Source: Acidobacteriaceae bacterium KBS 89
GTDB taxonomy: Bacteria > Acidobacteriota > Terriglobia > Terriglobales > Acidobacteriaceae
Length of the DNA stretch: 64,000 bases
Reading direction: 5' to 3'
Assembly: GCA_000381605.1 (NCBI GenBank)
Contig: KB906759.1
Coordinates: 1 to 64,000, forward strand
Shown here: in pieces, positions 1 through 64,000 of the stretch
How the letters are laid out: each line of letters starts with the position of its first letter
Numbering within the stretch: position 1 is the first letter of the stretch
The notes under the pieces: model-generated
Databases searched by the model: none
Seen by the model: the letters and a program-made list of their open reading frames with translations, nothing else
Told to the model about the DNA's origin: nothing
Translations under genes and position numbers: made by a program

Positions 1-942
1 AAATGGCTGGAAGAGCACGGTGTGAAGTCTGAGTTTAATGCCAGCGTCACCAATCTCGGCTTCTGCCATGATGCTGAGGGCTTTACTGTGGACCGTATTC
101 TTTGTGAACGCGACGGACGCAAGGACGAGATAAGGGTAAGGAACGAGGATTATGTAATCGTCACCCTGGGATCCATGACCGAGGCTTCCAGTTTGGGTTC
201 GATGGACTCCGCACCAATCCTCAAGGGCAAAAGCGACGGCGGTTCGTGGGCTCTGTGGGAGAAGATCGCCGATGGCCATCCTCAATTTGGCCATCCAGGC
301 AACTTCAACGATCATATCGATGAATCGAAGTGGGTTTCTTTTACTACGACCCTTCACGACCCAACCTTCTTCCACCTTATCAGAGACTTCACGGGCAATA
401 TCCCGGGCGAGGGCGGTCTTATTACGTTCCCTGAAAGTAACTGGCTTGTGTCAATCGTATTGCCTCACCAACCCCATTTCATCGGACAACCCTCGGACGT
501 AAATGTCTTTTGGGGGTATGGACTCTTCGTCGATAAACCCGGCAACTTCGTGAAGAAGCCATTGTCGGCTTGCACCGGCCGGGAGATCATGACAGAGATC
601 ATGGGTCACTTACGGATCGAGGCCGATACCCATAAAATATTGAAAACGTGTATATGCATCCCTTGCATGATGCCTTTCATAACCAGCCAGTTCCTGCGTC
701 GCGTCAAAGGCGATCGTCCCCGCGTAGTCCCTGAGCGCTCAAAGAACCTCGCGTTCATTGGGCAATTCTGCGAACTCCCTGACGACGTAGTATTCACCGT
801 GGAATACTCAGTCCGTTCCGCACAGACCGCAGTGTACTCGTTGCTCGGACTGAGCCGTACACCGCCGCCCGTATACAAAGGACACTACGATCCACGTGTT
901 CTCTTAAAGGCCTTCCTGGCGTTACACGACAAGAACGGCTAA
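1..942 (+). CDS. ohyA: Oleate hydratase, C-terminal 313 residues (5' end outside window)
   Basis: FAD-dependent hydratase family (formerly myosin-cross-reactive antigen) that adds water to the cis-9 double bond of oleate to give 10-hydroxystearate; cytoplasmic or membrane-associated. The reading frame is open from base 1, so the N-terminal FAD-binding half lies upstream. Recognisable family stretches are VIVTLGSMTEASSLG, NWLVSIVLPHQPHF and the C-terminal NLAFIGQFCELPDDVVFTVEYS. The visible part is intact to its stop. It is the left-most gene of the Usp-rich accessory island. Whether it shares the Crp-type operator of its neighbours cannot be seen because its promoter is outside the window. 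Family assignment is confident; substrate is inferred from the family. Confidence 0.9.
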   Translation, partial: KWLEEHGVKSEFNASVTNLGFCHDAEGFTVDRILCERDGRKDEIRVRNEDYVIVTLGSMTEASSLGSMDSAPILKGKSDGGSWALWEKIADGHPQFGHPGNFNDHIDESKWVSFTTTLHDPTFFHLIRDFTGNIPGEGGLITFPESNWLVSIVLPHQPHFIGQPSDVNVFWGYGLFVDKPGNFVKKPLSACTGREIMTEIMGHLRIEADTHKILKTCICIPCMMPFITSQFLRRVKGDRPRVVPERSKNLAFIGQFCELPDDVVFTVEYSVRSAQTAVYSLLGLSRTPPPVYKGHYDPRVLLKAFLALHDKNG

Positions 943-1314
943 GGAAGTTATTCTGCCGTTTCATCGGAATGTCTTGCTGGATTCGACAGTTCATTGCGAT
1001 CGCTAGACGCCGGCTCTTCCTCAAACGCTGGTCTTGAGAAGCCACAGGCGAGAAGTTGATCTCGCGCCCGGGGGCACTGGAAGGGCAATCAACACTGGGT
1101 GAGAGTTTACCCTGCAGCTCTCGCCGGGAGAGGAACGATATTCTGCGTTGCGGCAACGGCCAGAACAATGAGCGGCGGGCAGTCGCTTTTCGTACCGTAT
1201 CCGCTACACGGGCCGGCACAGTGCTTAAGGGTGGGGCAGTTCATACTCTGATGAAGTTCGACTGGCATAGAGGCCTCCCAATGAAGATTTTTAGTTCTTC
1301 TGTTACGCGGCGTC

Positions 1315-1330
1315 TGTGATGGCTGTCACG
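1315..1330. promoter_or_regulatory. Crp-type operator, one mismatch
   Basis: TGTGA-TGGCTG-TCACG, one base off the perfect dyad. It lies 119 bp upstream of the perfect site at 1434-1449, so the broken Usp gene at 1516 has two tandem sites in front of it. Confidence 0.6.
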
Positions 1331-1433
1331 TCGCGAATATCGGAGGCAAACCGGGTCGGCTCTGAAACGAGTTGGATCATGTAATGCCCGTGTCGGGACG
1401 CCTAGGTCACATATTCGAATTCGCGTCTCAGGG

Positions 1434-1449
1434 TGTGATAGCCGTCACA
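1434..1449. promoter_or_regulatory. Crp-type operator, perfect dyad
   Basis: TGTGA-TAGCCG-TCACA, a perfect inverted repeat with the half-site and 6-bp spacer typical of E. coli CRP sites. It is centred about 75 bp upstream of the start codon of the broken Usp gene at 1516. The same motif precedes the other Usp units of this island. Confidence 0.8.
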
Positions 1450-1515
1450 GACCTGAGCGCGACATCAGCTTTCTAATAGTTAGAAGAAAGGCACTTGGCA
1501 GTCTGAGGAACCCGT

Positions 1516-2405
1516 ATGCCACTCCTCGAAGATCGCGTTTCCATTGCAGTCGAGAAGATTCTGTTTGCGACCGATTTTTCTCTATCGTCAAAAAAGGCTG
1601 CTGCCTACGCGAAAGGGAGGGCCCAACGCTTTTCATCTACCGTTGAAATCGCGCATGTTTTCGACCCAGCCGTTGTTCCTTCAAACGAAGAAGCAGCCAG
1701 GGGAGAGTCGGTGACTAGTAGGCGTAGGGCAACCGGTGACAGACTAGAAGAAATAAAACAACGAATTTCATAATTCCGGAATTCTGGCTAAGACGGCCCT
1801 CACTGAAGGGCATCGCCCCTTCGCGGCTCTCTTGAAGATTGCAAAGGAACATCAGGTCGACCTGGTTATCGCCGGAACGGAGTCAAAGCTCGGCGCTGAA
1901 AGACTTCTCCTTGGTTCGACGACAGAAGAACTGATTCGGGAATGCACAAGTGCCTGTGCTGACGGTCGGCCCCAATGCCAGGCTTCCACAAGAAGGTCCG
2001 CTCGCTTTCAAAAGCATTATCTACGCTACAGACTTTTCGAAGGAGTCCGCACGAGCTGCGACTTACGCCCTTTCTTTCGCCCAGGACAGCGGCGCACATC
2101 TTTACTTCTGTTACGTTCTCAGCTTTCAGCCAGACAGGTCCGCGAAAACAGACTATTTAGATGAGGCGTTCCAGTCCGCTCTCAATGGGATAGTTCCTCA
2201 ATCTTCGTACGACTGGTGCAACCCGGAATGTGTAGTTGGACATGGTGACGCGGCCAAGGCCATCTTAGAACTGGCTGAAAAAGTAGAGGCCGACCATATC
2301 GTCTTGGGCGCACGTAAAGCGTCGTTCTGGCTTACTCACATCGCCCATGGGTTGCCCCCCGATTTGCTTGCACAGGTTACTTGTCCAGTAATGACAGTGT
2401 GTTGA
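1516..2405 (+). pseudogene. Universal stress protein gene, broken by two frameshifts
   Basis: Three consecutive frames together spell a two-domain Usp of about 295 residues. Frame 1 (from 1516) gives EKILFATDFSLSSKKAAAYA. A shift near 1755-1765 leads to a second frame with LLKIAKEHQVDLVIAGTESK and LLLGSTTEEL. A shift near 1938-1942 leads to a third frame with VPVLTVGPNA to the final CPVMTVC. The whole aligns from end to end with the intact gene at 6791-7678, including ALSFAQDSGAHLYFCY and SSYDWCNPECVV, so it is a decayed paralog of that gene. Two tandem Crp-type operators lie upstream. Sequencing indels are an alternative explanation. Confidence 0.85.
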
Positions 2406-2580
2406 AGTCTCTTTGCCCTGAGGTATTTCTATGCGAACGAGCAGCAAATCGTTCGTGATTCTCAGAGACCCACGATAGTACCGCTACCTTACTCGGTCTG
2501 TTTTCATTTGGACGTGATATGCAGATCTTAGATAGGAATGATTGTCCGTCTTCAATTTTCTAACACCAGAGTCGGCCTGC

Positions 2581-4467
2581 ATGAAAATCCTGGATAAAAC
2601 TCTGCTTCGCCAGCTCTCCTCGGAACTCTCTTCGCTTGTATCGAACATGCTCGATCTGGAAGCCGGTCTGCTCAAGCAGCCCACGGCTATCCATGAGGCA
2701 CATCGCCGCAGCATCCGGAATCTGGTCCACTATCTTGCGCTACGTCAGCGCGATCTCCGCCCATTGCAATCCCAGCTTGCCCTTCTGGGCCTTTCCTCTC
2801 TTGGCCGCGCAGAGAGTCACGTCCTTAGTACCATCCTGACCGTGCACCGCGCGCTGAATGCGCTGCTGTGTACCAGCGACTCACCGCCATGCCCTAAGGA
2901 ACGCCCCATCGAGTTTGACGAGGGGACACGGTTGCTGGAAGCCAACACCGACGCTCTCCTTGGTCCGGTTCCATCCGGCAGAAAGGTTCGCATCATGGTC
3001 ACCATGTCCTCGGATGCGGCTACGAACTATGAGCTCGTGCACGATCTCGTCAGGAATGGCATGGACTGCATGCGTATCAATTGCGCCCATGACGATCCGG
3101 AAGCCTGGCTTGGCATGATCCGCAATCTTCAGAAAGCCCGGGAAGAGACCGGCCGCAACTGCCGCATCCTGATGGATGTCGCTGGCCCCAAGCTTCGCAC
3201 GGGAGCTATCGAGCCCGGCCCCTCAGTGATCAAATGCAGGCCCCTGCGTGACCTCTACGGTCGCGTTGTGACTCCCGCGCGCATCTGGCTTACTCCGAAC
3301 GTCAATCCCGAATCGGCTCCCGGTCCGGCCATTGCGTGCATTCCACTCGCAACCAGGTTCCTCAAACAACTCAGGCAAGGCGACACAATTCGCCTGCGCG
3401 ATGCCCGCAAAGCGCAGCGCACACTGCGTATCTCTCAGGTTGTGGGCAGAAGTTGTTGGGCCGAGGCAAAGCAAACCATCTACTTCAAATCCGAGCTCCA
3501 GGTCAGCGCCACTAGCCGTGCCAAATCAGCGACGGATGGCGTTCCGAAGAATGCGCGGACTCGCATCGGTAAACTTCCAGCTCTTCCTCAAACGCTGCTC
3601 CTGAAGCCGGGCGATCTGCTCGTTTTGCATCGCGAGAACACCCTGGGAAGGCGGCAACCTATCGCGAGACGGGGGAACTCATCGCGCCGGCACAGATTAG
3701 CGTCTCTCTGCCCCAAGTACTCGATCATGCCAAACCCGGCGAGCCCGTGTGGCTTGACGATGGCAAGATTGGCGGCGTGTTTCGCACAGTGGATTCAGAT
3801 TTCGCAACCGTTGAAATCACACAAGCACGTCCCGAAGGGGAGAGACTTGGGGCGGAAAAGGGAATCAATCTCCCCGACACGCGTATTGATATAGGGGCGC
3901 TCACTCCCGAAGACCTGGAAGCGTTGAAGTTCATCGTTCAGCATTCGGACCTCGTCGGTTATTCCTTTGTCCGTACAGAGTCTGACGTTCATCAGCTCCT
4001 CGATCGACTGGAAGAGCTGGGCGGCCAGCATCTCGGCCTGATTCTCAAGATTGAAACCCGCAAGAGTTTCGACAATCTGCCGAACCCTCATTCTCGCCGC
4101 AATGCGAACGCGTTCCCTTGGCATTATGATTGCCCGCGGTGATCTCGCGGTCGAATGTGGCTATCAGCGCCTGGCGGAGGTCCAGGAGGAAATTCTTTGG
4201 ATCAGCGAAGCCGCTCACATTCCCGTAATTTGGGCCACACAAGTTCTGGAAACTCTTGCAAAAAAAGGCATTCCCTCGCGGTCGGAGATTACCGATGCCG
4301 CCATGGGTGAGCGCGCCGAATGCGTCATGCTGAATAAAGGACCCTACCTCGTCACGGCTGTTAGCGTTCTTGCGGACATCCTCACTCGCATGCAAGCTCA
4401 TCATGAGAAAAAGAGCTCCATGTTGCAACAACTCCATCTCGCCGCATGCTTTCCTACCACCTTATGA
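2581..4467 (+). pseudogene. pyk: Pyruvate kinase (long form) broken by two frameshifts
   Basis: Pyruvate kinase converts phosphoenolpyruvate and ADP to pyruvate and ATP. The first frame has a helical N-terminal extension of about 120 residues followed by RKVRIMVTMSSDAATNYELV, MDCMRINCAHDDPEAW and ILMDVAGPKLRTG, matching family motifs for metal and substrate binding. A shift at about 3640-3645 leads to WLDDGKIGGVF and DLVGYSFVRTESDV. A second shift at about 4085 leads to [31 protein letters not shown] and [20 protein letters not shown]. All catalytic blocks are present but split over three frames. An upstream in-frame TTG at 2542 is an alternative start. It sits between the broken Usp gene and a convergent intact Usp gene. 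It is a true pseudogene or carries assembly indels. Confidence 0.85.
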
Positions 4468-4545
4468 CGACCCTTTGTTTACCGGTAAGGGTGCCGCTGT
4501 CGCGCGCACCGTTAGCAAGTTCCGAGTGCTTCTGTCCGGGAATAC

Positions 4546-5475
4546 TCACAAAGAAGCGGCCGCAAGCGTTGCAGACGGTTGGGATGCGAAGGCTATGGTC
4601 AGAACGGGACACGGCGCCTCCGTAATGATGCGATACGCGATATGGCCAGGAATGCGCGAAGCTGCCATCGAAGCTTGACGTACGCCCAGGACGATCAACC
4701 TCGCTTTCTGCTGCTTGGCATACTCAACGACTGCGTTCGAGATCTCGCTACCATATGTGATCGCGCAAACGGGCGGATCGATTGTTGTGCCACTCTCGAT
4801 GGCGACATGTTGCAAGGCCTCGGTCATAATGTGAGGAATGATTTGGCTCCCCTCACCGCCTTCGAGCGTCCGCGGAAGCACATGCAGACAATGGAGGGGG
4901 GATCCGGTCGCTTTGCAGAAAAATGCCGCATCACGAATGGCATCCGTCGTTTTGAGGTGGAAGTCCGTCGCGAACACAACCGGGCCGTCAAGTTGGCCCG
5001 CCTTGGCAGCGTCTGATGCCTGAGGCCCAACGGTTAATACCGGGCACAGAGCTTTGCGGAGAACTGCCTCGGCAGTTGATCCGAAGACGAGGCGCTCAAA
5101 GCCATGAAGAGCATTCGTGCCGAGAATGGCAAGGTCGATCTCTTTTGATGTGATCGTCCGCAAAATCTCTTCGGAAGGGACGCCGCTCCCCATGATGGTT
5201 TCACACGGCACACCTGCTCGGCGGGCCAATTGGAAGAGGTCGTCAAGGGAGTTTCGAGCGCTTTCATAGATGCTGTCCAGCTCGGGTAGCTGCCCCCCTG
5301 TTTCAGGAGGAACAGCATTGGCGTACTCAAAGACATGCAGGATCAGAACACTTGCTCGAAGTTCAGTACACACAACAAGAGCAGTCTGAAAGGCCGCGTG
5401 CGATGCTGCTGAGAAATCAGTGGCGAGAAGGACGTTCTTGAAGGACATCACCGAATCGGCTATGGGAGTTTGCAT
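4546..5475 (-). CDS. Universal stress protein, two Usp domains
   Basis: A 309-residue protein with two tandem Usp domains (about 10-150 and 165-300). Each begins with a strand ending in ATDF (NVLLATDFSAASH and VVFATDFHLKTT) and ends with CPVLT (CPVLTVGPQ and CPVLTIAF). The nucleotide-binding loop of domain 1 reads ILGTNALHGFERLVFGST, so the second glycine of the usual G-2X-G-9X-G(S/T) motif is alanine; domain 2 lacks the motif. ATP binding is therefore uncertain. It starts 24 bp after the zinc-ribbon gene at 5500-5865 on the same strand, so both are probably driven from the Crp-type site at 5911-5926. No strong ribosome binding site is visible, which fits translation from an operon mRNA. Confidence 0.9.
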   Translation of the reverse strand: MQTPIADSVMSFKNVLLATDFSAASHAAFQTALVVCTELRASVLILHVFEYANAVPPETGGQLPELDSIYESARNSLDDLFQLARRAGVPCETIMGSGVPSEEILRTITSKEIDLAILGTNALHGFERLVFGSTAEAVLRKALCPVLTVGPQASDAAKAGQLDGPVVFATDFHLKTTDAIRDAAFFCKATGSPLHCLHVLPRTLEGGEGSQIIPHIMTEALQHVAIESGTTIDPPVCAITYGSEISNAVVEYAKQQKARLIVLGVRQASMAASRIPGHIAYRIITEAPCPVLTIAFASQPSATLAAASL

Positions 5476-5499
5476 TGGCTTGAGTCTCTTTCTGACACT

Positions 5500-5865
5500 C
5501 TATGGCGTATCGGAATAGTTGCGAGGTTTAGTCGGCTGCATAATGAAGAGCGGATTGCCTCGGATCTGATTGAAAGCGTCGACCCCTGGGCGCGATTGGC
5601 CCGGTGCCATGCCGAACGATCCATGGAGAACCGGGAAACTAACCGAAGATGCCGAATGAGGTGGATGTGGGCGGGGAGCGTCAGAACGCGGCCGAGCGGA
5701 GACACCCGCCATCGCGTCAAGACGCAGGGCCACGATTGGTACGCAAGCGGAGCAGAGCCAGAAGAACTCCGTATCCGCAGAGCGCCTTTCAAGTGCGTAG
5801 AGATCTCCCCCGTTGAGGAGTTTCAACTCTATGCGGCAAGGCGGGTTAGCGCAGCAACTGACCAT
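5500..5865 (-). CDS. Small Cys4 zinc-ribbon-like protein of unknown function
   Basis: A 121-residue protein. Near the N-terminus it has C4/C5 and C10 (SCCANPPC), then FFWLCSAC with C38 and C41, a spacing expected of a zinc ribbon; the C-terminal half is rich in Ser, Pro and Arg and looks disordered. The start ATG has a good ribosome binding site (AGAGGTG about 5 bases upstream), which together with the operator at 5911-5926 argues that this is a real gene rather than an open-frame artefact. It is followed after 24 bp by a Usp gene on the same strand. Small proteins with the same C-x5-C and WLCxxC pattern are, as far as I recall, common in acidobacteria. Function is unknown; a role linked to the stress regulon is inferred from position only. 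Confidence 0.65.
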   Translation of the reverse strand: MVSCCANPPCRIELKLLNGGDLYALERRSADTEFFWLCSACVPIVALRLDAMAGVSARPRSDAPRPHPPHSASSVSFPVLHGSFGMAPGQSRPGVDAFNQIRGNPLFIMQPTKPRNYSDTP

Positions 5866-5910
5866 GTGTCACCTCTTCAGCTAAATCTATTGGGTCTTGA
5901 AATCGAAAGC

Positions 5911-5926
5911 TGTGACAGAGATCACA
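5911..5926. promoter_or_regulatory. Crp-type operator, perfect dyad
   Basis: TGTGA-CAGAGA-TCACA, a perfect inverted repeat. It is centred 53 bp upstream of the ATG of the zinc-ribbon gene (start at 5865, minus strand), a usual distance for activator sites. It also lies just beyond the 3' end of the Crp/Fnr regulator gene. Confidence 0.8.
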
Positions 5927-5963
5927 GTTGGAATTGAAGGACGGGAGGCGGCTTCAGGAAACT

Positions 5964-6677
5964 TCAGGCCGAAAGCTGTTCCAGCCTCTCTGGAGAGAGG
6001 ATCAGAATGGAAGCACCGCGCATTTGGATCAGCTTCTGCCTCTTGAAGCGTCCCAACATGCGAGTGACAGTCTCGCGAGAGCTCCCGACCAAGTTGGCCA
6101 GTTCCTCGTGCGTGAGTGCCATCGTGAAGCGCATCTCAGGCTTGCCGCAGGACGCTGCCCTCCCCCAGTCCAGCAGCACTCCCGCAAGCCGGCCTGCCGC
6201 CGAACCGGACAGGGCCAGGCGCCGGGCATCGAAGAACGCCGCTTTGTACTCCTCTGAGAGCGATTTGGCTGCATGGAGGCTTGCCTCCCCGTGCTTCTGA
6301 AGAAAAGCGAGGAAGTCCTCCCGCCGGATATTCTTGATCTGCGTTGGCTCCATGGTCTCTGCTGTAACTTCGTAGGTCGATCCGGAGATGACCGCTCCCA
6401 GCCCAAGGACGTCTCCCGGCATAGCGATTTTGAGAATCAGGGTCCTACCCTCGCGTGAAGTGCAGGAAAGCTTGACCTGACCGGTGCAGATGACAAAGAC
6501 GCCATGGCTCGGCCCATCCTCCCGGAAGAGCTTCGCACCTTTCGGGAGATTCGCCTGCACGCCGATCGAGCCGAAATCGCTCAGCGCCTCTGCGTCGAGA
6601 TTACAGAACATACGCAGCGAGCGAAGCTCGCAACTACCGCAATCGCGTACCGGCCGAGCTATTGAAAGAGGAGACAT
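5964..6677 (-). CDS. Crp/Fnr-family transcriptional regulator
   Basis: A 237-residue regulator with a cyclic-nucleotide-like sensor domain (about 25-145, with FVICTGQVKLS and the PGDVLGLGAVISG turn), a dimerisation helix, and a winged helix-turn-helix (about 170-237). The recognition helix reads VGSSRETVTRML. Its R-E-x3-R pattern equals that of CRP (R180, E181, R185), the residues that read TGTGA, and differs from the E-S-R pattern of FNR that reads TTGAT. The N-terminus has C13-x2-C16-x8-C25, resembling the FNR iron-sulfur cluster cysteines. So it may sense oxygen, redox state or NO but bind CRP-type sites, and five such sites lie within 5 kb. The start has only a weak ribosome binding site. 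Effector is not determined. Confidence 0.92.
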   Translation of the reverse strand: MSPLSIARPVRDCGSCELRSLRMFCNLDAEALSDFGSIGVQANLPKGAKLFREDGPSHGVFVICTGQVKLSCTSREGRTLILKIAMPGDVLGLGAVISGSTYEVTAETMEPTQIKNIRREDFLAFLQKHGEASLHAAKSLSEEYKAAFFDARRLALSGSAAGRLAGVLLDWGRAASCGKPEMRFTMALTHEELANLVGSSRETVTRMLGRFKRQKLIQMRGASILILSPERLEQLSA

Positions 6678-6790
6678 TCCGAAAATGGCCTCTGCGCCAG
6701 AGGGACGTTGCCGATCTTGCCTTGAGTATATATTCTGCTGAATTACGATGCGTCGAGACTCGACTGTCGTGACTTATCCGCACCCATGGT

Positions 6791-7678
6791 CTAACATACC
6801 GTCATTACCGGGCACGTAGCCTGAGCCAACAGATCAGGGGTTACGCCACGCTCGATATGCGTCAGCCAGAACGATGCCTTGCGCGCGCCAAGCACAATGA
6901 GATCCGCCTGAACTCTTTCGGCTAGTTCGAGAATAGCCTTGGCAGCATCGCCGTATTGCACTACGCATTCGGGGCTGCACCAGTCATAAGAACTCTCGGG
7001 AATCATCCTTTTCAGAGCGGAATGGAACGCCCCATCCACGAGTTCCCTCTTCGCGATGGTGTCGGTCTGAACGCCGAGCGCGTAACAGAAATAAAGATGG
7101 GCGCCGCTGTCCTGGGCAAAGGAGAGTGCGAAGGTCGCGGCCTTCACGGCCTCGGCCGAAAAATCGGTCGCAAAGACAATCGTGCGGAAGACCAGTGGAC
7201 CATCTCCAGCAGGCTCGGCTTTGGGCCCTACCGTCAGTACCGGGCACTTGGCGCCGCGAATCAGATGCTCCGCTGTCGAACCGAGGATAAACCTGTCCAA
7301 TCCCGACTTGCCCGTTGTTCCGGCAACGATAACGTCGACTTGATGCTCCTTCGCCACCTTCAGCAGATCCTTGTAAGGTTGATGTCGTTCGGACGATGTG
7401 GTGCGGGCGTTGATCCCCGAGCCGCAGAAATCATTCCGCCAGCGCTCCAGGTTCTCGCGACTTCTCTTCCGCCTTTCGTTAATTGGCAGGCCAATCATGG
7501 CCTCTTCGTAAGATGTAACGACAGACGGATCGAAGACATGAGCAATCTCGACAGTGGAGGAGAATCGTCGAGCCAACGCTTTAGCGTAGGAGGCAGCTTT
7601 TTCTGAAGACTGGGAAAAGTCTGTTGCGAACAGAATGCTTTTGATTGAAACGGAAACGCGCTCATCAATAACCGGCAT
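6791..7678 (-). CDS. Universal stress protein, two Usp domains
   Basis: A 295-residue protein with two Usp domains: SILFATDFSQSSEKAA to CPVLTVGPK, then TIVFATDFSAEAVKAA to the C-terminal CPVMTVC. Domain 1 has a complete nucleotide loop, GTTGKSGLDRFILGST (G-2X-G-9X-GS); domain 2 has GARKASFWLTHIERG and lacks it. The start ATG has GAGGTG 6 bases upstream. A perfect Crp-type dyad lies about 105 bp upstream of the start at 7777-7792. It is the intact paralog of the broken gene at 1516-2405. It follows the regulator gene in the chromosome (6791 against 6677) but precedes it in transcription, so the two could be co-transcribed across a 113-bp gap. Confidence 0.93.
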   Translation of the reverse strand: MPVIDERVSVSIKSILFATDFSQSSEKAASYAKALARRFSSTVEIAHVFDPSVVTSYEEAMIGLPINERRKRSRENLERWRNDFCGSGINARTTSSERHQPYKDLLKVAKEHQVDVIVAGTTGKSGLDRFILGSTAEHLIRGAKCPVLTVGPKAEPAGDGPLVFRTIVFATDFSAEAVKAATFALSFAQDSGAHLYFCYALGVQTDTIAKRELVDGAFHSALKRMIPESSYDWCSPECVVQYGDAAKAILELAERVQADLIVLGARKASFWLTHIERGVTPDLLAQATCPVMTVC

Positions 7679-7776
7679 AAGGCACCTCGATCGCTTTTGT
7701 GGGAGCGCTTTGCGCTCGCTACCAGAAACATTTGCTGGCTTGTGATTGATTGAACTCTCTGGCTGCCACCAGGGTC

Positions 7777-7792
7777 TGTGACCACCGTCACA
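7777..7792. promoter_or_regulatory. Crp-type operator, perfect dyad
   Basis: TGTGA-CCACCG-TCACA. It lies between the Usp gene starting at 7678 (minus) and a region with a strong ribosome binding site at about 7900 (plus), so it could act in either direction. The distance to the Usp start is about 105 bp. Confidence 0.75.
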
Positions 7793-7908
7793 AACCTTCC
7801 GTCAAGGTTGAAGGAAGATGGGAGCACAGTCGCAAGTGCTCGTTGTGTCGTTCCCCTTAAAACGCGGAAAACACGCCCATAAGCGAACGAGGAAGAAGGA
7901 GGTCGACC

Positions 7909-7944
7909 ATGAAGGCTATTCTGAGTACTGGATCTCTACGATGA
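7909..7944 (+). other. Possible 11-codon leader ORF with strong ribosome binding site
   Basis: AAGGAGG is followed 6 bases later by ATG and 11 codons (MKAILSTGSLR) ending in TGA, whose last bases overlap a new ATG. The ribosome binding site is among the best in the island, yet the frame stops at once. Either it is a leader peptide coupled to the membrane protein frame downstream, or the remains of a frameshifted gene: the +1 frame continues open as YDDSRSACDLAETG. I do not recognise the product. Confidence 0.3.
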
Positions 7945-7995
7945 TTCGCGGTCTGCTTGCGATTTGGCCGAAACCGGGTCTTGTTCATTCCAGAG

Positions 7996-8376
7996 ATGGC
8001 ATCGACGATTCTGCTTCTTCCCTTTGCTATCGCGACCTCGATTCTTTGCCTGGCGGCGTATGGGACGATTGATAGCGCGATCGTTTTTACAACCAGCTTT
8101 CTGATCCCCCGCACCGTCCTGGCCGCCAGAGGGATCTCAGTCCACCACGGGACAAAGTGGTGTTATGCCTCCGCCTTCGTAGCCGCGTTCTCCGCGATAG
8201 CACTACTTTTCGGCACAAACCTCAATCCAAGTGAACTTGCCTGGTTGATCTATGGCTGCCTCGCGGTATTGGTGTCAATCTATTCGCTTTATCTGCGCGC
8301 ATGCTCTTTGCCGAGCCGGAGTTGCTTCATACCGCAAATGCAGTACCGGAGCCTAAAACGGTCGCAATCGCTCTAG
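7996..8376 (+). CDS. Small hydrophobic protein, probably membrane-bound
   Basis: From the ATG at 7996 it encodes 126 residues with about three membrane segments (ILLLPFAIATSILCLAAYG, then WCYASAFVAAFSAIALLF, then LAWLIYGCLAVLVSIYSLYL) and a basic C-terminus. I do not recognise a family. The frame is open from 7957. The chosen ATG has no strong ribosome binding site, so the true start may be upstream, and the gene may be a truncated or frameshifted remnant as at its neighbours. Support is the consistent hydrophobic pattern and position downstream of the Crp-type site at 7777. Confidence 0.4.
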   Translation: MASTILLLPFAIATSILCLAAYGTIDSAIVFTTSFLIPRTVLAARGISVHHGTKWCYASAFVAAFSAIALLFGTNLNPSELAWLIYGCLAVLVSIYSLYLRACSLPSRSCFIPQMQYRSLKRSQSL

Positions 8377-8492
8377 GATAGATGGGAGCAACGGAATCTC
8401 GAAGACTTCTGGCGAGCCCACCAAAACCTCGCAAACGACCGGCACGCCCCGTGATACTGCGAGTCCTAATACTTGCATCAGTGGACCATTAC

Positions 8493-9377
8493 TTACTCAA
8501 ATTCCCGCAAATCGGTTTGCACGGCTTGCGCATAGGTCAATATTGCGCAAGGAGCACTCTTGATGACTTTAGCAACCAGGCTCTTGCGGAAGTACGACGA
8601 GAAGAGACCTTTCTTGTGAAGTCCAAACAAAATGTAGTCAGCATTAGCAGCCCGCGCGAGCTCTGAGATGACGCATTCTGGTGTGCCATAGAGAAGAGTT
8701 GACTTAGCGACCACTCCTTCCTGCAAGAATCGGCTAACCAAAAGATCGAACTCGAATTGAATATCAGCCGCACTGTGAGGACGTGAGGACTCATGACAAA
8801 CATCCACTGCATGGACGAGTTCGACATCTGCGCACAATGCCTTCGCGAGACGGGCGATGATAGTCAACCGTTCATGAATGTCTTCGGGAAAATCAATTGG
8901 GCAGATCATCTTTATCGGGTGGTCCGACTCGACCTTCGGTTTGACCGCCTTTGGTCCTATCGTGATCACGGGACACGGAAGCGTCCGAAGAAACGACTCT
9001 GCTGTTGAGCCAAGTACTTTTCGATCTAGCCGATTGTTCCCGTAGGCACCCAGAAAGAAGATGTCCGGCTGCAGATCATCCACGACCCAATTGAGAGCCT
9101 CCGCAGGAGACCCGGCCTTCAAGAGCCATCTCGCGCTAATTCCCTGTTTTCGGGAGCTCGCCACTATCGATTCAAGACGCCCTCCAGCTCCAACTGCGGC
9201 GACTTGCTCCAGCGCATGAACCAGGATGACCTCTGCATTTTGCTTCGCTGCGAGGTCCAGCGCATCCTCCAGCGCGGCCTCTGCACACGGAGAAAAATCG
9301 TACGCAACTACGAACTTCTTGAAGTTTGCGAACACTTCGGTTGAATCTGTCGGAATAGGTGAGGCAATCGTCGCCAT
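8493..9377 (-). CDS. Universal stress protein, two Usp domains
   Basis: A 294-residue protein starting MATIASPIPTDSTEVFANFK; an AAAGGAG ribosome binding site 8 bases upstream fixes the start at 9377 although the frame is open further. Domain 1 (about 19-150) has FVVAYDFSPCAEAALEDAL and a complete nucleotide loop, GAYGNNRLDRKVLGST. Domain 2 (about 160-285) ends in APCAILTYAQ and lacks the loop. An extended perfect palindrome with the Crp-type core lies at 9428-9455, about 57-72 bp upstream of the start. It is the right-most Usp gene of the island and the broken recombinase gene lies immediately beyond its promoter, on the other strand. Confidence 0.92.
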   Translation of the reverse strand: MATIASPIPTDSTEVFANFKKFVVAYDFSPCAEAALEDALDLAAKQNAEVILVHALEQVAAVGAGGRLESIVASSRKQGISARWLLKAGSPAEALNWVVDDLQPDIFFLGAYGNNRLDRKVLGSTAESFLRTLPCPVITIGPKAVKPKVESDHPIKMICPIDFPEDIHERLTIIARLAKALCADVELVHAVDVCHESSRPHSAADIQFEFDLLVSRFLQEGVVAKSTLLYGTPECVISELARAANADYILFGLHKKGLFSSYFRKSLVAKVIKSAPCAILTYAQAVQTDLREFE

Positions 9378-9427
9378 AACTAACTCCTTTAATAGATGTC
9401 TACTAAAGATTCTCATCCGGATATTGC

Positions 9428-9455
9428 ATTGGCTGTGACGCATATCACAGCCAAT
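9428..9455. promoter_or_regulatory. Extended 28-bp palindrome with Crp-type core
   Basis: Arms ATTGGCTGTGA and TCACAGCCAAT (11 bp each, perfect) around the spacer CGCATA. The core TGTGA-N6-TCACA occupies 9434-9449. It is centred about 64 bp upstream of the Usp ATG at 9377. The arms extend the symmetry by 6 bp on each side beyond the other sites of the island. Confidence 0.85.
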
Positions 9456-9475
9456 GCGGCCTGTGATGAGAGAGA

Positions 9476-10241
9476 ATGCTTGCATTGCGGTTAGGTGCGC
9501 CACGGTTACCAACGCGAGACGACGTGGGAAGGGCGATTACACCGGAAGAGGAAGCTGTGCTGTTGCAGGCTTGTGGGACATCACGTTCCCGTTCTCTCGT
9601 TCCGTTTGTGACGTTGGCGATTGAGACAGGAGCACGATTCGGGGTGATTCGGACTCTGCAATGGGGGAGGGTCGATTTCGACAATCGCTGCGTGCGTTGG
9701 GGGAAAGACAAAACGGCTTCCGGTACAGGGAGAATCATTCCGTTAAACCAGCGTGCGATGGCCGCCCTCACCTTCTGGGCGACTCATTTCCCGGAGCGGG
9801 AGCGAGAGCACTACGTCTTTCCCACGGAGCGCTATGGGCCGCTGGAGACAAGTTTTGCGCCAAGGCATACGACGTAGATCCCACCAAACCAATCGGCAGC
9901 ATCAAGGAAGCCTGGGAAGCCGCGAAGCTGAGGGCAGCGCGGATCTCAAAGGGGAACCTAATTCCACGACGAAGATTGCTCCCCTGCCCTGTCGATTTCA
10001 TGACCTTCGACACACGGCCGTGTCCCGGATGCTGAATGCTGGAGTTCCCATCGCCAAGGTTGCGAAGATCGTCGGATGGAGCACAGCGACAATGGTACGG
10101 ATGGCGGCGCGTTACGGACATTTCACGTTGGATGAACTGCCGGGAACGATGGACAGCATCAGCAGCACCGCGATTCAAGCGGAGTCCCCGGTATTCTCCC
10201 CGGTATCGCAAGATGCTTCCGTGAAGGGCCGTCCCAACTGA
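9476..10241 (+). pseudogene. Tyrosine recombinase/integrase, truncated and frameshifted
   Basis: The pieces are spread over three frames. First AITPEEEAVLLQAC and LAIETGARFGVIRTLQW (with the first catalytic Arg), continuing to about 9860. Then GSIKEAWEAAKLRAARISKG in a second frame. Then, from about 9990, FHDLRHTAVSRMLNAG (H-x2-R box), VAKIVGWSTATMVRMAARYGH (Trp in the usual second His position and the nucleophile Tyr) in a third. The N-terminal SAM-like DNA-binding domain is absent: a stop lies just before 9476. It therefore cannot make an active enzyme. Its 3' end is 10 bp from the 3' end of tRNA-Asn, the classical integration position, so it marks the edge of an integrated element. Confidence 0.85.
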
Positions 10242-10251
10242 TTGAAATGAT

Positions 10252-10326
<75 letters not shown>

Positions 10327-10548
10327 GTGTATTGAAACGCGAGATACTACGCGCTGCGCTTGTTTAGTTATAACAAATACAGACATAGGGGGTCAAAGAC
10401 GAAGCCACGGACGCTTGTTTCGTGGCGGAAAGGCGACGCCGATCGCGCAGTTACACTGCGGCCGGGTTATCGAGGCCAGCACCAGGCGGCGAATGCAGAG
10501 TAATTTGGCGATTCGGTGAGTGTAACTTCCTGCCGTCCAATTATTCGA

Positions 10549-11355
10549 CTATGGATAGAGAAGGACGGCGATGTTGTAGGCGGTGAAGGGCGTTTTGCGG
10601 TTGGTTCCGCATGCTCCGACGATGGCTTGGTGGTATTTGCCTGAGTTGAGGCGGGTTTTGAGTTGGTTGGGGATGTCGTTCAGGCTGGCCGCCGTGTAGC
10701 GCATGATGAACCATGGCTGGCGAGAACCTGCGTAACCAGTGCTCATAGTGCAGGTCTGGCGGGCATCGTCGGTGGTTTCGGCGACGCGTAGGCCTGATTG
10801 CGCCAGGACGCTCGCGACGGTACGCTCTTGTTGGTTCAGTGTGAGGGTTTGGACGGTGCTGGCGAAGTCTTCTACGGCGTAGAGCTGGTTGTTTCGTGTG
10901 ACGATGGCGATGCCGATGGAATCGACGTTTGGATCCAACAAGTTGGCGCGGTGGCCGGGGGAGTGCATCCAGAGGTCGTGGATGATGACGGAGCTCGGGG
11001 CTTCGCCAACGTTTTCTGTGATGAGGCTAAAGTGTGCGCCAGCATTGGCTCCGCGCGTTGCGAGCTCGGGTTCGCCGTCGAATTGGTGGGAGATTGCGGC
11101 GTGGTTAGCCATTTCGCGGGCATGGACGCCGGAGGCTTCGGTGAGGACGGGGTCGAGGCGGACAGGGCGAAGTCCTTGACTGGCGCGGGCTTCGTTTGCA
11201 GCGGCGAGGAGATATTGCTCGGCTACGGTGAGGTTATTTTCGGGGCTTTTTGCGCGGAGATTCTGGGCGGTTGAAAGCAGAACGAGCGTAAGGATCGCGA
11301 GCGTTTTCGTCAATGTAATCAAAGGTTTCGGGCCGAGATTGAGGGAGGGCCGCAT
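10549..11355 (-). CDS. Secreted CAP-domain (SCP/PR-1-like) protein
   Basis: A 268-residue protein with an N-terminal signal sequence (TLTKTLAILTLVLLSTAQNLRA). The CAP domain follows at about 40-165: LLAAANEARASQGLRPVRLD, then HAREMANHAAISHQF with the conserved His, ENVGEAPSS, and LWMHSPGHRANLLD with the second His. A further region of about 95 residues has two Cys (TCTMSTGYAG, VGACG) and ends IAVLLYP. Bacterial CAP proteins are exported and of mostly unknown function. The gene stands alone after the tRNA-Asn and begins the intact, non-island part of the window. Confidence 0.88.
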   Translation of the reverse strand: MRPSLNLGPKPLITLTKTLAILTLVLLSTAQNLRAKSPENNLTVAEQYLLAAANEARASQGLRPVRLDPVLTEASGVHAREMANHAAISHQFDGEPELATRGANAGAHFSLITENVGEAPSSVIIHDLWMHSPGHRANLLDPNVDSIGIAIVTRNNQLYAVEDFASTVQTLTLNQQERTVASVLAQSGLRVAETTDDARQTCTMSTGYAGSRQPWFIMRYTAASLNDIPNQLKTRLNSGKYHQAIVGACGTNRKTPFTAYNIAVLLYP

Positions 11356-11769
11356 TGAGGTGATTTTAGGTCGAGGTGCAGAGTAAGGTAATACAACTTT
11401 CGGGGGGAGTCGGACTTCTCTGCTGTGCTTATCGGCTAGATGGTGGAAAGGGTTAGGTGGGTTTTCTTTTCTTGGGAAGAAAAATATTTGGGGAGGAGAT
11501 TGTGGCTTTTTGCAGGGGGTTTTGCGGAATTTCTGGTGTTTCCTGGTGGTAATTGTGTGGTGAATTCGTGGTGGAATGCGTGGTTATTGTGGTGGTTTGT
11601 GTGGTGATTTTTTGGGGCTAAAAACACGCCAAGTTCTTCAACTTTATTTTTGGGTTTTCCCGTTTTGGGAAGGGGGTAAGCCCTGGGTATCTCGAAGCAG
11701 AAACAACAGCAGATCCCTTCGGGGATGACGAACAGAAAATCACGGGCAACGGCAAGTGCAACGACATGG
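11356..11769. other. Intergenic region with G/T-rich low-complexity tract and a short dispersed repeat
   Basis: No gene is credible. From about 11440 to 11625 the plus strand is strongly G/T-rich with irregular TGGTGG/GTGGT units, giving a His/Asn-rich frame on the other strand that I take as an artefact. At 11708-11730 the sequence GCAGATCCCTTCGGGGATGACG resembles the repeat seen at 18089-18135. Confidence 0.5.
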
Positions 11770-12543
11770 TTAGGACTTGAGGTCGGGGAGGCGGTCTCGG
11801 TAATGGAGCATCAGGGCGAGGAGTTTGCGGGCGGCCCAGTAGCGGGGGACGTAGCGTTTCGGTTCGGCGACGGAGCGGAAGAGCCAGCCGAGGTAGAACT
11901 TGTCGGCCCAGACTGGTATGTGGACCTGATCTCCGCTGAGGAATGCGATGGCGGCGCCGACGCAGTGTATGGCAGGACGGTAGGAGAGGTTGCGTTTGAG
12001 GTAGAGGCCGAGACGTTCCTGAGTGCCTCCTCCAATGGTGACAATGATGTGGTGCGGGCGCAGGTGGGTGAGACGCTCAAGCAGAACCGGGTCGGATATG
12101 GGAGCTTCGCCGTACATGGGCGCCATGTAGATGTTGTCTTCCGGGACGGTGATTTCCTGCTCTTTGAGCCAGGCCCGATTGCGCTGGGCGCTGACGGGGC
12201 TCGCCATGATCCAGAGCGTGTTTCCGGGTTGGCGGACATCGGGTTCGAGGAGGAGGGCTCGCAGGTACTCGAGGCCGGAGAGCCGCTTGATGGGATTCGA
12301 CTGCAGACGGTTCCAGATTAGGACCATGAAGGCGGAGTCGGTGATGGCGAGGTCGGCGTTGAGGATCGCGTCGCGATAATCGAGGCTGCGATCGAGGTCT
12401 TTGAGGGCGGGAGCGGCTGGGATAACGAGAAGGCCGCCGTCGCGCATAATCTCGATAGCGGCTTTGACGGAACCGTCGAAGAAGTCGATGCCGAGGATGC
12501 GGTGGGTTTGTGGTGGTGTTGCCGTCACTGGTGGAGTGGTCAT
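11770..12543 (-). CDS. WecG/TagA/CpsF-family glycosyltransferase
   Basis: A 257-residue enzyme of the family that transfers N-acetylmannosaminuronate, N-acetylmannosamine or similar sugars to lipid-linked precursors in surface polysaccharide synthesis. Recognisable blocks are LVIPAAPALKDLDRSLDYRDAI, ADLAITDSAFMVLIW, the family-typical KRLSGLEYLRALL (near 85), HHIIVTIGGGTQERLG, and the C-terminal CVGAAIAFLSG and GLEWLFR-like KFYLGWLFRSVAEPKRYVPRY. It is a single gene, but the epimerase and large membrane protein at 14.7-17.6 kb may belong to the same surface glycan pathway. The sugar is not predictable from sequence alone. Confidence 0.85.
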   Translation of the reverse strand: MTTPPVTATPPQTHRILGIDFFDGSVKAAIEIMRDGGLLVIPAAPALKDLDRSLDYRDAILNADLAITDSAFMVLIWNRLQSNPIKRLSGLEYLRALLLEPDVRQPGNTLWIMASPVSAQRNRAWLKEQEITVPEDNIYMAPMYGEAPISDPVLLERLTHLRPHHIIVTIGGGTQERLGLYLKRNLSYRPAIHCVGAAIAFLSGDQVHIPVWADKFYLGWLFRSVAEPKRYVPRYWAARKLLALMLHYRDRLPDLKS

Positions 12544-12856
12544 GTTTGGGTTATTTTTTTTATACCGGTTTTTGAAAGAGGAGGCAGGTTTTCTTTTCGC
12601 CTTAACCGAGTTCGCGGGGCCGGTAGTTATCAGCGCGTTTCTAAGGACCTATTCCTCTCGTTCCTCGTATAGGCTGCCACGCAACAGTTCATGCGCCATG
12701 TGAAGCTTCTGGGCAGGATAATAGGGCGGAGTTACAAGTTAGAAGGCGCAACGTCTTCCGCGTCATGTCGTAGGGCGTGCAACATCTAGCCGGCTCTTCG
12801 TGTCTATCTTACTGTGGCCGCGTTTTGCTGGCAGTCAGGAGAGGGTTCGCCTTCGC
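12544..12856. other. Intergenic region without recognised gene
   Basis: This gap separates divergent genes for the glycosyltransferase (minus) and the TonB-domain protein (plus), so it must hold both promoters. A T-run and ATACCGG stretch lie at about 12549-12566. I can identify no specific operator. The TonB frame extends upstream to a GTG at 12800, but this extension looks unlike protein. Confidence 0.4.
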
Positions 12857-14383
12857 ATGTTGCAGCCTTTACAACTTACAGATGTGTCCATCCGTTATGC
12901 GGAAGAGATCGTGGAGTTGCGCGATTTTCTCATCAAGGCTGGTTGTGCAGTGCGGACCGGGCAAGCGCTTGGTCAGATCGCGGACCGACTACTTCGGGAC
13001 CGGGCTTTTCACCGTGACCTGACCTTGCATGTTTGGGTGGTAATCGACAGATGCGATCAGATTAGCTATGCCGATCTGCTTGGGATGCTTGCAATTGCGG
13101 CCGCTAGCTCAAGCTTTGCCTCAACGGTTGATGAAGATGATGCTCACTCCCTGCTCCGCTTCTTGATGGAGGCGCGCCACTCCCTCGATAGGCTCCCTGA
13201 CAACAAGGACCGGGCTTCCGCACGTGGGACTGCCGGTGCCATGGCCAATCACTCAATTCGGCCGCTCGAACCGACCCGTGGCAATGGGCAAGAGGTCGCC
13301 TTAGAACCCTTACAACTTATAGAAAGAGACTTGCTCTCTCCGGAAGAGCCGCAGAACAGCGCGATCGGGCGCAGGGGCCGTACTTGGGTAATTGCCGCAG
13401 GATGCTTTTTAGTGGCCCTGCTCATCGGTCTGTGGCTGAAGCCCCGGCCGGCTGAGTACGCCGGCAACAAACCGGCGTCGGTCACTTCGGCCGCCGCGGG
13501 AAATGTGTCGTCGACTGCGATGACGAAGGAAAGCGTCACTCCATCCGCCTTACGCCCCGATGAGCGAGTAGCCAAGGGGGGCGTGGATTTTCCCATCGCC
13601 CGAGAGAACCCGGGAGTCATGCCCTCTAGCCCGGCGGCCCGAAGTTCGCGCCGGAACCCGGTGGCTGATCCTACACTCCCCTCCCCTCCCCCAAACCTAC
13701 CGCCACCGATCACTGCCATCGCGACGCACGGCCCGGTTCCGGCGGAAACTCTACCCGCCCCAACTCCAACCGCACGTCCGCAGGATTCTGTGACTACTTC
13801 TCCTCTTGCGATTCGCGCGGCGGGAACTGCAAGTCCTGCGCAGGGCGGCCCGCCGGCCTCTGCATACAGCGAACCTTCGGGCGCGCCGTCCGTTCCTCAG
13901 GACTCAGCACAGCAGGGCGGTGACAATGTCTCTAGGAGTTCAAAGGCCCCGATTCTCCTGCGAAGGAACCCGTCTGCATCTTCCTCGGCGTTTTCTGAAG
14001 ATGGGACTAATCTCGCATCGGAGGATGCTTCGCCACCCGTCTCCGCCGCACCCGGCACGAGTCCGAACGGAAGCGCCGGGGCGATTCACGGAGGCACCGT
14101 CCGTGTTACCTCGTTGGGCGCCATGGCGTCGAACCTTGTGTACAGCCCCGTGCCGGCCTATCCCGCGGCGGCTTCCGCCTTGCATGTCCAGGGGGAAGTC
14201 AAGCTAAGCGCCGATGTCGACCGTGAGGGCAAAGTAGCTTCGGTCCGCGTGATCAGCGGCCCTCAACTGCTGCGTGATGCGGCGCTCGACGCGGTGCAGC
14301 GCTGGCGTTATCGTCCATACCGATCCTCTGGTGGGCCGATACCAATGGCCGCAATAGAAATCATGGATTTTCAGCTCCCATAG
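12857..14383 (+). CDS. TonB-family protein with single membrane anchor
   Basis: A 508-residue protein. The first 150 or so residues are a soluble helical region of unknown role (LQPLQLTDVSIRYAEEIVEL). One membrane segment follows at about 195-215 (TWVIAAGCFLVALLIGLWL). Then comes a long disordered Pro/Ser/Ala-rich linker with runs such as PSPPPNLPPPI, and a C-terminal TonB domain (about 415-508): LVYSPVPAYPAAAS, VQGEVKLSADVDREGKVASVRVISG and DAVQRWRYRPY. TonB proteins couple inner-membrane energy to outer-membrane receptors. The cytoplasmic N-terminal domain is unusual for classic TonB and fits the sensor-like TonB fusions frequent in acidobacteria. Start chosen at ATG 12857. Confidence 0.8.
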   Translation: MLQPLQLTDVSIRYAEEIVELRDFLIKAGCAVRTGQALGQIADRLLRDRAFHRDLTLHVWVVIDRCDQISYADLLGMLAIAAASSSFASTVDEDDAHSLLRFLMEARHSLDRLPDNKDRASARGTAGAMANHSIRPLEPTRGNGQEVALEPLQLIERDLLSPEEPQNSAIGRRGRTWVIAAGCFLVALLIGLWLKPRPAEYAGNKPASVTSAAAGNVSSTAMTKESVTPSALRPDERVAKGGVDFPIARENPGVMPSSPAARSSRRNPVADPTLPSPPPNLPPPITAIATHGPVPAETLPAPTPTARPQDSVTTSPLAIRAAGTASPAQGGPPASAYSEPSGAPSVPQDSAQQGGDNVSRSSKAPILLRRNPSASSSAFSEDGTNLASEDASPPVSAAPGTSPNGSAGAIHGGTVRVTSLGAMASNLVYSPVPAYPAAASALHVQGEVKLSADVDREGKVASVRVISGPQLLRDAALDAVQRWRYRPYRSSGGPIPMAAIEIMDFQLP

Positions 14384-14743
14384 CTGCAGCAAACGTTGAT
14401 GCGATACGTCATCGTCATTCAAAAAGCAGACACATCGGGCAGTGCCTGGAGTTGCCAGGAGGCGGAGATGCCGGTGTAACTAAGGGCAGTCTCTTCGACG
14501 TTGAACCAAAGATTTCGATAAGTAAGAGAGACGTCCACCATTCCGCTGAACAAGTTGAAGAAGGAGGAGCTCCTGTGCGGGTCAAACACCTTGGTCAGCA
14601 GTTCATGCTGATCAAGGTGTTGTTTAGAAATGCCCTAACCAGGAACGATAAGTCGGCTAGTGTTTACGAAGGTGTCCGCGCAGATTGTTCCGGTGCACTC
14701 AGAATGACGGTTTTCTTCCTTCCCCACTCATGAAAGAGAACGA
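14384..14743. other. Intergenic region between convergent genes; contains a strong hairpin
   Basis: A weak open frame on the plus strand (14452-14733) has no family-like sequence. The only structure seen is the 16-bp inverted repeat at 14585-14621, listed separately. Confidence 0.5.
14585..14621. terminator. Stem-loop between convergent genes, probable bidirectional terminator
   Basis: Arms AACACCTTGGTCAGCA and TGCTGATCAAGGTGTT (16 bp, one mismatch) enclose a 5-base loop GTTCA, followed by GTTT. It lies between the TonB-domain gene (ends 14383, plus) and the epimerase gene (ends 14744, minus). The lack of a long T-run makes termination likely but not certain. Confidence 0.5.
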
Positions 14744-15748
14744 CTATTTTGCGGCTCCTTCAAGGACTTTGCCTGCGAGCATTTCATTTTCGATCCAAGC
14801 GTAGGTCTTGGCGAGGCCCTCGCGGAGCTTGATGGAGGGTTCCCAGTTGAGCTTTTCGAGGATCAGGGTGTTGTCGCTGTTGCGGCCGTTGACGCCTTTG
14901 GGCGCGTCGAGATTGTAGTTGCGTTTGAGCTTGACGCCTGCGATCTCTTCGACGATGTCGACGAGCTGGTTGATGGTGACGAGTTGGTTGGATCCGAGGT
15001 TGAGGGGTTCGGCGATGTCGCTTTCGGCGATCATCTGAGTGCCTTTGGTGCAGTCGTCGATGTACATGAAGGAGCGGGTCTGCTTGCCGTCGCCCCAGAT
15101 CTCGATCTGGTTGGAGCCGGAGTGCTTGGCCTCGATGACCTTGCGGCAGATGGCGGCGGGAGCCTTTTCGCGGCCTCCGGTCCAGGTGCCGAGGGGGCCG
15201 TAGACGTTGTGGTAGCGGGCGACGCGGGCCTGGATGCCGTAGTCCTCTTCGAAGTGGCGGCACATGCGCTCGGAGAAGAGCTTCTCCCAGCCGTAGCCGT
15301 CTTCGGGGAGCGCGGGGTAGGCGTCCGATTCCTTGAGGGCGACGACGTTGGGGTTGGTTTGCTTTTCGGCGTTGTAGACGCAGGCGGAGGAGGAGTAGAA
15401 GAAACGCTCGACACCCTTGTCGCGGGCGGCCATGAGCATGTGGGTGTTGGTGAGGACGCTCAGCATGCAAAGGGCTTTGTTGTTTTCGATGAAGCCCATG
15501 CCGCCCATGTCGGCAGCGAGTTGGAAGATGACTTCGGCGCCCGTGGCGGTCTTGAGGCAGCTGTCCTTGTCCTTGAGATCAAGGGAGAGGCTTTCTACGT
15601 TATCGGATACCTGGTACCACTCGTGCAGGGGTTTGACGTCGACGGCGCGGATGACTTCGACGCCGTTGCTGAGCAGGCTCTGCACAAGATGGCCGCCTAT
15701 GAAACCACCGGCGCCGCAGACTACTGCCTTCTTTCCTTTGAGCTTCAT
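14744..15748 (-). CDS. NAD-dependent sugar epimerase, GDP-mannose-3,5-epimerase-like
   Basis: A 334-residue short-chain dehydrogenase/reductase of the extended type acting on a nucleotide sugar. It has the NAD-binding GAGGFIGG near residue 12, the block FQLAADMGGMGFIENN that is characteristic of GDP-mannose 3,5-epimerases, the SSSACVY strand, the catalytic YGWEK (Tyr and Lys), YHNVYGPLGTW, and RSFMYIDDCTKG. The first residues are MKLKGKKAVVCG; GGAGGA lies upstream on the minus strand. It likely supplies GDP-L-galactose or a related sugar for surface glycans. Exact substrate is inferred from motif similarity. Confidence 0.85.
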   Translation of the reverse strand: MKLKGKKAVVCGAGGFIGGHLVQSLLSNGVEVIRAVDVKPLHEWYQVSDNVESLSLDLKDKDSCLKTATGAEVIFQLAADMGGMGFIENNKALCMLSVLTNTHMLMAARDKGVERFFYSSSACVYNAEKQTNPNVVALKESDAYPALPEDGYGWEKLFSERMCRHFEEDYGIQARVARYHNVYGPLGTWTGGREKAPAAICRKVIEAKHSGSNQIEIWGDGKQTRSFMYIDDCTKGTQMIAESDIAEPLNLGSNQLVTINQLVDIVEEIAGVKLKRNYNLDAPKGVNGRNSDNTLILEKLNWEPSIKLREGLAKTYAWIENEMLAGKVLEGAAK

Positions 15749-15914
15749 TCGGGGGAGGACTCCTTTTCAAGGTCTGTCTGTTAGAAGCTGTTGAGCCGAC
15801 TTGAGTTATCCGGAGGGAACGAAACTGGAATTCTCCGGAGTTCTTCAGGAATTTCGGCTGTTCTATTCAAGTATAGCCGGGAGAGGGCCGATTTTCAGGT
15901 GATGCTTTTGGGGG

Positions 15915-17564
15915 ATGATGGCTTTTGAGGCAGTCGGGCTCGCGGTGCCGGCCCCTGTACCATGGAGACCAATGTTGCGCGTCGCTCGCTCTCAGCCTCT
16001 GCCGCTGCTTTTGCTGGTTACTGCACTCTTTACTTTTCTTATTCAGTCGGGTGAGCTTGGCACCGCGGATACGATGCATCGCCTGCAGGTGACGCACTCG
16101 TTGTGGACGGGGGAGCCGCAGGTTTTTCCCAAGGAGTATCCGGAGTTTGGCGTGCATGGGCGGGGGGGCGCGCTGTATGCCTGGTATGGCATTGGTCAGT
16201 CACTGCTGATGCTGCCTGCTGATCTGGTTGGCACGGCCGTGGGTCATCTGCCGTTCTGGAGCGACTATGTGCGGAGTGAAGAGGACCCTTCGATCCGCAA
16301 TATTGTTGTGAGCATCAGTACGAATGTGCTGGTGAATGTGCTGACGGCGCTGGCGGCGTTCTATCTGCTTGGGCTCCTGGGTTTTTCGACGGTGGAGTCG
16401 GTGGCCGGTACGCTGGGGTTGTTGTGCGCTACGACGCATCTGCACTATGCGCAGAACATGATGGAGAACAACTACATTCTGTTGCTGACGATTGTGGGAT
16501 TCGCGTTGCAGTACCGATGGCTGACGACTGGGAGCAGACGGGCGCTGGTGTGGGGCTCGGCGGCGCTGGGGCTGAACCTGCTGACGCGTATTACGACGAC
16601 GATGGATATTGTGGGAGTTGGTTGCTTTCTGTTGCTCGTGGTGCGTTTTGGCGGGAAGGATGGTTTTTTTGTTGCGTCGGGGCCACGCAGAGTTCGTACG
16701 TATCTGTTTTATTCGGCGCCGATCTACGGGTTCTTCTTTTTGATTGATCGGATCTATCAGTATGCGCGTTTTGGTTCGTGGACGAATACGTATGTCACGA
16801 TCTTTGGGCAGGAGCGGCGACAGATTGACCCTAGTTTGCCAGCGAGCTTTCCGTTCAACGGAAGTTTGTTTCATGGTGGGATCGGTTCGGGGGTGATTGG
16901 GCCGTTTGCTGCTCCGGAGAAGAGCATCTTTCTGTTTGATCCCATGTTTGCGCTGGTGATTTTGCTGAGTGTGGTTCTTTGGAGACGGCTCGCGCCGGCG
17001 GTCAGGGCCTTTCTTGCGGCTACTTATTTTCTGGTGGGGATTTATATCGTCTTCTATGCGCGCTACATCTTCTGGGCTGGCGATTTTTCGTGGGGCGATC
17101 GATACATCTCGAGCGCTGTTGAACTTTCAACGTTGGTTGCCATTCCTCTTTTGCTTCGGTATCGGGAGATCCTGGGGCGGACTCTCTGGAGGTTTGGGCT
17201 GATCGTTACTGGGGCGAGTGTGGTGATTCAGTGCGCTTCGCTGGCGTTCTGGATGCCACTCGAGATTTACCAGATGGAGACGCTGGGCCATCCTACGTTT
17301 GTTGTGTGGCTGCGTTTCAAGAACATTGTGGCGTTCGCGCTGGGGAGGCGCGAGGCGTGGGGTTTGAATACGCCCGCGATGTTTGAGGATTCGTGGGATG
17401 CGGTGCACATCACAGCGTGGAATTTTCTGCCTTCGCTGCTGCGCCATGTTGGTGCTGCGCCGATTTGGGTGGTGGATGTTCTGTATGGGGTTTGGATTGT
17501 GGTGGCGATTGCGCTGGTGGTGGCGTCGGTCAGGCTTTTTCGCGTGCTGCGTACGTGTCTGTGA
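15915..17564 (+). CDS. Large polytopic membrane protein, GT-C/ArnT-like
   Basis: A 549-residue protein with about ten to twelve membrane segments, beginning with PLPLLLLVTALFTFLI at about 30-45. The first extracytoplasmic loop carries GTADTMHRLQVTHSLWTG, with acidic and His residues as in GT-C glycosyltransferases that use lipid-linked sugars, and RGGALYAWYGIGQSLLMLPA follows. Later segments include VVSISTNVLVNVLTALAAFYLLGLLG and FLAATYFLVGIYIVFYARY. No clear DxD motif is visible. It is divergent from the epimerase gene across a 166-bp gap. A role in transferring sugars to surface polymers is an inference. Start may lie a few codons downstream. Confidence 0.7.
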   Translation: MMAFEAVGLAVPAPVPWRPMLRVARSQPLPLLLLVTALFTFLIQSGELGTADTMHRLQVTHSLWTGEPQVFPKEYPEFGVHGRGGALYAWYGIGQSLLMLPADLVGTAVGHLPFWSDYVRSEEDPSIRNIVVSISTNVLVNVLTALAAFYLLGLLGFSTVESVAGTLGLLCATTHLHYAQNMMENNYILLLTIVGFALQYRWLTTGSRRALVWGSAALGLNLLTRITTTMDIVGVGCFLLLVVRFGGKDGFFVASGPRRVRTYLFYSAPIYGFFFLIDRIYQYARFGSWTNTYVTIFGQERRQIDPSLPASFPFNGSLFHGGIGSGVIGPFAAPEKSIFLFDPMFALVILLSVVLWRRLAPAVRAFLAATYFLVGIYIVFYARYIFWAGDFSWGDRYISSAVELSTLVAIPLLLRYREILGRTLWRFGLIVTGASVVIQCASLAFWMPLEIYQMETLGHPTFVVWLRFKNIVAFALGRREAWGLNTPAMFEDSWDAVHITAWNFLPSLLRHVGAAPIWVVDVLYGVWIVVAIALVVASVRLFRVLRTCL

Positions 17565-17624
17565 CGGACGAGTCGGGTGAGATTGGGCTAGACTGGGTGC
17601 AATTTAAGGAGGAGGAGTCGCGCG

Positions 17625-18041
17625 ATGAAGCTTCATACCTATCTGAACTACGGCGGGAACTGTGAGGAGGCGTTTCGCTTCTATGAGAAGAACCTCGGCG
17701 GGAAGATTCTCGCGATGATGCGATACAGCGAACAACCGGATCCGAAGAATGTTCCGCCGGGTTCGGAGAAGGCGATTCTCTATGCGAACATGGCGATCGG
17801 TGAGACGCAGTTGATGGGCAGCGATGTGCCGACGGAGAATTTTCAGCCGATGCGCAGCGCGTATCTTTCGCTTTCGGTCGATAGCACAGTGGACGCTGAG
17901 CGCATCTATAAGCTGCTGGGTGAGGGTGGTGAGATCTTTATGCCGATGGCGGAGACGTTCTTTGCGTTTCGGTTCGGGATGCTGCGGGACAGGTTCGGCA
18001 CATCGTGGATGATTCTGCACCAGAAGCCGATGCCTGCGTAG
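17625..18041 (+). CDS. VOC-superfamily (PhnB/glyoxalase-like) protein
   Basis: A 138-residue protein of the PhnB-like vicinal oxygen chelate group. The N-terminus LHTYLNYGGNCEEAFRFYEKNLGGKI is typical of the family, followed by MMRYSEQP, LYANMAIGETQLMGSDVP, and the C-terminal FRFGMLRDRFGTSWMILHQ. GGAGGAG lies before the ATG. These proteins often lack known enzymatic activity; some are metal-dependent. It stands 60 bp downstream of the membrane protein gene in the same direction, without clear functional connection. Confidence 0.88.
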   Translation: MKLHTYLNYGGNCEEAFRFYEKNLGGKILAMMRYSEQPDPKNVPPGSEKAILYANMAIGETQLMGSDVPTENFQPMRSAYLSLSVDSTVDAERIYKLLGEGGEIFMPMAETFFAFRFGMLRDRFGTSWMILHQKPMPA

Positions 18042-18080
18042 TTTTCAGTTGTCGGTTCTCAGTTGTCTAGCTAAGCGAAA

Positions 18081-18137
18081 GCAAACGCAGATCCCCCATT
18101 CGACTGCGCTCGGGGCAGGCTCTTCGGGGATGACAAC
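18081..18137. repeat. Short dispersed intergenic repeat (copy 2)
   Basis: Contains CGCAGATCCCCCATTCGACTGCGCTCGG in outline and ends TCTTCGGGGATGACAACC. Parts recur at 11708-11730, 24522-24573 and 26351-26382, always between genes. It resembles a degenerate REP-type element. Confidence 0.5.
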
Positions 18138-18160
18138 CGGAGATGCAAGTGCGAAAGCGA

Positions 18161-19738
18161 CTAGGTGTGAAGTTGCTTCGCGATGCGTTCGACGGCGTGG
18201 TGGGCGGAGAGGATCGCGCCCTCTTGCCAGCCGACAAGGTGCGAGAGGTAGTCGCCGGCGAAGTAGGTCTGCCCCTGTGGTTTTTCAAGCTGGACATAGG
18301 CGGGTTGACTGCCAGGGATAAGGTTGTTTGCGAAGCAGCCGAGGGAGTACGGAATTTTCGCCCAGTTGACGTAGATCGGCTTGGCAAGCAAGTGGGAGCG
18401 GCCAGGGTGGAGGAGTTCGACTGCTTTGCGGGAGGCGTCGAGCTTTGCCTCGATGGTTGGGAGCGCACCGAAGGGCGATGGATCGCCGTTGCCACCCACA
18501 CTGTTGTACTGGAGTTCGGAGCCGAAGCCAGCGACGAGGACGCCGGTGGGTGAGAACAGGTTGGCGGTGGGGTACCAGACGAGGTCGACGGTGTCGTGGA
18601 GGAAGGAGATTCCACCGTAGATGTTGTTTTCCTTCTCCCAGAAACGCGGCGACTGCCAGCCAACTTTGTAGAGAGCGAGCATGGGCATGCCGGTAAAGGC
18701 CTTTTTGGTTTCGGGGGAGAAGTTATTTTTTGTGGTGGCGAGGATCGAGATGGGCATGGTGCAGATACAGAAATCTGCGGTGATGGTCTGGGGAGCTCCG
18801 GCCTTGGTGTAGGCAACGGTGACGCTGTGGTCGGAAGTGGTGATCTCGGTGACGGGACAGTTGTAGTGGATGAGGTCGCCGAGAGATTTTGCAAAGCCGT
18901 ATGCGATTCGGTCCATGCCACCAACTGGCTGGAACATGGTGGCTTGCCAGTCGATCTGCTCTTCGTAGAACTCGCCAGTGGACATGTCGGCGGCGAGGAG
19001 CTCGGAGAACTTGAGCGGCTTGTGGAGGACGAACTGGCTTGGCCCGGCGCCCGGAGGCGTCGTGAAGCCTGCGCGCATGCTGCCGGTGTAACGGTCGTTG
19101 GGGCCGAGGTCGCCAAAGCCCTGGAGGAACTCGAGGAGGCGCTGCGAGTCTTCTTTGGATAGCGCGTCGTCGAGGGTGTGTTTGTTGATGGCCTTGGCGA
19201 GGAGTTCGGCGAGGTACCCGCGGGTGTCGTGGACGACCTGACGCTGCTGGACGGGCTCGCCCTTGTTGAGCTTGGGAGACTGCATGAGAGCGGAGCGGGA
19301 GGTGTTGACCTCGACCTCGAGAGGCACACCGAGGTCGTGACAGTAGTTGAGGAGATGCGTGTGGATGGAAGGGATGCGCGCGGGGCCGGGGTTTAGATAG
19401 TCTCCACCCTGCCACTCGCAAGTCTGAGTGGTGCCGTCGGTGAATTCGACTTTGGTGCCCTCGCGAACGGACCAGCAGCGGCCACCGGGGCGATTGCGCG
19501 CTTCGAGGATGGTGCAATCAAAGCCTGCCTTGCGCAGTTCGTAGGCAGAGGTCATGCCGGCGATGCCTCCGCCAAGAATGACCACCTTCTTGCCCTTGCC
19601 GAAGTCGGCGGGGAGTTGAGGAAGCGTGGACTGGCCAACAGCGGGCATGAGGCCTAGGGCCTGCATGCTGGCGAATGCGGCGGAGTATCCACCGAGCTGG
19701 GCCATGCGGTGAATGAAGGCACGTCGGGTCAGGCTCAT
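18161..19738 (-). CDS. Tat-exported flavin amine oxidase
   Basis: A 525-residue FAD-dependent oxidase of the monoamine/L-amino-acid oxidase family. The N-terminus carries a twin-arginine signal (SLTRRAFIHRM followed by a hydrophobic stretch). Then come the Rossmann motif KKVVILGGGIAGMTSAYELRK, the ARNRPGGRCWSVRE flavin loop at about 75-90, substrate-domain residues, and the C-terminal TYFAGDYLSHLVGWQEGAILSA that closes the FAD site. Start chosen at 19738, where GGAG precedes the ATG by 8 bases; another ATG 7 codons upstream is possible. It probably oxidises an amine or amino acid in the periplasm, releasing ammonia and H2O2. Substrate not predictable. Confidence 0.88.
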   Translation of the reverse strand: MSLTRRAFIHRMAQLGGYSAAFASMQALGLMPAVGQSTLPQLPADFGKGKKVVILGGGIAGMTSAYELRKAGFDCTILEARNRPGGRCWSVREGTKVEFTDGTTQTCEWQGGDYLNPGPARIPSIHTHLLNYCHDLGVPLEVEVNTSRSALMQSPKLNKGEPVQQRQVVHDTRGYLAELLAKAINKHTLDDALSKEDSQRLLEFLQGFGDLGPNDRYTGSMRAGFTTPPGAGPSQFVLHKPLKFSELLAADMSTGEFYEEQIDWQATMFQPVGGMDRIAYGFAKSLGDLIHYNCPVTEITTSDHSVTVAYTKAGAPQTITADFCICTMPISILATTKNNFSPETKKAFTGMPMLALYKVGWQSPRFWEKENNIYGGISFLHDTVDLVWYPTANLFSPTGVLVAGFGSELQYNSVGGNGDPSPFGALPTIEAKLDASRKAVELLHPGRSHLLAKPIYVNWAKIPYSLGCFANNLIPGSQPAYVQLEKPQGQTYFAGDYLSHLVGWQEGAILSAHHAVERIAKQLHT

Positions 19739-19837
19739 GCGAATGGCTCCGATCGACATTAAATTGTGGGGACTGCTTTCAGTCTGCTGCGAGAACGGAA
19801 TCTTTGCAAGAATAAACCGCGCGTTGGTTTGCTTTCC

Positions 19838-21652
19838 CTAACGGCGGACCAGCTCGCTTTGGGCGGCGATTGACTGTTCTATGGAGGATGAGTGTGACGC
19901 ATCGGGCTTGTGCAGCAGGTCGATGACGGACTGGTAGAGGCGGTTGCGGATGTCGAAGCGGTCGTTGGCGCGGGTGACGTAGCGGACGACGATGTCGACG
20001 CCGGAGGCGGCGGGACGCATGTCGACTGAGGGTGTCGCCTTGAACTGGCTGAGGCCGTTGTGATGGGTGGAGCTTTGCCATTCGTGCTCGGCAAGCCCGG
20101 CATCTTTTTCGGTCTCCTTGAGAACGGTTTTGTGGATGGCCTCGATGGTTCGGGAGGTGTCGAGTGCGGGAGGAATGTTGACGGTGATCTCGTCCCACAT
20201 CCACTGGCCGGCGGTGGAGAAGTTGAAGTATTGGCCGGTGATGGCGAAGTTGTTGATGAAGGTGACGCGTCGGCCGGTGGGATGGCCCTTAGCGGTCCAG
20301 TTGCCGGTTTCGAGGAGAGCGGTGCGGAAGAGGCCGATCTCGACGACCTCGCCGCCGACCCCGTTGATCTCGACCCAGTCGCCGAGGCGGATTCCGTTTT
20401 TGCCCATAAGAATGAACCAGCCGAAGAAGGCGAGGATGAAGTCCTGGAAGACGACGGTGAGGCCGGCGGTGGCGAGGCCGAGGATGGTGGGGATCTGGCT
20501 GGGTGCTCCAAAGATGATGAGGAGTACGAGGCCGAGCGTGATGACCTGGATGCCGAGGGTTGTGATGGTGCGGAGCGTGTGAAGACGGCGGCGGTCCATC
20601 TTGGACCGGTCGAGGAGGGCGCGGGTGGTGGTGGCGAGGATGCCGCCACAGAGCGCGAGGAAGGCGATCCAGGCGAAGGACTGCAGGATGAGGTGGGTGA
20701 CGATGCCGTGCTGGAGCTGCACCTGAGCTAGCCATTTGCCGTAGACGGCGGCGAGCTGCTGCTGGGTCTGGAGCTGGTCCTCGACTATGTTGTGCATCTG
20801 GGCGAGACCGTGAGCCTGAGACATGCGGGCGACTTTGCTTTTTGCGACGTCGTCGGTCGGTTGGGATGCTGAGGCGACGGCGGCGTTTGCCTTCTTTTCG
20901 AAGTCGTCGTGCTGGGCGGTGAGGCGGGCGACGTCGGCGTCAGTGTCGGATTTGGCTTGCTGCAGGAGGCCCAGGCGGGTGCGCTGGTCGAACCAGGAGG
21001 AGATGCGACCAGCGAGGGTCCTGCGGTTCGTGGAGGAGAGGATGGCGATCTGGCCGCCGCTGGCCTGGGAGTCGTACTTCTTCATGGCAGCCTGACGGGC
21101 GGTGAGCTCGTCCTGGATCTGGCCGCGCTTGTCGCCGCTTACGCGGGCGAGATCTTCGTTGGCGTCAGTGAGCTCGTCGTTTTCGAGCTGGAGCTGGGCC
21201 TTGGCGACGTCGAGGTCGTCGGAGTCGGCGATGGTGCCGTTGGGCCGCTTGAGGGAGGCTGTGAGGGCGTCGACCCGGGCCTGATCTTCTTTGACGACGG
21301 CCTGGAGCTGAGCGACCTTTTGCTGGATGGTGAGAGCTTCGCCGGTGAGGGTTCGGCTGTGGAGGGAGGCCTGGCGAAGGGCTAAGGCGAAGGACTGGTC
21401 AACTTCGTGGTCGGCGAGGCGCTCGGCTTCGCGGGCGAGTGACTGCTCTTCGGCAGAGACGGCGAGAGGGGCGAGGGACGCGATGGTCTGCCAGGGGCGC
21501 TGGTCGACGAGAGCGCCGGCTCCTTTGGCTGCGCGTTGCGCTCGGAGAAAGGGCATGTGCGACATGGCGCCTCGTGTCCACCAGGCCGCTGCGAGGCAGA
21601 GGACGAAGAGGACTGCGGGAACGGCGATGGCGAGTCTGCGAAAAGCTTTCAT
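19838..21652 (-). CDS. MscS-family mechanosensitive channel with long coiled-coil N-terminal domain
   Basis: A 604-residue protein. An N-terminal membrane segment or signal (LAIAVPAVLFVLCLAAAWW) is followed by about 290 residues with heptad-like, Ala/Gln/Leu-rich sequence (KVAQLQAVVKEDQARVDALTA), probably a periplasmic coiled coil. Three to four membrane segments follow at about 325-430, and then the MscS core: GLATAGLTVVFQDFILAFFGWFIL, IRLGDWVEINGVGGEVVEIGLFRT, and the beta domain. The channel releases solutes under osmotic stress. The long periplasmic domain recalls MscK/YbdG-type relatives. The chosen ATG at 21652 removes an implausible 12-residue extension. Confidence 0.85.
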   Translation of the reverse strand: MKAFRRLAIAVPAVLFVLCLAAAWWTRGAMSHMPFLRAQRAAKGAGALVDQRPWQTIASLAPLAVSAEEQSLAREAERLADHEVDQSFALALRQASLHSRTLTGEALTIQQKVAQLQAVVKEDQARVDALTASLKRPNGTIADSDDLDVAKAQLQLENDELTDANEDLARVSGDKRGQIQDELTARQAAMKKYDSQASGGQIAILSSTNRRTLAGRISSWFDQRTRLGLLQQAKSDTDADVARLTAQHDDFEKKANAAVASASQPTDDVAKSKVARMSQAHGLAQMHNIVEDQLQTQQQLAAVYGKWLAQVQLQHGIVTHLILQSFAWIAFLALCGGILATTTRALLDRSKMDRRRLHTLRTITTLGIQVITLGLVLLIIFGAPSQIPTILGLATAGLTVVFQDFILAFFGWFILMGKNGIRLGDWVEINGVGGEVVEIGLFRTALLETGNWTAKGHPTGRRVTFINNFAITGQYFNFSTAGQWMWDEITVNIPPALDTSRTIEAIHKTVLKETEKDAGLAEHEWQSSTHHNGLSQFKATPSVDMRPAASGVDIVVRYVTRANDRFDIRNRLYQSVIDLLHKPDASHSSSIEQSIAAQSELVRR

Positions 21653-21723
21653 GTTAAACACCCTACATGTTTGGCTGTATGGGTCCAAGGCCCCAAAAGG
21701 GTGAGGCGATGTAGGATTTAGGC

Positions 21724-22587
21724 GTGGAGAGAGTTGCGGAAGGTGCGGGGATTGGCGGGGTGATGAAACGACAGCCTTTGGCTGTTGTTGGTGTGACGTT
21801 GCTGGCGATTTTTCTGGTTTGTGCGGTGTTTGCTCCGTGGCTGGCTCCGCAGGATCCTGCGAAGCTGGACCTGACGGGAAGGTTGATGGGACCGTCGTGG
21901 GCGCACTGGTTTGGGACCGATGAACTGGGGCGGGACATTCTTTCGCGGACGTTGTTTGGGGCGAGGATTTCGCTGATTGTTGCGGTGAGTGTGGTGGGAC
22001 TTTCGCTGGCGGTCGGCTTGGTGGCCGGTGGACTTGCAGGATTTTATGGTGGGTGGACGGATACTGTGGTGAATATTTATGTCACGAACGCGTTTATGGC
22101 GCTGCCGGGAATTTTGCTGGCAATTGCGTTTGTCGCGTTTATGGGGCCGGGGTTGGGGAATGTGATTCTGGCGCTGGCGATCTCGGGTTGGGTGGGGTAT
22201 GCGCGGCTGGTGCGGGCGCAGGTGATGGCGGTGAAGGAGAAGGAGTTTGTCGAGGCGGCGCGCGCGCTGGGGGCGACTGATCTGCGGGTGATGGGGAGGC
22301 ATATTCTGCCGAATATTCTGCAGCCGCTCATTGTGCAGGCGGCGATTGGGATGGCGGGGGCGGTGTTGGCGGAGGCTACCCTAAGTTTTCTCGGGCTGGG
22401 TGTGCCGCCGCCGGCGGCTAGCTGGGGATCGATGCTGAATGATGCGCGGTCGCATCTTTTTGACTCGCCGCATCTGGTGTTCTTTCCGGCGATGGCGGTG
22501 ATGCTTTGTGTGCTGTCGTTTAATTTTATCGGGGATGCGCTGCGGGATTGGCTGGATCCACGGACGCGGATGAGTGCGGGTTTGTAG
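21724..22587 (+). CDS. DppC/OppC-type ABC transporter permease
   Basis: A 287-residue inner-membrane permease for peptides or nickel-like substrates. It has the N-terminal HWFGTDELGRDILSRTLFGARISL signature typical of the C subunit, six membrane segments, and the EAA loop EFVEAARALGATDLRVMGRHILPN that contacts the ATPase, ending with FLGLGVPPPAASWGSMLNDAR. The frame begins with a GTG; an ATG 13 codons in (21763) is a plausible start. No B subunit, binding protein or ATPase gene adjoins it; a B-type permease lies at 25339-26325 on the other strand. Confidence 0.88.
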   Translation: MERVAEGAGIGGVMKRQPLAVVGVTLLAIFLVCAVFAPWLAPQDPAKLDLTGRLMGPSWAHWFGTDELGRDILSRTLFGARISLIVAVSVVGLSLAVGLVAGGLAGFYGGWTDTVVNIYVTNAFMALPGILLAIAFVAFMGPGLGNVILALAISGWVGYARLVRAQVMAVKEKEFVEAARALGATDLRVMGRHILPNILQPLIVQAAIGMAGAVLAEATLSFLGLGVPPPAASWGSMLNDARSHLFDSPHLVFFPAMAVMLCVLSFNFIGDALRDWLDPRTRMSAGL

Positions 22588-22609
22588 AACGGCTGACTCG
22601 TGAGCCGTT
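22588..22609. terminator. Short stem-loop between convergent genes
   Basis: AACGGCT and AGCCGTT (7 bp, perfect) around an 8-base loop, starting on the base after the stop codon of the permease gene. It could terminate both convergent units; no strong T-run is present. Confidence 0.4.
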
Positions 22610-22627
22610 GTGTGCGGACAAGAAAGA

Positions 22628-23230
22628 CTAACTGGATTTTGAAAGGTTGAATCGGAGAGCGGTCAGTTCTGCTGAGACGGAGGCTACCTTTGTGTCCATG
22701 AGACCGTGGGCGCGGAGTGTGGTGCGGATGGCGGATTCATTGAGCGGATGTCCGGGGCCTTTGCGGTAGACGAGCCAGATGGGAATGGAGTGGGCGAGGT
22801 GTGCCTTTGCTTCTCGGAGCGTGGTGGCAAGGGATTCGGGAGTATCGACGTAAGAGAGGATGAGGTCAGGGTTGCGCGCTGAGATGATGGCGGCTGAGGT
22901 GAGGGCAGAATCAAGCGCACGGTCAGATATGGGGCCGATGGTTCGCACATTCTTGCCTGTGATTCCAAGTTTGTCTGCGAGCGAGGGAGGCGGTGTCTTG
23001 ATCTTTTTTGCCCAGCTCTTCGCAACCGCTGCTCCGAGATCCAGCCGAATGGGACCCTTGTCGATATTGAAACAGAGGGACTCCGACTCGACCCTGACAT
23101 GGTGAAGTGCGTGAAGCGGAGCGCGCAAGTGGATGTCGCCGCGAAGGATGAGTTCCTCGGATTCGAGGAGAGCCTTCACTTTCGTGGTGGTGCCGTCAAA
23201 GGTGCAGTCGCAGATCGCTTCGCGTCCCAT
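22628..23230 (-). CDS. Uncharacterised protein with DUF3052-like C-terminal half
   Basis: A 200-residue soluble protein from the ATG at 23230 (MGREAICDCTFDG). The N-terminal half is of unknown type. The C-terminal half has SLADKLGITGKNVRTIG, then an alternation of strands (NPDLILSYVDTPE), IPIWLVYRKGPGHPLNESAI and the closing HGLMDTKVASVSAELTALRF, which is the layout I associate with DUF3052. The gene is convergent with the permease gene. No function is known. A longer open frame to 23293 is not supported by a clear ribosome binding site. Confidence 0.6.
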   Translation of the reverse strand: MGREAICDCTFDGTTTKVKALLESEELILRGDIHLRAPLHALHHVRVESESLCFNIDKGPIRLDLGAAVAKSWAKKIKTPPPSLADKLGITGKNVRTIGPISDRALDSALTSAAIISARNPDLILSYVDTPESLATTLREAKAHLAHSIPIWLVYRKGPGHPLNESAIRTTLRAHGLMDTKVASVSAELTALRFNLSKSS

Positions 23231-23432
23231 CGGCGTTCTCCCGTTGTCTAAGTGTCTGGCTGAATTCTCCGTGACTGTCGCTTGAAAAAACAACCCCTTT
23301 TGGGATAGTTTTTTCCTGCTTCGAGATCGATCGCAACGAGCGTTCGAGGCAAAATACGCGCCGAAGATGAGGCACTCGGTTTTGTGGCTCGTTATCAGAT
23401 ATGCTTGGCTTTGTACGTGAGAGGCAATTTAA

Positions 23433-23912
23433 ATGCGTAAAAGTATCGTTTCGCCTTCGGCAGCGACAGCAACACCCATCAGCGATCTGTGGCGTGACCT
23501 GGAACGGATCGCCCGGGTCGAGATCAGCTCCGAGGACCCGCTGTTCCCGATTGAACACGCGCTGGGCAAAAAAGAGACGACGGGCTGGAGAGCCGCAGGG
23601 ACGGGGCCGCAGTTGATCCGGTTGCATTTTGATGAGCCGTTGAATATCAAGCGGCTTCGACTGCATTTTGTGGACAAAGCGGCCGAGCGGTCGCAGGAGT
23701 TTGCGGTCTATGCGGGGGCGGGCACTGAGGTGAACGAGGTGGTGCGGCAGCAGTGGAGCTTCAGCCCGTATGGTTCGACCGAGGAGATTGAGGACTACAC
23801 GGTGAACCTGAGCGGGATTACGACGCTGGAGGTGCGGATCGATCCGGACCGGAGCCATGATCCGGAGCAGAGCCAAGCGTATGCCTCGCTGCAGAGCCTG
23901 AAGATCGCGTAG
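23433..23912 (+). CDS. Discoidin/F5-F8-like domain protein
   Basis: A 159-residue protein without signal peptide. From about residue 45 it shows WRAAGTGPQLIRLHFDEPLNIKRLRLHFVD, an organisation typical of F5/8-type C (discoidin-like) beta-sandwich domains, followed by SQEFAVYAG and LEVRIDPD. These domains often bind carbohydrates. The start ATG is preceded by GAGAGGC. It is followed by the metallophosphoesterase gene after only 7 bases, so both probably form an operon. Confidence 0.65.
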   Translation: MRKSIVSPSAATATPISDLWRDLERIARVEISSEDPLFPIEHALGKKETTGWRAAGTGPQLIRLHFDEPLNIKRLRLHFVDKAAERSQEFAVYAGAGTEVNEVVRQQWSFSPYGSTEEIEDYTVNLSGITTLEVRIDPDRSHDPEQSQAYASLQSLKIA

Positions 23913-23919
23913 ACACCAT

Positions 23920-24375
23920 ATGTTGATCGGGGTGATTTCGGATACGCATGGGTTGCTGCGGCCGGAGGCCTTGGCTGAGCTGCGCGGGGTGGAGCATATT
24001 CTGCATGCCGGGGATGTGGGGGATATTGCGATCCTCGATGCGCTGCGGGAGATTGCTCCAGTGACGGCGATTCGGGGGAATGTGGACGTGTCCGGGGCTT
24101 GTGCGGAGCTGCCGCCAACCGATGTGGTTGAGTTGGGTGACAAGCTGTTCTATCTGGTGCACTCGGTGCATGATCTGGATATTAATCCTGTGGCCGCAGG
24201 CGTGGCGATGGTGGTGAGTGGGCACTCGCATAAGGCTGAGGTGACCGTGCGGGATGGAGTGATTTACTTCAATCCCGGGAGCGCAGGGCCGCGTCGGTTT
24301 GCGTTGCCGGTGACGGTGGGGTTCGTCACGGTGGAGGATGGGGTGGAGGCTAGTGTGTTGGAGTTGGCGGTGTAA
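23920..24375 (+). CDS. YfcE/MJ0936-type metallophosphoesterase
   Basis: A 151-residue calcineurin-like phosphoesterase. All metal-binding motifs are present: ISDTHG (D7, H9), HAGDVGD, IRGNVDV (Asn-Val-Asp), HSVHD and the GHSHKA pair near residue 107, then FNPGSAGPRR, which is typical of the MJ0936 family. It hydrolyses phosphodiesters; the cellular substrate is unknown. It begins 7 bases after the discoidin-like gene, indicating one transcript. Confidence 0.9.
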   Translation: MLIGVISDTHGLLRPEALAELRGVEHILHAGDVGDIAILDALREIAPVTAIRGNVDVSGACAELPPTDVVELGDKLFYLVHSVHDLDINPVAAGVAMVVSGHSHKAEVTVRDGVIYFNPGSAGPRRFALPVTVGFVTVEDGVEASVLELAV

Positions 24376-24398
24376 ATAGGCATCCGCCAGTGGCTGAA

Positions 24399-24574
24399 TC
24401 CTACGAGAGAGAAGCGGATTTCTCCACTGCGCTGTTCACGATGAAGCCGTGAGCAGCTTCGGTCGAAATGACGGGTATCGTGTGGCGGCGAGAAACAGAT
24501 GGAAACAACAGCAAAAGCAACCGCAGGTCCTTCGACTGCGTTGCTCACAAAGTACGTGAGCAACTTCGGTCAGG
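24399..24574. repeat. Two copies of a short dispersed hairpin repeat
   Basis: Copy a (24422-24474) has CCACTGCGCTGTTCAC, a spacer, then GTGAGCAGCTTCGGTC and ATGACG. Copy b (24529-24573) has TTCGACTGCGTTGCTCAC, spacer AAAGTAC, then GTGAGCAACTTCGGTC and AGGATGACA. The second forms a perfect 8-bp hairpin at 24541-24563. Related pieces occur at 18090-18135 and 26351-26382. The stretch between the phosphoesterase gene and the secreted protein gene holds nothing else recognisable. Confidence 0.6.
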
Positions 24575-24630
24575 ATGACAATCTTTGGGGTGCAATCTTT
24601 GGGATGGACGCGGGCAGGTATTGCGAGACG

Positions 24631-25320
24631 TCAGTTGGAGTCGAAGCGGATGGTGTTGAGGATGGATTGCATGCGTTTGCGGACGTCGTCGAGCTCGCGT
24701 TCGGTGATGTCCTGCACGCCGCTGACATCGCCGCCGCAGAAGTTGTTGATGACGGCGTCGAAGCGGTAGCAGGTATCAGCGCGGTGAGTCGTGTAGATCT
24801 CGTCGCGGGATTCGGTGCAGATGCCACCGTGTTCGTCGTAGCCGTGGGTGAAGGTGACGCCGGCGACCTGCGTGGTGGAGGTGGTGTGTGGCGCGCGGGC
24901 GGAGGCCTGGGCGGCGCACTGGTTGGCGGTGACGTTTGGGGTGACGCTGAAGTAGAAGAAGGCTCCGCTGAAGGTGGAGTAGGGGTGGGGGTTGAAGCTG
25001 ATGGAGGCGACGGAACGCATCTGAGCCGTGTGGGCGGCGTTGCGGGCATCGAGGTTGAAGGTGCTGACGTCGCCGTCTTTGCGGGTGAGGTTCCAGGCAG
25101 GAGGCACGGTAAAGGAGACGCCGTAGTGTGCGTCGTGGAAGGGTCGCGCGGGCGGAGTGGTTGGCTCGGGGCCCAGCGATTTGCCCTGGAGCAAGGGCGG
25201 GACGGGCTCGGGTTTGCCGGGGATCGGACGAGATTGAGCCTGGGCACAGGGGAGCGCGATGCTGGAGAGAAGCGCCAGCAGGGCGATTGTGGTGCTTGGG
25301 CGAACTGCGGTGAGTCTCAT
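24631..25320 (-). CDS. Secreted protein of unknown function
   Basis: A 229-residue protein with a clear signal peptide (TTIALLALLSSIALPCAQAQS). A Pro-rich linker follows, then a domain with HDAHYGVSFTVPPAWNLTRK, a pattern like PsbP- or DUF1795-type alpha/beta domains in which a fold begins FSxxxPxxW. It has four Cys in the mature part (NQCAAQ, GGICTES, DTCYRF, NFCGG), presumably two disulphides. The gene is 18 bp downstream of the DppB-like permease start in the opposite order, on the same strand, so both may be one transcript with the permease second... the permease gene lies 3' of it. No function assigned. Confidence 0.6.
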   Translation of the reverse strand: MRLTAVRPSTTIALLALLSSIALPCAQAQSRPIPGKPEPVPPLLQGKSLGPEPTTPPARPFHDAHYGVSFTVPPAWNLTRKDGDVSTFNLDARNAAHTAQMRSVASISFNPHPYSTFSGAFFYFSVTPNVTANQCAAQASARAPHTTSTTQVAGVTFTHGYDEHGGICTESRDEIYTTHRADTCYRFDAVINNFCGGDVSGVQDITERELDDVRKRMQSILNTIRFDSN

Positions 25321-25338
25321 GCTTCCCTTCTGGTTGCG

Positions 25339-26325
25339 CTACTGGCCGCGCATGCGCGGATTGGCTACAGTGTAGGCGATGTCGGTGAGAAGATTCACTA
25401 CCACATAAGTTAGCCCGACTGCCAAGATGCAGCCTTGCACTAAAGCGTAGTCACGGTTAGAGATAGCCGACAATGTGAGCCGGCCGATGCCAGGCCAGCT
25501 GAAAATAGTCTCAGTTACGATGGCTCCGGCGAGCAGGCTGCCAAACTGGAGTCCGATGACGGTCAGGACGGGGATCAGGGCGTTGCGGAGGGCGTGGCGG
25601 TAGACCACAGTGCTTTCGGGCAGGCCTTTGGCGCGAGCGGTGCGGATGTAGTCCTGGTTCAGCTCTTCGAGCATGGCGGTGCGGACCATGCGGGTGAGGA
25701 TGGCTGCGAGACCGAGGCCGAGCGTGATAGCTGGGAGAACCAGATGGAGGAGGAAGCTGGTGGTACTGCCGGTGCCCGCTCCGGAGACTGGCAACCAGCC
25801 TAGCTGAATGGAGAAGATGAGGACGAGGATGGGGCCTAGGGCGAAGTTGGGAAAGGAGAGGCCGACGAGGGAGACGACCCCGAGGGTACGGTCCTGCCAG
25901 CGGTTGCGATGGAGGGCAGACCAGATGCCGGCGGGGATGGCAGTGGCGACGCCGATGAGAAGAGCCGCGATGGTGAGGGCGAGGGTGTAGGGATATCGCT
26001 GGAGGATGAGGTGAGTGACGGAGTCGTGGAGCCGGAGGGATTGGCCGAGGTCTCCGTGGAGGATGCCGTGCCAATAGCGGGTGTACTGCTGGGCGAGAGG
26101 TGCGTCGAGGCCGTAGGCGTGTCGGAGAGCGGAGATGTCGGAGGCTGTAGCGCCTTCGCCGAGCATCTGGACGATGGGGTCGCCGGGGACGAGGTGAATT
26201 AAGAGGAAGACGACGGAGACGACGACCCAGAGAACCGGAAGGGTGAGGAGGATGCGGCGTAGTGGCTTCCAGAGTTGGAGCCGTTGACGGCGAGGCGAAG
26301 CGGAGAGCTGCGGCGCTCCTGGCAA
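25339..26325 (-). CDS. DppB/OppB-type ABC transporter permease
   Basis: A 328-residue inner-membrane permease of the B type. The N-terminal segment (LLTLPVLWVVVSVVFLLIHLVPGDPIVQMLG) is the signature of this subunit, with AYGLDAPLAQQYTRYWHGILHGDLGQSL following. The EAA loop reads QDYIRTARAKGLPESTVVYRHALRNALIPVL, and the C-terminus has VTETIFSWPGIGRL. Transcribed on the minus strand it precedes the secreted protein gene at lower coordinates. No ATPase or binding protein adjoins it; its C-type partner could be the gene at 21724-22587. Confidence 0.9.
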   Translation of the reverse strand: MPGAPQLSASPRRQRLQLWKPLRRILLTLPVLWVVVSVVFLLIHLVPGDPIVQMLGEGATASDISALRHAYGLDAPLAQQYTRYWHGILHGDLGQSLRLHDSVTHLILQRYPYTLALTIAALLIGVATAIPAGIWSALHRNRWQDRTLGVVSLVGLSFPNFALGPILVLIFSIQLGWLPVSGAGTGSTTSFLLHLVLPAITLGLGLAAILTRMVRTAMLEELNQDYIRTARAKGLPESTVVYRHALRNALIPVLTVIGLQFGSLLAGAIVTETIFSWPGIGRLTLSAISNRDYALVQGCILAVGLTYVVVNLLTDIAYTVANPRMRGQ

Positions 26326-26350
26326 GATGCGGGGGTTCTTCCCGGTTGAC

Positions 26351-26384
26351 TCGCTTTGCTCACTCAGGGTCAGAATGACACCTT
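26351..26384. repeat. Short dispersed intergenic repeat (fragment)
   Basis: TCGCTTTGCTCACTCAGGGTCAGAATGACACC resembles the second half of the repeats at 24422-24573, with the GCTCAC arm and the CAGxATGACA end but without a complete hairpin. Confidence 0.4.
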
Positions 26385-26407
26385 CTCACTTACCAGTCTG
26401 AAGCTCT

Positions 26408-27805
26408 TCATTGGGTCGCTGCCGTGTTGTTGGATTCGTTGGCGGGAGTCTGCTGCGGTGCGGCGATGTCTTCTACGATGACGCGGCTGATGCGGTGGCC
26501 GGCCATCTCGGCGACACGATAACGGCGGCCTTCGTATTCCATGGTCTCGCCCACCGAGGGGATGTGACCGAGGTTTGCGAGGAGGAAGCCGGCGAGGGTT
26601 TCGACGCCAGCTTCGCGCGGGAACGTCCAGTGGAGCTGGTTGCCGAGGTCTCGGAGTGTGGTGCTGCCGTCGAGTGACATGGCTCCTGTGGTGCTGAGGA
26701 GCGGGGATTTGCTGATGTCGAACTCGTCATCGAGTTCACCGACGACCTGCTCGAGGATGTCTTCGGCGGTGACGAGGCCGACGGTGGAGCCGAACTCGTC
26801 GACGACGATGGCGATGTGGCGGCGCCGCTCCTGAAACTCCTGAAGGAGCTCGATGGCGAGCTTGGTCTCGGGGACGACGGTGATCTCATGCATGATCTGG
26901 CTGAGGTTGAGGCGGGATTGCCCCTGGCCGCCCATGGAGAGGGCGACGGTGCGGAAGTGCATGAGGCGGGAGACGTCTTTCGAATAGACGATGCCGATAA
27001 TGTGCTCGGGGCCGCTGGCGGGGTCGTAGACGGGGATGCGGGAGTGCTGCTCTTCGACGATGCGGGCGGAGGCTTGTTGAAGCGGCATGTCGGCGGGGAG
27101 AGAGAAGATGTTGCCGCGTGGGGTCATGATCTCGCGTACGGTGACGTGATTGAGTTCGATGGCGCGGTGGATGATCTCTTCCTGGAAGACGGGCAAGAGA
27201 CCCATACGGCGAGTGGCGGTGGCGATGAGTTTTAGTTCTTCCGGGGAGTGAACGGCGCCCTCGCCGCGTAATGGCGCGCGGAATAGTTTGAGGACTACGG
27301 ATGCAGAGGTGTTTAGAAGCTTCACAACCGGACGCGTGATGCGGATGAAGACGTCCATGGGACCGGCGACGGCGAGGGCGATGCGTTCGGCGCGCTGGAG
27401 GGCGAGGGATTTGGGGACGAGTTCGCCAAGGAGGACCTCGAAGTAGGTGATGAGCGAGAACGCGAGGACGACCGCGATGGTGTGCGCGTAGAGGACTGCG
27501 TGAGCGGGGAGACGGTGCAGCGAGCTTCCTGCGAAGTTGAGGATCATCTCGGCTATTGCGGGTTCGCCGATCCAGCCGAGGGCGAGGCCGGCGACGGTGA
27601 CACCGAGCTGGACGGCGGGGAGGAACTCGTCGATGGAGTGCTTGAGCTTGAGAGCGGTGCGGGCGCCGGGGCGGCCGAGAGCGATGAGTTGCTGGATGCG
27701 GGTCTCACGGACGCTGACGAGGGCGAACTCGGCAGCGACAAAGAAGCTGCTGGCCAGAATGAAGAAGGCCACCATGATTACGCGAAAAAGCATCCATTCG
27801 AGCAT
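26408..27805 (-). CDS. CorC/HlyC-type (CNNM) membrane protein with CBS domains
   Basis: A 465-residue protein. The N-terminal CNNM domain (about 1-190) has three to four membrane segments with SSFFVAAEFALVSVRETRIQQL and VTVAGLALGWIGEPAIAEM. Two CBS domains follow (about 210-335) with VREIMTPRGNIFSLP and HIAIVVDEFGSTVGLVTAEDILEQVVGEL, and a C-terminal CorC-HlyC domain. Family members are linked to magnesium or cobalt efflux and ion homeostasis; actual hemolysin activity is not expected. It is alone, divergent from the GH51 gene across a 90-bp gap. Confidence 0.9.
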   Translation of the reverse strand: MLEWMLFRVIMVAFFILASSFFVAAEFALVSVRETRIQQLIALGRPGARTALKLKHSIDEFLPAVQLGVTVAGLALGWIGEPAIAEMILNFAGSSLHRLPAHAVLYAHTIAVVLAFSLITYFEVLLGELVPKSLALQRAERIALAVAGPMDVFIRITRPVVKLLNTSASVVLKLFRAPLRGEGAVHSPEELKLIATATRRMGLLPVFQEEIIHRAIELNHVTVREIMTPRGNIFSLPADMPLQQASARIVEEQHSRIPVYDPASGPEHIIGIVYSKDVSRLMHFRTVALSMGGQGQSRLNLSQIMHEITVVPETKLAIELLQEFQERRRHIAIVVDEFGSTVGLVTAEDILEQVVGELDDEFDISKSPLLSTTGAMSLDGSTTLRDLGNQLHWTFPREAGVETLAGFLLANLGHIPSVGETMEYEGRRYRVAEMAGHRISRVIVEDIAAPQQTPANESNNTAATQ

Positions 27806-27895
27806 TCATGTCAGTGTAATGGGTGGGCGGGTGGAGAGCTCGTAGATGGCTTTCAGTGAAAGCGGTTTGACTGTCCTGAGGTATATTCTTGTCGC

Positions 27896-29512
27896 ATGAA
27901 TCGTTTGAATCGCCGGGATTTCCTGAGCACCAGCGCTTTTGCGTCGGCAGGTCTGATCGCTGGGATGCGCCCTGCGATTGCGGCGGACGCCGAGATCGAA
28001 ATTACAGTCCAGCCGGAAGGGCCGGAGATCAGCCCCCACCTGTACGGCCAATTCATCGAACATCTTGGTGGCGTGATCTATGACGGGGTGTGGGTTGGCC
28101 CGGATTCGAAGATTCCGAATATTGGTGGAATTCGACGGCAGTTCGTTGAGGACATGAAGCGCATTAGCGTGCCGAACTATCGGTGGCCCGGAGGATGTTT
28201 CGCAGACGGCTACCATTGGCGCGATGGAATTGGCAGTCCTGCAAAGCGCCCACGCACTTACAACTATTGGCAGGCAAGTATGCCGAAGGGGCTTTATGAG
28301 ACCGAGACGAACCAGTTCGGTCTACATGAGTTCATGCAGCTGTGCCGCCTGTGCGGAGCGGAACCTTATCTTGCGGCGAACATGGGGTCCGGCTCTCCGC
28401 AGGAGTTCCATGACTGGGTGTCGTATTGCAACGCTCCGGCGGGAACGGTTTCGCTTGCAGATGAACGGGTCGCAAACGGAGACTCGGCGCCGTTTGGCGT
28501 TCGCTGGTGGGGAGTCGGGAATGAGTCGTGGGGTTGCGGCGGAGATATGACACCGCAAGAGTACGCGATGTTATACCGGCGATTTGTGACACAGTTTCCG
28601 AGCTATGCGCCGAAGCCGTATTTGGTGGCGGTTGGACCGCGAGGCCATTCCAAGGATCTGGATTTGGGGTGGACTACTGGCTTCTTCGAGGCGATGCAGG
28701 GGCATAGGTCGCCGGTGGATGGTCTGTCGATGCACTACTACACCGATTTTCGACAGAGCCCGGAGAAGGTGGCGACCTTTGACGCGAGGGGCTGGTACGA
28801 CGTCATTCGCGAGGGTGCGCGGGTGGAGAATGTGATTGAACAGCACTGGGCGGCGATGGGCAAGTACGATGCGAAGCACCAGATCAAGCTGATTGTGGAC
28901 GAGTGGGGAGTGTGGTATCGGCCCGGGGAGGAGCTCTCGCCGACCTATCAGCTTAGTCAGCCGTTGACGCTGCGCGATGCGCTTCATACTTCGGTTACGC
29001 TGGACGTGTTCAACCGGCAGGCGGATAAGATTGCGATGGCCAACGTGGCTCAGACGATCAATTGCATTCATTCTCTGATGCTGGCTCAGGGCGACCGCTA
29101 TGCGCGGACTCCGCCGTATTATGTCTTCGAGATGTACCGCAGCCACATGGGCTCACGGTTGGCGTTGATGAATATTCGTTGCGACGAGCTGAAGGTCCCT
29201 TCGCGTGCCGCCGCAACAGCGACGATGCCTGGCTTGTCGGGTTCGGCGTCTACCAAGGCAGGGATGCTGCATGTGACGATCACCAACCCATCGCTGGAGT
29301 CGTCGGTTATGGCGCATGTGCGTTTGACGAGCGGCAGTGTTGTCGAAGGCCGCGGAACGATTCTTACCCATGCCGAGATGAACGCGCGTAACACGCTGGA
29401 GAATCCGAATGAGGTCCAGCTTGCCAGTTTGCCTGTTACAGTTCGCGGCAACAGGGTTGAGATTTCTTTGCCGCCCCGGGCTGTGGTGCTTCTTGAGCTG
29501 AAGATGAGTTAG
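27896..29512 (+). CDS. Alpha-L-arabinofuranosidase, GH51, with Tat-like signal
   Basis: A 538-residue enzyme releasing terminal arabinofuranose from arabinan or arabinoxylan. The N-terminus NRLNRRDFLSTSAFASAGLI is a twin-arginine signal. The catalytic domain starts with ISPHLYGQFIEHLGGVIYDG; the acid/base Glu is in VGNESWGCGG and the nucleophile Glu in VDEWGVWY, both intact. RWPGGCFADGYHWRDGIG is another family signature. The C-terminal beta domain ends at PPRAVVLLELKM. It precedes the GNAT gene by 20 bp. Most GH51 enzymes are cytoplasmic, so export is of note. Assignment is firm. Confidence 0.92.
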   Translation: MNRLNRRDFLSTSAFASAGLIAGMRPAIAADAEIEITVQPEGPEISPHLYGQFIEHLGGVIYDGVWVGPDSKIPNIGGIRRQFVEDMKRISVPNYRWPGGCFADGYHWRDGIGSPAKRPRTYNYWQASMPKGLYETETNQFGLHEFMQLCRLCGAEPYLAANMGSGSPQEFHDWVSYCNAPAGTVSLADERVANGDSAPFGVRWWGVGNESWGCGGDMTPQEYAMLYRRFVTQFPSYAPKPYLVAVGPRGHSKDLDLGWTTGFFEAMQGHRSPVDGLSMHYYTDFRQSPEKVATFDARGWYDVIREGARVENVIEQHWAAMGKYDAKHQIKLIVDEWGVWYRPGEELSPTYQLSQPLTLRDALHTSVTLDVFNRQADKIAMANVAQTINCIHSLMLAQGDRYARTPPYYVFEMYRSHMGSRLALMNIRCDELKVPSRAAATATMPGLSGSASTKAGMLHVTITNPSLESSVMAHVRLTSGSVVEGRGTILTHAEMNARNTLENPNEVQLASLPVTVRGNRVEISLPPRAVVLLELKMS

Positions 29513-29532
29513 AAGGGGCGCAATAATACGGT

Positions 29533-29994
29533 ATGAGTACCGCTAAAAAAAGGAACAGCTCAGCCGTGTCTATTCGGCGGCTCGTGGTGGATGATGCGGA
29601 GGCAGCCGCTGAGCTGAGCAGCCAACTCGGCTATCCCTGCTCGGCAGGGGATCTTCGCGAGCGTATTAAGGAGTTGTCGCGCACCGTCGATCGGGTAGCT
29701 TTCGCCGCAGTTGTCGACGGCCAGATGGTGGGCTGGATCGACGCCGCGATGGAAAGCCATCTGCAAGCACCCGCGAGTGTGGTCATCGGCGGGCTTGTCG
29801 TTCGCGAGGACATGCGTGGTCTGGGCGTCGGGAGACGTCTTTGTCTTGAGGTCGAGGAGTGGGCGCGGAGTAAATCCGTCCCGCTGGTTCGGGTTCGTTC
29901 GCAGATCAAGCGAGAGGATGCCCACCGTTTTTACCTTCGCGATGGTTACAGCAAGGTGAAGACTTCTTTTGTTTTTGAAAAGCCGGTGCTTTGA
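29533..29994 (+). CDS. GNAT-family N-acetyltransferase
   Basis: A 153-residue protein with the acetyl-CoA-binding signature IGGLVVREDMRGLGVGRRL (R/Q-x-x-G-x-G/A) at about 80-100, VSIRRLVVDDAEAAAELSSQLGY at the N-terminus and HRFYLRDGYSKVKTSFVF at the C-terminus. It begins 20 bp after the GH51 gene and is likely co-transcribed. The substrate cannot be predicted. Confidence 0.88.
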   Translation: MSTAKKRNSSAVSIRRLVVDDAEAAAELSSQLGYPCSAGDLRERIKELSRTVDRVAFAAVVDGQMVGWIDAAMESHLQAPASVVIGGLVVREDMRGLGVGRRLCLEVEEWARSKSVPLVRVRSQIKREDAHRFYLRDGYSKVKTSFVFEKPVL

Positions 29995-30001
29995 ATTGGC
30001 G

Positions 30002-30739
30002 TCAGGCGGGAAGCCGCTTCAGCAACGAGTTGGCGCTTCGGAACCAGGGACGCTCGCGGCGACGAAGATAACCTGGCATGTTCGGCTTTTTGTCGAGAAC
30101 CTTTTGCGCCCATTCGCGTGCTTCGGCGTTCCGTCCCTCGGATGCGAGGAGGTTCGCGAAGTTCAGGTACGTCTCCGAGGAGGTGGAGGCCGCCGTGACT
30201 CTGCGGAAGAGCGCCTCCGCTTTTTCCTTTTCGCCGGTCTGCGCGTAGGCGTGGGCGAGCAGACCGGCGGCGCGGTAGAAGTCGTGGTCGAAGTCCTGGG
30301 TAACGGTTCGCTCGAGATCGGGCAGGGCGCCTGCGGCATCGCCTAACAGGATGGCGCAGACACCGCGCTGGTAGAACGGGTCGATTGTGTTGGCGCGGGC
30401 GGCGATTGCATTGTTGAAGGCGGCTCGGGCCGGCTGGAGTTTGCCTTCATCCATGTAGAGGTCGCCAAGCTCTTCGTAGTTCCCAGGGGACGGGTTGTCG
30501 TGGAGGGTTGATTCGAGTTGGGAGATGCGTTTGCGGCGCGAAAAGCCTTTGAAGGAATGGCGTGCGAGTCCGATGTCGGGAAGCGCTTCTGCGAAGAGAT
30601 AGACGGCTGCGCCGATCGGGCCGAGAAACAGGATGATGTAGAGCCACCAGGTGTCCGGCCGGCGACGAATGAAGTGGACGATCGCCAGTCCCTGGAGTAT
30701 CAGGCCCCACGGGTATAAAAAGTGACTCAGAAATCCCAC
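30002..30739 (-). CDS. Membrane-anchored TPR protein
   Basis: A 245-residue protein. The N-terminal 60 residues hold two membrane segments resembling the N-terminal domain of cardiolipin-synthase/PLDc_N proteins (GLILQGLAIVHFIRRRPDTW and YIILFLGPIGAAVYLFAE). About four tetratricopeptide repeats follow (for example NYEELGDLYMDEGKLQPARAAF and RAAGLLAHAYAQTGEKEKAEALF), likely in the cytoplasm. It is convergent with the GNAT gene, 7 bp apart. A role in protein-protein interaction at the membrane is inferred. Confidence 0.8.
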   Translation of the reverse strand: MGFLSHFLYPWGLILQGLAIVHFIRRRPDTWWLYIILFLGPIGAAVYLFAEALPDIGLARHSFKGFSRRKRISQLESTLHDNPSPGNYEELGDLYMDEGKLQPARAAFNNAIAARANTIDPFYQRGVCAILLGDAAGALPDLERTVTQDFDHDFYRAAGLLAHAYAQTGEKEKAEALFRRVTAASTSSETYLNFANLLASEGRNAEAREWAQKVLDKKPNMPGYLRRRERPWFRSANSLLKRLPA

Positions 30740-30811
30740 GCCATGTTCGTCCCTATCGTCGGTAAAGATAGAAACATACCATATGGATCGTAAGGAATTT
30801 GTTTAGAGACT

Positions 30812-30874
30812 CTGTCCTGCCGGACGGGCCCGCTGCGCGTGGCGCGGCCACTTCGTGGCGGGTATACCCGGTCT
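30812..30874. repeat. Hairpin-rich GC element, probably a dispersed intergenic repeat
   Basis: Within 60 bases there are GCCAC-TTC-GTGGC (perfect, 30847-30859), a GGGTATACCC palindrome (30860-30869) and the GC-rich stretch CGGGCCCGCTGCGCGTGG. It lies in the 249-bp space between the TPR gene and the trxA terminator. I recall similar sequences as common intergenic elements of acidobacterial genomes, but this is not verified. Confidence 0.45.
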
Positions 30875-30942
30875 TGAAGGTTTCGTCTTCTTAGGCCGAC
30901 CGTTTGTCGGGAGCTTGATATATTCCCTGGCTCACAAACGAC

Positions 30943-30968
30943 GGCCCGGCGTTTGAATTCGCCGGGCC
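30943..30968 (-). terminator. Rho-independent-type terminator of trxA
   Basis: GGCCCGGCG and CGCCGGGCC (9 bp, perfect) around an 8-base loop, 20 bases downstream of the thioredoxin stop codon on the minus strand. The minus-strand tail GTCGTTTGTG is only moderately T-rich. Confidence 0.65.
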
Positions 30969-30988
30969 ATCGATGCGTAAGTCTTTGC

Positions 30989-31321
30989 TTATGCCAGAAC
31001 TTTGTTCACAGATTTATCGATGGTGTCCTTGGGGACGAAACCTACGATCTGGTCTGCTACCTTGCCGTCCTTGAAGATCAGGAGAGCAGGAATGCCGCGA
31101 ATGCCATAGCGCATCGGTGTGGCTGTGTTGGTGTCTACGTCCATCTTCATGACTTTAAGTTTGCCGTGATATTGGTTGGCAACCTCGTCAACGACCGGGG
31201 CGAGAGCGCGGCAGGGACCGCACCAAGCGGCCCAAAAATCTACAAGTACGGGCTCGGCCGACTGTAGAACATCTTTTTCAAAGTTGGAATCGTTTACTTC
31301 AGTGACGTGCTGACCTGCCAT
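30989..31321 (-). CDS. trxA: Thioredoxin
   Basis: A 110-residue thioredoxin with the active-site motif FWAAWCGPCRALAP near residue 32 and the cis-proline in GIRGIPALLIFKDGK. It reduces disulphides in cytoplasmic proteins and donates electrons to ribonucleotide and methionine sulfoxide reductases. GGAGGAAGTTAA lies before the ATG on the minus strand, giving a clear start. A perfect GC-rich hairpin terminates it. The upstream 297-bp gap separates it from thrB and holds another terminator, so it is probably transcribed alone. Confidence 0.97.
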   Translation of the reverse strand: MAGQHVTEVNDSNFEKDVLQSAEPVLVDFWAAWCGPCRALAPVVDEVANQYHGKLKVMKMDVDTNTATPMRYGIRGIPALLIFKDGKVADQIVGFVPKDTIDKSVNKVLA

Positions 31322-31443
31322 TTAACTTCCTCCAGATTGCTCTACACCTTGTACACCCATGCGGTGTGGCGCAGTCTACACAATAATAGATGCGCGAGTG
31401 AGTCCGGGGGTTCAGGAACGAAAGTTGTAGCTTAAAGAGCAAA

Positions 31444-31475
31444 CGCCCGGACCTCTATTGAAGAGGTCAACGGGC
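31444..31475 (-). terminator. Terminator hairpin downstream of thrB (or of a small RNA)
   Basis: Minus strand: CGCCCG-TT-GACCTCT, loop TCAAT, AGAGGTC-CGGGCG, then TTTGCTCTTTAA. The 13-bp stem has a 2-base bulge and the tail is T-rich. It lies 144 bases downstream of the thrB stop codon. Confidence 0.65.
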
Positions 31476-31550
31476 GGCGTAGCAGCCCTCCCCAGAACTG
31501 CCCACGAGTGATAAGGTACGAAGAAATGTTCATCTCGTAAAGGAATCTTA

Positions 31551-31588
31551 GGTAATCCGTGATAAGTTACCCAGTTACCATTTGGTAA
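31551..31588. promoter_or_regulatory. Cluster of GGTAA/TTACC inverted repeats
   Basis: GGTAA at 31551 and TTACC at 31567 form one dyad; TTACCA-TT-TGGTAA at 31575-31588 is a perfect 14-bp palindrome. Four copies of one pentamer in 38 bases suggest a binding site. No regulator can be named. The surrounding sequence is more A/T-rich than its neighbourhood. Confidence 0.4.
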
Positions 31589-31618
31589 TAAGTCATTATG
31601 ACACTGCAGTATAAGGCT

Positions 31619-32527
31619 TTATGTCTGATGCATCCCTGTAGAGATTGACGTGTGGATGATTTCAATTGAGGGGTCTTTTGCGGCTTGACGGATGATTGGA
31701 TCGATCGAGTCTACTTCGAGACTTTCCGTAATGAGCAATACTGACGGCCCTGCTCCGCTAAGGGCGGCTCCCAAAATGGCGGGGTTTTGGGTAAGAGGAA
31801 GCAGTAATTGCAGGAGGGGGCAGGCTTGCATGCGGTAAGGCTGATGAAGACGATCCTGCATGGCGGTGCGTAGGAGCTCGCTGCGACCCTGCGCAAACGC
31901 CGCCACAAGGAGAGCTGTGGCCTGGATGTTGGCAACTGCGTCTTCGCGGGAGTAGGTGGCTGGGAGGAGGGCGCGTGCTTTTTTTGTTGAAAGACTTGCT
32001 GAAGGAAGAGCAAGCACCAAGTTCCAGGTGAGGTTCTGGCCACATGTTGCTGTAACTAAACCATCTTTTGTGGTAGCCGATGCAGTCATTCCGCCGAGGT
32101 AACAAGCGGCTACGTTATCCGGGTGACCTTCACGGCGGCAGGCTTCTTCGAGGACTTGCTGAGACGTCCAGTTGAGCTGACCGAAGTGATTGGCGAGAAG
32201 AACGCCGGCAAGGAGAGCAGCGGCGCTGGAGCCACAGCCCATGCCGAGGGGGATCTCATTGTGGAGCTTCAGATGAAGTGCGGATGCGAGGACGCCGGCG
32301 TTGGCGAGTACGTCGATGTAGGTGGTGAGGATGAGGTTGTCTTCGAGGTTGGCGCAAAGGTCAGCATTCCGGCCGCTGGCGTCGATGTGGAAGACCCCGG
32401 CGGTGGTCGCGTCGATGGTGAGGTAGAGCGCCATGGCGAGGCCGAGTGCGTCAAAGCCCGGGCCTAGGTTTGCAGATGTTGCCGGAAGGCGGAGATGGAT
32501 GGGCTTGTTCTGACTCGGGGTGGTCAT
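31619..32527 (-). CDS. thrB: Homoserine kinase
   Basis: A 302-residue GHMP kinase that phosphorylates homoserine, the step before threonine synthase. The N-terminus LRLPATSANLGPGFDALGLAM and the ATP loop EIPLGMGCGSSAAALLAGVL (near residue 90) are diagnostic, with ACRREGHPDNVAACYLGG following and LGAALSGAGPSVLL near the C-terminus. Its start overlaps the end of thrC by 4 bases (ATGA), so the two are translationally coupled. No homoserine dehydrogenase gene adjoins it. Confidence 0.96.
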   Translation of the reverse strand: MTTPSQNKPIHLRLPATSANLGPGFDALGLAMALYLTIDATTAGVFHIDASGRNADLCANLEDNLILTTYIDVLANAGVLASALHLKLHNEIPLGMGCGSSAAALLAGVLLANHFGQLNWTSQQVLEEACRREGHPDNVAACYLGGMTASATTKDGLVTATCGQNLTWNLVLALPSASLSTKKARALLPATYSREDAVANIQATALLVAAFAQGRSELLRTAMQDRLHQPYRMQACPLLQLLLPLTQNPAILGAALSGAGPSVLLITESLEVDSIDPIIRQAAKDPSIEIIHTSISTGMHQT

Positions 32528-33942
32528 ACGGGCTGGGGCTGGTTCCTGTGCGACCCGCTCATGTGAGACTCCAAGGTGCGCAGGACAACGTTGGGATCGG
32601 CTTCGAGGACGATGGGGGGCTTGCGTAGCGCTGCGTGGAGCGCCTGGTCGCCGGGGGTGAGCTGGGCCTTCTCGGCTTCAGTAAAGAGTTCGTTGCGGTG
32701 GTAGTCGATGGTGTATTGCGAGTCTTTGAGGGTGTGTCCGGTCAAGATGAGGACGACGCGTTCTTCGCGTGTGATCTTTCCGAGGGCGACGAGCTTTTTG
32801 AGTCCGGCCAACGTGACAGCCGAGGCAGGTTCGCAGCCGACTCCTTCGGCGCCGATCTCGGCCTTGGCGAGGGCGATCTCCTGCTCGGATACCTGTTCGC
32901 ACCAGCCGCCGAGATCGTCGATTACTGCGGCGGCTTTGCGCCAGGAGGCGGGATTGCCGATGCGGATAGCGGTGGCGCGAGTGTCTGCTGTGACGGGCTT
33001 CATGACGCGGTTGGAGTCGATGAACCAGCGGTAGAGGGGGTTGGCGCCTTCGGCCTGGATGATGCTGATCTTGGGACGGCGCGGGATGAGGCCGAGCTGG
33101 AACATCTCAGTGAAGCCCTTGCCGAGGGCGGCTGAGTTGGCGAGGTTGCCTCCGGGGACGATGATGTGCTCGGGAACCTGCCAGTCCATCTGCTCAACCA
33201 TCTCGAAGGCTGGGGTCTTCTGGCCTTCGAGGCGGTAGGGGTTGACGGAGTTGAGGAGATAGATGGGAAACTTACGGACGAGCTCAGCGAGGATTCTGAC
33301 GCAGCCATCGAAGTCAGACTTGAGCTGGATTGTGAGTGCGCCGTAGTCCATGGCCTGGGAGAGTTTGCCCCAGGCGATCTTGCCTTCGGGGATGAAGACG
33401 ATGCTACGGAGGCCGGCGCGGGCGGCGTAAGCAGCCATTGCCGCTGAAGTGTTGCCTGTAGACGCGCAGGCTACCCACTCGAATTTGCGCTCGGCCGCTA
33501 CGGAGAGGGCGGCGGTCATGCCGGTGTCTTTGAAGGAGCCGGTGGGGTTCATGCCCTGGTGCTTAGCGAGGAGCCAGTCGATGCCGGCGGCTTTGGCGCA
33601 GCGGGGGAGATCGTAGAGGGGGGTGTTGCCTTCGCGAAGGGTAACGACTTTTTCGAAGTCGTCGACGATGGGCAGCAGGTCGCGGAAGCGCCAGACGCCG
33701 GATTGATCTACCGCCAGGCTGGACGAGCGGCGCTCCTGCCAGAGCCAGCGGAGGGCGCTGGGGTTAGGCAGGCGGCTGTTGGGGTCGTCAGGGGCGTTCG
33801 GGGGATGCTTGACGTCCGACCAGGCGTAAACCACCTCATAGAGGCCCTGGCACTGCGGGCAGCGAAAGTCGCTGCTGACGTCATCTTTCGTGATGACGGC
33901 GGCGCATTCAGTGCATCTAAGGTGATGTGTCGCGACATTCAT
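32524..33942 (-). CDS. thrC: Threonine synthase
   Basis: A 472-residue PLP-dependent enzyme converting O-phosphohomoserine to threonine. The first 35 residues contain a zinc-ribbon-like pair (LRCTECAA and FRCPQCQG) seen in many bacterial thrC products. The PLP lysine is in MNPTGSFKDTGM, with CASTGNTSAAMAAYAARAGL as the phosphate-binding loop, EGANPLYRWF and GCEPASAVTLAGLKKL. It forms an overlapping pair with thrB. Its 5' end also overlaps the GTG start of modA on the other strand by 16 bases. Confidence 0.95.
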   Translation of the reverse strand: MNVATHHLRCTECAAVITKDDVSSDFRCPQCQGLYEVVYAWSDVKHPPNAPDDPNSRLPNPSALRWLWQERRSSSLAVDQSGVWRFRDLLPIVDDFEKVVTLREGNTPLYDLPRCAKAAGIDWLLAKHQGMNPTGSFKDTGMTAALSVAAERKFEWVACASTGNTSAAMAAYAARAGLRSIVFIPEGKIAWGKLSQAMDYGALTIQLKSDFDGCVRILAELVRKFPIYLLNSVNPYRLEGQKTPAFEMVEQMDWQVPEHIIVPGGNLANSAALGKGFTEMFQLGLIPRRPKISIIQAEGANPLYRWFIDSNRVMKPVTADTRATAIRIGNPASWRKAAAVIDDLGGWCEQVSEQEIALAKAEIGAEGVGCEPASAVTLAGLKKLVALGKITREERVVLILTGHTLKDSQYTIDYHRNELFTEAEKAQLTPGDQALHAALRKPPIVLEADPNVVLRTLESHMSGSHRNQPQPV

Positions 33943-34730
33943 GGTTTTCTCTAGCCTATCGTAAAGGGCGCAGGGCGTCTGCGGCCTTGGTATGTCTCGC
34001 TGTGCTGATGAGTGGATCCTCTGCGTGGGGGCAGAAGGAGTTGCGGGTGGCGGCGGCGGCGGATTTGCAGCCGGTGATGCCGGTGCTTTCCCAGGCGTAC
34101 GAGCACGCGACCGGGGTGAAGCTGGTGGTGAGCTTCGGATCGTCGGCTACGCTGGCGACGCAGATTCTGGGTGGCGCGCCGATGGATATCTTTCTCGGTG
34201 CCGATTTTGTCCATCCGGAGAAGATCGTGGCGGCGGGGCTGGCGGATGGGAACGCTCCTACCGCGTATGCGAAGGGGACGCTGGTGTTGTGGGCGCGAAA
34301 AGATTCTGGGTTGCTACCTCTGAGTATCGAAAGTCTGACGGACCCGCGTGTGAAGACAGTTGCGATTGCGAATGAGCTGCACGCTCCGTATGGGCGGGCG
34401 GCAGCGGACGCATTGCGAAAGATGAAGATGTATGACACGGTTTCTCCGCATTTTGTGGTGGGTGAGAATATTTCGCAGACGGCGCAGTTTGTGGAGTCGG
34501 GAAACGCGCAGTTGGGGCTGATCTCGCTGACTGCGGCGAGTACGGAACACTTCAAGGAGATCGGGACGTATGTTCTGGTGCCGACGTCGCAGTATCCCGA
34601 GATTCGGCAGTGTGCGGTGGTGATGAAGAATTCAGACCGTAAGGCCGATGCGCATGCGTTTCTGGATTGGCTGCTGTCGCCGGCGGTGCAGGAGAATTGG
34701 GCGAAGGTGGGGTTGCGTGCGGTGCGGTAG
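33927..34730 (+). CDS. modA: Molybdate ABC transporter substrate-binding protein
   Basis: A 267-residue periplasmic binding protein. A signal peptide is followed by KELRVAAAADLQPVMPVLSQAYE, then FGSSATLATQILGGAPMDIFLGAD and GNAQLGLISLTAAS, all typical of ModA (residues contacting the oxyanion lie in AAADL and SSATL). The frame starts at a GTG, needed for a full signal peptide (ALVCLAVLMSGSSAWG), and overlaps the thrC start on the other strand. It is followed by modB after 39 bp and modC, forming a complete transporter. Confidence 0.92.
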   Translation: MSRHSWFSLAYRKGRRASAALVCLAVLMSGSSAWGQKELRVAAAADLQPVMPVLSQAYEHATGVKLVVSFGSSATLATQILGGAPMDIFLGADFVHPEKIVAAGLADGNAPTAYAKGTLVLWARKDSGLLPLSIESLTDPRVKTVAIANELHAPYGRAAADALRKMKMYDTVSPHFVVGENISQTAQFVESGNAQLGLISLTAASTEHFKEIGTYVLVPTSQYPEIRQCAVVMKNSDRKADAHAFLDWLLSPAVQENWAKVGLRAVR

Positions 34731-34769
34731 GCATGTCGATGCTGCGTCGGTGAACTAGACTGGCGCTGT

Positions 34770-35441
34770 ATGGATTTTGCGGCGCTTTGGTTGACATTGA
34801 GGCTGGCTGTGGGGACGACGGCGATTCTGCTGGTGGTGGCGCTGCCGCTGGCGTGGTGGATTGCCTCGGGTCGTGGGGCGGCGCGGGCGCTGGTGCAAGC
34901 AGTGGTAGCGCTTCCGCTGGTGTTGCCGCCTACTGTGCTGGGGTTTTACCTGCTGGTTGCGTTGGGGCCGTTGAGTGCCCCCGGGCGATTGTTGGTAAGG
35001 GTGCTGGGGCATCCGCTGGCGTTCAGTTTTGCGGGTTTGCTGGTGGGATCGGTGATCTATAGCCTGCCGTTTGCGGTGCAGCCGCTGGTGTCGGGATTCG
35101 CGGCGGTGGATGGAGATTATGTTGAGGCGTCGGCTGGGTTGGGAGCCTCGCCGTGGCGGACGTTCTGGAGCGTGGTGCTGCCGCTGACGCGAGGGTCGCT
35201 GCTGACGAGCGCGGTGTTGACGTTTACGCATACGGTGGGTGAGTTTGGCGTTGTGCTGATGCTGGGTGGAAATATTCCTGGAGCGACGCAGACACTTTCG
35301 ATCGCGTTGTACGACCGGGTACAGGAGTTCAACTATGCGGCGGCCAACAGGACGGCGCTGGTGCTGGTTGCGGTTTCACTGGCGGCGTTGCTGCTGATCT
35401 ATTCGCGGCGCGGGGGCCTGAGGCGAGGTGACCTTGTCTGA
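34770..35441 (+). CDS. modB: Molybdate ABC transporter permease
   Basis: A 223-residue inner-membrane protein with about five membrane segments. The sequence PLVLPPTVLGFYLLVALG and the EAA loop DYVEASAGLGASPWRTFWSVVLPLTRG, followed by FTHTVGEFGVVLMLGGNIPGATQTLS, are characteristic of ModB. Its end overlaps the start of modC by 14 bases. Confidence 0.93.
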   Translation: MDFAALWLTLRLAVGTTAILLVVALPLAWWIASGRGAARALVQAVVALPLVLPPTVLGFYLLVALGPLSAPGRLLVRVLGHPLAFSFAGLLVGSVIYSLPFAVQPLVSGFAAVDGDYVEASAGLGASPWRTFWSVVLPLTRGSLLTSAVLTFTHTVGEFGVVLMLGGNIPGATQTLSIALYDRVQEFNYAAANRTALVLVAVSLAALLLIYSRRGGLRRGDLV

Positions 35442-36177
35442 GAATGCGACGCATCTGAGGGCAAAGATCCGTCATCGGTTGGGAGCCCTGGTGCTCGATG
35501 TTGGGTTCGAGCTGACGCAGCCGTGGACGGTGCTGTTTGGGCCTTCGGGGAGTGGGAAGACGACGGTGCTGCGAGCGATCGGTGGCTTCGTGCGGCCGGA
35601 TGCGGGCAGGATTGTTGCCGGGCTGAATCAAATGACGCTGGTCGACACTGATGCTCGCGTTTTTGTTCCGCCGCATGAACGTCCGGTGCGAACTGCGGGA
35701 CAGGCTGCGCGGCTATTTCCTCATATGACCATTCGGCGGAACGTCAGCTTTGGCGCCGGGGGGGATTCCGATCCGGAGAAGAGGCGAAGGCTGGTTGATG
35801 AGGTGCTCGAACTTTTTTGCCTGCGCCCGTTGGCTGAGAGGATGCCGCATGATCTGAGCGGCGGAGAGAGACAAAAGGTTCTTGTCGCTCGAGCAGCAGC
35901 ATCGGCAGTCACCGAGGGGAAAAATTTATTGTTGCTTGATGAGCCATTTAATGGACTCGATCTGCGGGTGCGGGATGAGTTGCTGGAAGAGTTGCATCAA
36001 TGGCTAAGCCGATGGAAGACGCCTGTGTTGTCGGTGACGCATGATGTCGGCGAGGCTTTTCTGTTGGGAGCTGAGGTCATCAAGATCGCGGAGGGGCGAG
36101 TTGTGCGGCAGGGGCCGGTAGCGACTGTGCTGGCGGACGAGCGCGCACGCCTAATGGAGCAGCTTGCGCACGGCTGA
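35428..36177 (+). CDS. modC: Molybdate ABC transporter ATPase, short form
   Basis: A 249-residue ATPase with Walker A FGPSGSGKTTVLRAI, the Q-loop region RLFPHMTIRRNV, signature LSGGERQKVLVARA, Walker B NLLLLDEPFNGLD and the switch His in LSVTHDVGEA. Typical ModC is about 350 residues long and ends in a molybdate-binding MOP domain, which is missing here: the protein stops after the helical part of the nucleotide-binding domain. It overlaps modB. Short forms without the domain exist in other bacteria, so it need not be defective. Confidence 0.88.
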   Translation: MTLSENATHLRAKIRHRLGALVLDVGFELTQPWTVLFGPSGSGKTTVLRAIGGFVRPDAGRIVAGLNQMTLVDTDARVFVPPHERPVRTAGQAARLFPHMTIRRNVSFGAGGDSDPEKRRRLVDEVLELFCLRPLAERMPHDLSGGERQKVLVARAAASAVTEGKNLLLLDEPFNGLDLRVRDELLEELHQWLSRWKTPVLSVTHDVGEAFLLGAEVIKIAEGRVVRQGPVATVLADERARLMEQLAHG

Positions 36178-36182
36178 GAGAA

Positions 36183-37259
36183 CTAGACGCCGAGTTGGAC
36201 TGGCTCCTGCTCCAGCAGAATGCCGAAGCGGGTTTGGACTTCATGCTGGATGCCGTCGCGGAGAGCAGCAATGTCGGCAAAGGTGGCGTGGTCTGCATTG
36301 ATGAGAGCGAGGGTGTGACGGGAGGAGATTCCGGCGCGTCCAATGAGAAAGCCTTTGTGAAAGCCTGCACGTTCGAGAAGCCAGGCGGCGGGGAGTTTGA
36401 TGAGGCCTTCGCCTGCGGGCCAGTGAGGGATTTTTTCTGCCGGAGTTCCGAGGGTGTTGGATATTTCAGTCAAGAGGCTCGGGGCTACGATGGGGTTTTT
36501 GAAGAAGGAGCCTGCGCTTCGGCAGTCGGCTTCGCCTTCGACGATCAGCATGCCCTTGCCGTGGCGAATCTCGCGAACGGCGTGGTAGATGTCGATGGGT
36601 TTCGGTGCGGTGGTTTGTTTTGCGAAGTGTTTTTGCAGGTCTGCGTAGGTAAGGGTTGGGGTTGCGTGCAGATCGAGCCGGAAGGTAACCGCGGTGATGA
36701 TGTAGCGATTGCGGTGGGTGGTGTTGAAGATGCTACGGCGGTAGGCGAAGCCGCACTGCTCTGACGGCAGGGTGACGAACTCCAGGGATTCGAGGTCGAG
36801 GGCGCGGACGACGGAGATGCTGGTGGCGACCTCCTGGCCGTAGGCGCCGATATTCTGGATTGGGCTGGCGCCGACGAAGCCGGGGATGCCGGCGAGGCAC
36901 TCGATGCCGGTGATGCCCGCCTCGGCGACCATGTGGACGAAGGCGTCCCAATCCATGCCTGCGGGTACGCGATAGGTGATGCAGGTCTTCTGGGGCAGTT
37001 TGTCGCGGTAGCCGTCGATGTCGATGTTGCCGGCGATGGTGGCGCGGATGACAAGGCCGGGGTAGCCGTGGTCGCTCACGAGGAGATTGCTGCCGCCGCC
37101 GAGGACGAAGAGGGGCAGAGTGTGCTCGCGGGCGAAGTGGACAGCTTCGACCAGCTCGGCTTCGGTGGTGACTTCGCAAAAAAAGCGCGCTGGGCCGCCG
37201 ATGCGGAGGGTGGTGTAAGGGGCGAGTGGAACTTGCTCCTGAATATGGATTGTAGGCAC
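36183..37259 (-). CDS. murB: UDP-N-acetylenolpyruvoylglucosamine reductase
   Basis: A 358-residue FAD- and NADPH-dependent enzyme that forms UDP-N-acetylmuramic acid in peptidoglycan synthesis. Conserved blocks are TTLRIGGPARFF, FVLGGGSNLLVSD, GIECLAGIPGFVGASPIQNIGAYGQEV, CGFAYRRSIF, and the active-site SAGSFFKNP, with a Glu in LLEQEPV at the end. The family length supports the GTG start at 37259 (VPTIHIQEQ); a TTG at 37325 would add 22 residues. The gene stands between modC (convergent, 5 bp away) and the divergent bacilliredoxin gene. Confidence 0.94.
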   Translation of the reverse strand: MPTIHIQEQVPLAPYTTLRIGGPARFFCEVTTEAELVEAVHFAREHTLPLFVLGGGSNLLVSDHGYPGLVIRATIAGNIDIDGYRDKLPQKTCITYRVPAGMDWDAFVHMVAEAGITGIECLAGIPGFVGASPIQNIGAYGQEVATSISVVRALDLESLEFVTLPSEQCGFAYRRSIFNTTHRNRYIITAVTFRLDLHATPTLTYADLQKHFAKQTTAPKPIDIYHAVREIRHGKGMLIVEGEADCRSAGSFFKNPIVAPSLLTEISNTLGTPAEKIPHWPAGEGLIKLPAAWLLERAGFHKGFLIGRAGISSRHTLALINADHATFADIAALRDGIQHEVQTRFGILLEQEPVQLGV

Positions 37260-37367
37260 GGGTAGAGGGTACAACACTGCGCGCTCGATTTGGATGGTGG
37301 CGCGGCTGCGGGTGAGACCGTACAATCAAAAGAGGCGCGGCTTTCACCCGCGACCGAGGAGAGTGAC

Positions 37368-37793
37368 ATGTATCCAGAGATTATGGTGATTCCGATGCGC
37401 GAGGAGTTGACGCGCGCTGGTATAGCAGAAGCCCGCAGTGCAGCCGATGTGGATGCGGCGCTTGCGCAGCCGGGAACAACGATGGTGGTGGTGAACTCCA
37501 TCTGCGGTTGTGCTGCCGGCAAGATGCGTCCCGGGGTTCGCCTGGCGATGCAACATGCGGCAAAGCCCGATCATGCAGTAACGGTGTTTGCGGGGCAGGA
37601 CCGTGACGCGACGGAGAAGGCACGGAGCTACTTTGGCGGACATCCGCCGACGTCTCCGGCGATTGCGATCCTGCGCGACGGGCAGCTGGTGTACCTGATG
37701 CAACGTTCGGCGATCGAGACCTCGACTGCGCCTGCGATCGCTCAGGAGCTGACACGCGCGTTCGACACGTACTGTGCCCCCACGACTGCTTAA
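37368..37793 (+). CDS. brx: Bacilliredoxin (YphP/YqiW family)
   Basis: A 141-residue thioredoxin-fold protein that removes bacillithiol from mixed disulphides in species that have it. The motif NSICGCAAGKMRPGV (CGC) and the DATEKARSYFGGHPPTSPAIAILRDG region are family-typical. AGGAGAG precedes the ATG at 37368. Bacillithiol itself is found in several phyla including acidobacteria as far as I recall, but no biosynthesis genes appear in this window, so the redox partner is unproven. Confidence 0.9.
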   Translation: MYPEIMVIPMREELTRAGIAEARSAADVDAALAQPGTTMVVVNSICGCAAGKMRPGVRLAMQHAAKPDHAVTVFAGQDRDATEKARSYFGGHPPTSPAIAILRDGQLVYLMQRSAIETSTAPAIAQELTRAFDTYCAPTTA

Positions 37794-37907
37794 GATTCAG
37801 GAACTAGCTTTTGGAGCCGGAGATTTTGCCGCTGGGTTGCGGGTCTCCGGCTTTTTCGCGTTTTGCGGCTCAACTGTCTGCTCTTTTTGCCGATGGAGAG
37901 AGGAGCC

Positions 37908-38909
37908 ATGTCAATTTCCGGATCTGCTTCCTCACGTCTCAACTCTCTTTCGCCTGGACCTCCACTGGGACCATCGGTGGAGAGGGATGAGCACGAGATT
38001 ATAGGGAGCAGTGCGGCGATGAGGCGGTTGCGCCTGCAGGTGCAACGGATTGGACCGCACTTTCGCACGGTGCTGATAAGCGGTGAAGCAGGGACCGGGA
38101 AGGAATTGGTGGCCCGGGCTTTGTATTCGACAGGCCAGGATGCCGGTGGGCCGTTGGTGACGTGCCGTGCGACCAGGCTTGAGGACATTTTGGTTGAGTG
38201 CGAGGCAGGTGCGGGGTCAGCCGACGCTATTAATCGCTTGATGAAGATGTCGCGGCGCGGAACGCTGTTTCTTGAGGGGATCCACCAGATGGCTTTGGCA
38301 GCGCAGGGTAGGTTGCTGCATTTGCTGAGGCGGCATGAGTTGGCCCAGGCCAGATTGCCGGTGCCCATGAGGATGGATTTGCGGATGATTGCCTCGACGC
38401 GGGAGGACTTGAAGATACTGGTGTCTGCTGGACGTTTTCGTCAGGAGCTCTACCAGCGGCTTGCCACGGTGGAGATGACTGTGCCGCCTCTGCGTGAACG
38501 AATGGAGGACCTACCGGAGTTGGCCAGTCATTTTCTGAGGCGGTTTGCGTTGCTCTACGGAAAGAACGTTCACGAGATCGACTACGAGGCGATGGAAAGG
38601 ATGAGGTCGTATCGCTGGCCGGGTAACGTGAGGGAGTTGGAGGACGTGTTGCACAAAAGCGTGATGCAGAGTGAGGGTTGGGTGCTTCAATCGGGCGATC
38701 TTCCTTCGTTTACGGAGAACGGCGCTAAGCAATCGACTGGGGGCCTGGGTGGAAGTGCGCGGCTGCAGGATGTCGTGGAGCAGCATGTACTGCAGGTGCT
38801 GAAGGACTGCGGGGGGAATAAGCTGCGTGCGGCGGAGGTGTTGGGGATCAGCCGTTCGACGCTGTACCGGATGCTGGGTGCGGGTGCTCCGCTTGCCACG
38901 GTAGACTGA
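37908..38909 (+). CDS. Sigma54-activator-like protein with degenerate AAA+ core
   Basis: A 333-residue protein with an AAA+ domain (about 30-265) and a C-terminal Fis-type helix-turn-helix (DCGGNKLRAAEVLGISRSTLYRML). Walker A is intact (ISGEAGTGKELVARAL, residues 57-72). The loop that should hold GAFTGA, the sigma54 contact, is absent: VECEAGAGSADAINRL stands there. Walker B reads RRGTLFLEGIHQM where LDEIGDM is expected, so the catalytic acid pair is Glu-Gly. WPGNVRELEDV and the arginine-finger region FRQELYQRLA are kept. It has no sensor domain. It may be a regulator that does not act through sigma54. GAGAGGAG precedes the chosen ATG. It is followed by the DUF885 gene after 15 bases. Confidence 0.85.
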   Translation: MSISGSASSRLNSLSPGPPLGPSVERDEHEIIGSSAAMRRLRLQVQRIGPHFRTVLISGEAGTGKELVARALYSTGQDAGGPLVTCRATRLEDILVECEAGAGSADAINRLMKMSRRGTLFLEGIHQMALAAQGRLLHLLRRHELAQARLPVPMRMDLRMIASTREDLKILVSAGRFRQELYQRLATVEMTVPPLRERMEDLPELASHFLRRFALLYGKNVHEIDYEAMERMRSYRWPGNVRELEDVLHKSVMQSEGWVLQSGDLPSFTENGAKQSTGGLGGSARLQDVVEQHVLQVLKDCGGNKLRAAEVLGISRSTLYRMLGAGAPLATVD

Positions 38910-38924
38910 CAGTTGAGGACGGAT

Positions 38925-40736
38925 ATGACGAGATGTTTGCTGGGTCGAGCAGGCGGGCTGGTACTCGCGGGTTGTTTGAGTGTGGCGCCGGTGATGGCGC
39001 GTGGGCAAAAGCCGCTGACGGCCGTAGAACCTGCAACTATGCCGGTTGCTGCGCGGAGCAAGGCACTGGCCACCTTGCTGGATGCGATATGGCAAGACAG
39101 GCTGAAGCATTCGCCGGAGTTTGCTTCCTCGATCGGGGACAAGCGGTACAACGATCAACTGACGGACTATTCGGTGAAGGAGGTCAACGCTGCTCTTGGA
39201 CGGGGAAGCGAGTACATCCAACGGCTGTCTGAGATCGATACTGCCGGACTGCCTGAGCAGGAGCGATTGTCGGCGGACCTGATGCTGCGCTCTCTGATTG
39301 AAGCGCAGGAGGGAGCGAAGTTCAAGACTTGGGAGATGCCGGTGAACCAGTTCAACGGCATTCACACCGATCTTGCACGACTGCCTGGACTATTGCAGTT
39401 TGATTCGGTAAAGGACTACGACGACTATATTGCGCGTTTGAAGAAGGTGCCGACGGCCTTCTCGCAGATCATGACGAATATGCAGCTGGGTGCGGACGAC
39501 GGGCGGGTGCCACCGCGGTATCTGATGGAGAAGGTTCTGGTGCAGACCCATTCACTGGCAGATCTGAAGCCGGAGGATAGTCCGTTTGCACTTCCTTTGA
39601 AGACGTTTGCCAAGTCGGTGGGTGCGGCGGACCAGAAGCGTATCTCTACCGAGATGCTGCAGGCCATTTCGGCCGATGTGCTGCCGTCGTACAAACGATT
39701 CGCGGGATTTCTGAAGGCCGAATATATTCCGAAGGCCCGAAAGGATCCGGGTATCTGGGCGATTCCTGGCGGCGACGCCTACTATGCCTACCGGATCAGG
39801 CAAAGCACGACGCTGAACAAGTCGGCCGAGGAGATCCACCAGATCGGCCTTGATGCGGTGAAGCGTGATGAAGCTGAGATGTTGGCGATTGTGAAGAGCC
39901 TTGGTTTTCCGGATATAAAGAGCTTCAGCGTTGCGCTGAAGGCGAATACAAAAGAGCATCCGGTCTCCGCTGAGGCGTTGATCGATGCGTACAAGGGACA
40001 TATTGCCGAAATCAAGCCGAAGCTGCCCGAGTTGTTCGGTCGCTTGCCGAAGGCGCCGCTCGAGGTGGTGCCCGTTCCGGCATACATGGAAAAGGACCAG
40101 TCCGCGGCATACTACGACGGCGGAACGCCGGACGGTAACCGACCGGGACGCGTGTCCGTGAACACGTACAACTTCGCCGATCGGTCATTGGCGCCGGTGG
40201 AGGCCGTTGCCTACCACGAAGGGCTGCCAGGGCACCATTTGCAGATATCGATTGCACAGGAGCTAACGGGGCTGCCGGAGTTCCGCAAATTCCTGGACTA
40301 CACGGCCTTCACGGAAGGTTGGGGAATGTACAGCGAACGGCTGGGTAAGGACGTTGGCTTCTACAAGGATCCCTACAGCGACTATGGGCGGCTGGAGAAC
40401 GACATGTGGCGAGCGATACGTCTGGTCGTCGACACGGGCGTGCACTCGAAGCATTGGACGCGCCAGCAGATGGTGGACTACTTCCATGAGCACTCGGCTA
40501 TCGATGAGACGAATGTGCAATCCGAGGTTGACCGCTATGTTGCGTGGCCGGGCCAGGCGCTGGGGTACAAGATGGGGCAGCTGAAGATTCTCGAACTACG
40601 GGACAAAGCGAAGGCTGCGCTAGGGCCAAAGTTCGATATCAAGGCGTTTCACGACGAAGTGCTCGACTCTGGTGCGCTGCCAATGGACGTACTGGAGCAG
40701 CGGGTGGATGCGTGGATCGAAGCCCAGAAGCAATAG
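38925..40736 (+). CDS. DUF885-family secreted protein (putative metal-dependent peptidase)
   Basis: A 603-residue protein with a signal peptide (RAGGLVLAGCLSVAPVMARG). The domain has YFSWLPA-like repeats and, near the middle of the C-terminal half, VAYHEGLPGHHLQI and FTEGWGMYSERLG, a gluzincin-like HExxH-related pattern (HEGxPGHH) shared by DUF885 proteins. The family is proposed to contain metallopeptidases. GAGGA lies 7 bases before the ATG; it begins 15 bases after the regulator gene. Confidence 0.85.
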   Translation: MTRCLLGRAGGLVLAGCLSVAPVMARGQKPLTAVEPATMPVAARSKALATLLDAIWQDRLKHSPEFASSIGDKRYNDQLTDYSVKEVNAALGRGSEYIQRLSEIDTAGLPEQERLSADLMLRSLIEAQEGAKFKTWEMPVNQFNGIHTDLARLPGLLQFDSVKDYDDYIARLKKVPTAFSQIMTNMQLGADDGRVPPRYLMEKVLVQTHSLADLKPEDSPFALPLKTFAKSVGAADQKRISTEMLQAISADVLPSYKRFAGFLKAEYIPKARKDPGIWAIPGGDAYYAYRIRQSTTLNKSAEEIHQIGLDAVKRDEAEMLAIVKSLGFPDIKSFSVALKANTKEHPVSAEALIDAYKGHIAEIKPKLPELFGRLPKAPLEVVPVPAYMEKDQSAAYYDGGTPDGNRPGRVSVNTYNFADRSLAPVEAVAYHEGLPGHHLQISIAQELTGLPEFRKFLDYTAFTEGWGMYSERLGKDVGFYKDPYSDYGRLENDMWRAIRLVVDTGVHSKHWTRQQMVDYFHEHSAIDETNVQSEVDRYVAWPGQALGYKMGQLKILELRDKAKAALGPKFDIKAFHDEVLDSGALPMDVLEQRVDAWIEAQKQ

Positions 40737-40755
40737 TGTCTGATAGCCTTTGGAG

Positions 40756-41613
40756 ATGAGCGACAACTTTGAGGTTCCGATTGCGGCGCCCGCTCCGGTG
40801 ATGCCGGGGCTGCGGGTCGCGGTGCTGGGTGCCGGCAAGATGGGCGGCATCCTGTTGCAGGCTTTTCTGAAGAACAACTTGCTGGCTCCGGAGCAGATCT
40901 TTGCCACGGTGCAGCATGCGGAACGGGCGCAGGCCCTGTCGGCGCAGTTTGGAGTGGAGGTCACGACGGACAACCTTGCTGCGGCGCGCCAAGCTGATGT
41001 GATTCTGCTCGGCGTGAAGCCAATTCAGGTGCCCGCGCTGGTCGAAGAGATCAAAGCTGCGCTGACGCCGAAGAAGGTGTTGCTCTCTTTTGCGGCTTCG
41101 GTGAAGACGCGGAGCATCGAGGATGGAGCAGCTTGCGAGTTGGCGGTGATTCGGGCGATGCCGAATACACCGGCGATGCTGGCGGCTGGAATTACTGCGC
41201 TTTGTGGCGGAAGGTTCGTTTCGGCGGAGCAGATGGCGGTAGCACAGAAGATTTTTCAGACCGTCGGTAAGACGGTGGTCGTCGATGAGAAGCATATGGA
41301 TGCAGTGACGGGGCTTTCGGGGTCGGGGCCGGCGTTTCTTTACATCATCATCGAGGCTCTGGCGGAGGCTGGTGTGAACGTTGGGCTGCCTCGCGACGTC
41401 GCTACGCTGCTTGCGGCTCAGACGACTCTGGGTTCGGCACGGATGGTGTTGGAGACTGGATATCATCCGGCGCTCCTGAAGGACGCGGTGACGACGCCGG
41501 CGGGTTGCACTGTCGACGGCATTCTGGAGCTTGAAGAGGGCGGGCTGCGCGTGACGCTGATCAAGGCAGTGAAGCGGGCCACGCAACGAGCGAAAGAATT
41601 GGCTAACGGTTGA
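40756..41613 (+). CDS. proC: Pyrroline-5-carboxylate reductase
   Basis: A 285-residue enzyme making proline from pyrroline-5-carboxylate with NAD(P)H. The nucleotide-binding motif LRVAVLGAGKMGGILLQ, then VILLGVKPIQVPALVEEI, RAMPNTPAMLAAGITAL, and the C-terminal AVTGLSGSGPAFLYIIIEALAEAGVNVGL and TTPAGCTVDGILELEEGGLR are all characteristic. The frame also offers a TTG two codons upstream. It follows the DUF885 gene by 19 bp. Confidence 0.96.
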   Translation: MSDNFEVPIAAPAPVMPGLRVAVLGAGKMGGILLQAFLKNNLLAPEQIFATVQHAERAQALSAQFGVEVTTDNLAAARQADVILLGVKPIQVPALVEEIKAALTPKKVLLSFAASVKTRSIEDGAACELAVIRAMPNTPAMLAAGITALCGGRFVSAEQMAVAQKIFQTVGKTVVVDEKHMDAVTGLSGSGPAFLYIIIEALAEAGVNVGLPRDVATLLAAQTTLGSARMVLETGYHPALLKDAVTTPAGCTVDGILELEEGGLRVTLIKAVKRATQRAKELANG

Positions 41614-41680
41614 GGGTCTTCGTAGGTTGCGCGATGGATGCGGCGATAAACGGCGAGGCAAAGCTGCGTAGAATAGCAGT

Positions 41681-42643
41681 ATGGCCACGGTTCCTGCACT
41701 GTCGGTGAGAAAGACTTCGCGGGCACTGGTGCGGTTTGCCTGGGCGGTCGTCGGGTATAACGTGCTGGTGGTCCTGTGGGGAGCGCTGGTGCGGGCCACG
41801 GGGTCGGGTGCCGGGTGCGGTAATCATTGGCCGCTTTGCAACGGACAAGTGATTCCGCTATCGCCACGGGTGGATACCGTAATCGAATTTACGCATCGGA
41901 TGATGACGGGCGGATCGATCTTTGTCGTGCTTGGGCTGCTGATTTGGACGTTTAGGGCAACGGTGAAGGGGCAGGCGGCACGGGTGTTTGCAGTGGCGTC
42001 GACAGTGCTGCTCATCAATGAGGCGTTTCTGGGTGCGCTGCTAGTGAAGCTTGGGTATGTGACGGGCAATCAATCGATGGGGCGGGTGGTGGTGCTTTCC
42101 GTTCATTTGAGCAACACGATGTTGTTGCTGGCGGCCCTGACTCTGTCAGCGAGACTGTTGGGCACCAGCCAGACGTGGAGCGCGCTTGGACTAGGCGGGG
42201 CGAAGAAGATTTGGGCCATCGTCGGGTTGGCAGCAACTCTGGTGGTGGGGGTGAGCGGATCGCTGGCGGCGCTGGGGGACACCCTCTTCCCTGCTTCTTC
42301 TCTCAGGGCGGCGTTTGCCCAGGACTTTGCCGAGGGGGCGCCATGGCTGTTGCGGTTGCGAGGTGTGCATCCGGTGAGTGCTTTTGTGGCGGCGATATTC
42401 GTGCTTTGGCTGGTTGGGCAGGCGAGGCGCTCTGGTGCGAGTCGGCTTGGAGGAATCGTTGTGGCGTTGCTCGCCTTTCAATTTTCACTGGGGCTGGCGG
42501 ATGTATTACTGCTGGCGCCTGTGTGGCTGCAGATCCTTCATCTGCTGGGAGCGGATCTGTATTGGGTCGCTCTTGTCGTGCTGGCTGCGGTCGTGGTTTG
42601 GCCAAGCACGGATGCGACATTGCTGAGGCCGTCCAGTAACTAA
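41681..42643 (+). CDS. ctaA: Heme A synthase (COX15/CtaA)
   Basis: A 320-residue membrane protein with eight predicted membrane segments. It oxidises heme O to heme A for cytochrome oxidase. GALVRATGSGAGCGNHWPLCNGQVIP carries the conserved Cys pair of the first loop, VIEFTHRMMTGG and VHLSNTMLLLAAL carry two heme-ligand histidines, and VHPVSAFVAAIFV and QILHLLGADLYW the other two. A 67-bp space follows proC. Product assignment is confident; ctaB and other oxidase genes are not in the window. Confidence 0.92.
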   Translation: MATVPALSVRKTSRALVRFAWAVVGYNVLVVLWGALVRATGSGAGCGNHWPLCNGQVIPLSPRVDTVIEFTHRMMTGGSIFVVLGLLIWTFRATVKGQAARVFAVASTVLLINEAFLGALLVKLGYVTGNQSMGRVVVLSVHLSNTMLLLAALTLSARLLGTSQTWSALGLGGAKKIWAIVGLAATLVVGVSGSLAALGDTLFPASSLRAAFAQDFAEGAPWLLRLRGVHPVSAFVAAIFVLWLVGQARRSGASRLGGIVVALLAFQFSLGLADVLLLAPVWLQILHLLGADLYWVALVVLAAVVVWPSTDATLLRPSSN

Positions 42644-42701
42644 AATCTGTCCCTCCTCCAGCTCCGTGCCTGCTTTTGAGACCTTTGCGGGCCCTGCCGC
42701 G

Positions 42702-43118
42702 TCATTCCTGCTGCGGAGCGGGTTTTCCTGCGATCTTGTCGCCGACCTTTGCGGTTCCGTGAGCTGTGTCCTTCGCGGCTACCTTGGTGCCGTGACCAAT
42801 ATCTTTGCCTACGGCTTTGGTGCCGTCCGCTGTCTTGTCCGCGGCCGTCTTCGTGCCGTTCACAGACTTGTGGTAGGCGGTGCTGGTTCCTGTGGCCGTC
42901 TTGTCGGCGGCGGTCTTCGTTCCGCTGGCGGTCTTGTTGTAGGCCTTGCTGGTTCCGGTGGAAACAGCGTGTCCGGTATCTTTGGCTGCATTTTTGGTGT
43001 CGGTGCCGCCGGCCTTGATGTCTTGTTTTGCGCCGTCTTGCGCGAGGGCAAGGCTGGTGGAAAGGAAGGCCGCGAAGACAGTTGTGAGGACGATAGAACA
43101 TGGTTTGCGATTTTGCAC
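42702..43118 (-). CDS. Secreted protein of seven 11-residue repeats (LEA-like)
   Basis: A 138-residue protein starting at a GTG (AAGGAG 8 bases upstream). It has a signal peptide (SIVLTTVFAAFLSTSLALA), a short linker, then seven tandem 11-residue units from residue 55 to 131, each of the form GT-x-x-A-x-x-K-x3 (GTSKAYNKTAS, GTKTAADKTAT, GTSTAYHKSVN, GTKTAADKTAD, GTKAVGKDIGH, GTKVAAKDTAH, GTAKVGDKIAG). An 11-residue helical repeat with Ala, Lys, Thr and Asp and no hydrophobic core is the hallmark of group-3 LEA proteins. It may protect the periplasm during drying. Homology to plant LEA proteins is unproven. The sequence is antisense to and separate from the heme A synthase gene. Confidence 0.75.
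   Translation of the reverse strand: MQNRKPCSIVLTTVFAAFLSTSLALAQDGAKQDIKAGGTDTKNAAKDTGHAVSTGTSKAYNKTASGTKTAADKTATGTSTAYHKSVNGTKTAADKTADGTKAVGKDIGHGTKVAAKDTAHGTAKVGDKIAGKPAPQQE
42726..42956 (-). repeat. Seven tandem 33-bp units in the LEA-like gene
   Basis: The 11-residue repeats correspond to 33-bp DNA units that share AARACNGCN-type codon patterns (for example GGCACGAAGACGGCC repeated twice on the minus strand). They are degenerate but in register. Confidence 0.7.
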
Positions 43119-43421
43119 TCTGAAAACTCCTTGGGGCAGCGAAACAGAACCCAAGTAGATAGAGTCGTGACAGGGGCAAAGCGTTGTACCGTTGAGGCCA
43201 TTGGGCAATGGGACGCGAACGATTTTGTAATTGGGTTGTGGGAAATACGTTGTTGTATAGTTGCAGGGTTCAGGAATTACCGTTTCGCACGGGTTACCAC
43301 GTCGCTTCCAATGGCCAACGTGACGGTATTCTTCTGGTACCGAAGATAGACTCAGGGAAAGAGGGTGAACGTGTTTCGTCCGCGATGCTGAGGGGATAAC
43401 GTTTACTTGCGGGGTTGATCG
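43119..43421. other. Divergent promoter region without gene
   Basis: The space holds the promoters of the LEA-like gene (minus) and the symporter (plus). I see no convincing open frame, hairpin or operator. Confidence 0.4.
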
Positions 43422-45149
43422 ATGCAGGATGTTGCGGCGTTTCTGTTGATGGGTACACAGCTGACGAAGTTAGCGCCGGTGGATGTTCTCATCCTGGTGC
43501 TCTACTTCGTTTTAGTTGTCTTTATCGGGTTTTATGCGAAGGGGAAGGCGAACACCAGCGAGGATTTTTTCCTGGCCGGACGGGAGATGACGGCGTGGAT
43601 CGCCGGGCTGAGTTTTGTTTCGGCTAATCTCGGGTCGTTGGAGCTGATGGGGTGGGCGGGCGCGGCGTATCAGTATGGGATCCTTGCGGCGCACTGGTAC
43701 TGGATCGGGGCTATACCAGCGATGCTGTTTCTGGGCATCGTGATGATGCCGTTCTACTACATCTCGAAGACACACTCTGTCCCCGGTTATCTTCATTTGC
43801 GATTCGGCGACGGCGCGCGCGCCCTGTCGGCGATCTCGTTTGCGCTGATGACGATCCTGATGAGCGGCGTGAATATGTTCGCCATGGCCGTTGTGATGCA
43901 GACGGTGCTGGGTTGGAACATCACCTTCTCGATATGGGTAGGCGCGGCAACGGTTGCGTTGTATGTGATGCTGGGCGGACTGCGGTCGGCGATTATCAAC
44001 GAGGTGTTGCAGTTTGTATTGATCTGGGCGGGAGCAGCGATGATTCCGATCCTGGGATTAATCGAGGCCGGCGGATGGACAAACCTGAAGGCACAGATTG
44101 CAGCGAATATAGGCAGAAGTGACTACACCCACATGTGGAGCACGGTTGGCCACTTTAGCGACAACCCGATGGGCGTTCACTGGACCGGAATCGTCTTCGG
44201 ATTGGGTTTTGTGATCAGCTTCGGATACTGGACGACGGATTTTCTGGTCGTGCAGCGAGTGCTGAGCGCCCATAATCTGCGGGCGGCCAAGATGGCACCC
44301 GTGATTGGCGCCGCTTTCAAGATGGCGGTGCCGTTTATCGTGATCCTTCCCGGACTGCTGGCGTTGGCAGTGTTGAAGAACCCAGACGGCAGCATGATGC
44401 ACCTGGTGCCGGAGAGTGTGGCGGCGACGACGGGTCAGCACAGCTACAACGAAGTGCTGCCACTCATGCTGATTCGGTACTGCGGCCCCGGGTTGCTGGG
44501 GTTGGGCATTACGGCCCTGGTAGCGGGCTTCATGAGCGGCATGGCAGGGAATGTCAGCGCGTTTTCCACGGTGTGGACCTACGACATCTACGGCGCGTTC
44601 ATGAACAAGAAGGCCAGTGACAAACACTACGTCGCGATGGGCCGCTGGTCGACGGTGATCGGGATGCTGGTGTCGATCGGCACCGCTTACCTCGTGATGA
44701 ATGCGGCCAGCATCATGGACTACGTGCAGGCACTATTCAGCTTCTTTATTGCACCGCTGTTCGGCACCGTAATCCTGGGGATGTTGTGGAAACGGGCTAC
44801 GCACTGGGGCGGATTTCTTGGACTGCTCGCGGGTACGTTGTCCTCAATCGGGATGTTTATCTGGGTACAGACCGATGCGGGGGCTTTGCGGTACATTGCG
44901 ATGAGCTCTGATGCGAAGCCAATGGCGGAAAACCTGTACCGTGCATTGTGGAGCTGGATTATCTGCGTGGTGGTGACGGTAGTCGTGAGTCTGGTGACGA
45001 AACCGGTGCCGACCGAACAGCTCTCCGGTCTGGTGTATGGCGTGACGCCGATTCCGGACGATGGGGCAAAGACGATCTGGCAGAAGCCGATCTTCTGGGC
45101 CATCGTTGTGATTGTTGTCTTCTTTATTTTGAATCTGATCTTCTGGTAA
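43422..45149 (+). CDS. Sodium:solute symporter (SSS family)
   Basis: A 575-residue symporter with about 14 membrane segments. Typical family features are FFLAGREMTAWIAGLSFVSANLGSLELMGWAGAAYQYG, which includes the sodium-site residues of TM1, and GFGLVISFGYWTTDFLVVQRVLSA, followed by ALVAGFMSGMAGNVSAFSTVWTYDIY. The fourteenth segment ends at LIFW. It is in a likely operon with an 80-residue membrane protein and a sugar isomerase 13 and 356 bp downstream, so a sugar (possibly L-fucose or arabinose) is a reasonable substrate, inferred. Start may lie at 43452 instead. Confidence 0.88.
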   Translation: MQDVAAFLLMGTQLTKLAPVDVLILVLYFVLVVFIGFYAKGKANTSEDFFLAGREMTAWIAGLSFVSANLGSLELMGWAGAAYQYGILAAHWYWIGAIPAMLFLGIVMMPFYYISKTHSVPGYLHLRFGDGARALSAISFALMTILMSGVNMFAMAVVMQTVLGWNITFSIWVGAATVALYVMLGGLRSAIINEVLQFVLIWAGAAMIPILGLIEAGGWTNLKAQIAANIGRSDYTHMWSTVGHFSDNPMGVHWTGIVFGLGFVISFGYWTTDFLVVQRVLSAHNLRAAKMAPVIGAAFKMAVPFIVILPGLLALAVLKNPDGSMMHLVPESVAATTGQHSYNEVLPLMLIRYCGPGLLGLGITALVAGFMSGMAGNVSAFSTVWTYDIYGAFMNKKASDKHYVAMGRWSTVIGMLVSIGTAYLVMNAASIMDYVQALFSFFIAPLFGTVILGMLWKRATHWGGFLGLLAGTLSSIGMFIWVQTDAGALRYIAMSSDAKPMAENLYRALWSWIICVVVTVVVSLVTKPVPTEQLSGLVYGVTPIPDDGAKTIWQKPIFWAIVVIVVFFILNLIFW

Positions 45150-45162
45150 GAAGGGGGCCCTG

Positions 45163-45405
45163 ATGGATAAACACGAGCGTGAGATTGAGTCGGCAGAGCT
45201 GTCGATCTGGTTCTTCTGCGGCATCCTGATGCTTGCTTATGGCGTGGTGCTGGTGATCACTGGAATCACCGAGCTGCATAATCCGCCGCCCAATGAGGTC
45301 CTGCTGCCATGGCTTGAGGCGCTCCATCCGACGTTGTGGTGGGGTGTCTTGCTGACGGCGTTTGGCGGCTTCTATTCGGTCCGGTTTCGTCCGGGCCGTA
45401 CCTAA
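45163..45405 (+). CDS. Small two-segment membrane protein
   Basis: An 80-residue protein with AELSIWFFCGILMLAYGVVLVITGITEL and TLWWGVLLTAFGGFYSVRF as membrane segments and a basic end. It begins 13 bp after the symporter stop codon with AAGGGGG upstream. No family recognised. It may assist or regulate the symporter, by analogy with small partners of other SSS transporters; this is inference. Confidence 0.75.
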   Translation: MDKHEREIESAELSIWFFCGILMLAYGVVLVITGITELHNPPPNEVLLPWLEALHPTLWWGVLLTAFGGFYSVRFRPGRT

Positions 45406-45504
45406 AGCATTTTGGGTATTGCGGCGTGACTGTTCCAAGGCGCGGCGACCTACGGATAAATTTCCAACACCAAGTCCCAGGACGGGCATGAATTCAGGAG
45501 CATT

Positions 45505-46917
45505 ATGGCGAAGCAAATGACAATGGGTGTAATCGTAGGCAACCGTGGATTTTTCCCCAGCCATTTGGCCACCAGCGGACGGATGGAGATGATTGCAGCA
45601 CTCGAAGCTGTAGGGATCAAGCCGATTGTGCTGACGCCGGAGCAGACCGCCCATGGCGCAGTTGAAACGTATGAGGACGCCAAGAAGTGTGCTGAGTTGT
45701 TCAAGGCTCACGCGGCGGAGATCGATGGGATCATCATTACTCTGCCCAACTTCGGCGAAGAGCGTGGATTGGCGGACGCTTTACGGCTAGCGAATCTGCA
45801 GGTGCCGGTGCTGATCCAGGCGACGCCCGACCATGCAGGCAAGATGACCATAGCCTTTCGCCGTGACAGCTTCTGCGGCAAGATGTCGATCTGCAACAAC
45901 CTGAAGCAGTATGGGATTCCGTATTCACTGACGCGGCTACATACAGAGGCACCTGACTCCACTGAGTTCAAAGCGGACCTGGAATGGTTCTCGGGTGTCT
46001 GTCGTGTGGTGCGTGGGCTGAAGAACGTGCGCTTCGGTGCGATTGGCGCGCGGCCGACGGCGTTCAACACCGTCCGATACTCCGAGAAGCTGCTGGAGCG
46101 GTCAGGTATCACGGTCGAGACGCTGGACCTGAGTGAAGTCATGGGGCGAATCGGACGGATGAAAGACAACGACGACGCGGCCCAAACGAAGCTGGCAGCG
46201 ATCAAGAAATATATTCCCGTTGGCGAGACGCCCGACGCTGCTCTGTTGAAGATGGCGAAACTTGGGGCAGTAATCGACCACTGGATGGCGGCGAGCGAAC
46301 TAACCGTGAGTGCGGTGCAGTGCTGGACATCGATCGAAGAGTACCTTGGAATCGTTCCCTGCACTGTGATGAGCATGATGAGCGAGAGCCTGATTCCGTC
46401 GGCATGCGAGGTAGACGTTCTCGGCACATTGAGCATGTATGCGCTGACCCTGGCGAGCGAGTCGCCGAGCGCGCTGCTGGATTGGAACAACAACTATGGC
46501 GACAATCCGGACAAGGCCGTCTGCTTCCATTGCTCGAACCTGCCGAAGCACTTCTTCAACGAGGGCGTGAAGATGGACTTCCAGCAGATCATCGCCGGGA
46601 CGGTCGGCAAGGAGAACACGCATGGCACGCTGGACGGCACCGTGAAGGCCGGTGCGATGAGCTTTGCGCGGTTCTCTACCGATGACTTTGCCGGGCAGAT
46701 TACCGGCTATGTCGGTGAAGGGGCGTTTACCAACGACCCCTTGCATACCTTCGGTGGGGCGGGCGTAGTTGAGATTCCGAAGATGCAAGAACTGTTGCGC
46801 TATATCTGCGAGAACGGCTTTGAGCATCACGTCGCGGCGAACTTCTCTACCACTGCAGCGCCCGTTTTTGAAGCAGCCACGAGATATCTTGGCTGGAAGA
46901 TGCACTGGCACCGGTAG
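45505..46917 (+). CDS. L-fucose/L-arabinose isomerase-family protein
   Basis: A 470-residue protein of the fucose isomerase fold. The N-terminus MGVIVGNRGFFPSHLATSGRMEMIAALEA, the AAEIDGIIITLPNFGEERGLADALR motif and VLIQATPDHAGKM, later CWTSIEEYLGIVPCTVMSMMSESLIPSACEVDVLG with the catalytic Glu/Asp, and FHCSNLPKHFF are consistent. It interconverts an aldose and its ketose; whether fucose, arabinose or another sugar is unclear. It follows the symporter and small membrane protein in the same direction, suggesting uptake and first step of metabolism of one sugar. Confidence 0.8.
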   Translation: MAKQMTMGVIVGNRGFFPSHLATSGRMEMIAALEAVGIKPIVLTPEQTAHGAVETYEDAKKCAELFKAHAAEIDGIIITLPNFGEERGLADALRLANLQVPVLIQATPDHAGKMTIAFRRDSFCGKMSICNNLKQYGIPYSLTRLHTEAPDSTEFKADLEWFSGVCRVVRGLKNVRFGAIGARPTAFNTVRYSEKLLERSGITVETLDLSEVMGRIGRMKDNDDAAQTKLAAIKKYIPVGETPDAALLKMAKLGAVIDHWMAASELTVSAVQCWTSIEEYLGIVPCTVMSMMSESLIPSACEVDVLGTLSMYALTLASESPSALLDWNNNYGDNPDKAVCFHCSNLPKHFFNEGVKMDFQQIIAGTVGKENTHGTLDGTVKAGAMSFARFSTDDFAGQITGYVGEGAFTNDPLHTFGGAGVVEIPKMQELLRYICENGFEHHVAANFSTTAAPVFEAATRYLGWKMHWHR

Positions 46918-46932
46918 AGCAGGATTGCCGGT

Positions 46933-47133
46933 TCAATCTGGCTTGCGAAGCTGCTGGTTTTTGATCAGCAGTTCGGCGACCAATCGATGAAGACGTGAGT
47001 TCTCGACTTCGAGTTCGGCAAGGCGGTCGTCGTGGCTTGCCGTGGGCCCATGATGCTTCGAGGACGGACTGTTGTACGCGCCGGGCTCGAAGTTTTCTCC
47101 AGTGTTCGTGGCTTTTATCTCGAATTTGTTCAT
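46933..47133 (-). CDS. Small coiled-coil protein
   Basis: A 66-residue protein from the ATG at 47133 (MNKFEIKATN). Its second half is a leucine-rich coiled coil (DDRLAELEVENSRLHRLVAELL). The start codon overlaps the stop of the membrane-protein gene upstream by 4 bases, which implies translational coupling and supports reality. It resembles the tail of IS3-type OrfA, but no transposase lies here. Confidence 0.5.
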   Translation of the reverse strand: MNKFEIKATNTGENFEPGAYNSPSSKHHGPTASHDDRLAELEVENSRLHRLVAELLIKNQQLRKPD

Positions 47134-47468
47134 ACCTGAGGCTCCACGGATGAGGCGAAGGGAGCGCGGCCGCAACGCATTCCCTTGCGAAACTTCTCAC
47201 GCTCCTCGGGTGTCATTTGTTCCCAGCGATTTTTCATCCGCTGCTTCCAGCGTTCGCGGCCAGGGCCGCCGTGGCGATGGAAGCCTCCAAAGAGGATTTT
47301 GCTGAGTACCAGCAGGCCCAAGCCTTGCCAGAAGCTGATTGTGTGCCATCCAAAGATCGGAGGGATCAGAACGTTCCATAGACCCTTAACAACGAAGCCG
47401 AGGACAGCTGCCCCGATCACGACAAAGATCGCGATTCTGATTCCTTTAAGTACCGGATGATGACGCAT
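47130..47468 (-). CDS. Small membrane protein following the ECF sigma factor
   Basis: A 112-residue protein with one or two membrane segments (IAIFVVIGAAVLGFVVKGLW and ISFWQGLGLLVLSKILFGGF) and a charged C-terminal part with ERWKQRMKNRWEQMTPEEREKFRKGMR. It starts 12 bp after the sigma factor stop. By position it could be an anti-sigma-like or regulated membrane partner, but it has no zinc-binding motif of known anti-sigma factors. Function unknown. Confidence 0.75.
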   Translation of the reverse strand: MRHHPVLKGIRIAIFVVIGAAVLGFVVKGLWNVLIPPIFGWHTISFWQGLGLLVLSKILFGGFHRHGGPGRERWKQRMKNRWEQMTPEEREKFRKGMRCGRAPFASSVEPQV

Positions 47469-47479
47469 GTTTTAACTCC

Positions 47480-48052
47480 TTATTTCCTTCCAAAATCTTC
47501 GTAGATCGTCTGCAAGCTCTGTCGCAGATGCAGTACGGCGTAATGTTTTCGTGAGAGCAACGTGTTCATACTGAGGCCCGTTTCGGCAGAGATCTCTTTG
47601 AAGCTCTGGCCCATCAGCTCATGCGCAATGAAGACCTCACGTTGTGCTTCGGGCAGCTCTTCGAGTGCTTCATCCAGGGCGTCGAGGAGCAGATTCCTTG
47701 CGTAGGCTGCTTCAGGACCGGCATCCGCCGAGGGAAGAAGATCTTCGAGCGTGTCGCCGTCTTCGGCAGATACGGGATTGTTGAGCGAGCTGGGCTTCTT
47801 TCTGCGGAAGAGGTCGACCATGCGATTGCGGGCTACCCTAAAGAGCCATGCGGTTACATGCTCTACGGGCTTCATGAGGCGGTAGGCTTCGAGGAGTTCA
47901 TAGAAGACGTCCTGCAGGATGTCTTCGGCTTCGCTGGTATCGGCGACGTGCTTGCGGATGAAGCTGCGCAACCGGGGCCGGTCTCTCTCCAGTGCCTCAG
48001 AGATGAGTTGGTCTTGCTCAATCGTCGTCCAACTACCAGGAATTGGGTTCAT
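47480..48052 (-). CDS. ECF-type RNA polymerase sigma factor
   Basis: A 190-residue sigma factor. Region 2 has RSFIRKHVADTSEAEDILQDVFYELLEAY and TAWLFRVARNRMVDLFRRKK. Region 4 has ELPEAQREVFIAHELMGQSFKEISAETGLSMNTLLSRKHYAVLHLR with the helix-turn-helix that reads the -35 element. It is the first gene of a three-gene operon with two small proteins. Target promoters are unknown. The M28 peptidase gene is divergent, 173 bp away. Confidence 0.93.
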   Translation of the reverse strand: MNPIPGSWTTIEQDQLISEALERDRPRLRSFIRKHVADTSEAEDILQDVFYELLEAYRLMKPVEHVTAWLFRVARNRMVDLFRRKKPSSLNNPVSAEDGDTLEDLLPSADAGPEAAYARNLLLDALDEALEELPEAQREVFIAHELMGQSFKEISAETGLSMNTLLSRKHYAVLHLRQSLQTIYEDFGRK

Positions 48053-48225
48053 CTACAGGTTTAAACGGATGGTGGGTAAATATATTGCATACGACGGGAT
48101 ATTTATTTTAATCCCGGAGCGGAAGGCGCTAGCAATCGCTATCTAGAAGATAAACATTTGCTTAGGCGCCTTAGCCGTGGTGATAGGATTTCCGAAAAGG
48201 CTTCATCCAGAGGAGTCACGCCACC

Positions 48226-50460
48226 ATGCGAAGGGCCATCGCCTGTTTTACGCTGCTTGCAAGCACCGCTTACGCTGTCGACAATGCGGTGGTCACTCTT
48301 CGCGGCTACACTCCGGAACACGCTGCCGCTGAGGTGCAATGGGAGCAGAAATTTCGCGGAATCCCTGACCCGGCAAAGGTCCGTGAGAACATGCGCCGAA
48401 TGTCGGCGCGCCCGCATCACGTAGGTTCGCCCTACGACAAGGACAATGCCGAGTGGCTGGTGGCGCAGCTGAAGTCTTACGGACTCGACGCGAAGATCGA
48501 GCAGTTTGAGGCGCTGTTCCCTACCCCAAAGTCGCGCAAGCTGGAGTTGCTGGGACCTGAGAAGTTCGAGGCGACGCTTGAAGAGCCTGCGATCAAGGTC
48601 GATCCGACCTCGGACCAGAAAAAGGAGCAGCTGCCGACCTACAACGCGTATTCTCGCGACGGCGATGTCACCGCGCCGCTGGTCTATGTGAACTATGGCG
48701 CACCGGCTGACTACGAAGAGTTGGCCGCAATGGGAGTCTCCGTAAAGGGCGCCATCGTCATCGCGCGGTATGGACAGACATGGCGCGGGATCAAGCCGAA
48801 GGTCGCGGCGGAGCATGGCGCTGTTGGATGTATCATATACTCCGATCCACGCGACGATGGATACTTTCGCGGCGATGGCTATCCTGATGGCCCGATGCGG
48901 CCGGCCGAGGGCGCGCAACGTGGCAGCGTGATGGATATGCCGGTGTATCCGGGCGATCCGCAGACTCCCGGAATCGGCGCTGTGACCAACGCGAAGCTGA
49001 TTCCTCTCGACCAGGTACAGACGATTACGAAGATTCCAGTTCTGCCGATCTCCTATGCGGACGCTACGCCTTTTCTGAAGGCGCTGCGCGGCGAACTGGT
49101 GCCGGAGAGTTGGCGGGGAGGACTGCCGTTCGCCTACAAGGTCGGCCCGAGTATCGCGATGGCGCATCTTGCTGTCAGTTTCAACTGGGATCGCAAACCA
49201 CTCTACAACGTGGTCGCTACAATTCCAGGTTCGACGTTTCCCGATCAGTGGGTCATTCGAGGAAACCACCATGATGCGTGGGTCAACGGTGCGGGCGATC
49301 CTCTCTCCGGCGCTAGCGCACAATTGGAAGAGGCTCGTGGTCTGGGTGAGTTGCTGAAGCAGGGCTGGCATCCTCAGCGCACGATTATCTATTGCTTCTG
49401 GGACGGCGAGGAGCCGGCGCTTCTGGGTTCGACCGAGTGGGTGGAGGCGCATGCGGGGGAGCTGAGCCAGCACGCTGTGGCCTACTTCAACTCAGATGGC
49501 AACGGTCGCGGATACTTCCGCGCTGAGGGATCGAGTGAGCTGGAGAACTTCGTCAACAGCGTAACGAAAGACATCGATGACCCTGAGACGAAGATGTCGG
49601 TGTGGAAACGCCAGCGCCTGGTTGCGCTCTCGCGCGCGACGACAGACGGAAAGGCTGAACTTCGTAACCGTCCGGATATCCGGATGGAAGCCCTTGGATC
49701 TGGGTCCGACTACACAGCGTTCCTGCACCACCTTGGGATTGCAAGCGTGAACATGGGATATGGCGGCGAGGACCAGGGCGGCGGCCAGTATCACTCGACC
49801 TACGACGATTTCTACTGGTACACACACTTTCAGGACACAGACTTTGTGTATGGGCGCGCTCTCGCCCAGACCGCCGGCACGATGATGATGCGGATGGCGG
49901 ATGCCGACGTAATTCCGTTTCAGTTCGGCGACGTTGCAGATAGGCTCCGCACCTACGTAACTGGGGTGAAGAAGCTGACCGATACGATGCGAGCCGAGAT
50001 CAAGGAGCGCAATACGGAAATCGCCGATGGTGTCTACAAAGCGTTGGAAGATCCGAAGAGGAAGCGCATTGCACCCGAAGTCGAAGCTCTTCCGCCTTAT
50101 TTGAACTTTGCCCCACTCGATCAGGCGATGGATGATTTGACGACGGCAGCGTCTGAGTATGACAAGGCGTTCGCCGCCAATGCGCTGAAGGCGCCGCCAG
50201 CGCTGAATTTGCAACTCATTCAGAGCGAGCGGGTGTTTCTCGACGCCGGTGGCCTGCCGAATCGCCCGTGGTTTCAGAACATGATGTACGCTCCGGGCTT
50301 CTATACAGGTTATGGAGTCAAGACGCTGCCGGCAGCCAGGGAGACGATCGAACAGAAGCAATGGAAGGACGCGGAGACGCAAATTGCGCGGACTGCCGCT
50401 GCGGTGGAACGGGAGGCCACGCTTCTGAAGAGTGCGACCTTAACGCTCACGGGCAAGTAG
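48226..50460 (+). CDS. M28-family metallopeptidase, glutamate carboxypeptidase II-like
   Basis: A 744-residue secreted peptidase. After a signal peptide (MRRAIACFTLLASTAYA) come a propeptide-like region, a PA domain (VSVKGAIVIARYGQTWRG), and the zinc-binding catalytic domain: WVIRGNHHDAWVNGAGDPLSGAS (His and bridging Asp), FWDGEEPALLGSTEWVEA (Glu pair), YFNSDGNGRG (Asp), and the C-terminal His in GGQYHSTYDDFYWY. A transferrin-receptor-like dimerisation domain follows. The layout matches glutamate carboxypeptidase II homologues; substrate unproven. It stands alone. Confidence 0.9.
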   Translation: MRRAIACFTLLASTAYAVDNAVVTLRGYTPEHAAAEVQWEQKFRGIPDPAKVRENMRRMSARPHHVGSPYDKDNAEWLVAQLKSYGLDAKIEQFEALFPTPKSRKLELLGPEKFEATLEEPAIKVDPTSDQKKEQLPTYNAYSRDGDVTAPLVYVNYGAPADYEELAAMGVSVKGAIVIARYGQTWRGIKPKVAAEHGAVGCIIYSDPRDDGYFRGDGYPDGPMRPAEGAQRGSVMDMPVYPGDPQTPGIGAVTNAKLIPLDQVQTITKIPVLPISYADATPFLKALRGELVPESWRGGLPFAYKVGPSIAMAHLAVSFNWDRKPLYNVVATIPGSTFPDQWVIRGNHHDAWVNGAGDPLSGASAQLEEARGLGELLKQGWHPQRTIIYCFWDGEEPALLGSTEWVEAHAGELSQHAVAYFNSDGNGRGYFRAEGSSELENFVNSVTKDIDDPETKMSVWKRQRLVALSRATTDGKAELRNRPDIRMEALGSGSDYTAFLHHLGIASVNMGYGGEDQGGGQYHSTYDDFYWYTHFQDTDFVYGRALAQTAGTMMMRMADADVIPFQFGDVADRLRTYVTGVKKLTDTMRAEIKERNTEIADGVYKALEDPKRKRIAPEVEALPPYLNFAPLDQAMDDLTTAASEYDKAFAANALKAPPALNLQLIQSERVFLDAGGLPNRPWFQNMMYAPGFYTGYGVKTLPAARETIEQKQWKDAETQIARTAAAVEREATLLKSATLTLTGK

Positions 50461-50546
50461 CGGTTCGGGCGCTTCCCAAAAGGTGCGGATTTTCGCAGGG
50501 CGTTCACACTTTCAATTCACGTGAATGCGGTAAGCTTTAGACCTCT

Positions 50547-52694
50547 ATGAGTGCTGTCAAGCAAAGCCCCCGAAAGAGTGGCAGTCCCAAAAGGACTACT
50601 GCGGCGACCGTTGAGAACCTGTTTTTCAGCCGCGACGAATCGTGGATGCGGTTCAACCAGCGTGTGCTGGAGGAGGCGCAGGACGAGACGAATCCGCTGC
50701 TCGAACGAGTGAAGTTTCTGGCTATTACTGCGAGCAATCTCGACGAGTTTGTGGAGATCCGAGTGGCCGGGTTCTTGCAACGGATCGAGGATGGCTACAA
50801 TCTCGCGCAGCCGCCCGACGAGGGGGGACTTACGCCTCAGGAGCGGCTGGATGGTCTGGCGGAGCGGATGCACAGCTTCGTGAAGGCACAGTATCAGTGC
50901 TTGAATGAGCAGCTGCTGCCGGCACTGCAGGCACACAAAATCCGCGTGCTGCAATGGAGTGAGCTAAGCGACGAGGCGCGGGCGCAAGCGCTTGAGTTTT
51001 ACGATACCGAGGTTGATCCGTTGCTCACGCCAGTGACCATCGATCCTTCGCACCCTTTTCCACGAGTGTTGAACAAAGCACTTTGCATTGGACTGCTGTT
51101 GCGGCATAAGCGCAGGGGTCTCAAATCGCCCGCTTCGCTGGGCGTAGTTACGGTGCCTCGGGCACTGCCGCGGCTGGTACCGCTTGTTTGCTCAGAGGGT
51201 CACTTCGACTTCATCCTGCTGCATGAACTGGTTGAGTCCCAGGTGGAGCGCATGTTTCGGGGGTATCAGGTGTTATCGCGGTCCGCATTTCGCGTTACCC
51301 GCAACAGCAACCTGTACATGCAGGAGGAGGAGTCGCGCTCTGTGCTGGAAAGTGTGCGCGCGGAGTTGCACAACAGGCGTAAGGGCGACGCGGTTCGAAT
51401 GGAGATTGAGAGCTCGGCTACCGAAGAGATGATCGAGCGGTTGCGGACCAACTTCGAACTGGAGCCGTGGCAGGTGTTTCGCACGGACGGGCCGGTAAAT
51501 CTGTCACGGCTGATGAACCTCTATTCCGAGGTGAAGGAACCTAAGCTTAAATATCCGGCGTTTGTTGCAAAGGAGTTCAAGCTAAGTGCAAAGTCAACTG
51601 ATATCTTCGACGAGTTGCGGAAGAGGGATGTGATGTTGCATCATCCGTTCGACTCCTACAAGGCGGTAGAGGAGTTCGTCCAGGCTGGCGCACAGGATCC
51701 CTGCGTGATCTCGATGAAGCAGACACTCTATCGAACGAGCTCAGATTCGACGATCTTCACGGCGCTGAGCGAAGCGGGCCAAGGCAAAGAAGTCACTGTC
51801 GTTGTTGAGCTGATGGCACGCTTCGATGAGGACTCGAACATTCGTTGGGCAAGAGAGCTCGAGGACGCTGGCGTCGGTGTGTTTCATGGGATATTCGGTT
51901 TGAAGACGCACTGCAAGCTGGCCCTGCTGGTACGGCGCGATCCCGATGGCGTAGTGCGGCGCTATGCACACCTCGGTACAGGGAACTACAACCCGGTGAC
52001 GGCGAGATTTTATACGGACATCAGTCTCATGACGTCAAAGCCGGAGATGACCGCTGCAGTACAGAAAGTGTTCAACTATCTGACAGCTGAGACGGAATCT
52101 GACTCCTACAGTCCTCTGATGGTGGCCCCATTGACGCTGGCCGATCGCTTAGTTGCGTTGATTGACAGGGAGGCAGCCCATGCGAAGGCGGGCAGGCCGG
52201 CATCGATTATTGCGAAGATGAACGGGCTGCTGGACCGCCGAACGGTCGAGGCTCTGTATGCAGCCTCGGAAGTGGGCGTCGAGATCGATCTTATTATTCG
52301 GGGAATGTGTTCGTTGCGTCCCGGCGTGAAGGGCTGGAGCGAACGGATTCGCGTGCGAAGCATCGTCGGACGGTTTCTCGAGCATAGCCGGATCTTCTGC
52401 TTCGCCAATGGCGGCAAGGAGGAGATCTACTGCGGAAGCGCGGACTGGATGCCGCGAAACCTTCTTGAACGGTGTGAGGTAGTCTTTCCAGTAACCCAGC
52501 CCGATCTGCACAAACGGCTCCGCGACGAGATACTGGCGGCGTACCTGGCGGACAATACGAAGGCGAGGCTGCTGCAGCCGGATGGAGAATACGTGCGGGC
52601 GCCGCGAAATGGGACGCTGTTTAGCGTGCAGAACCATCTGATGCGTGTGGCTGAAGGCGCGGAAGAAAAAGCGCTCGAAACTGCGAAACACTAA
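50547..52694 (+). CDS. ppk1: Polyphosphate kinase 1
   Basis: A 715-residue enzyme that polymerises phosphate from ATP. The N-terminal region has FFSRDESWMRFNQRVLEEA and AITASNLDEFVEIRVAG; the catalytic part has VSMKQTLYRTSSDS-like VISMKQTLYRTSSDS, KTHCKLALLVRRD with the phosphorylated His, and RFLEHSRIFCFANGG with the second His, then EEIYCGSADWMPRNL. Complete domain set and near-standard length. It follows the peptidase gene by 86 bp. Polyphosphate helps under nutrient limitation and stress. Confidence 0.96.
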   Translation: MSAVKQSPRKSGSPKRTTAATVENLFFSRDESWMRFNQRVLEEAQDETNPLLERVKFLAITASNLDEFVEIRVAGFLQRIEDGYNLAQPPDEGGLTPQERLDGLAERMHSFVKAQYQCLNEQLLPALQAHKIRVLQWSELSDEARAQALEFYDTEVDPLLTPVTIDPSHPFPRVLNKALCIGLLLRHKRRGLKSPASLGVVTVPRALPRLVPLVCSEGHFDFILLHELVESQVERMFRGYQVLSRSAFRVTRNSNLYMQEEESRSVLESVRAELHNRRKGDAVRMEIESSATEEMIERLRTNFELEPWQVFRTDGPVNLSRLMNLYSEVKEPKLKYPAFVAKEFKLSAKSTDIFDELRKRDVMLHHPFDSYKAVEEFVQAGAQDPCVISMKQTLYRTSSDSTIFTALSEAGQGKEVTVVVELMARFDEDSNIRWARELEDAGVGVFHGIFGLKTHCKLALLVRRDPDGVVRRYAHLGTGNYNPVTARFYTDISLMTSKPEMTAAVQKVFNYLTAETESDSYSPLMVAPLTLADRLVALIDREAAHAKAGRPASIIAKMNGLLDRRTVEALYAASEVGVEIDLIIRGMCSLRPGVKGWSERIRVRSIVGRFLEHSRIFCFANGGKEEIYCGSADWMPRNLLERCEVVFPVTQPDLHKRLRDEILAAYLADNTKARLLQPDGEYVRAPRNGTLFSVQNHLMRVAEGAEEKALETAKH

Positions 52695-52719
52695 GACCTT
52701 CTGAAATACTAAAGACCGT

Positions 52720-55700
52720 CTATTGAATGGTGAGGTTTACGGTTGCGGTTTGAATCGTGGATCCGCCGGTAGCCGCAACTGTGATCACATACGAACCTGC
52801 CGAGAGGGTGCCTGGATTTAGCGCGTTGGAATCCATCACGCCACTGCCGCAACCGGTGAGGCTAACGAGCCCCACGGTGAAGAATGCGAAGAGCAGGATG
52901 AGGCCGCTCCAGCGGCGACGCCGTGGGAAGAGAAAGAAGACCAAACAGGACAGGGCCACGGTGATACGCGGCGCGAATGTGAAAGTGCCGGGATTACCCG
53001 GATCCTTGCCGGCTTGTAAGACGGATGTGGCGGGAGAGATGGTAAGGACCGTGGTTACAGCGGAGCCATTCGGCGTAGTCGAAGACGGCGAGAAGACGCA
53101 AGCCGCGCCTGAAGGCAGGCCACCGTTGCAGGAGAAGGTGATGATGGAGTGGAAGCCTCCAGATGGGGTTGCGGTGAGTGTAATGGGGCTTGAGGTCTTG
53201 CCCAGGACTGCGGTAGCGGAAGCTGTAGAGGGAGAAAGGGTGAAGCCCCCGACCGGATCCAAGATGGTGAGGTTGGCTGCATCGGACGTGCTGGCCTGAT
53301 GGTTGCTGTCACCCGAGTAAAGAACGCGCAGGACATGCGTGCCGGACTGAAAGGTATTAGTGGGGAGAGGGAGGTTGGTCGTCACACCGGCCACTGCAAC
53401 AGGCGTCCCGAGCAGGTTGCCGTCCAGCATCAACTGCACTGTGCCGGTGGGGACGGGAGAGGCTGGCATAATGGAGGCGGCGATGGTAACCGTGGTTCCC
53501 TGCACAGCCGTGGATGGTGTGACAGCAATGGTGGTACCACTTGCAAGGCTGGCAACGGCTATCGTGAAGGACGCTGGCGCGGAGATCGAGGCTTGATAGT
53601 TGGCGTCGCCGGAGTACATGGCAGTAATTAGGTGCGCGCCCGGCGCAATCGCGAGCGAACTGCCGGAGATGCTCGCAGCGCCGGTGAACAGCGTGGCTGC
53701 GGGGCCGACGGGTTGACCGTCACTGAAAAAGGTAACGGAGCCAGTGGGCTGCGGGCCGCTGGACTGAGCGCTGCCCTTCGCGACGATTGCGGCAAAGGTG
53801 TAGTCCGACGCGGGCGAAATCTTGCTGGCAGAAAGATTGAGCGTGGTGGTACTTGCGACCTCCGTCGCTCCGGTAACGGTGACACTAACGGGCGATGAGA
53901 TGGAGGGGTTGTAGTTCGTGTCACCCGAATAGGTTGCGGTGACGGTGTTGACACCGATGGGGAGCAGATTCGCCGGAATCTTGACACTGACCGTGCCGGA
54001 GTCGGTTGAAAAAGCGGGGTAGGCATTCTGGGTGAGTATCCCAGTGGCGAAGCTAAGAGCGCCGGAGGTGAGGGTAATCAGGCCGGTAGGAGCGGAGGCG
54101 CCGAAGCCTTGCTGCCCACCCGCACCGAAGCCCCTAGCGTTCACCTGTGCTGTAAGCGTCAGGATTCCGGCCGCAGAGAGAACCGGAAGATTAACCTGCA
54201 GCGCACTGGTGGTCTGGGCCTTGGTAATGTTGATAGTCAACGGGGACGAGGTGCTGCCGTTGAAGCTGGCGTCGCCGGCGTAAGAAGCCGTAATGAGGTG
54301 GGTTCCGGGGGCAAGGGCGCGGGTCTGGTCCTCAGTATTTGAGGTGGAGTTGAGGCGGAAGGTTCCGCCGTCGAGTGGCGCGCCGAGGTCAGTGAAGAGA
54401 ACGTTGCCGGTCGCGCTTCCCTTCCCGGAGACGCCTGCGACATCTGCTCGGACAAGTATGTAGCCGCCGTACGGGTAGCTGCCGCCGCTGGCAAAAGACG
54501 TCGTTACGCCCGAGGATGGGTTGTACAGCAGAGACTGGAGGGTTGTGGTGCTTGGCTCGGGGCTGACGGTAAGAGTCAATGGATTAGAGTCGCTGGGGGC
54601 GTAGGTCCCATCACCGGCGTAGTGGGCCTGGACTGAGTAGGAGCCGCCGGGAAAGTTGCTGAGCGAGGCAGAGTAGCTGCCATTCTGGAGGGTACCGTTC
54701 TGAACTGCGCCGTTGGACGCAAGGGCGTTTATGGATACATTACCGGTAGGCGTGCCGGTGGTGGTGGCAACCTTGACGGTCGCTGAAATCTGGCTGCCGT
54801 GAGTGACAGAGGACTGCGAGAGCGTGAGCGACGTGGAACTGGCGATAAAAGTGGCGCTCGACCAGTTGCTGACTAGGTTGGCCGCATTCACGCTACCGAG
54901 GCCAGTGGCGAGATCGTATCCGACTGTGCCGCTATAACCCGACAGCACGCCGTAATGATCAGAGGAGTTGGTTACGGTGCAATTGGCCGTTCCCTTGAGG
55001 CACGGCATGGCGATGGAGCCGGTGGTGAGATCGTTGAAGACACAACTAGCGGCAGGAGCACCGGTGATGGAATCGCAACCGGTGCCGGCCTTGTTCTGTT
55101 GATTGGCGAGGTTATAGAGGACGTAGTTGGCGTTGCCTTGCCGGCTGCCAGTCTTCTGGTTGACGAGCGCCAGGATGCCGGCGAAGGCGGGGGAAGCGAC
55201 CGAGGTGCCGCCGTAGCCAGCGAAGTCGTACCCGGGAGCAGAAAGGCTACAGGGCTTGCCGTCGGCGTTGATGCTCTGCTGACAAACGACATAGAAGGCG
55301 CCGAAGAAGCCTGCGCTGCTAAAGAGGGAGACGTCGGGGACGTCGCGGACGCCATCGGCGGGGACTCCGGTGCCGGTCTGCCAGGACGGCTTCGCGTAGC
55401 CTCCCTTGCAAGTGGAGGCGGAGTTTCCGTTCGATTGGATGCAGGCACTCGGGCCGCCCCCGCCGCCGACTACTCGAAGCAGGCCCTGAGAAGTGGCGAT
55501 GCCGGTGTTGCAGACCTGTTCAGGCGTCTCGCCGGAGAAGTTGTGGGTTGTGCCGAAGACTGAATTGGTGCAGCTTTCGTTCCATGGCACCTCTGGCATA
55601 TAGCCCTTTGCGGAGGCCTGGGTGGTCGGGTTGTTGTTCGAACTCCAGTAGGCTGTGCCACCATTGGGCAGGTAGAAGTCAGTGCCGCCAACCGAGATGT

Positions 55701-57027
55701 TGTAGGGCGTGCTGGCAAGTCCATTGACGCCGATTCCATAGTTCGCCGCCTGGACGCCGGCGAGGTCGCAGCCAGCAGATCCGGAGTCGCCATTGGCGAG
55801 CAGGACGGTGATGCCCTGGGCGGCGGCCTGCTGCCAGAGAGTTTTGTAGAACGCGTTGCCGGAAGTGCCCAGGAACAGCTCGCACTGGCCATAGCTGTAG
55901 CTCATGATGGGGGCGAGGTTGTTGTTGACGATGTAGATGGCGGAGAGATCGGTGCCCTGGGTGACCTCGGTGCCCTGGGATACGACGTAATCGATCGTGG
56001 CACCCTTGGCAACGGCCGCAGACCATTGAGTGTCGATGTCGGCCTCGCCTTCGTCGCCATTCACGCCGGGATTCGGGCCGTTATAGATGATGTTGAGGTA
56101 TTGCGTTCCAGTGGGCGTTGCGGTATTGCCGAGCGGCAGATTGAAGAGCTTGCGGAAGTTGACGAAATCGGCGGGATTGATGTCGGTCTGGCCGACGATG
56201 GCGATCGTCTGACCGGTGCCGTCAATTGGAATGGCTGCGTTCCAGAGTGGAAGGACGTTGTAGATGGTGGCGAAGTCGTACGGCGTAAGGCCGTAAGAGA
56301 TGTTGCCACTCTCGTTGACCGTGAATGCGGGCTGGGCAGCGAGCTGAGTCTGGCCGGATAGCTGTGTGGCGAGGTTTGTGGCGGCGTCTTGGCGGAGGTT
56401 AGCGATCCTGTGGCTCGCAGCCCGGCGGGGGAAGTTGTTGAGCGACGCGATGCCGGCAACGACCGGCGCAAGGGCGGCGGGAACGGCGGGATCCGACGCA
56501 TTCGCGTAGTGTTGCTCGTCGCGAACCGCATAGCGGTGCATGGTCGTTCGGAAGGCGCTGCGAACCATGCCGGCGGTGCCGTTGAACTCGATGAAAGTAC
56601 GGGCAGCGTTGACCTGGATGCCCGAGAAGCCCTGCCCCGAGAGCCAGGCGGTAACAGCGGAGAGATCCCGGTCCGTAGGACCGAAGGCAGTGCCGAATGT
56701 CTCCGGCGTCAGCCACTGGTGATAGGTGGAAGAGGTCTTGTCCTGCTGCTGGTCGATGAGCTGCTGGAGAACGGTCTCCTGTTCGGCGCTGCGCTGGAGG
56801 ACCAGCACCATGCGTCGCAGAGGCGTCGCGTCGGCAAGGGCGCCCCGGTCGAACTCGGGACGGGCGAGCGGATGGGTGTTGCCTCCAAGGGTGGAGGTCT
56901 GAGAGTCATCGACTGCCTGGAGGACACGGGAGCGAGGTCTAGGCAGCGAGGACTGCGAGAGCGCCGGGACAACGGCGGCAGCGAAGACCAGGACGACAGT
57001 CACCGGAACTCTTGAGATCCAAGGCAT
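52720..57027 (-). CDS. S53 kumamolisin-like protease with Ig-like repeats and C-terminal membrane/lipobox module
   Basis: A 1435-residue secreted protease, start at 57027 (MPWISRVPVTVVLVFAAAVVPALSQ signal). Residues about 40-230 form the pro-kumamolisin activation domain; the catalytic serine peptidase (sedolisin) domain has GDEGEADIDTQW (Glu and Asp), LLANGDSGSAGCD (oxyanion Asp) and YGGTSVASPAFAGILAL (Ser). Then several Ig-like repeats with motifs like SLTLSQSSVTHGSQISATV and GDGTYAPSDSNPLTLTV. Near residue 1360 comes FTFAPRITVALSCLVFFLF-PRRRRW-SGLILLFAFFTVGLVSLTGCGSG, a hairpin of two membrane segments ending in the lipobox-like LTGC, then the last Ig strands. It is followed upstream by its paralog. 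Confidence 0.92.
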   Translation of the reverse strand: MPWISRVPVTVVLVFAAAVVPALSQSSLPRPRSRVLQAVDDSQTSTLGGNTHPLARPEFDRGALADATPLRRMVLVLQRSAEQETVLQQLIDQQQDKTSSTYHQWLTPETFGTAFGPTDRDLSAVTAWLSGQGFSGIQVNAARTFIEFNGTAGMVRSAFRTTMHRYAVRDEQHYANASDPAVPAALAPVVAGIASLNNFPRRAASHRIANLRQDAATNLATQLSGQTQLAAQPAFTVNESGNISYGLTPYDFATIYNVLPLWNAAIPIDGTGQTIAIVGQTDINPADFVNFRKLFNLPLGNTATPTGTQYLNIIYNGPNPGVNGDEGEADIDTQWSAAVAKGATIDYVVSQGTEVTQGTDLSAIYIVNNNLAPIMSYSYGQCELFLGTSGNAFYKTLWQQAAAQGITVLLANGDSGSAGCDLAGVQAANYGIGVNGLASTPYNISVGGTDFYLPNGGTAYWSSNNNPTTQASAKGYMPEVPWNESCTNSVFGTTHNFSGETPEQVCNTGIATSQGLLRVVGGGGGPSACIQSNGNSASTCKGGYAKPSWQTGTGVPADGVRDVPDVSLFSSAGFFGAFYVVCQQSINADGKPCSLSAPGYDFAGYGGTSVASPAFAGILALVNQKTGSRQGNANYVLYNLANQQNKAGTGCDSITGAPAASCVFNDLTTGSIAMPCLKGTANCTVTNSSDHYGVLSGYSGTVGYDLATGLGSVNAANLVSNWSSATFIASSTSLTLSQSSVTHGSQISATVKVATTTGTPTGNVSINALASNGAVQNGTLQNGSYSASLSNFPGGSYSVQAHYAGDGTYAPSDSNPLTLTVSPEPSTTTLQSLLYNPSSGVTTSFASGGSYPYGGYILVRADVAGVSGKGSATGNVLFTDLGAPLDGGTFRLNSTSNTEDQTRALAPGTHLITASYAGDASFNGSTSSPLTINITKAQTTSALQVNLPVLSAAGILTLTAQVNARGFGAGGQQGFGASAPTGLITLTSGALSFATGILTQNAYPAFSTDSGTVSVKIPANLLPIGVNTVTATYSGDTNYNPSISSPVSVTVTGATEVASTTTLNLSASKISPASDYTFAAIVAKGSAQSSGPQPTGSVTFFSDGQPVGPAATLFTGAASISGSSLAIAPGAHLITAMYSGDANYQASISAPASFTIAVASLASGTTIAVTPSTAVQGTTVTIAASIMPASPVPTGTVQLMLDGNLLGTPVAVAGVTTNLPLPTNTFQSGTHVLRVLYSGDSNHQASTSDAANLTILDPVGGFTLSPSTASATAVLGKTSSPITLTATPSGGFHSIITFSCNGGLPSGAACVFSPSSTTPNGSAVTTVLTISPATSVLQAGKDPGNPGTFTFAPRITVALSCLVFFLFPRRRRWSGLILLFAFFTVGLVSLTGCGSGVMDSNALNPGTLSAGSYVITVAATGGSTIQTATVNLTIQ

Positions 57028-57275
57028 TTCGATAGATTCCTGCTGCTGGAGAGGGGCAAACGGCCTTCTCCCAGCAACCAAATTGGAGCAAAGTACTACC
57101 CAAGCGAGCAGTTTGGCTTCCAAACTGCTTCACCTGTTTTTTCATCGTCTTAAGTGTTTCTTGTCACGCTGGATATGCAAATAGTTGCACACTCATGACG
57201 CCATTCTTGCGTGAGCTACTAAGAAGGTCAAGAAGGAAAGGCTACGGATTACCAAAGAGTATTCCCGTAACAGGA

Positions 57276-57302
57276 AAGGCCGCGCCAGTGCGGCGCGGCC
57301 TT
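57276..57302 (-). terminator. Rho-independent-type terminator of the S53 protease gene at 57318
   Basis: AAGGCCGCGCC and GGCGCGGCCTT (11 bp, perfect) around a 5-base loop AGTGC, 16 bp after the protease stop on the minus strand, with the T-rich tail TTTCCTGTT. Confidence 0.75.
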
Positions 57303-57317
57303 CAGTACGAATCTCGG

Positions 57318-60140
57318 CTACTGAACCGTTACAACCACTTGCGAACTGTGGACCAACGTCCCCGACACCGCAGTAATCGTGAAGGTGTAGGTGCCGCGTT
57401 GCGCATTCGTCGTCGTCGTGCCGCCGCCACCACCGCCGGGACTTCCACCGCTGTTCGAACTACTGCTGCCGCACCCGACAGCAGACACAGCGGCGGCAGA
57501 GATCAGAACCGCGAGAAGCGCACCCCAGCGACGTCGGCGTGGGAACGTAAGCAGCAGCACACAAGCGAGCGTCGCCCCTGACCCGGCGGCATACCAAGGC
57601 GTTCTACCCGAAGGATGTTGCCGCGAGGGAGCGAGGCCTGGCCGGGTGAGCTCTGCGGTGGTGGTCTGAGAAGCCTTCACGATAAACGAGGTGGTAACGC
57701 CGGCGGTGGATGTGATGTTAACCGGGGTGACCGAGAACGATGGGGTAAAGGCGCCGAGATTATTGTTGACGGCCGCCATGGTAACCGCGCCGGTAAAGCC
57801 GTTGAACGGAGTGACGGTAAAGACGATGCCGGTGGACGTCGCGCCTGAGAGGACCGTGACGCTTCCTGTGCAGGGCGTGATGGAGAAGTCTTTCAGCGTG
57901 GTGGAGACGATGTCTACGGAAGCGAAGCTGCCGTCGGAGGCGAGAAGTGTTCCCTTGGACCCCGCATAGTTGGCATCGCCGGAGTAGACCGTGCTGATCG
58001 TGTGGCCACCCGAGGAGACTCCGGCCGCAGCAGTAGTGACCATGGTGTAGCTGGCGCTGCCGCTCACCAGAGCCTGCGGCGCACCTGCTGGGACGTTGTC
58101 GACGAAAAATTGGACAGTCCCGGTTGGCGTGGTCCCCGTAATGGAGCCCGTCACGGTCGCGGTGAGCGCGAGGGTTCCGGAGGTGATCGCGCAGAGAGAG
58201 CCTGACGTCGTGAGCTTGGTGGTGGTAATTCCGGCACCGATCGCGCTGCCGGTCCCCGTCGGAACCGCACTTGCCCAGTTGGTGACCAGCATGTTGACGT
58301 TGAGTGTCCCGAGGCCCGTGGCCAGGTCATAGCCCGTTGCGGCGCCGTAGCCGATTGAGCCGCCATTGGGGCAGTTGGGTGTCCCCTGAGAACAGACCAC
58401 GGAGATGTTGCCGCTGGTGATGTCATGGAAGATGCTGGAGGCGGTTGGACCGTTCGCCAGGCCGTAGAGCGTGGGGCCGATGTTGCCGAGAGCGCCGGTA
58501 CCCAGATGCTGTTCGACCAGGGCGAGAATGCCGGCGAGGGCCGGCGCAACGAACGAAGTTCCGCCGAAGACATTCGGCTGGCCGTTCGAAGATAGGAACC
58601 CGTTGGTGCAAGAGCCCTGGCTGCAGACGACATATCCGTCGTGTTGCGCGGCGGCGTTGAGCGAAACATCAGGTACGTCTCGCGAAGAGTCGTTCGGCAC
58701 ACCAAGTCCCACCTGCCATGCGGGCTTGGCAAAAAAGCCGCTGGCACCACCGCCGCCCGCCCCGCCGTCGTCCAGACCACCAGAGGCCGTAGTTTCATTC
58801 CAGGGCACCTCGGGGATGTAGCCTTTTGCGGAGCCGGCAGATCCCGTCCCGGTGTTCCAGTATGCAGACGAATTGCTCCCCTCGTTGAACATCGTGCCAC
58901 CGGCTGACGTGGCATAAGGAGAGCTGCTCGGGAAGTCGACGTTGAGACCCTCCGAGGCAATGCCGGCGGTATCGCAGTCAGTCGCGCCAGAGTCTCCCGA
59001 CGAACTCATCACAGTGATTCCCTTGGCGTTCGCCATCTGTAGCAACTGGTTGGTGCTCGAGACGAAGCTGCTGGAAAATCCGCTCTCACATCCGCCGTAG
59101 CTGATGGTAATGATGGGTGCAATCGTGGGGCTCGTGTCGATCGCATAGGTCAACGAACTGTTGATCACGTCGGTACTGTAGATGTAGTTGATGGTAGCTC
59201 CGGGTGCGCCTGCACCTGACCACTCAACATCCAGCTGTGCCTCATCAATATCGTTTGCCGAAAAACCTGGATTAGTGCTGGTCGGCACGAGCGTCTGAAT
59301 CGGAAGAGTTGCTGACAAACCAGCGGCAGCGCGAAACGCGGTCACGTCGGCAGGGCGAATAGCGCTCTGTCCCATGACCGCGATCGTAATGCCGGTGCCG
59401 TTTAGGGTCGAGGAAGGCGGATAGTTGTAGATCGTGTAGAGGTCGGACGGAGCAATGTAGTGGCTGGTCGTACCGTTGGTCGTGACAGAGTAGAACGGTT
59501 GCAGCTGTTCTGTACTCGCGTTTCGTGCGCGGGCGCGGGGCTTCAGCTTGAAGTCGTCGAGGCCGGTCACCGCGAGGACAACCCCTGCGATAGAGGACGG
59601 CAGGGTCGGAGCGCTGAGGTTCGAGAAGTGCTGTTCGCCACGGAGCGATACGTTGTGGATCGTAGTGCCAAAGGCCTGCTGCACCTGCCCAACCGTGCCG
59701 CTAAATGTGATAAATGTGGAGCTCCGGGCGACGCTGGTGATACTGAATCCCTGGCTCGTGAGCCATGAGGACACCTTCGCGAGGTCGCTGCCGCTGAGGC
59801 CGAAGCGCGCACCGAACTGCTCCGAGGTGAGCCACTGGTGATAGCTGGGCGAGCTCGGATTGAGTTGGGCAGCCAAAAGCTGGGTGAGATCAGCCTGCTG
59901 GGCCTGGGTCATGTTGAAGCGCAGAGAGAGCGAGTCGAGCTTGCGGTCACTCGGCACCAGGCCAAGGTCAACGGAGTGCTTCGCGTGCCCACTTATGGTC
60001 CCCGGAAGTGCCATCCGGCTATTGCCGCTGACGGAGCCCGCAACGCGGTCCTGCACAACCGCCGCATGGGCGATTGTGGTGAATGAGGTGACAAGGATGG
60101 CGGCAGGGAGGACGAAAGAAGAGACAAAACGGCTGCACAT
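57318..60140 (-). CDS. S53 kumamolisin-like protease with C-terminal membrane/lipobox module
   Basis: A 940-residue paralog of the upstream protease. It has a signal peptide (FVSSFVLPAAILVTSFTTIAHA), an activation domain, and the catalytic domain with DIDEAQLDVEW (Glu and Asp), MSSSGDSGATDCD and VFGGTSFVAPALAGILAL (Ser). Only one or two Ig-like repeats follow (LTTSGSLCAITSGTLALTA), fewer than in the neighbour. The C-terminus shares the same module: TPWYAAGSGATLACVLLLTF-PRRRRW-GALLAVLISAAAVSAVGCGSSS, then a Gly-rich linker and TYTFTITAVSGTLVHSSQVVVTV. The two genes are transcribed in the same direction 290 bp apart with a terminator between them. Tandem duplication with domain loss or gain is likely. 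Confidence 0.92.
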   Translation of the reverse strand: MCSRFVSSFVLPAAILVTSFTTIAHAAVVQDRVAGSVSGNSRMALPGTISGHAKHSVDLGLVPSDRKLDSLSLRFNMTQAQQADLTQLLAAQLNPSSPSYHQWLTSEQFGARFGLSGSDLAKVSSWLTSQGFSITSVARSSTFITFSGTVGQVQQAFGTTIHNVSLRGEQHFSNLSAPTLPSSIAGVVLAVTGLDDFKLKPRARARNASTEQLQPFYSVTTNGTTSHYIAPSDLYTIYNYPPSSTLNGTGITIAVMGQSAIRPADVTAFRAAAGLSATLPIQTLVPTSTNPGFSANDIDEAQLDVEWSGAGAPGATINYIYSTDVINSSLTYAIDTSPTIAPIITISYGGCESGFSSSFVSSTNQLLQMANAKGITVMSSSGDSGATDCDTAGIASEGLNVDFPSSSPYATSAGGTMFNEGSNSSAYWNTGTGSAGSAKGYIPEVPWNETTASGGLDDGGAGGGGASGFFAKPAWQVGLGVPNDSSRDVPDVSLNAAAQHDGYVVCSQGSCTNGFLSSNGQPNVFGGTSFVAPALAGILALVEQHLGTGALGNIGPTLYGLANGPTASSIFHDITSGNISVVCSQGTPNCPNGGSIGYGAATGYDLATGLGTLNVNMLVTNWASAVPTGTGSAIGAGITTTKLTTSGSLCAITSGTLALTATVTGSITGTTPTGTVQFFVDNVPAGAPQALVSGSASYTMVTTAAAGVSSGGHTISTVYSGDANYAGSKGTLLASDGSFASVDIVSTTLKDFSITPCTGSVTVLSGATSTGIVFTVTPFNGFTGAVTMAAVNNNLGAFTPSFSVTPVNITSTAGVTTSFIVKASQTTTAELTRPGLAPSRQHPSGRTPWYAAGSGATLACVLLLTFPRRRRWGALLAVLISAAAVSAVGCGSSSSNSGGSPGGGGGGTTTTNAQRGTYTFTITAVSGTLVHSSQVVVTVQ

Positions 60141-60448
60141 GGCTGATTTCTACCTTACTACCTGGAGTACCGCTATTGGATTACTGGTGGCTTCTGAGGT
60201 CCACAGGAAGTGGCAGGCAAAAACAACCCAGAAAACCAAGGTACATGGTTAGACAGACGATGCGAGGAAATGTTGCGCCTACAGAAGTAAAGAGATTGTC
60301 TGACGTTTCCCTTTTTTTGAACGTCTCATCCGGTCGCTTCAGAACGAAGCGAATCCATTCAAGGCCGATTCAAGCAAAAGGCCTTACGGGCCCCTTTTGG
60401 GGGCTTGCCGGATGCAGATCGCGGGGACTTGTTCAAACGAATGAACAA
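60141..60448. other. Intergenic region with weak hairpin, no gene
   Basis: It holds the promoter of the S53 gene (minus) at its left and the 3' end of the dehydrogenase gene at its right. GCCCC-TTTT-GGGGGC at about 60390-60404 could be part of the dehydrogenase terminator on the minus strand, but no good T-run follows. No protein gene is credible. Confidence 0.4.
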
Positions 60449-62266
60449 CTACAAGCTATATTTTCCTGCTTGAATGACGTGCCTTGCCACCTGGCGGCGC
60501 AGAGTGATCGTGTCGGCCGAGTCGTGCTTGGAGAGTCGCCGGAGGATCGTAAGCTGCGTGCGTAACATGTCCCCTTCTGCAACCGCGGCGATAACCTTCC
60601 GGGCGCACAGCTCAATCGTGGACATGGCCTTGTCCGCATAGATACGGGCCATGGCGACGGGAATCGCGGAGGCTTCACCAGTTTGCCCTGCAGCAATCTT
60701 TTCGGCGCGCAGAATGCCGGACTCCATCGCAAAGACCTCGATGATCATGTCGGCAATGGCGCCCATCACCTCCTGCTCTTCAGCGATCTGCTGCATGTAC
60801 TTCTGTGTAGCCGCCCCTGCGACGAACAGCGTCAGCTTCTTCGCGTTTGCAAGAAGATTCAACTCATCGGCGAGCGGACCTTCGCGGTCGATCTTCTCAC
60901 TCGGGCCGGACATCACCTCGTCCATCAGTTTCTTAATCGCGGGCATCAGCGCCAACTTGCCCGACATAGCTGATTTCATCAGCCAGCCAGTAATAATAAG
61001 ACGGTTGATCTCATTCGTGCCCTCGAAGATGCGATTGATACGAGCATCGCGGTAGGCGCGCTCTGCAGGGTACTCTTCGACATAGCCATAGCCAGCAAAG
61101 ATCTGCAGCACCTCATCAACGACCATGTCGAGCATCTCACTCGCCCACACCTTAACGATGCTGCACTCAACGGCGTACTCCTCAATGCGCTTCTGAATCT
61201 CCTTCGTATCATTTTTGTCGACACCGGAAAGCGCCTTGTCGATCAGGCCGACGGTGCGATAACACACCGCGCCGCCAACAAAGATCCCTGTTGCGCAGTT
61301 CGCAATCTTCTCCTGAATCAGGCCAAACTCCGAGATGGATTTACCGAACGCCTTGCGATCGATGGCGTAGCGCACACCGTTGTTGAGCGCCATGCGGCCG
61401 CCGCCGATGGCAGCATTCCCAAGCTTGTAACGGCCAACGTTCAAAATGTTGAACGCGATGTGATGTCCCTTGCCGACCTCGCCCAGCAGATTCCCCGCAG
61501 GAATCACGCAGTCAGTGAGAATCAGCGGACAAGTCGAACTGCCGCGAATACCAAGCTTATGCTCCTCCTTGCCCTGGGTAAATCCGGGCGTACCACGTTC
61601 GATCAGGAACGCCGTGAGCTTCTCCTTGCCCGCGTCAGGCCCATCAGGTATCGCGCATTTGGCGAAGACGGTGAACAGATCGGCGAACCCGGCGTTCGAG
61701 ATCCACATCTTCTCGCCGTTCAGCGTGTAGATTGATCCGTCGGCCGAAAGCACAGCCCGAGTCTTCGCATTCACCGCATCCGATCCACTGGTCGACTCCG
61801 ACAACGCATAGGCGGAGAGAATCTCACCCGAAGCAATCTTCGGCAGGTATTTTTTCTTCTGCTCGGGAGTGCCGTACCAGACAAGCGGCAACGTGCCGAT
61901 GCCGGTGTGTGCAGAGAAGGACACCGAGAAGCTCGCCTGCTTGGAGATGTTCTCCGCAACGATCGCCGACGTTACCTTATCCATCTCAAGGCCGCCGTAC
62001 TCTTCGGGAATATCGATCGCCGTGAGGCCGAGATCTGCAGCCTCCTTAAGGAGGCGCTTGGTCACAGCAAAGTCCTTTGCTTCGATCTGGTCGGACGCAG
62101 GGATGATCTCGTTGATGGCGAAGTTCGCTGTAGTCTCGGCGATCTGCTTCTGCTCATCGGTGAAATCTTCGGGGAAGAAGCAGTCAGCTGCGGCGGGGTC
62201 AGTGATGAGGAAGCTGCCTCCGGGGGTGCGCTTCGTGTCGGCGATTGGTGCAGTCATTGTGGCCAT
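60449..62266 (-). CDS. Acyl-CoA dehydrogenase, long form
   Basis: A 605-residue FAD-dependent enzyme for the first step of beta-oxidation. It has LGLTAIDIPEEYGGLEM, SVSFSAHTGIGTLPLVWYGTPEQKKKYLP, ALSESTSGSDA with flavin-contacting residues, and the ACAD signature RDARINRIFEGTNEINRLIITGW with the catalytic Glu in YRDARI-related helix FEGTNEI. The C-terminal ~200-residue extension beyond the usual 380 resembles VLCAD/ACAD9-type enzymes. It is last in an operon with fadB-like, thiolase and a small membrane protein, 31 bp downstream of the latter. Confidence 0.93.
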   Translation of the reverse strand: MATMTAPIADTKRTPGGSFLITDPAAADCFFPEDFTDEQKQIAETTANFAINEIIPASDQIEAKDFAVTKRLLKEAADLGLTAIDIPEEYGGLEMDKVTSAIVAENISKQASFSVSFSAHTGIGTLPLVWYGTPEQKKKYLPKIASGEILSAYALSESTSGSDAVNAKTRAVLSADGSIYTLNGEKMWISNAGFADLFTVFAKCAIPDGPDAGKEKLTAFLIERGTPGFTQGKEEHKLGIRGSSTCPLILTDCVIPAGNLLGEVGKGHHIAFNILNVGRYKLGNAAIGGGRMALNNGVRYAIDRKAFGKSISEFGLIQEKIANCATGIFVGGAVCYRTVGLIDKALSGVDKNDTKEIQKRIEEYAVECSIVKVWASEMLDMVVDEVLQIFAGYGYVEEYPAERAYRDARINRIFEGTNEINRLIITGWLMKSAMSGKLALMPAIKKLMDEVMSGPSEKIDREGPLADELNLLANAKKLTLFVAGAATQKYMQQIAEEQEVMGAIADMIIEVFAMESGILRAEKIAAGQTGEASAIPVAMARIYADKAMSTIELCARKVIAAVAEGDMLRTQLTILRRLSKHDSADTITLRRQVARHVIQAGKYSL

Positions 62267-62297
62267 CGTGGTGCTCCTTCGAAAAAAAATGCTGCGT

Positions 62298-62735
62298 TTA
62301 GTTCAACTCTGGAATTATTTGATCAGGTTGAGAGGCTTTCCATCGAACCACAAACTGCTTGCCTTTCCAGCGAGCTATTTGGCTCTTGTCTGGACTAGCT
62401 CCTGGCATATGCTCGATCCTGATCCATCGCCTTTGTTCGGAGCCACCCGCGTCATAGTGCGCCAATACCTCCACCTGATAGAGCATCGCACCCCCGAACT
62501 GACCGTTGACTTGGGAAACAGCAACTGGTCGAACATCTTCAATCGTCGCTGTCGCGCTTTGCCAATTGTTCTCGATCTCCCGCTGGCGTCTATGTTGGAA
62601 AAACAAAACCATTACCACAAAAATGACAATCAGCGCCAAATAGACGCCCATTATCGACAGCGTCCTTCGATCGTTCCGGCTCTTCGGAAGTACCTTTGCC
62701 ACAGCCTCGTTGTTCGGAATGGAGTACCTTCGCAT
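62298..62735 (-). CDS. Small single-segment membrane protein, DUF3592-like
   Basis: A 145-residue protein with one membrane segment (LSIMGVYLALIVIFVVMVLFF) followed by an extracytoplasmic beta domain containing WQSATATIEDVRPVAVS and YQVEVLAHYDAGG, the pattern of DUF3592 proteins. It lies only 3 bp downstream of the thiolase gene in the same direction, within the beta-oxidation operon, although no enzymatic role is obvious. Confidence 0.8.
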   Translation of the reverse strand: MRRYSIPNNEAVAKVLPKSRNDRRTLSIMGVYLALIVIFVVMVLFFQHRRQREIENNWQSATATIEDVRPVAVSQVNGQFGGAMLYQVEVLAHYDAGGSEQRRWIRIEHMPGASPDKSQIARWKGKQFVVRWKASQPDQIIPELN

Positions 62736-62738
62736 GAT

Positions 62739-63920
62739 TTAGCTCGTGGCCTCATAAATCCCAGCGGCTCCCATCCCTCCACCCACACACATCGTAACAA
62801 TGCCATACTTAGCCTTACGTCGCGGCATCTCACGCAGCAGTGTCGCGGTCAGCTTGGCTCCGGTGCAGCCGAGAGGATGACCGAGAGCAATCGCACCGCC
62901 GTTGACATTCACTTTAGCCGGATCCATGCCAAGCACCTTCAACACCGCGAGCGATTGCGCAGCAAAAGCCTCATTCAACTCGAAGAGATCAATATCTTCA
63001 AGCGAAAGTCCAGCCATCTTCAACACCTTCGGAATGGCGTGAATGGGACCAATCCCCATCTCTTCGGGATCGCAGCCTGCATAAGCGAAGGCGACAAACT
63101 TCGCCATCGCAGGAATACCCAGTTGCGCGGCGCGCTCAGCCGACATAACAACAGCAGCAGCCGCCCCGTCCGACGTTTGGCTGGAATTACCGGCCGTCAC
63201 CGTTCCCTTGGCATGGAAGACAGGCTTCAACTTAGCCAAAGCGTCAAGCGAAGTATCGACCCGTGGTCCCTCGTCCTGCTTGAACGTCGCTTCAACAGGC
63301 TTAGCTTTGCCCTTTCCATTCGGAGTCGTACTTGTAACTGTTATCGGAACGATCTCGTCCTCGAATCTTCCCGAGGAAATCGCGGCGAGCGCCTTCTGGT
63401 GGCTCTCATAAGAGAACTGATCCATCTGCTCGCGAGTAATCCCATAGTGTGTCGCGACGCGTTCTGCCGTCAGCCCCATCGACATGTAAGAGCCGGGATA
63501 GTTATCGACCAGCCACGGATTGACCGAAATCTTATTTCCCCCAAATGGCACATACGACATACTCTCTGTGCCCCCGGCGACGATGACCTCCGCCCCTCCA
63601 CCACGAATCCGGTCCACGGCAAGCGCGATCGATTGCAGCCCCGAAGCACAGTATCGATTTATGGTCATGCCGGAGACCGTAATCGGCAGACCGGCGCGAA
63701 AACTCGCAACGCGGGCGACGTTCATTCCCTGCTCTGCCTCAGGCATGGCGCAGCCCAGAATCACATCCTCAATCTCCGACTTGTCAAGCTGCGGAACACG
63801 ATCCAGCGCGCCATTGATAGCAAAGGCCGCGAGATCGTCGGGGCGTGTCGTGCGAAGCGTACCGCGCGGAGCCTTGCCTACAGCAGTGCGAACGGCAGAT
63901 GCGATGATGACGTCTTTCAT
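62739..63920 (-). CDS. fadA: Acetyl-CoA acyltransferase (thiolase)
   Basis: A 393-residue thiolase cleaving 3-ketoacyl-CoA. The acyl-Cys is in [16 protein letters not shown] (C89 region), [13 protein letters not shown] follows, then [38 protein letters not shown] with the active-site His and [11 protein letters not shown] with the second Cys. It is close to a fadB-like gene upstream on the same strand. Confidence 0.94.
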
Positions 63921-63929
63921 ATCTGACTC

Positions 63930-64000
63930 CTAGTTCCTCAACGGCTTTCCCGTCTTCAACGTAAACGCAATTCGCTCCTGCGTCTTCTTCTCTCCGCAGA
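63930..64000 (-). CDS. 3-hydroxyacyl-CoA dehydrogenase (FadB-type), C-terminal end
   Basis: The reading frame is open to the window edge and ends with TQERIAFTLKTGKPLRN, the typical C-terminus of 3-hydroxyacyl-CoA dehydrogenase/enoyl-CoA hydratase proteins. Its stop is 10 bp upstream of the thiolase start, so it is the operon neighbour. Only about 22 residues are visible. Confidence 0.7.
   Translation of the reverse strand, partial: CGEKKTQERIAFTLKTGKPLRN

Follow-up and report, generated by a model that had tools for sequence, protein, structure and literature searches.

A hairpin and a lipoprotein-like signal predicted within the C-terminal Ig-like domain of exported acidobacterial proteins

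Two kumamolisin-like S53 proteases are encoded in the window, a stretch of 64,000 nucleotides from the genome of Acidobacteriaceae bacterium KBS 89 (contig KB906759.1), and both of them end in a tail module that is real and conserved and is already catalogued as a putative anchor; the mechanism by which it may work is proposed here from its sequence. As modelled, it consists of an Ig-like domain of the ordinary bacterial kind, and a transmembrane hairpin with a lipoprotein-type signal is inserted in the loop between the strands E and F of this domain.

Both window proteins match the NCBIfam entry NF058595.1 (invert_tail, lipo-invert putative C-terminal anchoring domain) above its cut-off of 37 bits, with scores of 50.5 and 52.3 bits, and the match covers nearly the whole model and reaches the last residue of both proteins. 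The window tails and this family are the same module, with nothing essential different between them, and the family name itself speaks of a putative anchor. Hence, the module has already been recognised as such by NCBI curators, and the statement in the preliminary description of this DNA that no sorting module of this type had been described does not hold. A full-text literature search, with most subscription papers outside its reach, found no paper whose title or abstract describes the module. Beyond the NCBIfam entry, we add here the Cys and the constraint on the residue at position -1, the likeness to lipoprotein signals, the uninterrupted copies of the domain and the modelled fold.

Anatomy of the tail and its conserved cysteine

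The translated tail reads ITVALSCLVFFLF-PRRRRW-SGLILLFAFFTVGLVSLTG-C in protein 1 and WYAAGSGATLACVLLLTF-PRRRRW-GALLAVLISAAAVSAVG-C in protein 2. In both proteins, the Cys is followed by a linker (Gly/Ser or polar) and a pair of beta strands, after which the stop codon is reached. The tail anatomy first given for the two proteins, i.e. a helix, PRRRRW, a second helix, LTGC or AVGC and then strands, is therefore exact for both of them in the translations. The positions are collected in Table 1, in which the strand letters A to G are our own assignment. The Pro-kumamolisin activation domain (Pro-kuma_activ) is present in both proteins, and kumamolisin (1t1e) was matched by protein 2 with E 2.3e-42 and by protein 1 with E 4.2e-12. 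The ORF caller started protein 1 at a TTG (57123); the ATG at 57027 is the likelier start, because a typical signal peptide comes next.

Table 1. Positions in the window of the two S53 proteases and of the parts of their tails.
Feature	Positions	Strand	Remarks
Protein 1, kumamolisin-like S53 protease	52720..57027	-	signal peptide, propeptide, Ig-like repeats, invert tail
Protein 1, last Ig-like domain, pre-insertion strands A to E	53032..53247	-	AlphaFold, 10-residue blocks with pLDDT 87-97
Protein 1, TM1, first hydrophobic helix, putative stop-transfer	52927..52965	-	
Protein 1, PRRRRW loop, n-region of putative internal signal	52909..52926	-	
Protein 1, TM2 / h-region and lipobox LTG	52852..52908	-	
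Protein 1, lipobox Cys codon	52849..52851	-	sole invariant column of alignment A1
Protein 1, C-terminal piece from Cys, linker and strands F, G	52723..52851	-	
Protein 1, strand F	52765-52797	-	
Protein 1, strand G	52726-52758	-	
Protein 2, kumamolisin-like S53 protease	57318..60140	-	signal peptide, propeptide, Ig-like domains, invert tail
Protein 2, last Ig-like domain, pre-insertion strands A to E	57663..57890	-	
Protein 2, TM1	57543..57596	-	
Protein 2, PRRRRW loop	57525..57542	-	
Protein 2, TM2 and lipobox AVG	57474..57524	-	
Protein 2, lipobox Cys codon	57471..57473	-	sole invariant column of alignment A3
Protein 2, C-terminal piece from Cys, Gly/Ser linker and strands F, G	57321..57473	-	
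Protein 2, strand F	57363-57395	-	
Protein 2, strand G	57324-57356	-	

For the comparison with related tails, 80 further stretches were fetched, and a hairpin detector that did not require a Cys returned 130 candidates. Ten candidates had no Cys and were, on inspection by eye, unrelated proteins; among the 120 Cys-bearing ones, 6 were also dropped as unrelated, which left 114 tails, 111 of them non-redundant (the Cys of L082 was set by hand); the detector missed some real tails, for example the locus of protein 1 itself (L004). In these 111 tails, the Cys is always present and is followed by 34 to 61 residues up to the C-terminus. Position -1 is occupied by Gly in 87, Ala in 14 and Ser in 10 of them, i.e. 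by one of these three residues in 111/111 tails as compared to 213/555 cells at positions -8 to -4, and Gly stands at +1 in 77. PRRRRW itself is variable among the relatives, which instead keep a loop rich in Lys and Arg, with at least 3 K+R at -45 to -13 from the Cys (median 5; 111 tails). A pattern search of the window's genome with one single codon spelling of the Arg motif gave 0 matches, which is not informative.

The conservation of the Cys in homologues, on which the preliminary description depended, was then found in 139/139 distinct tails by means of a profile with X in place of the Cys, with Gly at -1 in 111, Ala in 18 and Ser in 10, whereby a Cys with one of these residues at -1 was preferred in tails with several Cys. 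Among these tails, 28 were new to the profile, which had been built from the other 111, and the new ones have Gly (24) or Ala (4) at -1. Six tails that were read later, the weakest with 28.4 bits, carry the Cys as well. Moreover, no column other than that of the Cys is invariant in alignment A1 (68 tails), which has a mean column identity of 23%, or in alignment A3 (48 tails). It must be mentioned that most tails came via the NCBI model, which includes the Cys, so that the sample leans to Cys-bearing tails; the window's genome is the only one in which every candidate down to E 1 was scored. Compared to the published lipobox [LV][ASTVI][GAS]C (PMC8048626), the tails are looser at -3, where Leu is the commonest residue (43 of the 139 tails), followed by Ala (28), Met (15), Val (12), Thr (10) and others.

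It is very improbable that the Cys is kept for some other chemistry, such as a disulfide, a metal or a thiol linkage, and that the look of a lipobox is incidental. A few tails do have an extra Cys nearby, e.g. GCGNC in L011, and two or more qualifying Cys are present in 12 tails if the preference at -1 is dropped; in 3 of these (GCGNC, GCGTGNC, GCGAGNC), the last qualifying Cys is a second one past the lipobox. However, 133/139 tails are without any further Cys after the last qualifying one, the lipobox Cys is the one column that never changes in A1 and A3, and the residue before it is always Gly, Ala or Ser.

The last Lys or Arg precedes the Cys by 15-23 residues (median 19; 111 tails). A profile of this internal block (residues -22 to +4, Cys masked) was used to search 5413 ORFs, and 7/9 of its best non-tail matches are, judged by eye, N-terminal lipoprotein signals (L181, L177, L075, L062, L168, L095, L166), while one of the two remaining ones is a signal-peptide-like N-terminus. 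These non-tail matches score just about 7-11 bits, and L168, L177 and L181 are not independent, since the NCBI model itself had fetched them. No lipoprotein-attachment model from Pfam was found on ten isolated segments. On sequence grounds, the internal element behaves like a lipoprotein signal peptide, as had been proposed. Like the classical signal that is handled by Lgt, Lsp and Lol, the tails display a positive n-region, an h-region, a lipobox with invariant Cys and Gly, Ala or Ser at -1, and small residues after the Cys. Unlike it, the signal of the tails is not N-terminal but internal, near the C-terminus, and comes after a signal peptide, the whole cargo and a stop-transfer helix.

These findings also bear on the possibility that the hairpin is a permanent two-helix anchor in the inner membrane, with a Cys that Lgt may lipidate without any later cut, or that serves packing only, and with strands F and G as no more than the remainder of the Ig domain. 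We consider it unlikely. A positive loop lies between two uncharged segments with a median length of about 19 residues, which corresponds to a helical-hairpin topology, and strands F and G would be needed for folding anyway. However, such an anchor leaves unexplained why the Cys is invariant and the rule at -1 is strict in all 139 tails while TM1 varies freely, and it also leaves unexplained the likeness to signal peptides that appears under masking of the Cys. Furthermore, L188 has just 12 residues between the last Lys and the Cys, which is short for a spanning helix.

The Ig-like domain around the hairpin

Two profiles, one for the part before the hairpin and one for the part after the Cys, match 40-89 residues apart in 92 scored tail pairs. 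Elsewhere both profiles adjoin: 88/104 pairs, counted with redundancy, lie at -20 to +19 residues from each other, and another 13 pairs, taken as scored, lie at 40-69 residues. After removal of duplicates, 34 distinct uninterrupted copies of the Ig domain are found in 12 loci, and other families of the phylum also possess the uninterrupted form of the same domain. A profile made of 37 uninterrupted copies was scored on 100 tails from other loci, which resulted in median scores of 35.5 bits for the intact tail, 45.5 bits with the hairpin excised, 37.5 bits when the N part stands by itself and 33.5 bits once the C part is shuffled. By a margin of more than 2 bits, the excised form is ahead of the three other forms in 67/100 tails and not in 33. 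After excision, 88/100 tails are spanned by a single match, but the same is true for 60/100 with a shuffled C part, and for this reason the span does not count as evidence here.

The AlphaFold model of the protein 1 tail (68 sequences) has a mean pLDDT of 81.3, with ten-residue blocks at 87-97 in the strands ahead of the hairpin, approximately 55-75 in the two short helices and 92-98 in the final two strands, the linker being at approximately 52; the model of the protein 2 tail has a mean of 78.2. In both models, the hairpin helices are predicted with modest confidence (pLDDT about 55-78). In VIA-align, 97 residues of protein 1 (range 4..179) superimpose on the contiguous stretch 404-502 of 2ber (Z 12.5, rmsd 1.8), and 95 residues of protein 2 on a contiguous Ig domain (Z 12.0, rmsd 2.1). 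Foldseek alone returned nothing at E 0.001 or better for the protein 1 model. The claim that one common Ig fold extends across the hairpin is therefore upheld by the models for both window tails, in which the strands before and after the hairpin are predicted to join. Taken together, the adjoining copies and the models indicate that hairpin and lipobox have been inserted between strands E and F. A natural stand-alone gene for a lipidated F-G piece was not seen; the two frames L183 and L015 are fragments, and in the small L183 no start codon is evident.

Genomes and cargo proteins

In the window's genome, 13 hairpin-spanning NF058595 matches exceed the cut-off and a fourteenth tail (L014) scores 31.4 bits; the Cys is present in all 14. 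Two further matches over the cut-off (L016, L017) are uninterrupted repeats in the frame that ends in the tail L007. Since scoring extended to every one of the 66 candidates with E up to 1, a tail without Cys should have shown up in this genome. In 14 control genomes, 0 matches exceed the cut-off, while weak matches up to E 1 occur in all 14. Among 297 sampled genomes of the phylum, 38 have a match at E 1e-7, namely 31 of the window's family and 7 others. The 31 genomes of the family have from at least 2 to at least 14 matches each, which are lower bounds because 14 candidates per genome were scored, and it seems that no sampled genome of this family is without a match, among the genomes listed. 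Of the 7 matching genomes outside the family, only G216 and G272 (family f42; L041, L045) have hairpin tails; the best matches elsewhere are an N-terminal lipoprotein in G066 and uninterrupted Ig domains in G169, G137, G161 and G240. Edaphobacter lichenicola X5P2 has 15 matches, the fragment L183 among them, and three related MAGs have 8 to 11 matches each; the MAG G299 is not independent, as its match coordinates are identical to those of G112. That the tail arose by chance or as an annotation artefact, a notion for which we found nothing in favour, has a negligible probability and is refuted by the genome counts, i.e. by the 13 hairpin-spanning matches against none over the cut-off in the controls and by the matches in all 31 listed genomes of the family.

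The proteins that carry the tail appear to be exported. A signal-like N-terminus was seen in 68/71 carriers with an upstream stop in view, many of them with AxA-type sites by eye. Domains of the cargo without the tail were scanned in 55 carriers of up to 1560 residues (both window proteins and 53/56 of those listed). The scan found Pro-kuma_activ in 20, Big_3_5 in 25, and lamin-tail and Exo_endo_phos domains in 3 each, while FG-GAP (2), multicopper oxidase (1) and GH71 (1) are rarer. Among 13 relatives of protein 2, the tail is kept in 8 (L155-L162), four more distant S53 relatives (L163-L166) have other C-termini, and one (L167) matches the Ig-like repeats only; the C-terminus of the latter, which we take to be a MYXO-CTERM-like tail, is a contrast case. 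The tail, present in some S53 relatives and absent from others, is hence a module. In S53 proteases the N-terminal propeptide gets removed, and hence an anchor at the C-terminus makes sense for them.

Proposed mechanism and comparison with known systems

The reading that we favour, and regard as somewhat probable, is that the tail acts as an internal type II signal, in which TM1 stops and the second helix restarts transfer, Lgt lipidates the Cys and the cargo is anchored through a lipid close to its C-terminus. The protease would be exported by Sec via its N-terminal signal peptide until transfer is stopped by TM1. The Arg-rich loop would stay in the cytoplasm and serve as n-region, and TM2, with its N-terminus inside, would restart transfer as an internal h-region. 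If the N-terminal signal is cleavable, it would indeed follow that TM1 is a stop-transfer helix, that the loop is cytoplasmic and that TM2 has the same orientation as in a lipoprotein signal. The lipobox Cys would then be placed at the outer face of the inner membrane, where Lgt works; the housekeeping Lgt would add diacylglycerol to it and the housekeeping Lsp would cut before it. The last two strands, starting with the lipidated Cys, would pair back into the Ig domain, and the cargo would end up held by a lipid near its own C-terminus. The single steps differ in how firmly they can be proposed. Lipidation of the Cys is quite likely, as far as the sequence can tell, the cut by Lsp before it is probable to a lesser degree, and the removal of TM1 together with a transfer to the outer membrane is put forward tentatively.

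LspA and Lgt are present in 58/58 genomes and LolA in 33/33. A second LspA as dedicated enzyme was rejected, because LspA is single copy in 29/31 genomes of the window's family, and this mostly single LspA indicates no dedicated enzyme. Lgt shows at least two matches in 28/31 genomes of the family vs 12/27 others, with the reservation that the two Lgt pieces in G017 look like one split gene. A dedicated second Lgt is not required either, since tail-family matches also occur in G023, G121 and G210, in which Lgt is single.

If the Cys were the sole site of a cut, TM1, loop and TM2 would stay on the cargo, and the complex would remain in the inner membrane. Hence, a two-chain, lipid-anchored cargo that reaches the outer membrane would need a second cut before TM1, and no clear second cleavage site before TM1 was found in the 111 tails anchored at the loop. 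A general anchor for one acidobacterial family, in which the hairpin is excised after export and a two-chain Ig domain is left, the F-G chain being a short lipoprotein that holds the cargo by strand complementation, may exist, but we would rather not expect it. The earlier interpretation, according to which the C-terminal piece could be cut, lipidated and hold the protease by strand complementation, thus retains the signal-like sequence, the conserved Cys and the Ig fold; its novelty is gone, and strand complementation alone would not be sufficient to pass the protease on to the lipidated piece.

The second cut is accounted for by a different reading, in which TM1 and the Arg cluster form a sorting signal of the C-terminal type for a sortase-like membrane protease (exosortase or CPBP type), TM2 and the lipobox form a second signal, and the hairpin is excised from both sides. 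This appears quite unlikely to us. Freeing the cargo logically needs a second cut, and a TM segment followed by an Arg cluster has the shape of such sorting signals; TM1 plus Arg cluster is similar in general shape to the PEP-CTERM/exosortase tags, and Pro is common before TM1. A Pro is found at -28 to -15 from the loop in 98/111 tails, a Pro column before TM1 (P92) reaches at least 90% in A3 and has no counterpart in A1, and an exosortase-family gene adjoins the tail gene in L063 and L107. On the other hand, a motif at fixed distance is not evident before or in TM1 in the tails anchored at the loop, with no column above approximately 1.6 bits (111 tails), although the frequent Pro and the Pro column of A3 lie there. 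Moreover, 7/33 tail genomes are without a match to PF09721 (E 1e-5), including G249, G007 and G225 with at least 14, 12 and 12 tail-family matches, respectively. An exosortase is therefore not required as partner. Apart from this, an aromatic residue occurs at -24 to -13 from the loop in 78/111 tails.

Returning to the internal type II signal, its proposed final state resembles the chaperone-usher pili, in which an Ig-like fold is completed by a strand from another chain (donor-strand complementation). Entries of pilus chaperones and subunits are among the fold matches, as Ig-like folds only. Unlike in pili, the donor would come from the gene product itself, as a cut and lipidated piece with two strands. 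The MYXO-CTERM/myxosortase tag of Myxococcota, for which lipidation has been proposed, is likewise a C-terminal tag on many exported cargos with an invariant Cys and an Arg cluster (PMC11980579). Its order is Cys, one TM segment and a terminal Arg cluster, without a defined lipobox, whereas the window tails have the order TM, Arg loop, TM, lipobox Cys and folded strands.

If the lipidation is true, a large and varied set of exported proteins would be anchored via a lipoprotein signal near the C-terminus in a family of soil bacteria. This set would include proteases, proteins with nuclease-like domains, a multicopper oxidase, a glycosidase and repeat proteins, and it would apparently be served by housekeeping enzymes. 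Lgt and Lsp would then be able to act on an internal signal past a stop-transfer helix, and lipoprotein signals could no longer be assumed to be N-terminal. Generally, this would represent a route to lipid-anchor proteins whose N-terminus must go.

Tandem tail genes, a large carrier and a minimal tail

Genes encoding the tail, i.e. the C-terminal Ig-like domain interrupted by two membrane segments and a lipobox Cys, are frequently arranged in tandem. The pair of S53 protease genes in the window (52720-60140) is kept in locus L155, other tandem pairs occur in L131, L132, L158 and L159, and L097 holds three consecutive tail genes, the first of which is truncated by the locus edge. By eye, a GC-rich inverted repeat at about 57270-57300 on the minus strand separates the two window protease genes and, because it looks like a terminator, these genes probably form separate transcripts.

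In a frame of 2984 residues in the window's genome, the Ig domain recurs many times without interruption, and a single tail closes the frame (see table). The tail in L188 is minimal, with only 12 residues separating the last Lys from the lipobox Cys, a spacing which is short for a spanning helix but suits a signal peptide. Furthermore, a MAG titled Rhodanobacteraceae (G297, including L158) gave 11 matches to the tail family, which a misassigned bin, a mixed bin or transfer would explain.

Fragments and remnants of the tail

The L183 frame (113 residues) has the lipobox and the two following Ig strands, F and G, next to a putative tRNA-like stretch; no start codon is evident in this frame and it is apparently a tail fragment. 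In L015 the F-G strands stand alone and the hairpin is absent from other frames upstream of them; they are a remnant.

Lgt copies and exosortase neighbours

More than one match to Lgt, the housekeeping enzyme of the lipoprotein diacylglyceryl step, was found in 28 of the 31 sampled family genomes, the extra match often being a divergent copy that scores about 48-107 bits. For G241 and G281, the distance between the start of this extra gene and the upstream end of a tail-gene frame is about 0.5-0.6 kb, the two being divergently oriented. In each of two genomes, which belong to different genera, an exosortase-family gene directly adjoins a tail gene; the tails do not require exosortase.

Positions of carriers, fragments and neighbouring genes
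Feature	Position	Locus	Remark
Large carrier frame	G000:C3:828200-835039	L007, L016-L029	window's genome
Apparent tail fragment	G298:C1:755745-755909	L183	
F-G strands alone	1501-1599	L015	43-residue open frame
Lgt-match gene	G000:C4:364508-365200	L194	window's genome
Divergent Lgt-match gene	G241:C1:910116-910832	in L081	near tail gene
Divergent Lgt-match gene	G281:C57:28843-29559	in L078	near tail gene
Exosortase-family gene	8851-9888	L063	beside tail gene
Exosortase-family gene	2055-3761	L107	beside tail gene
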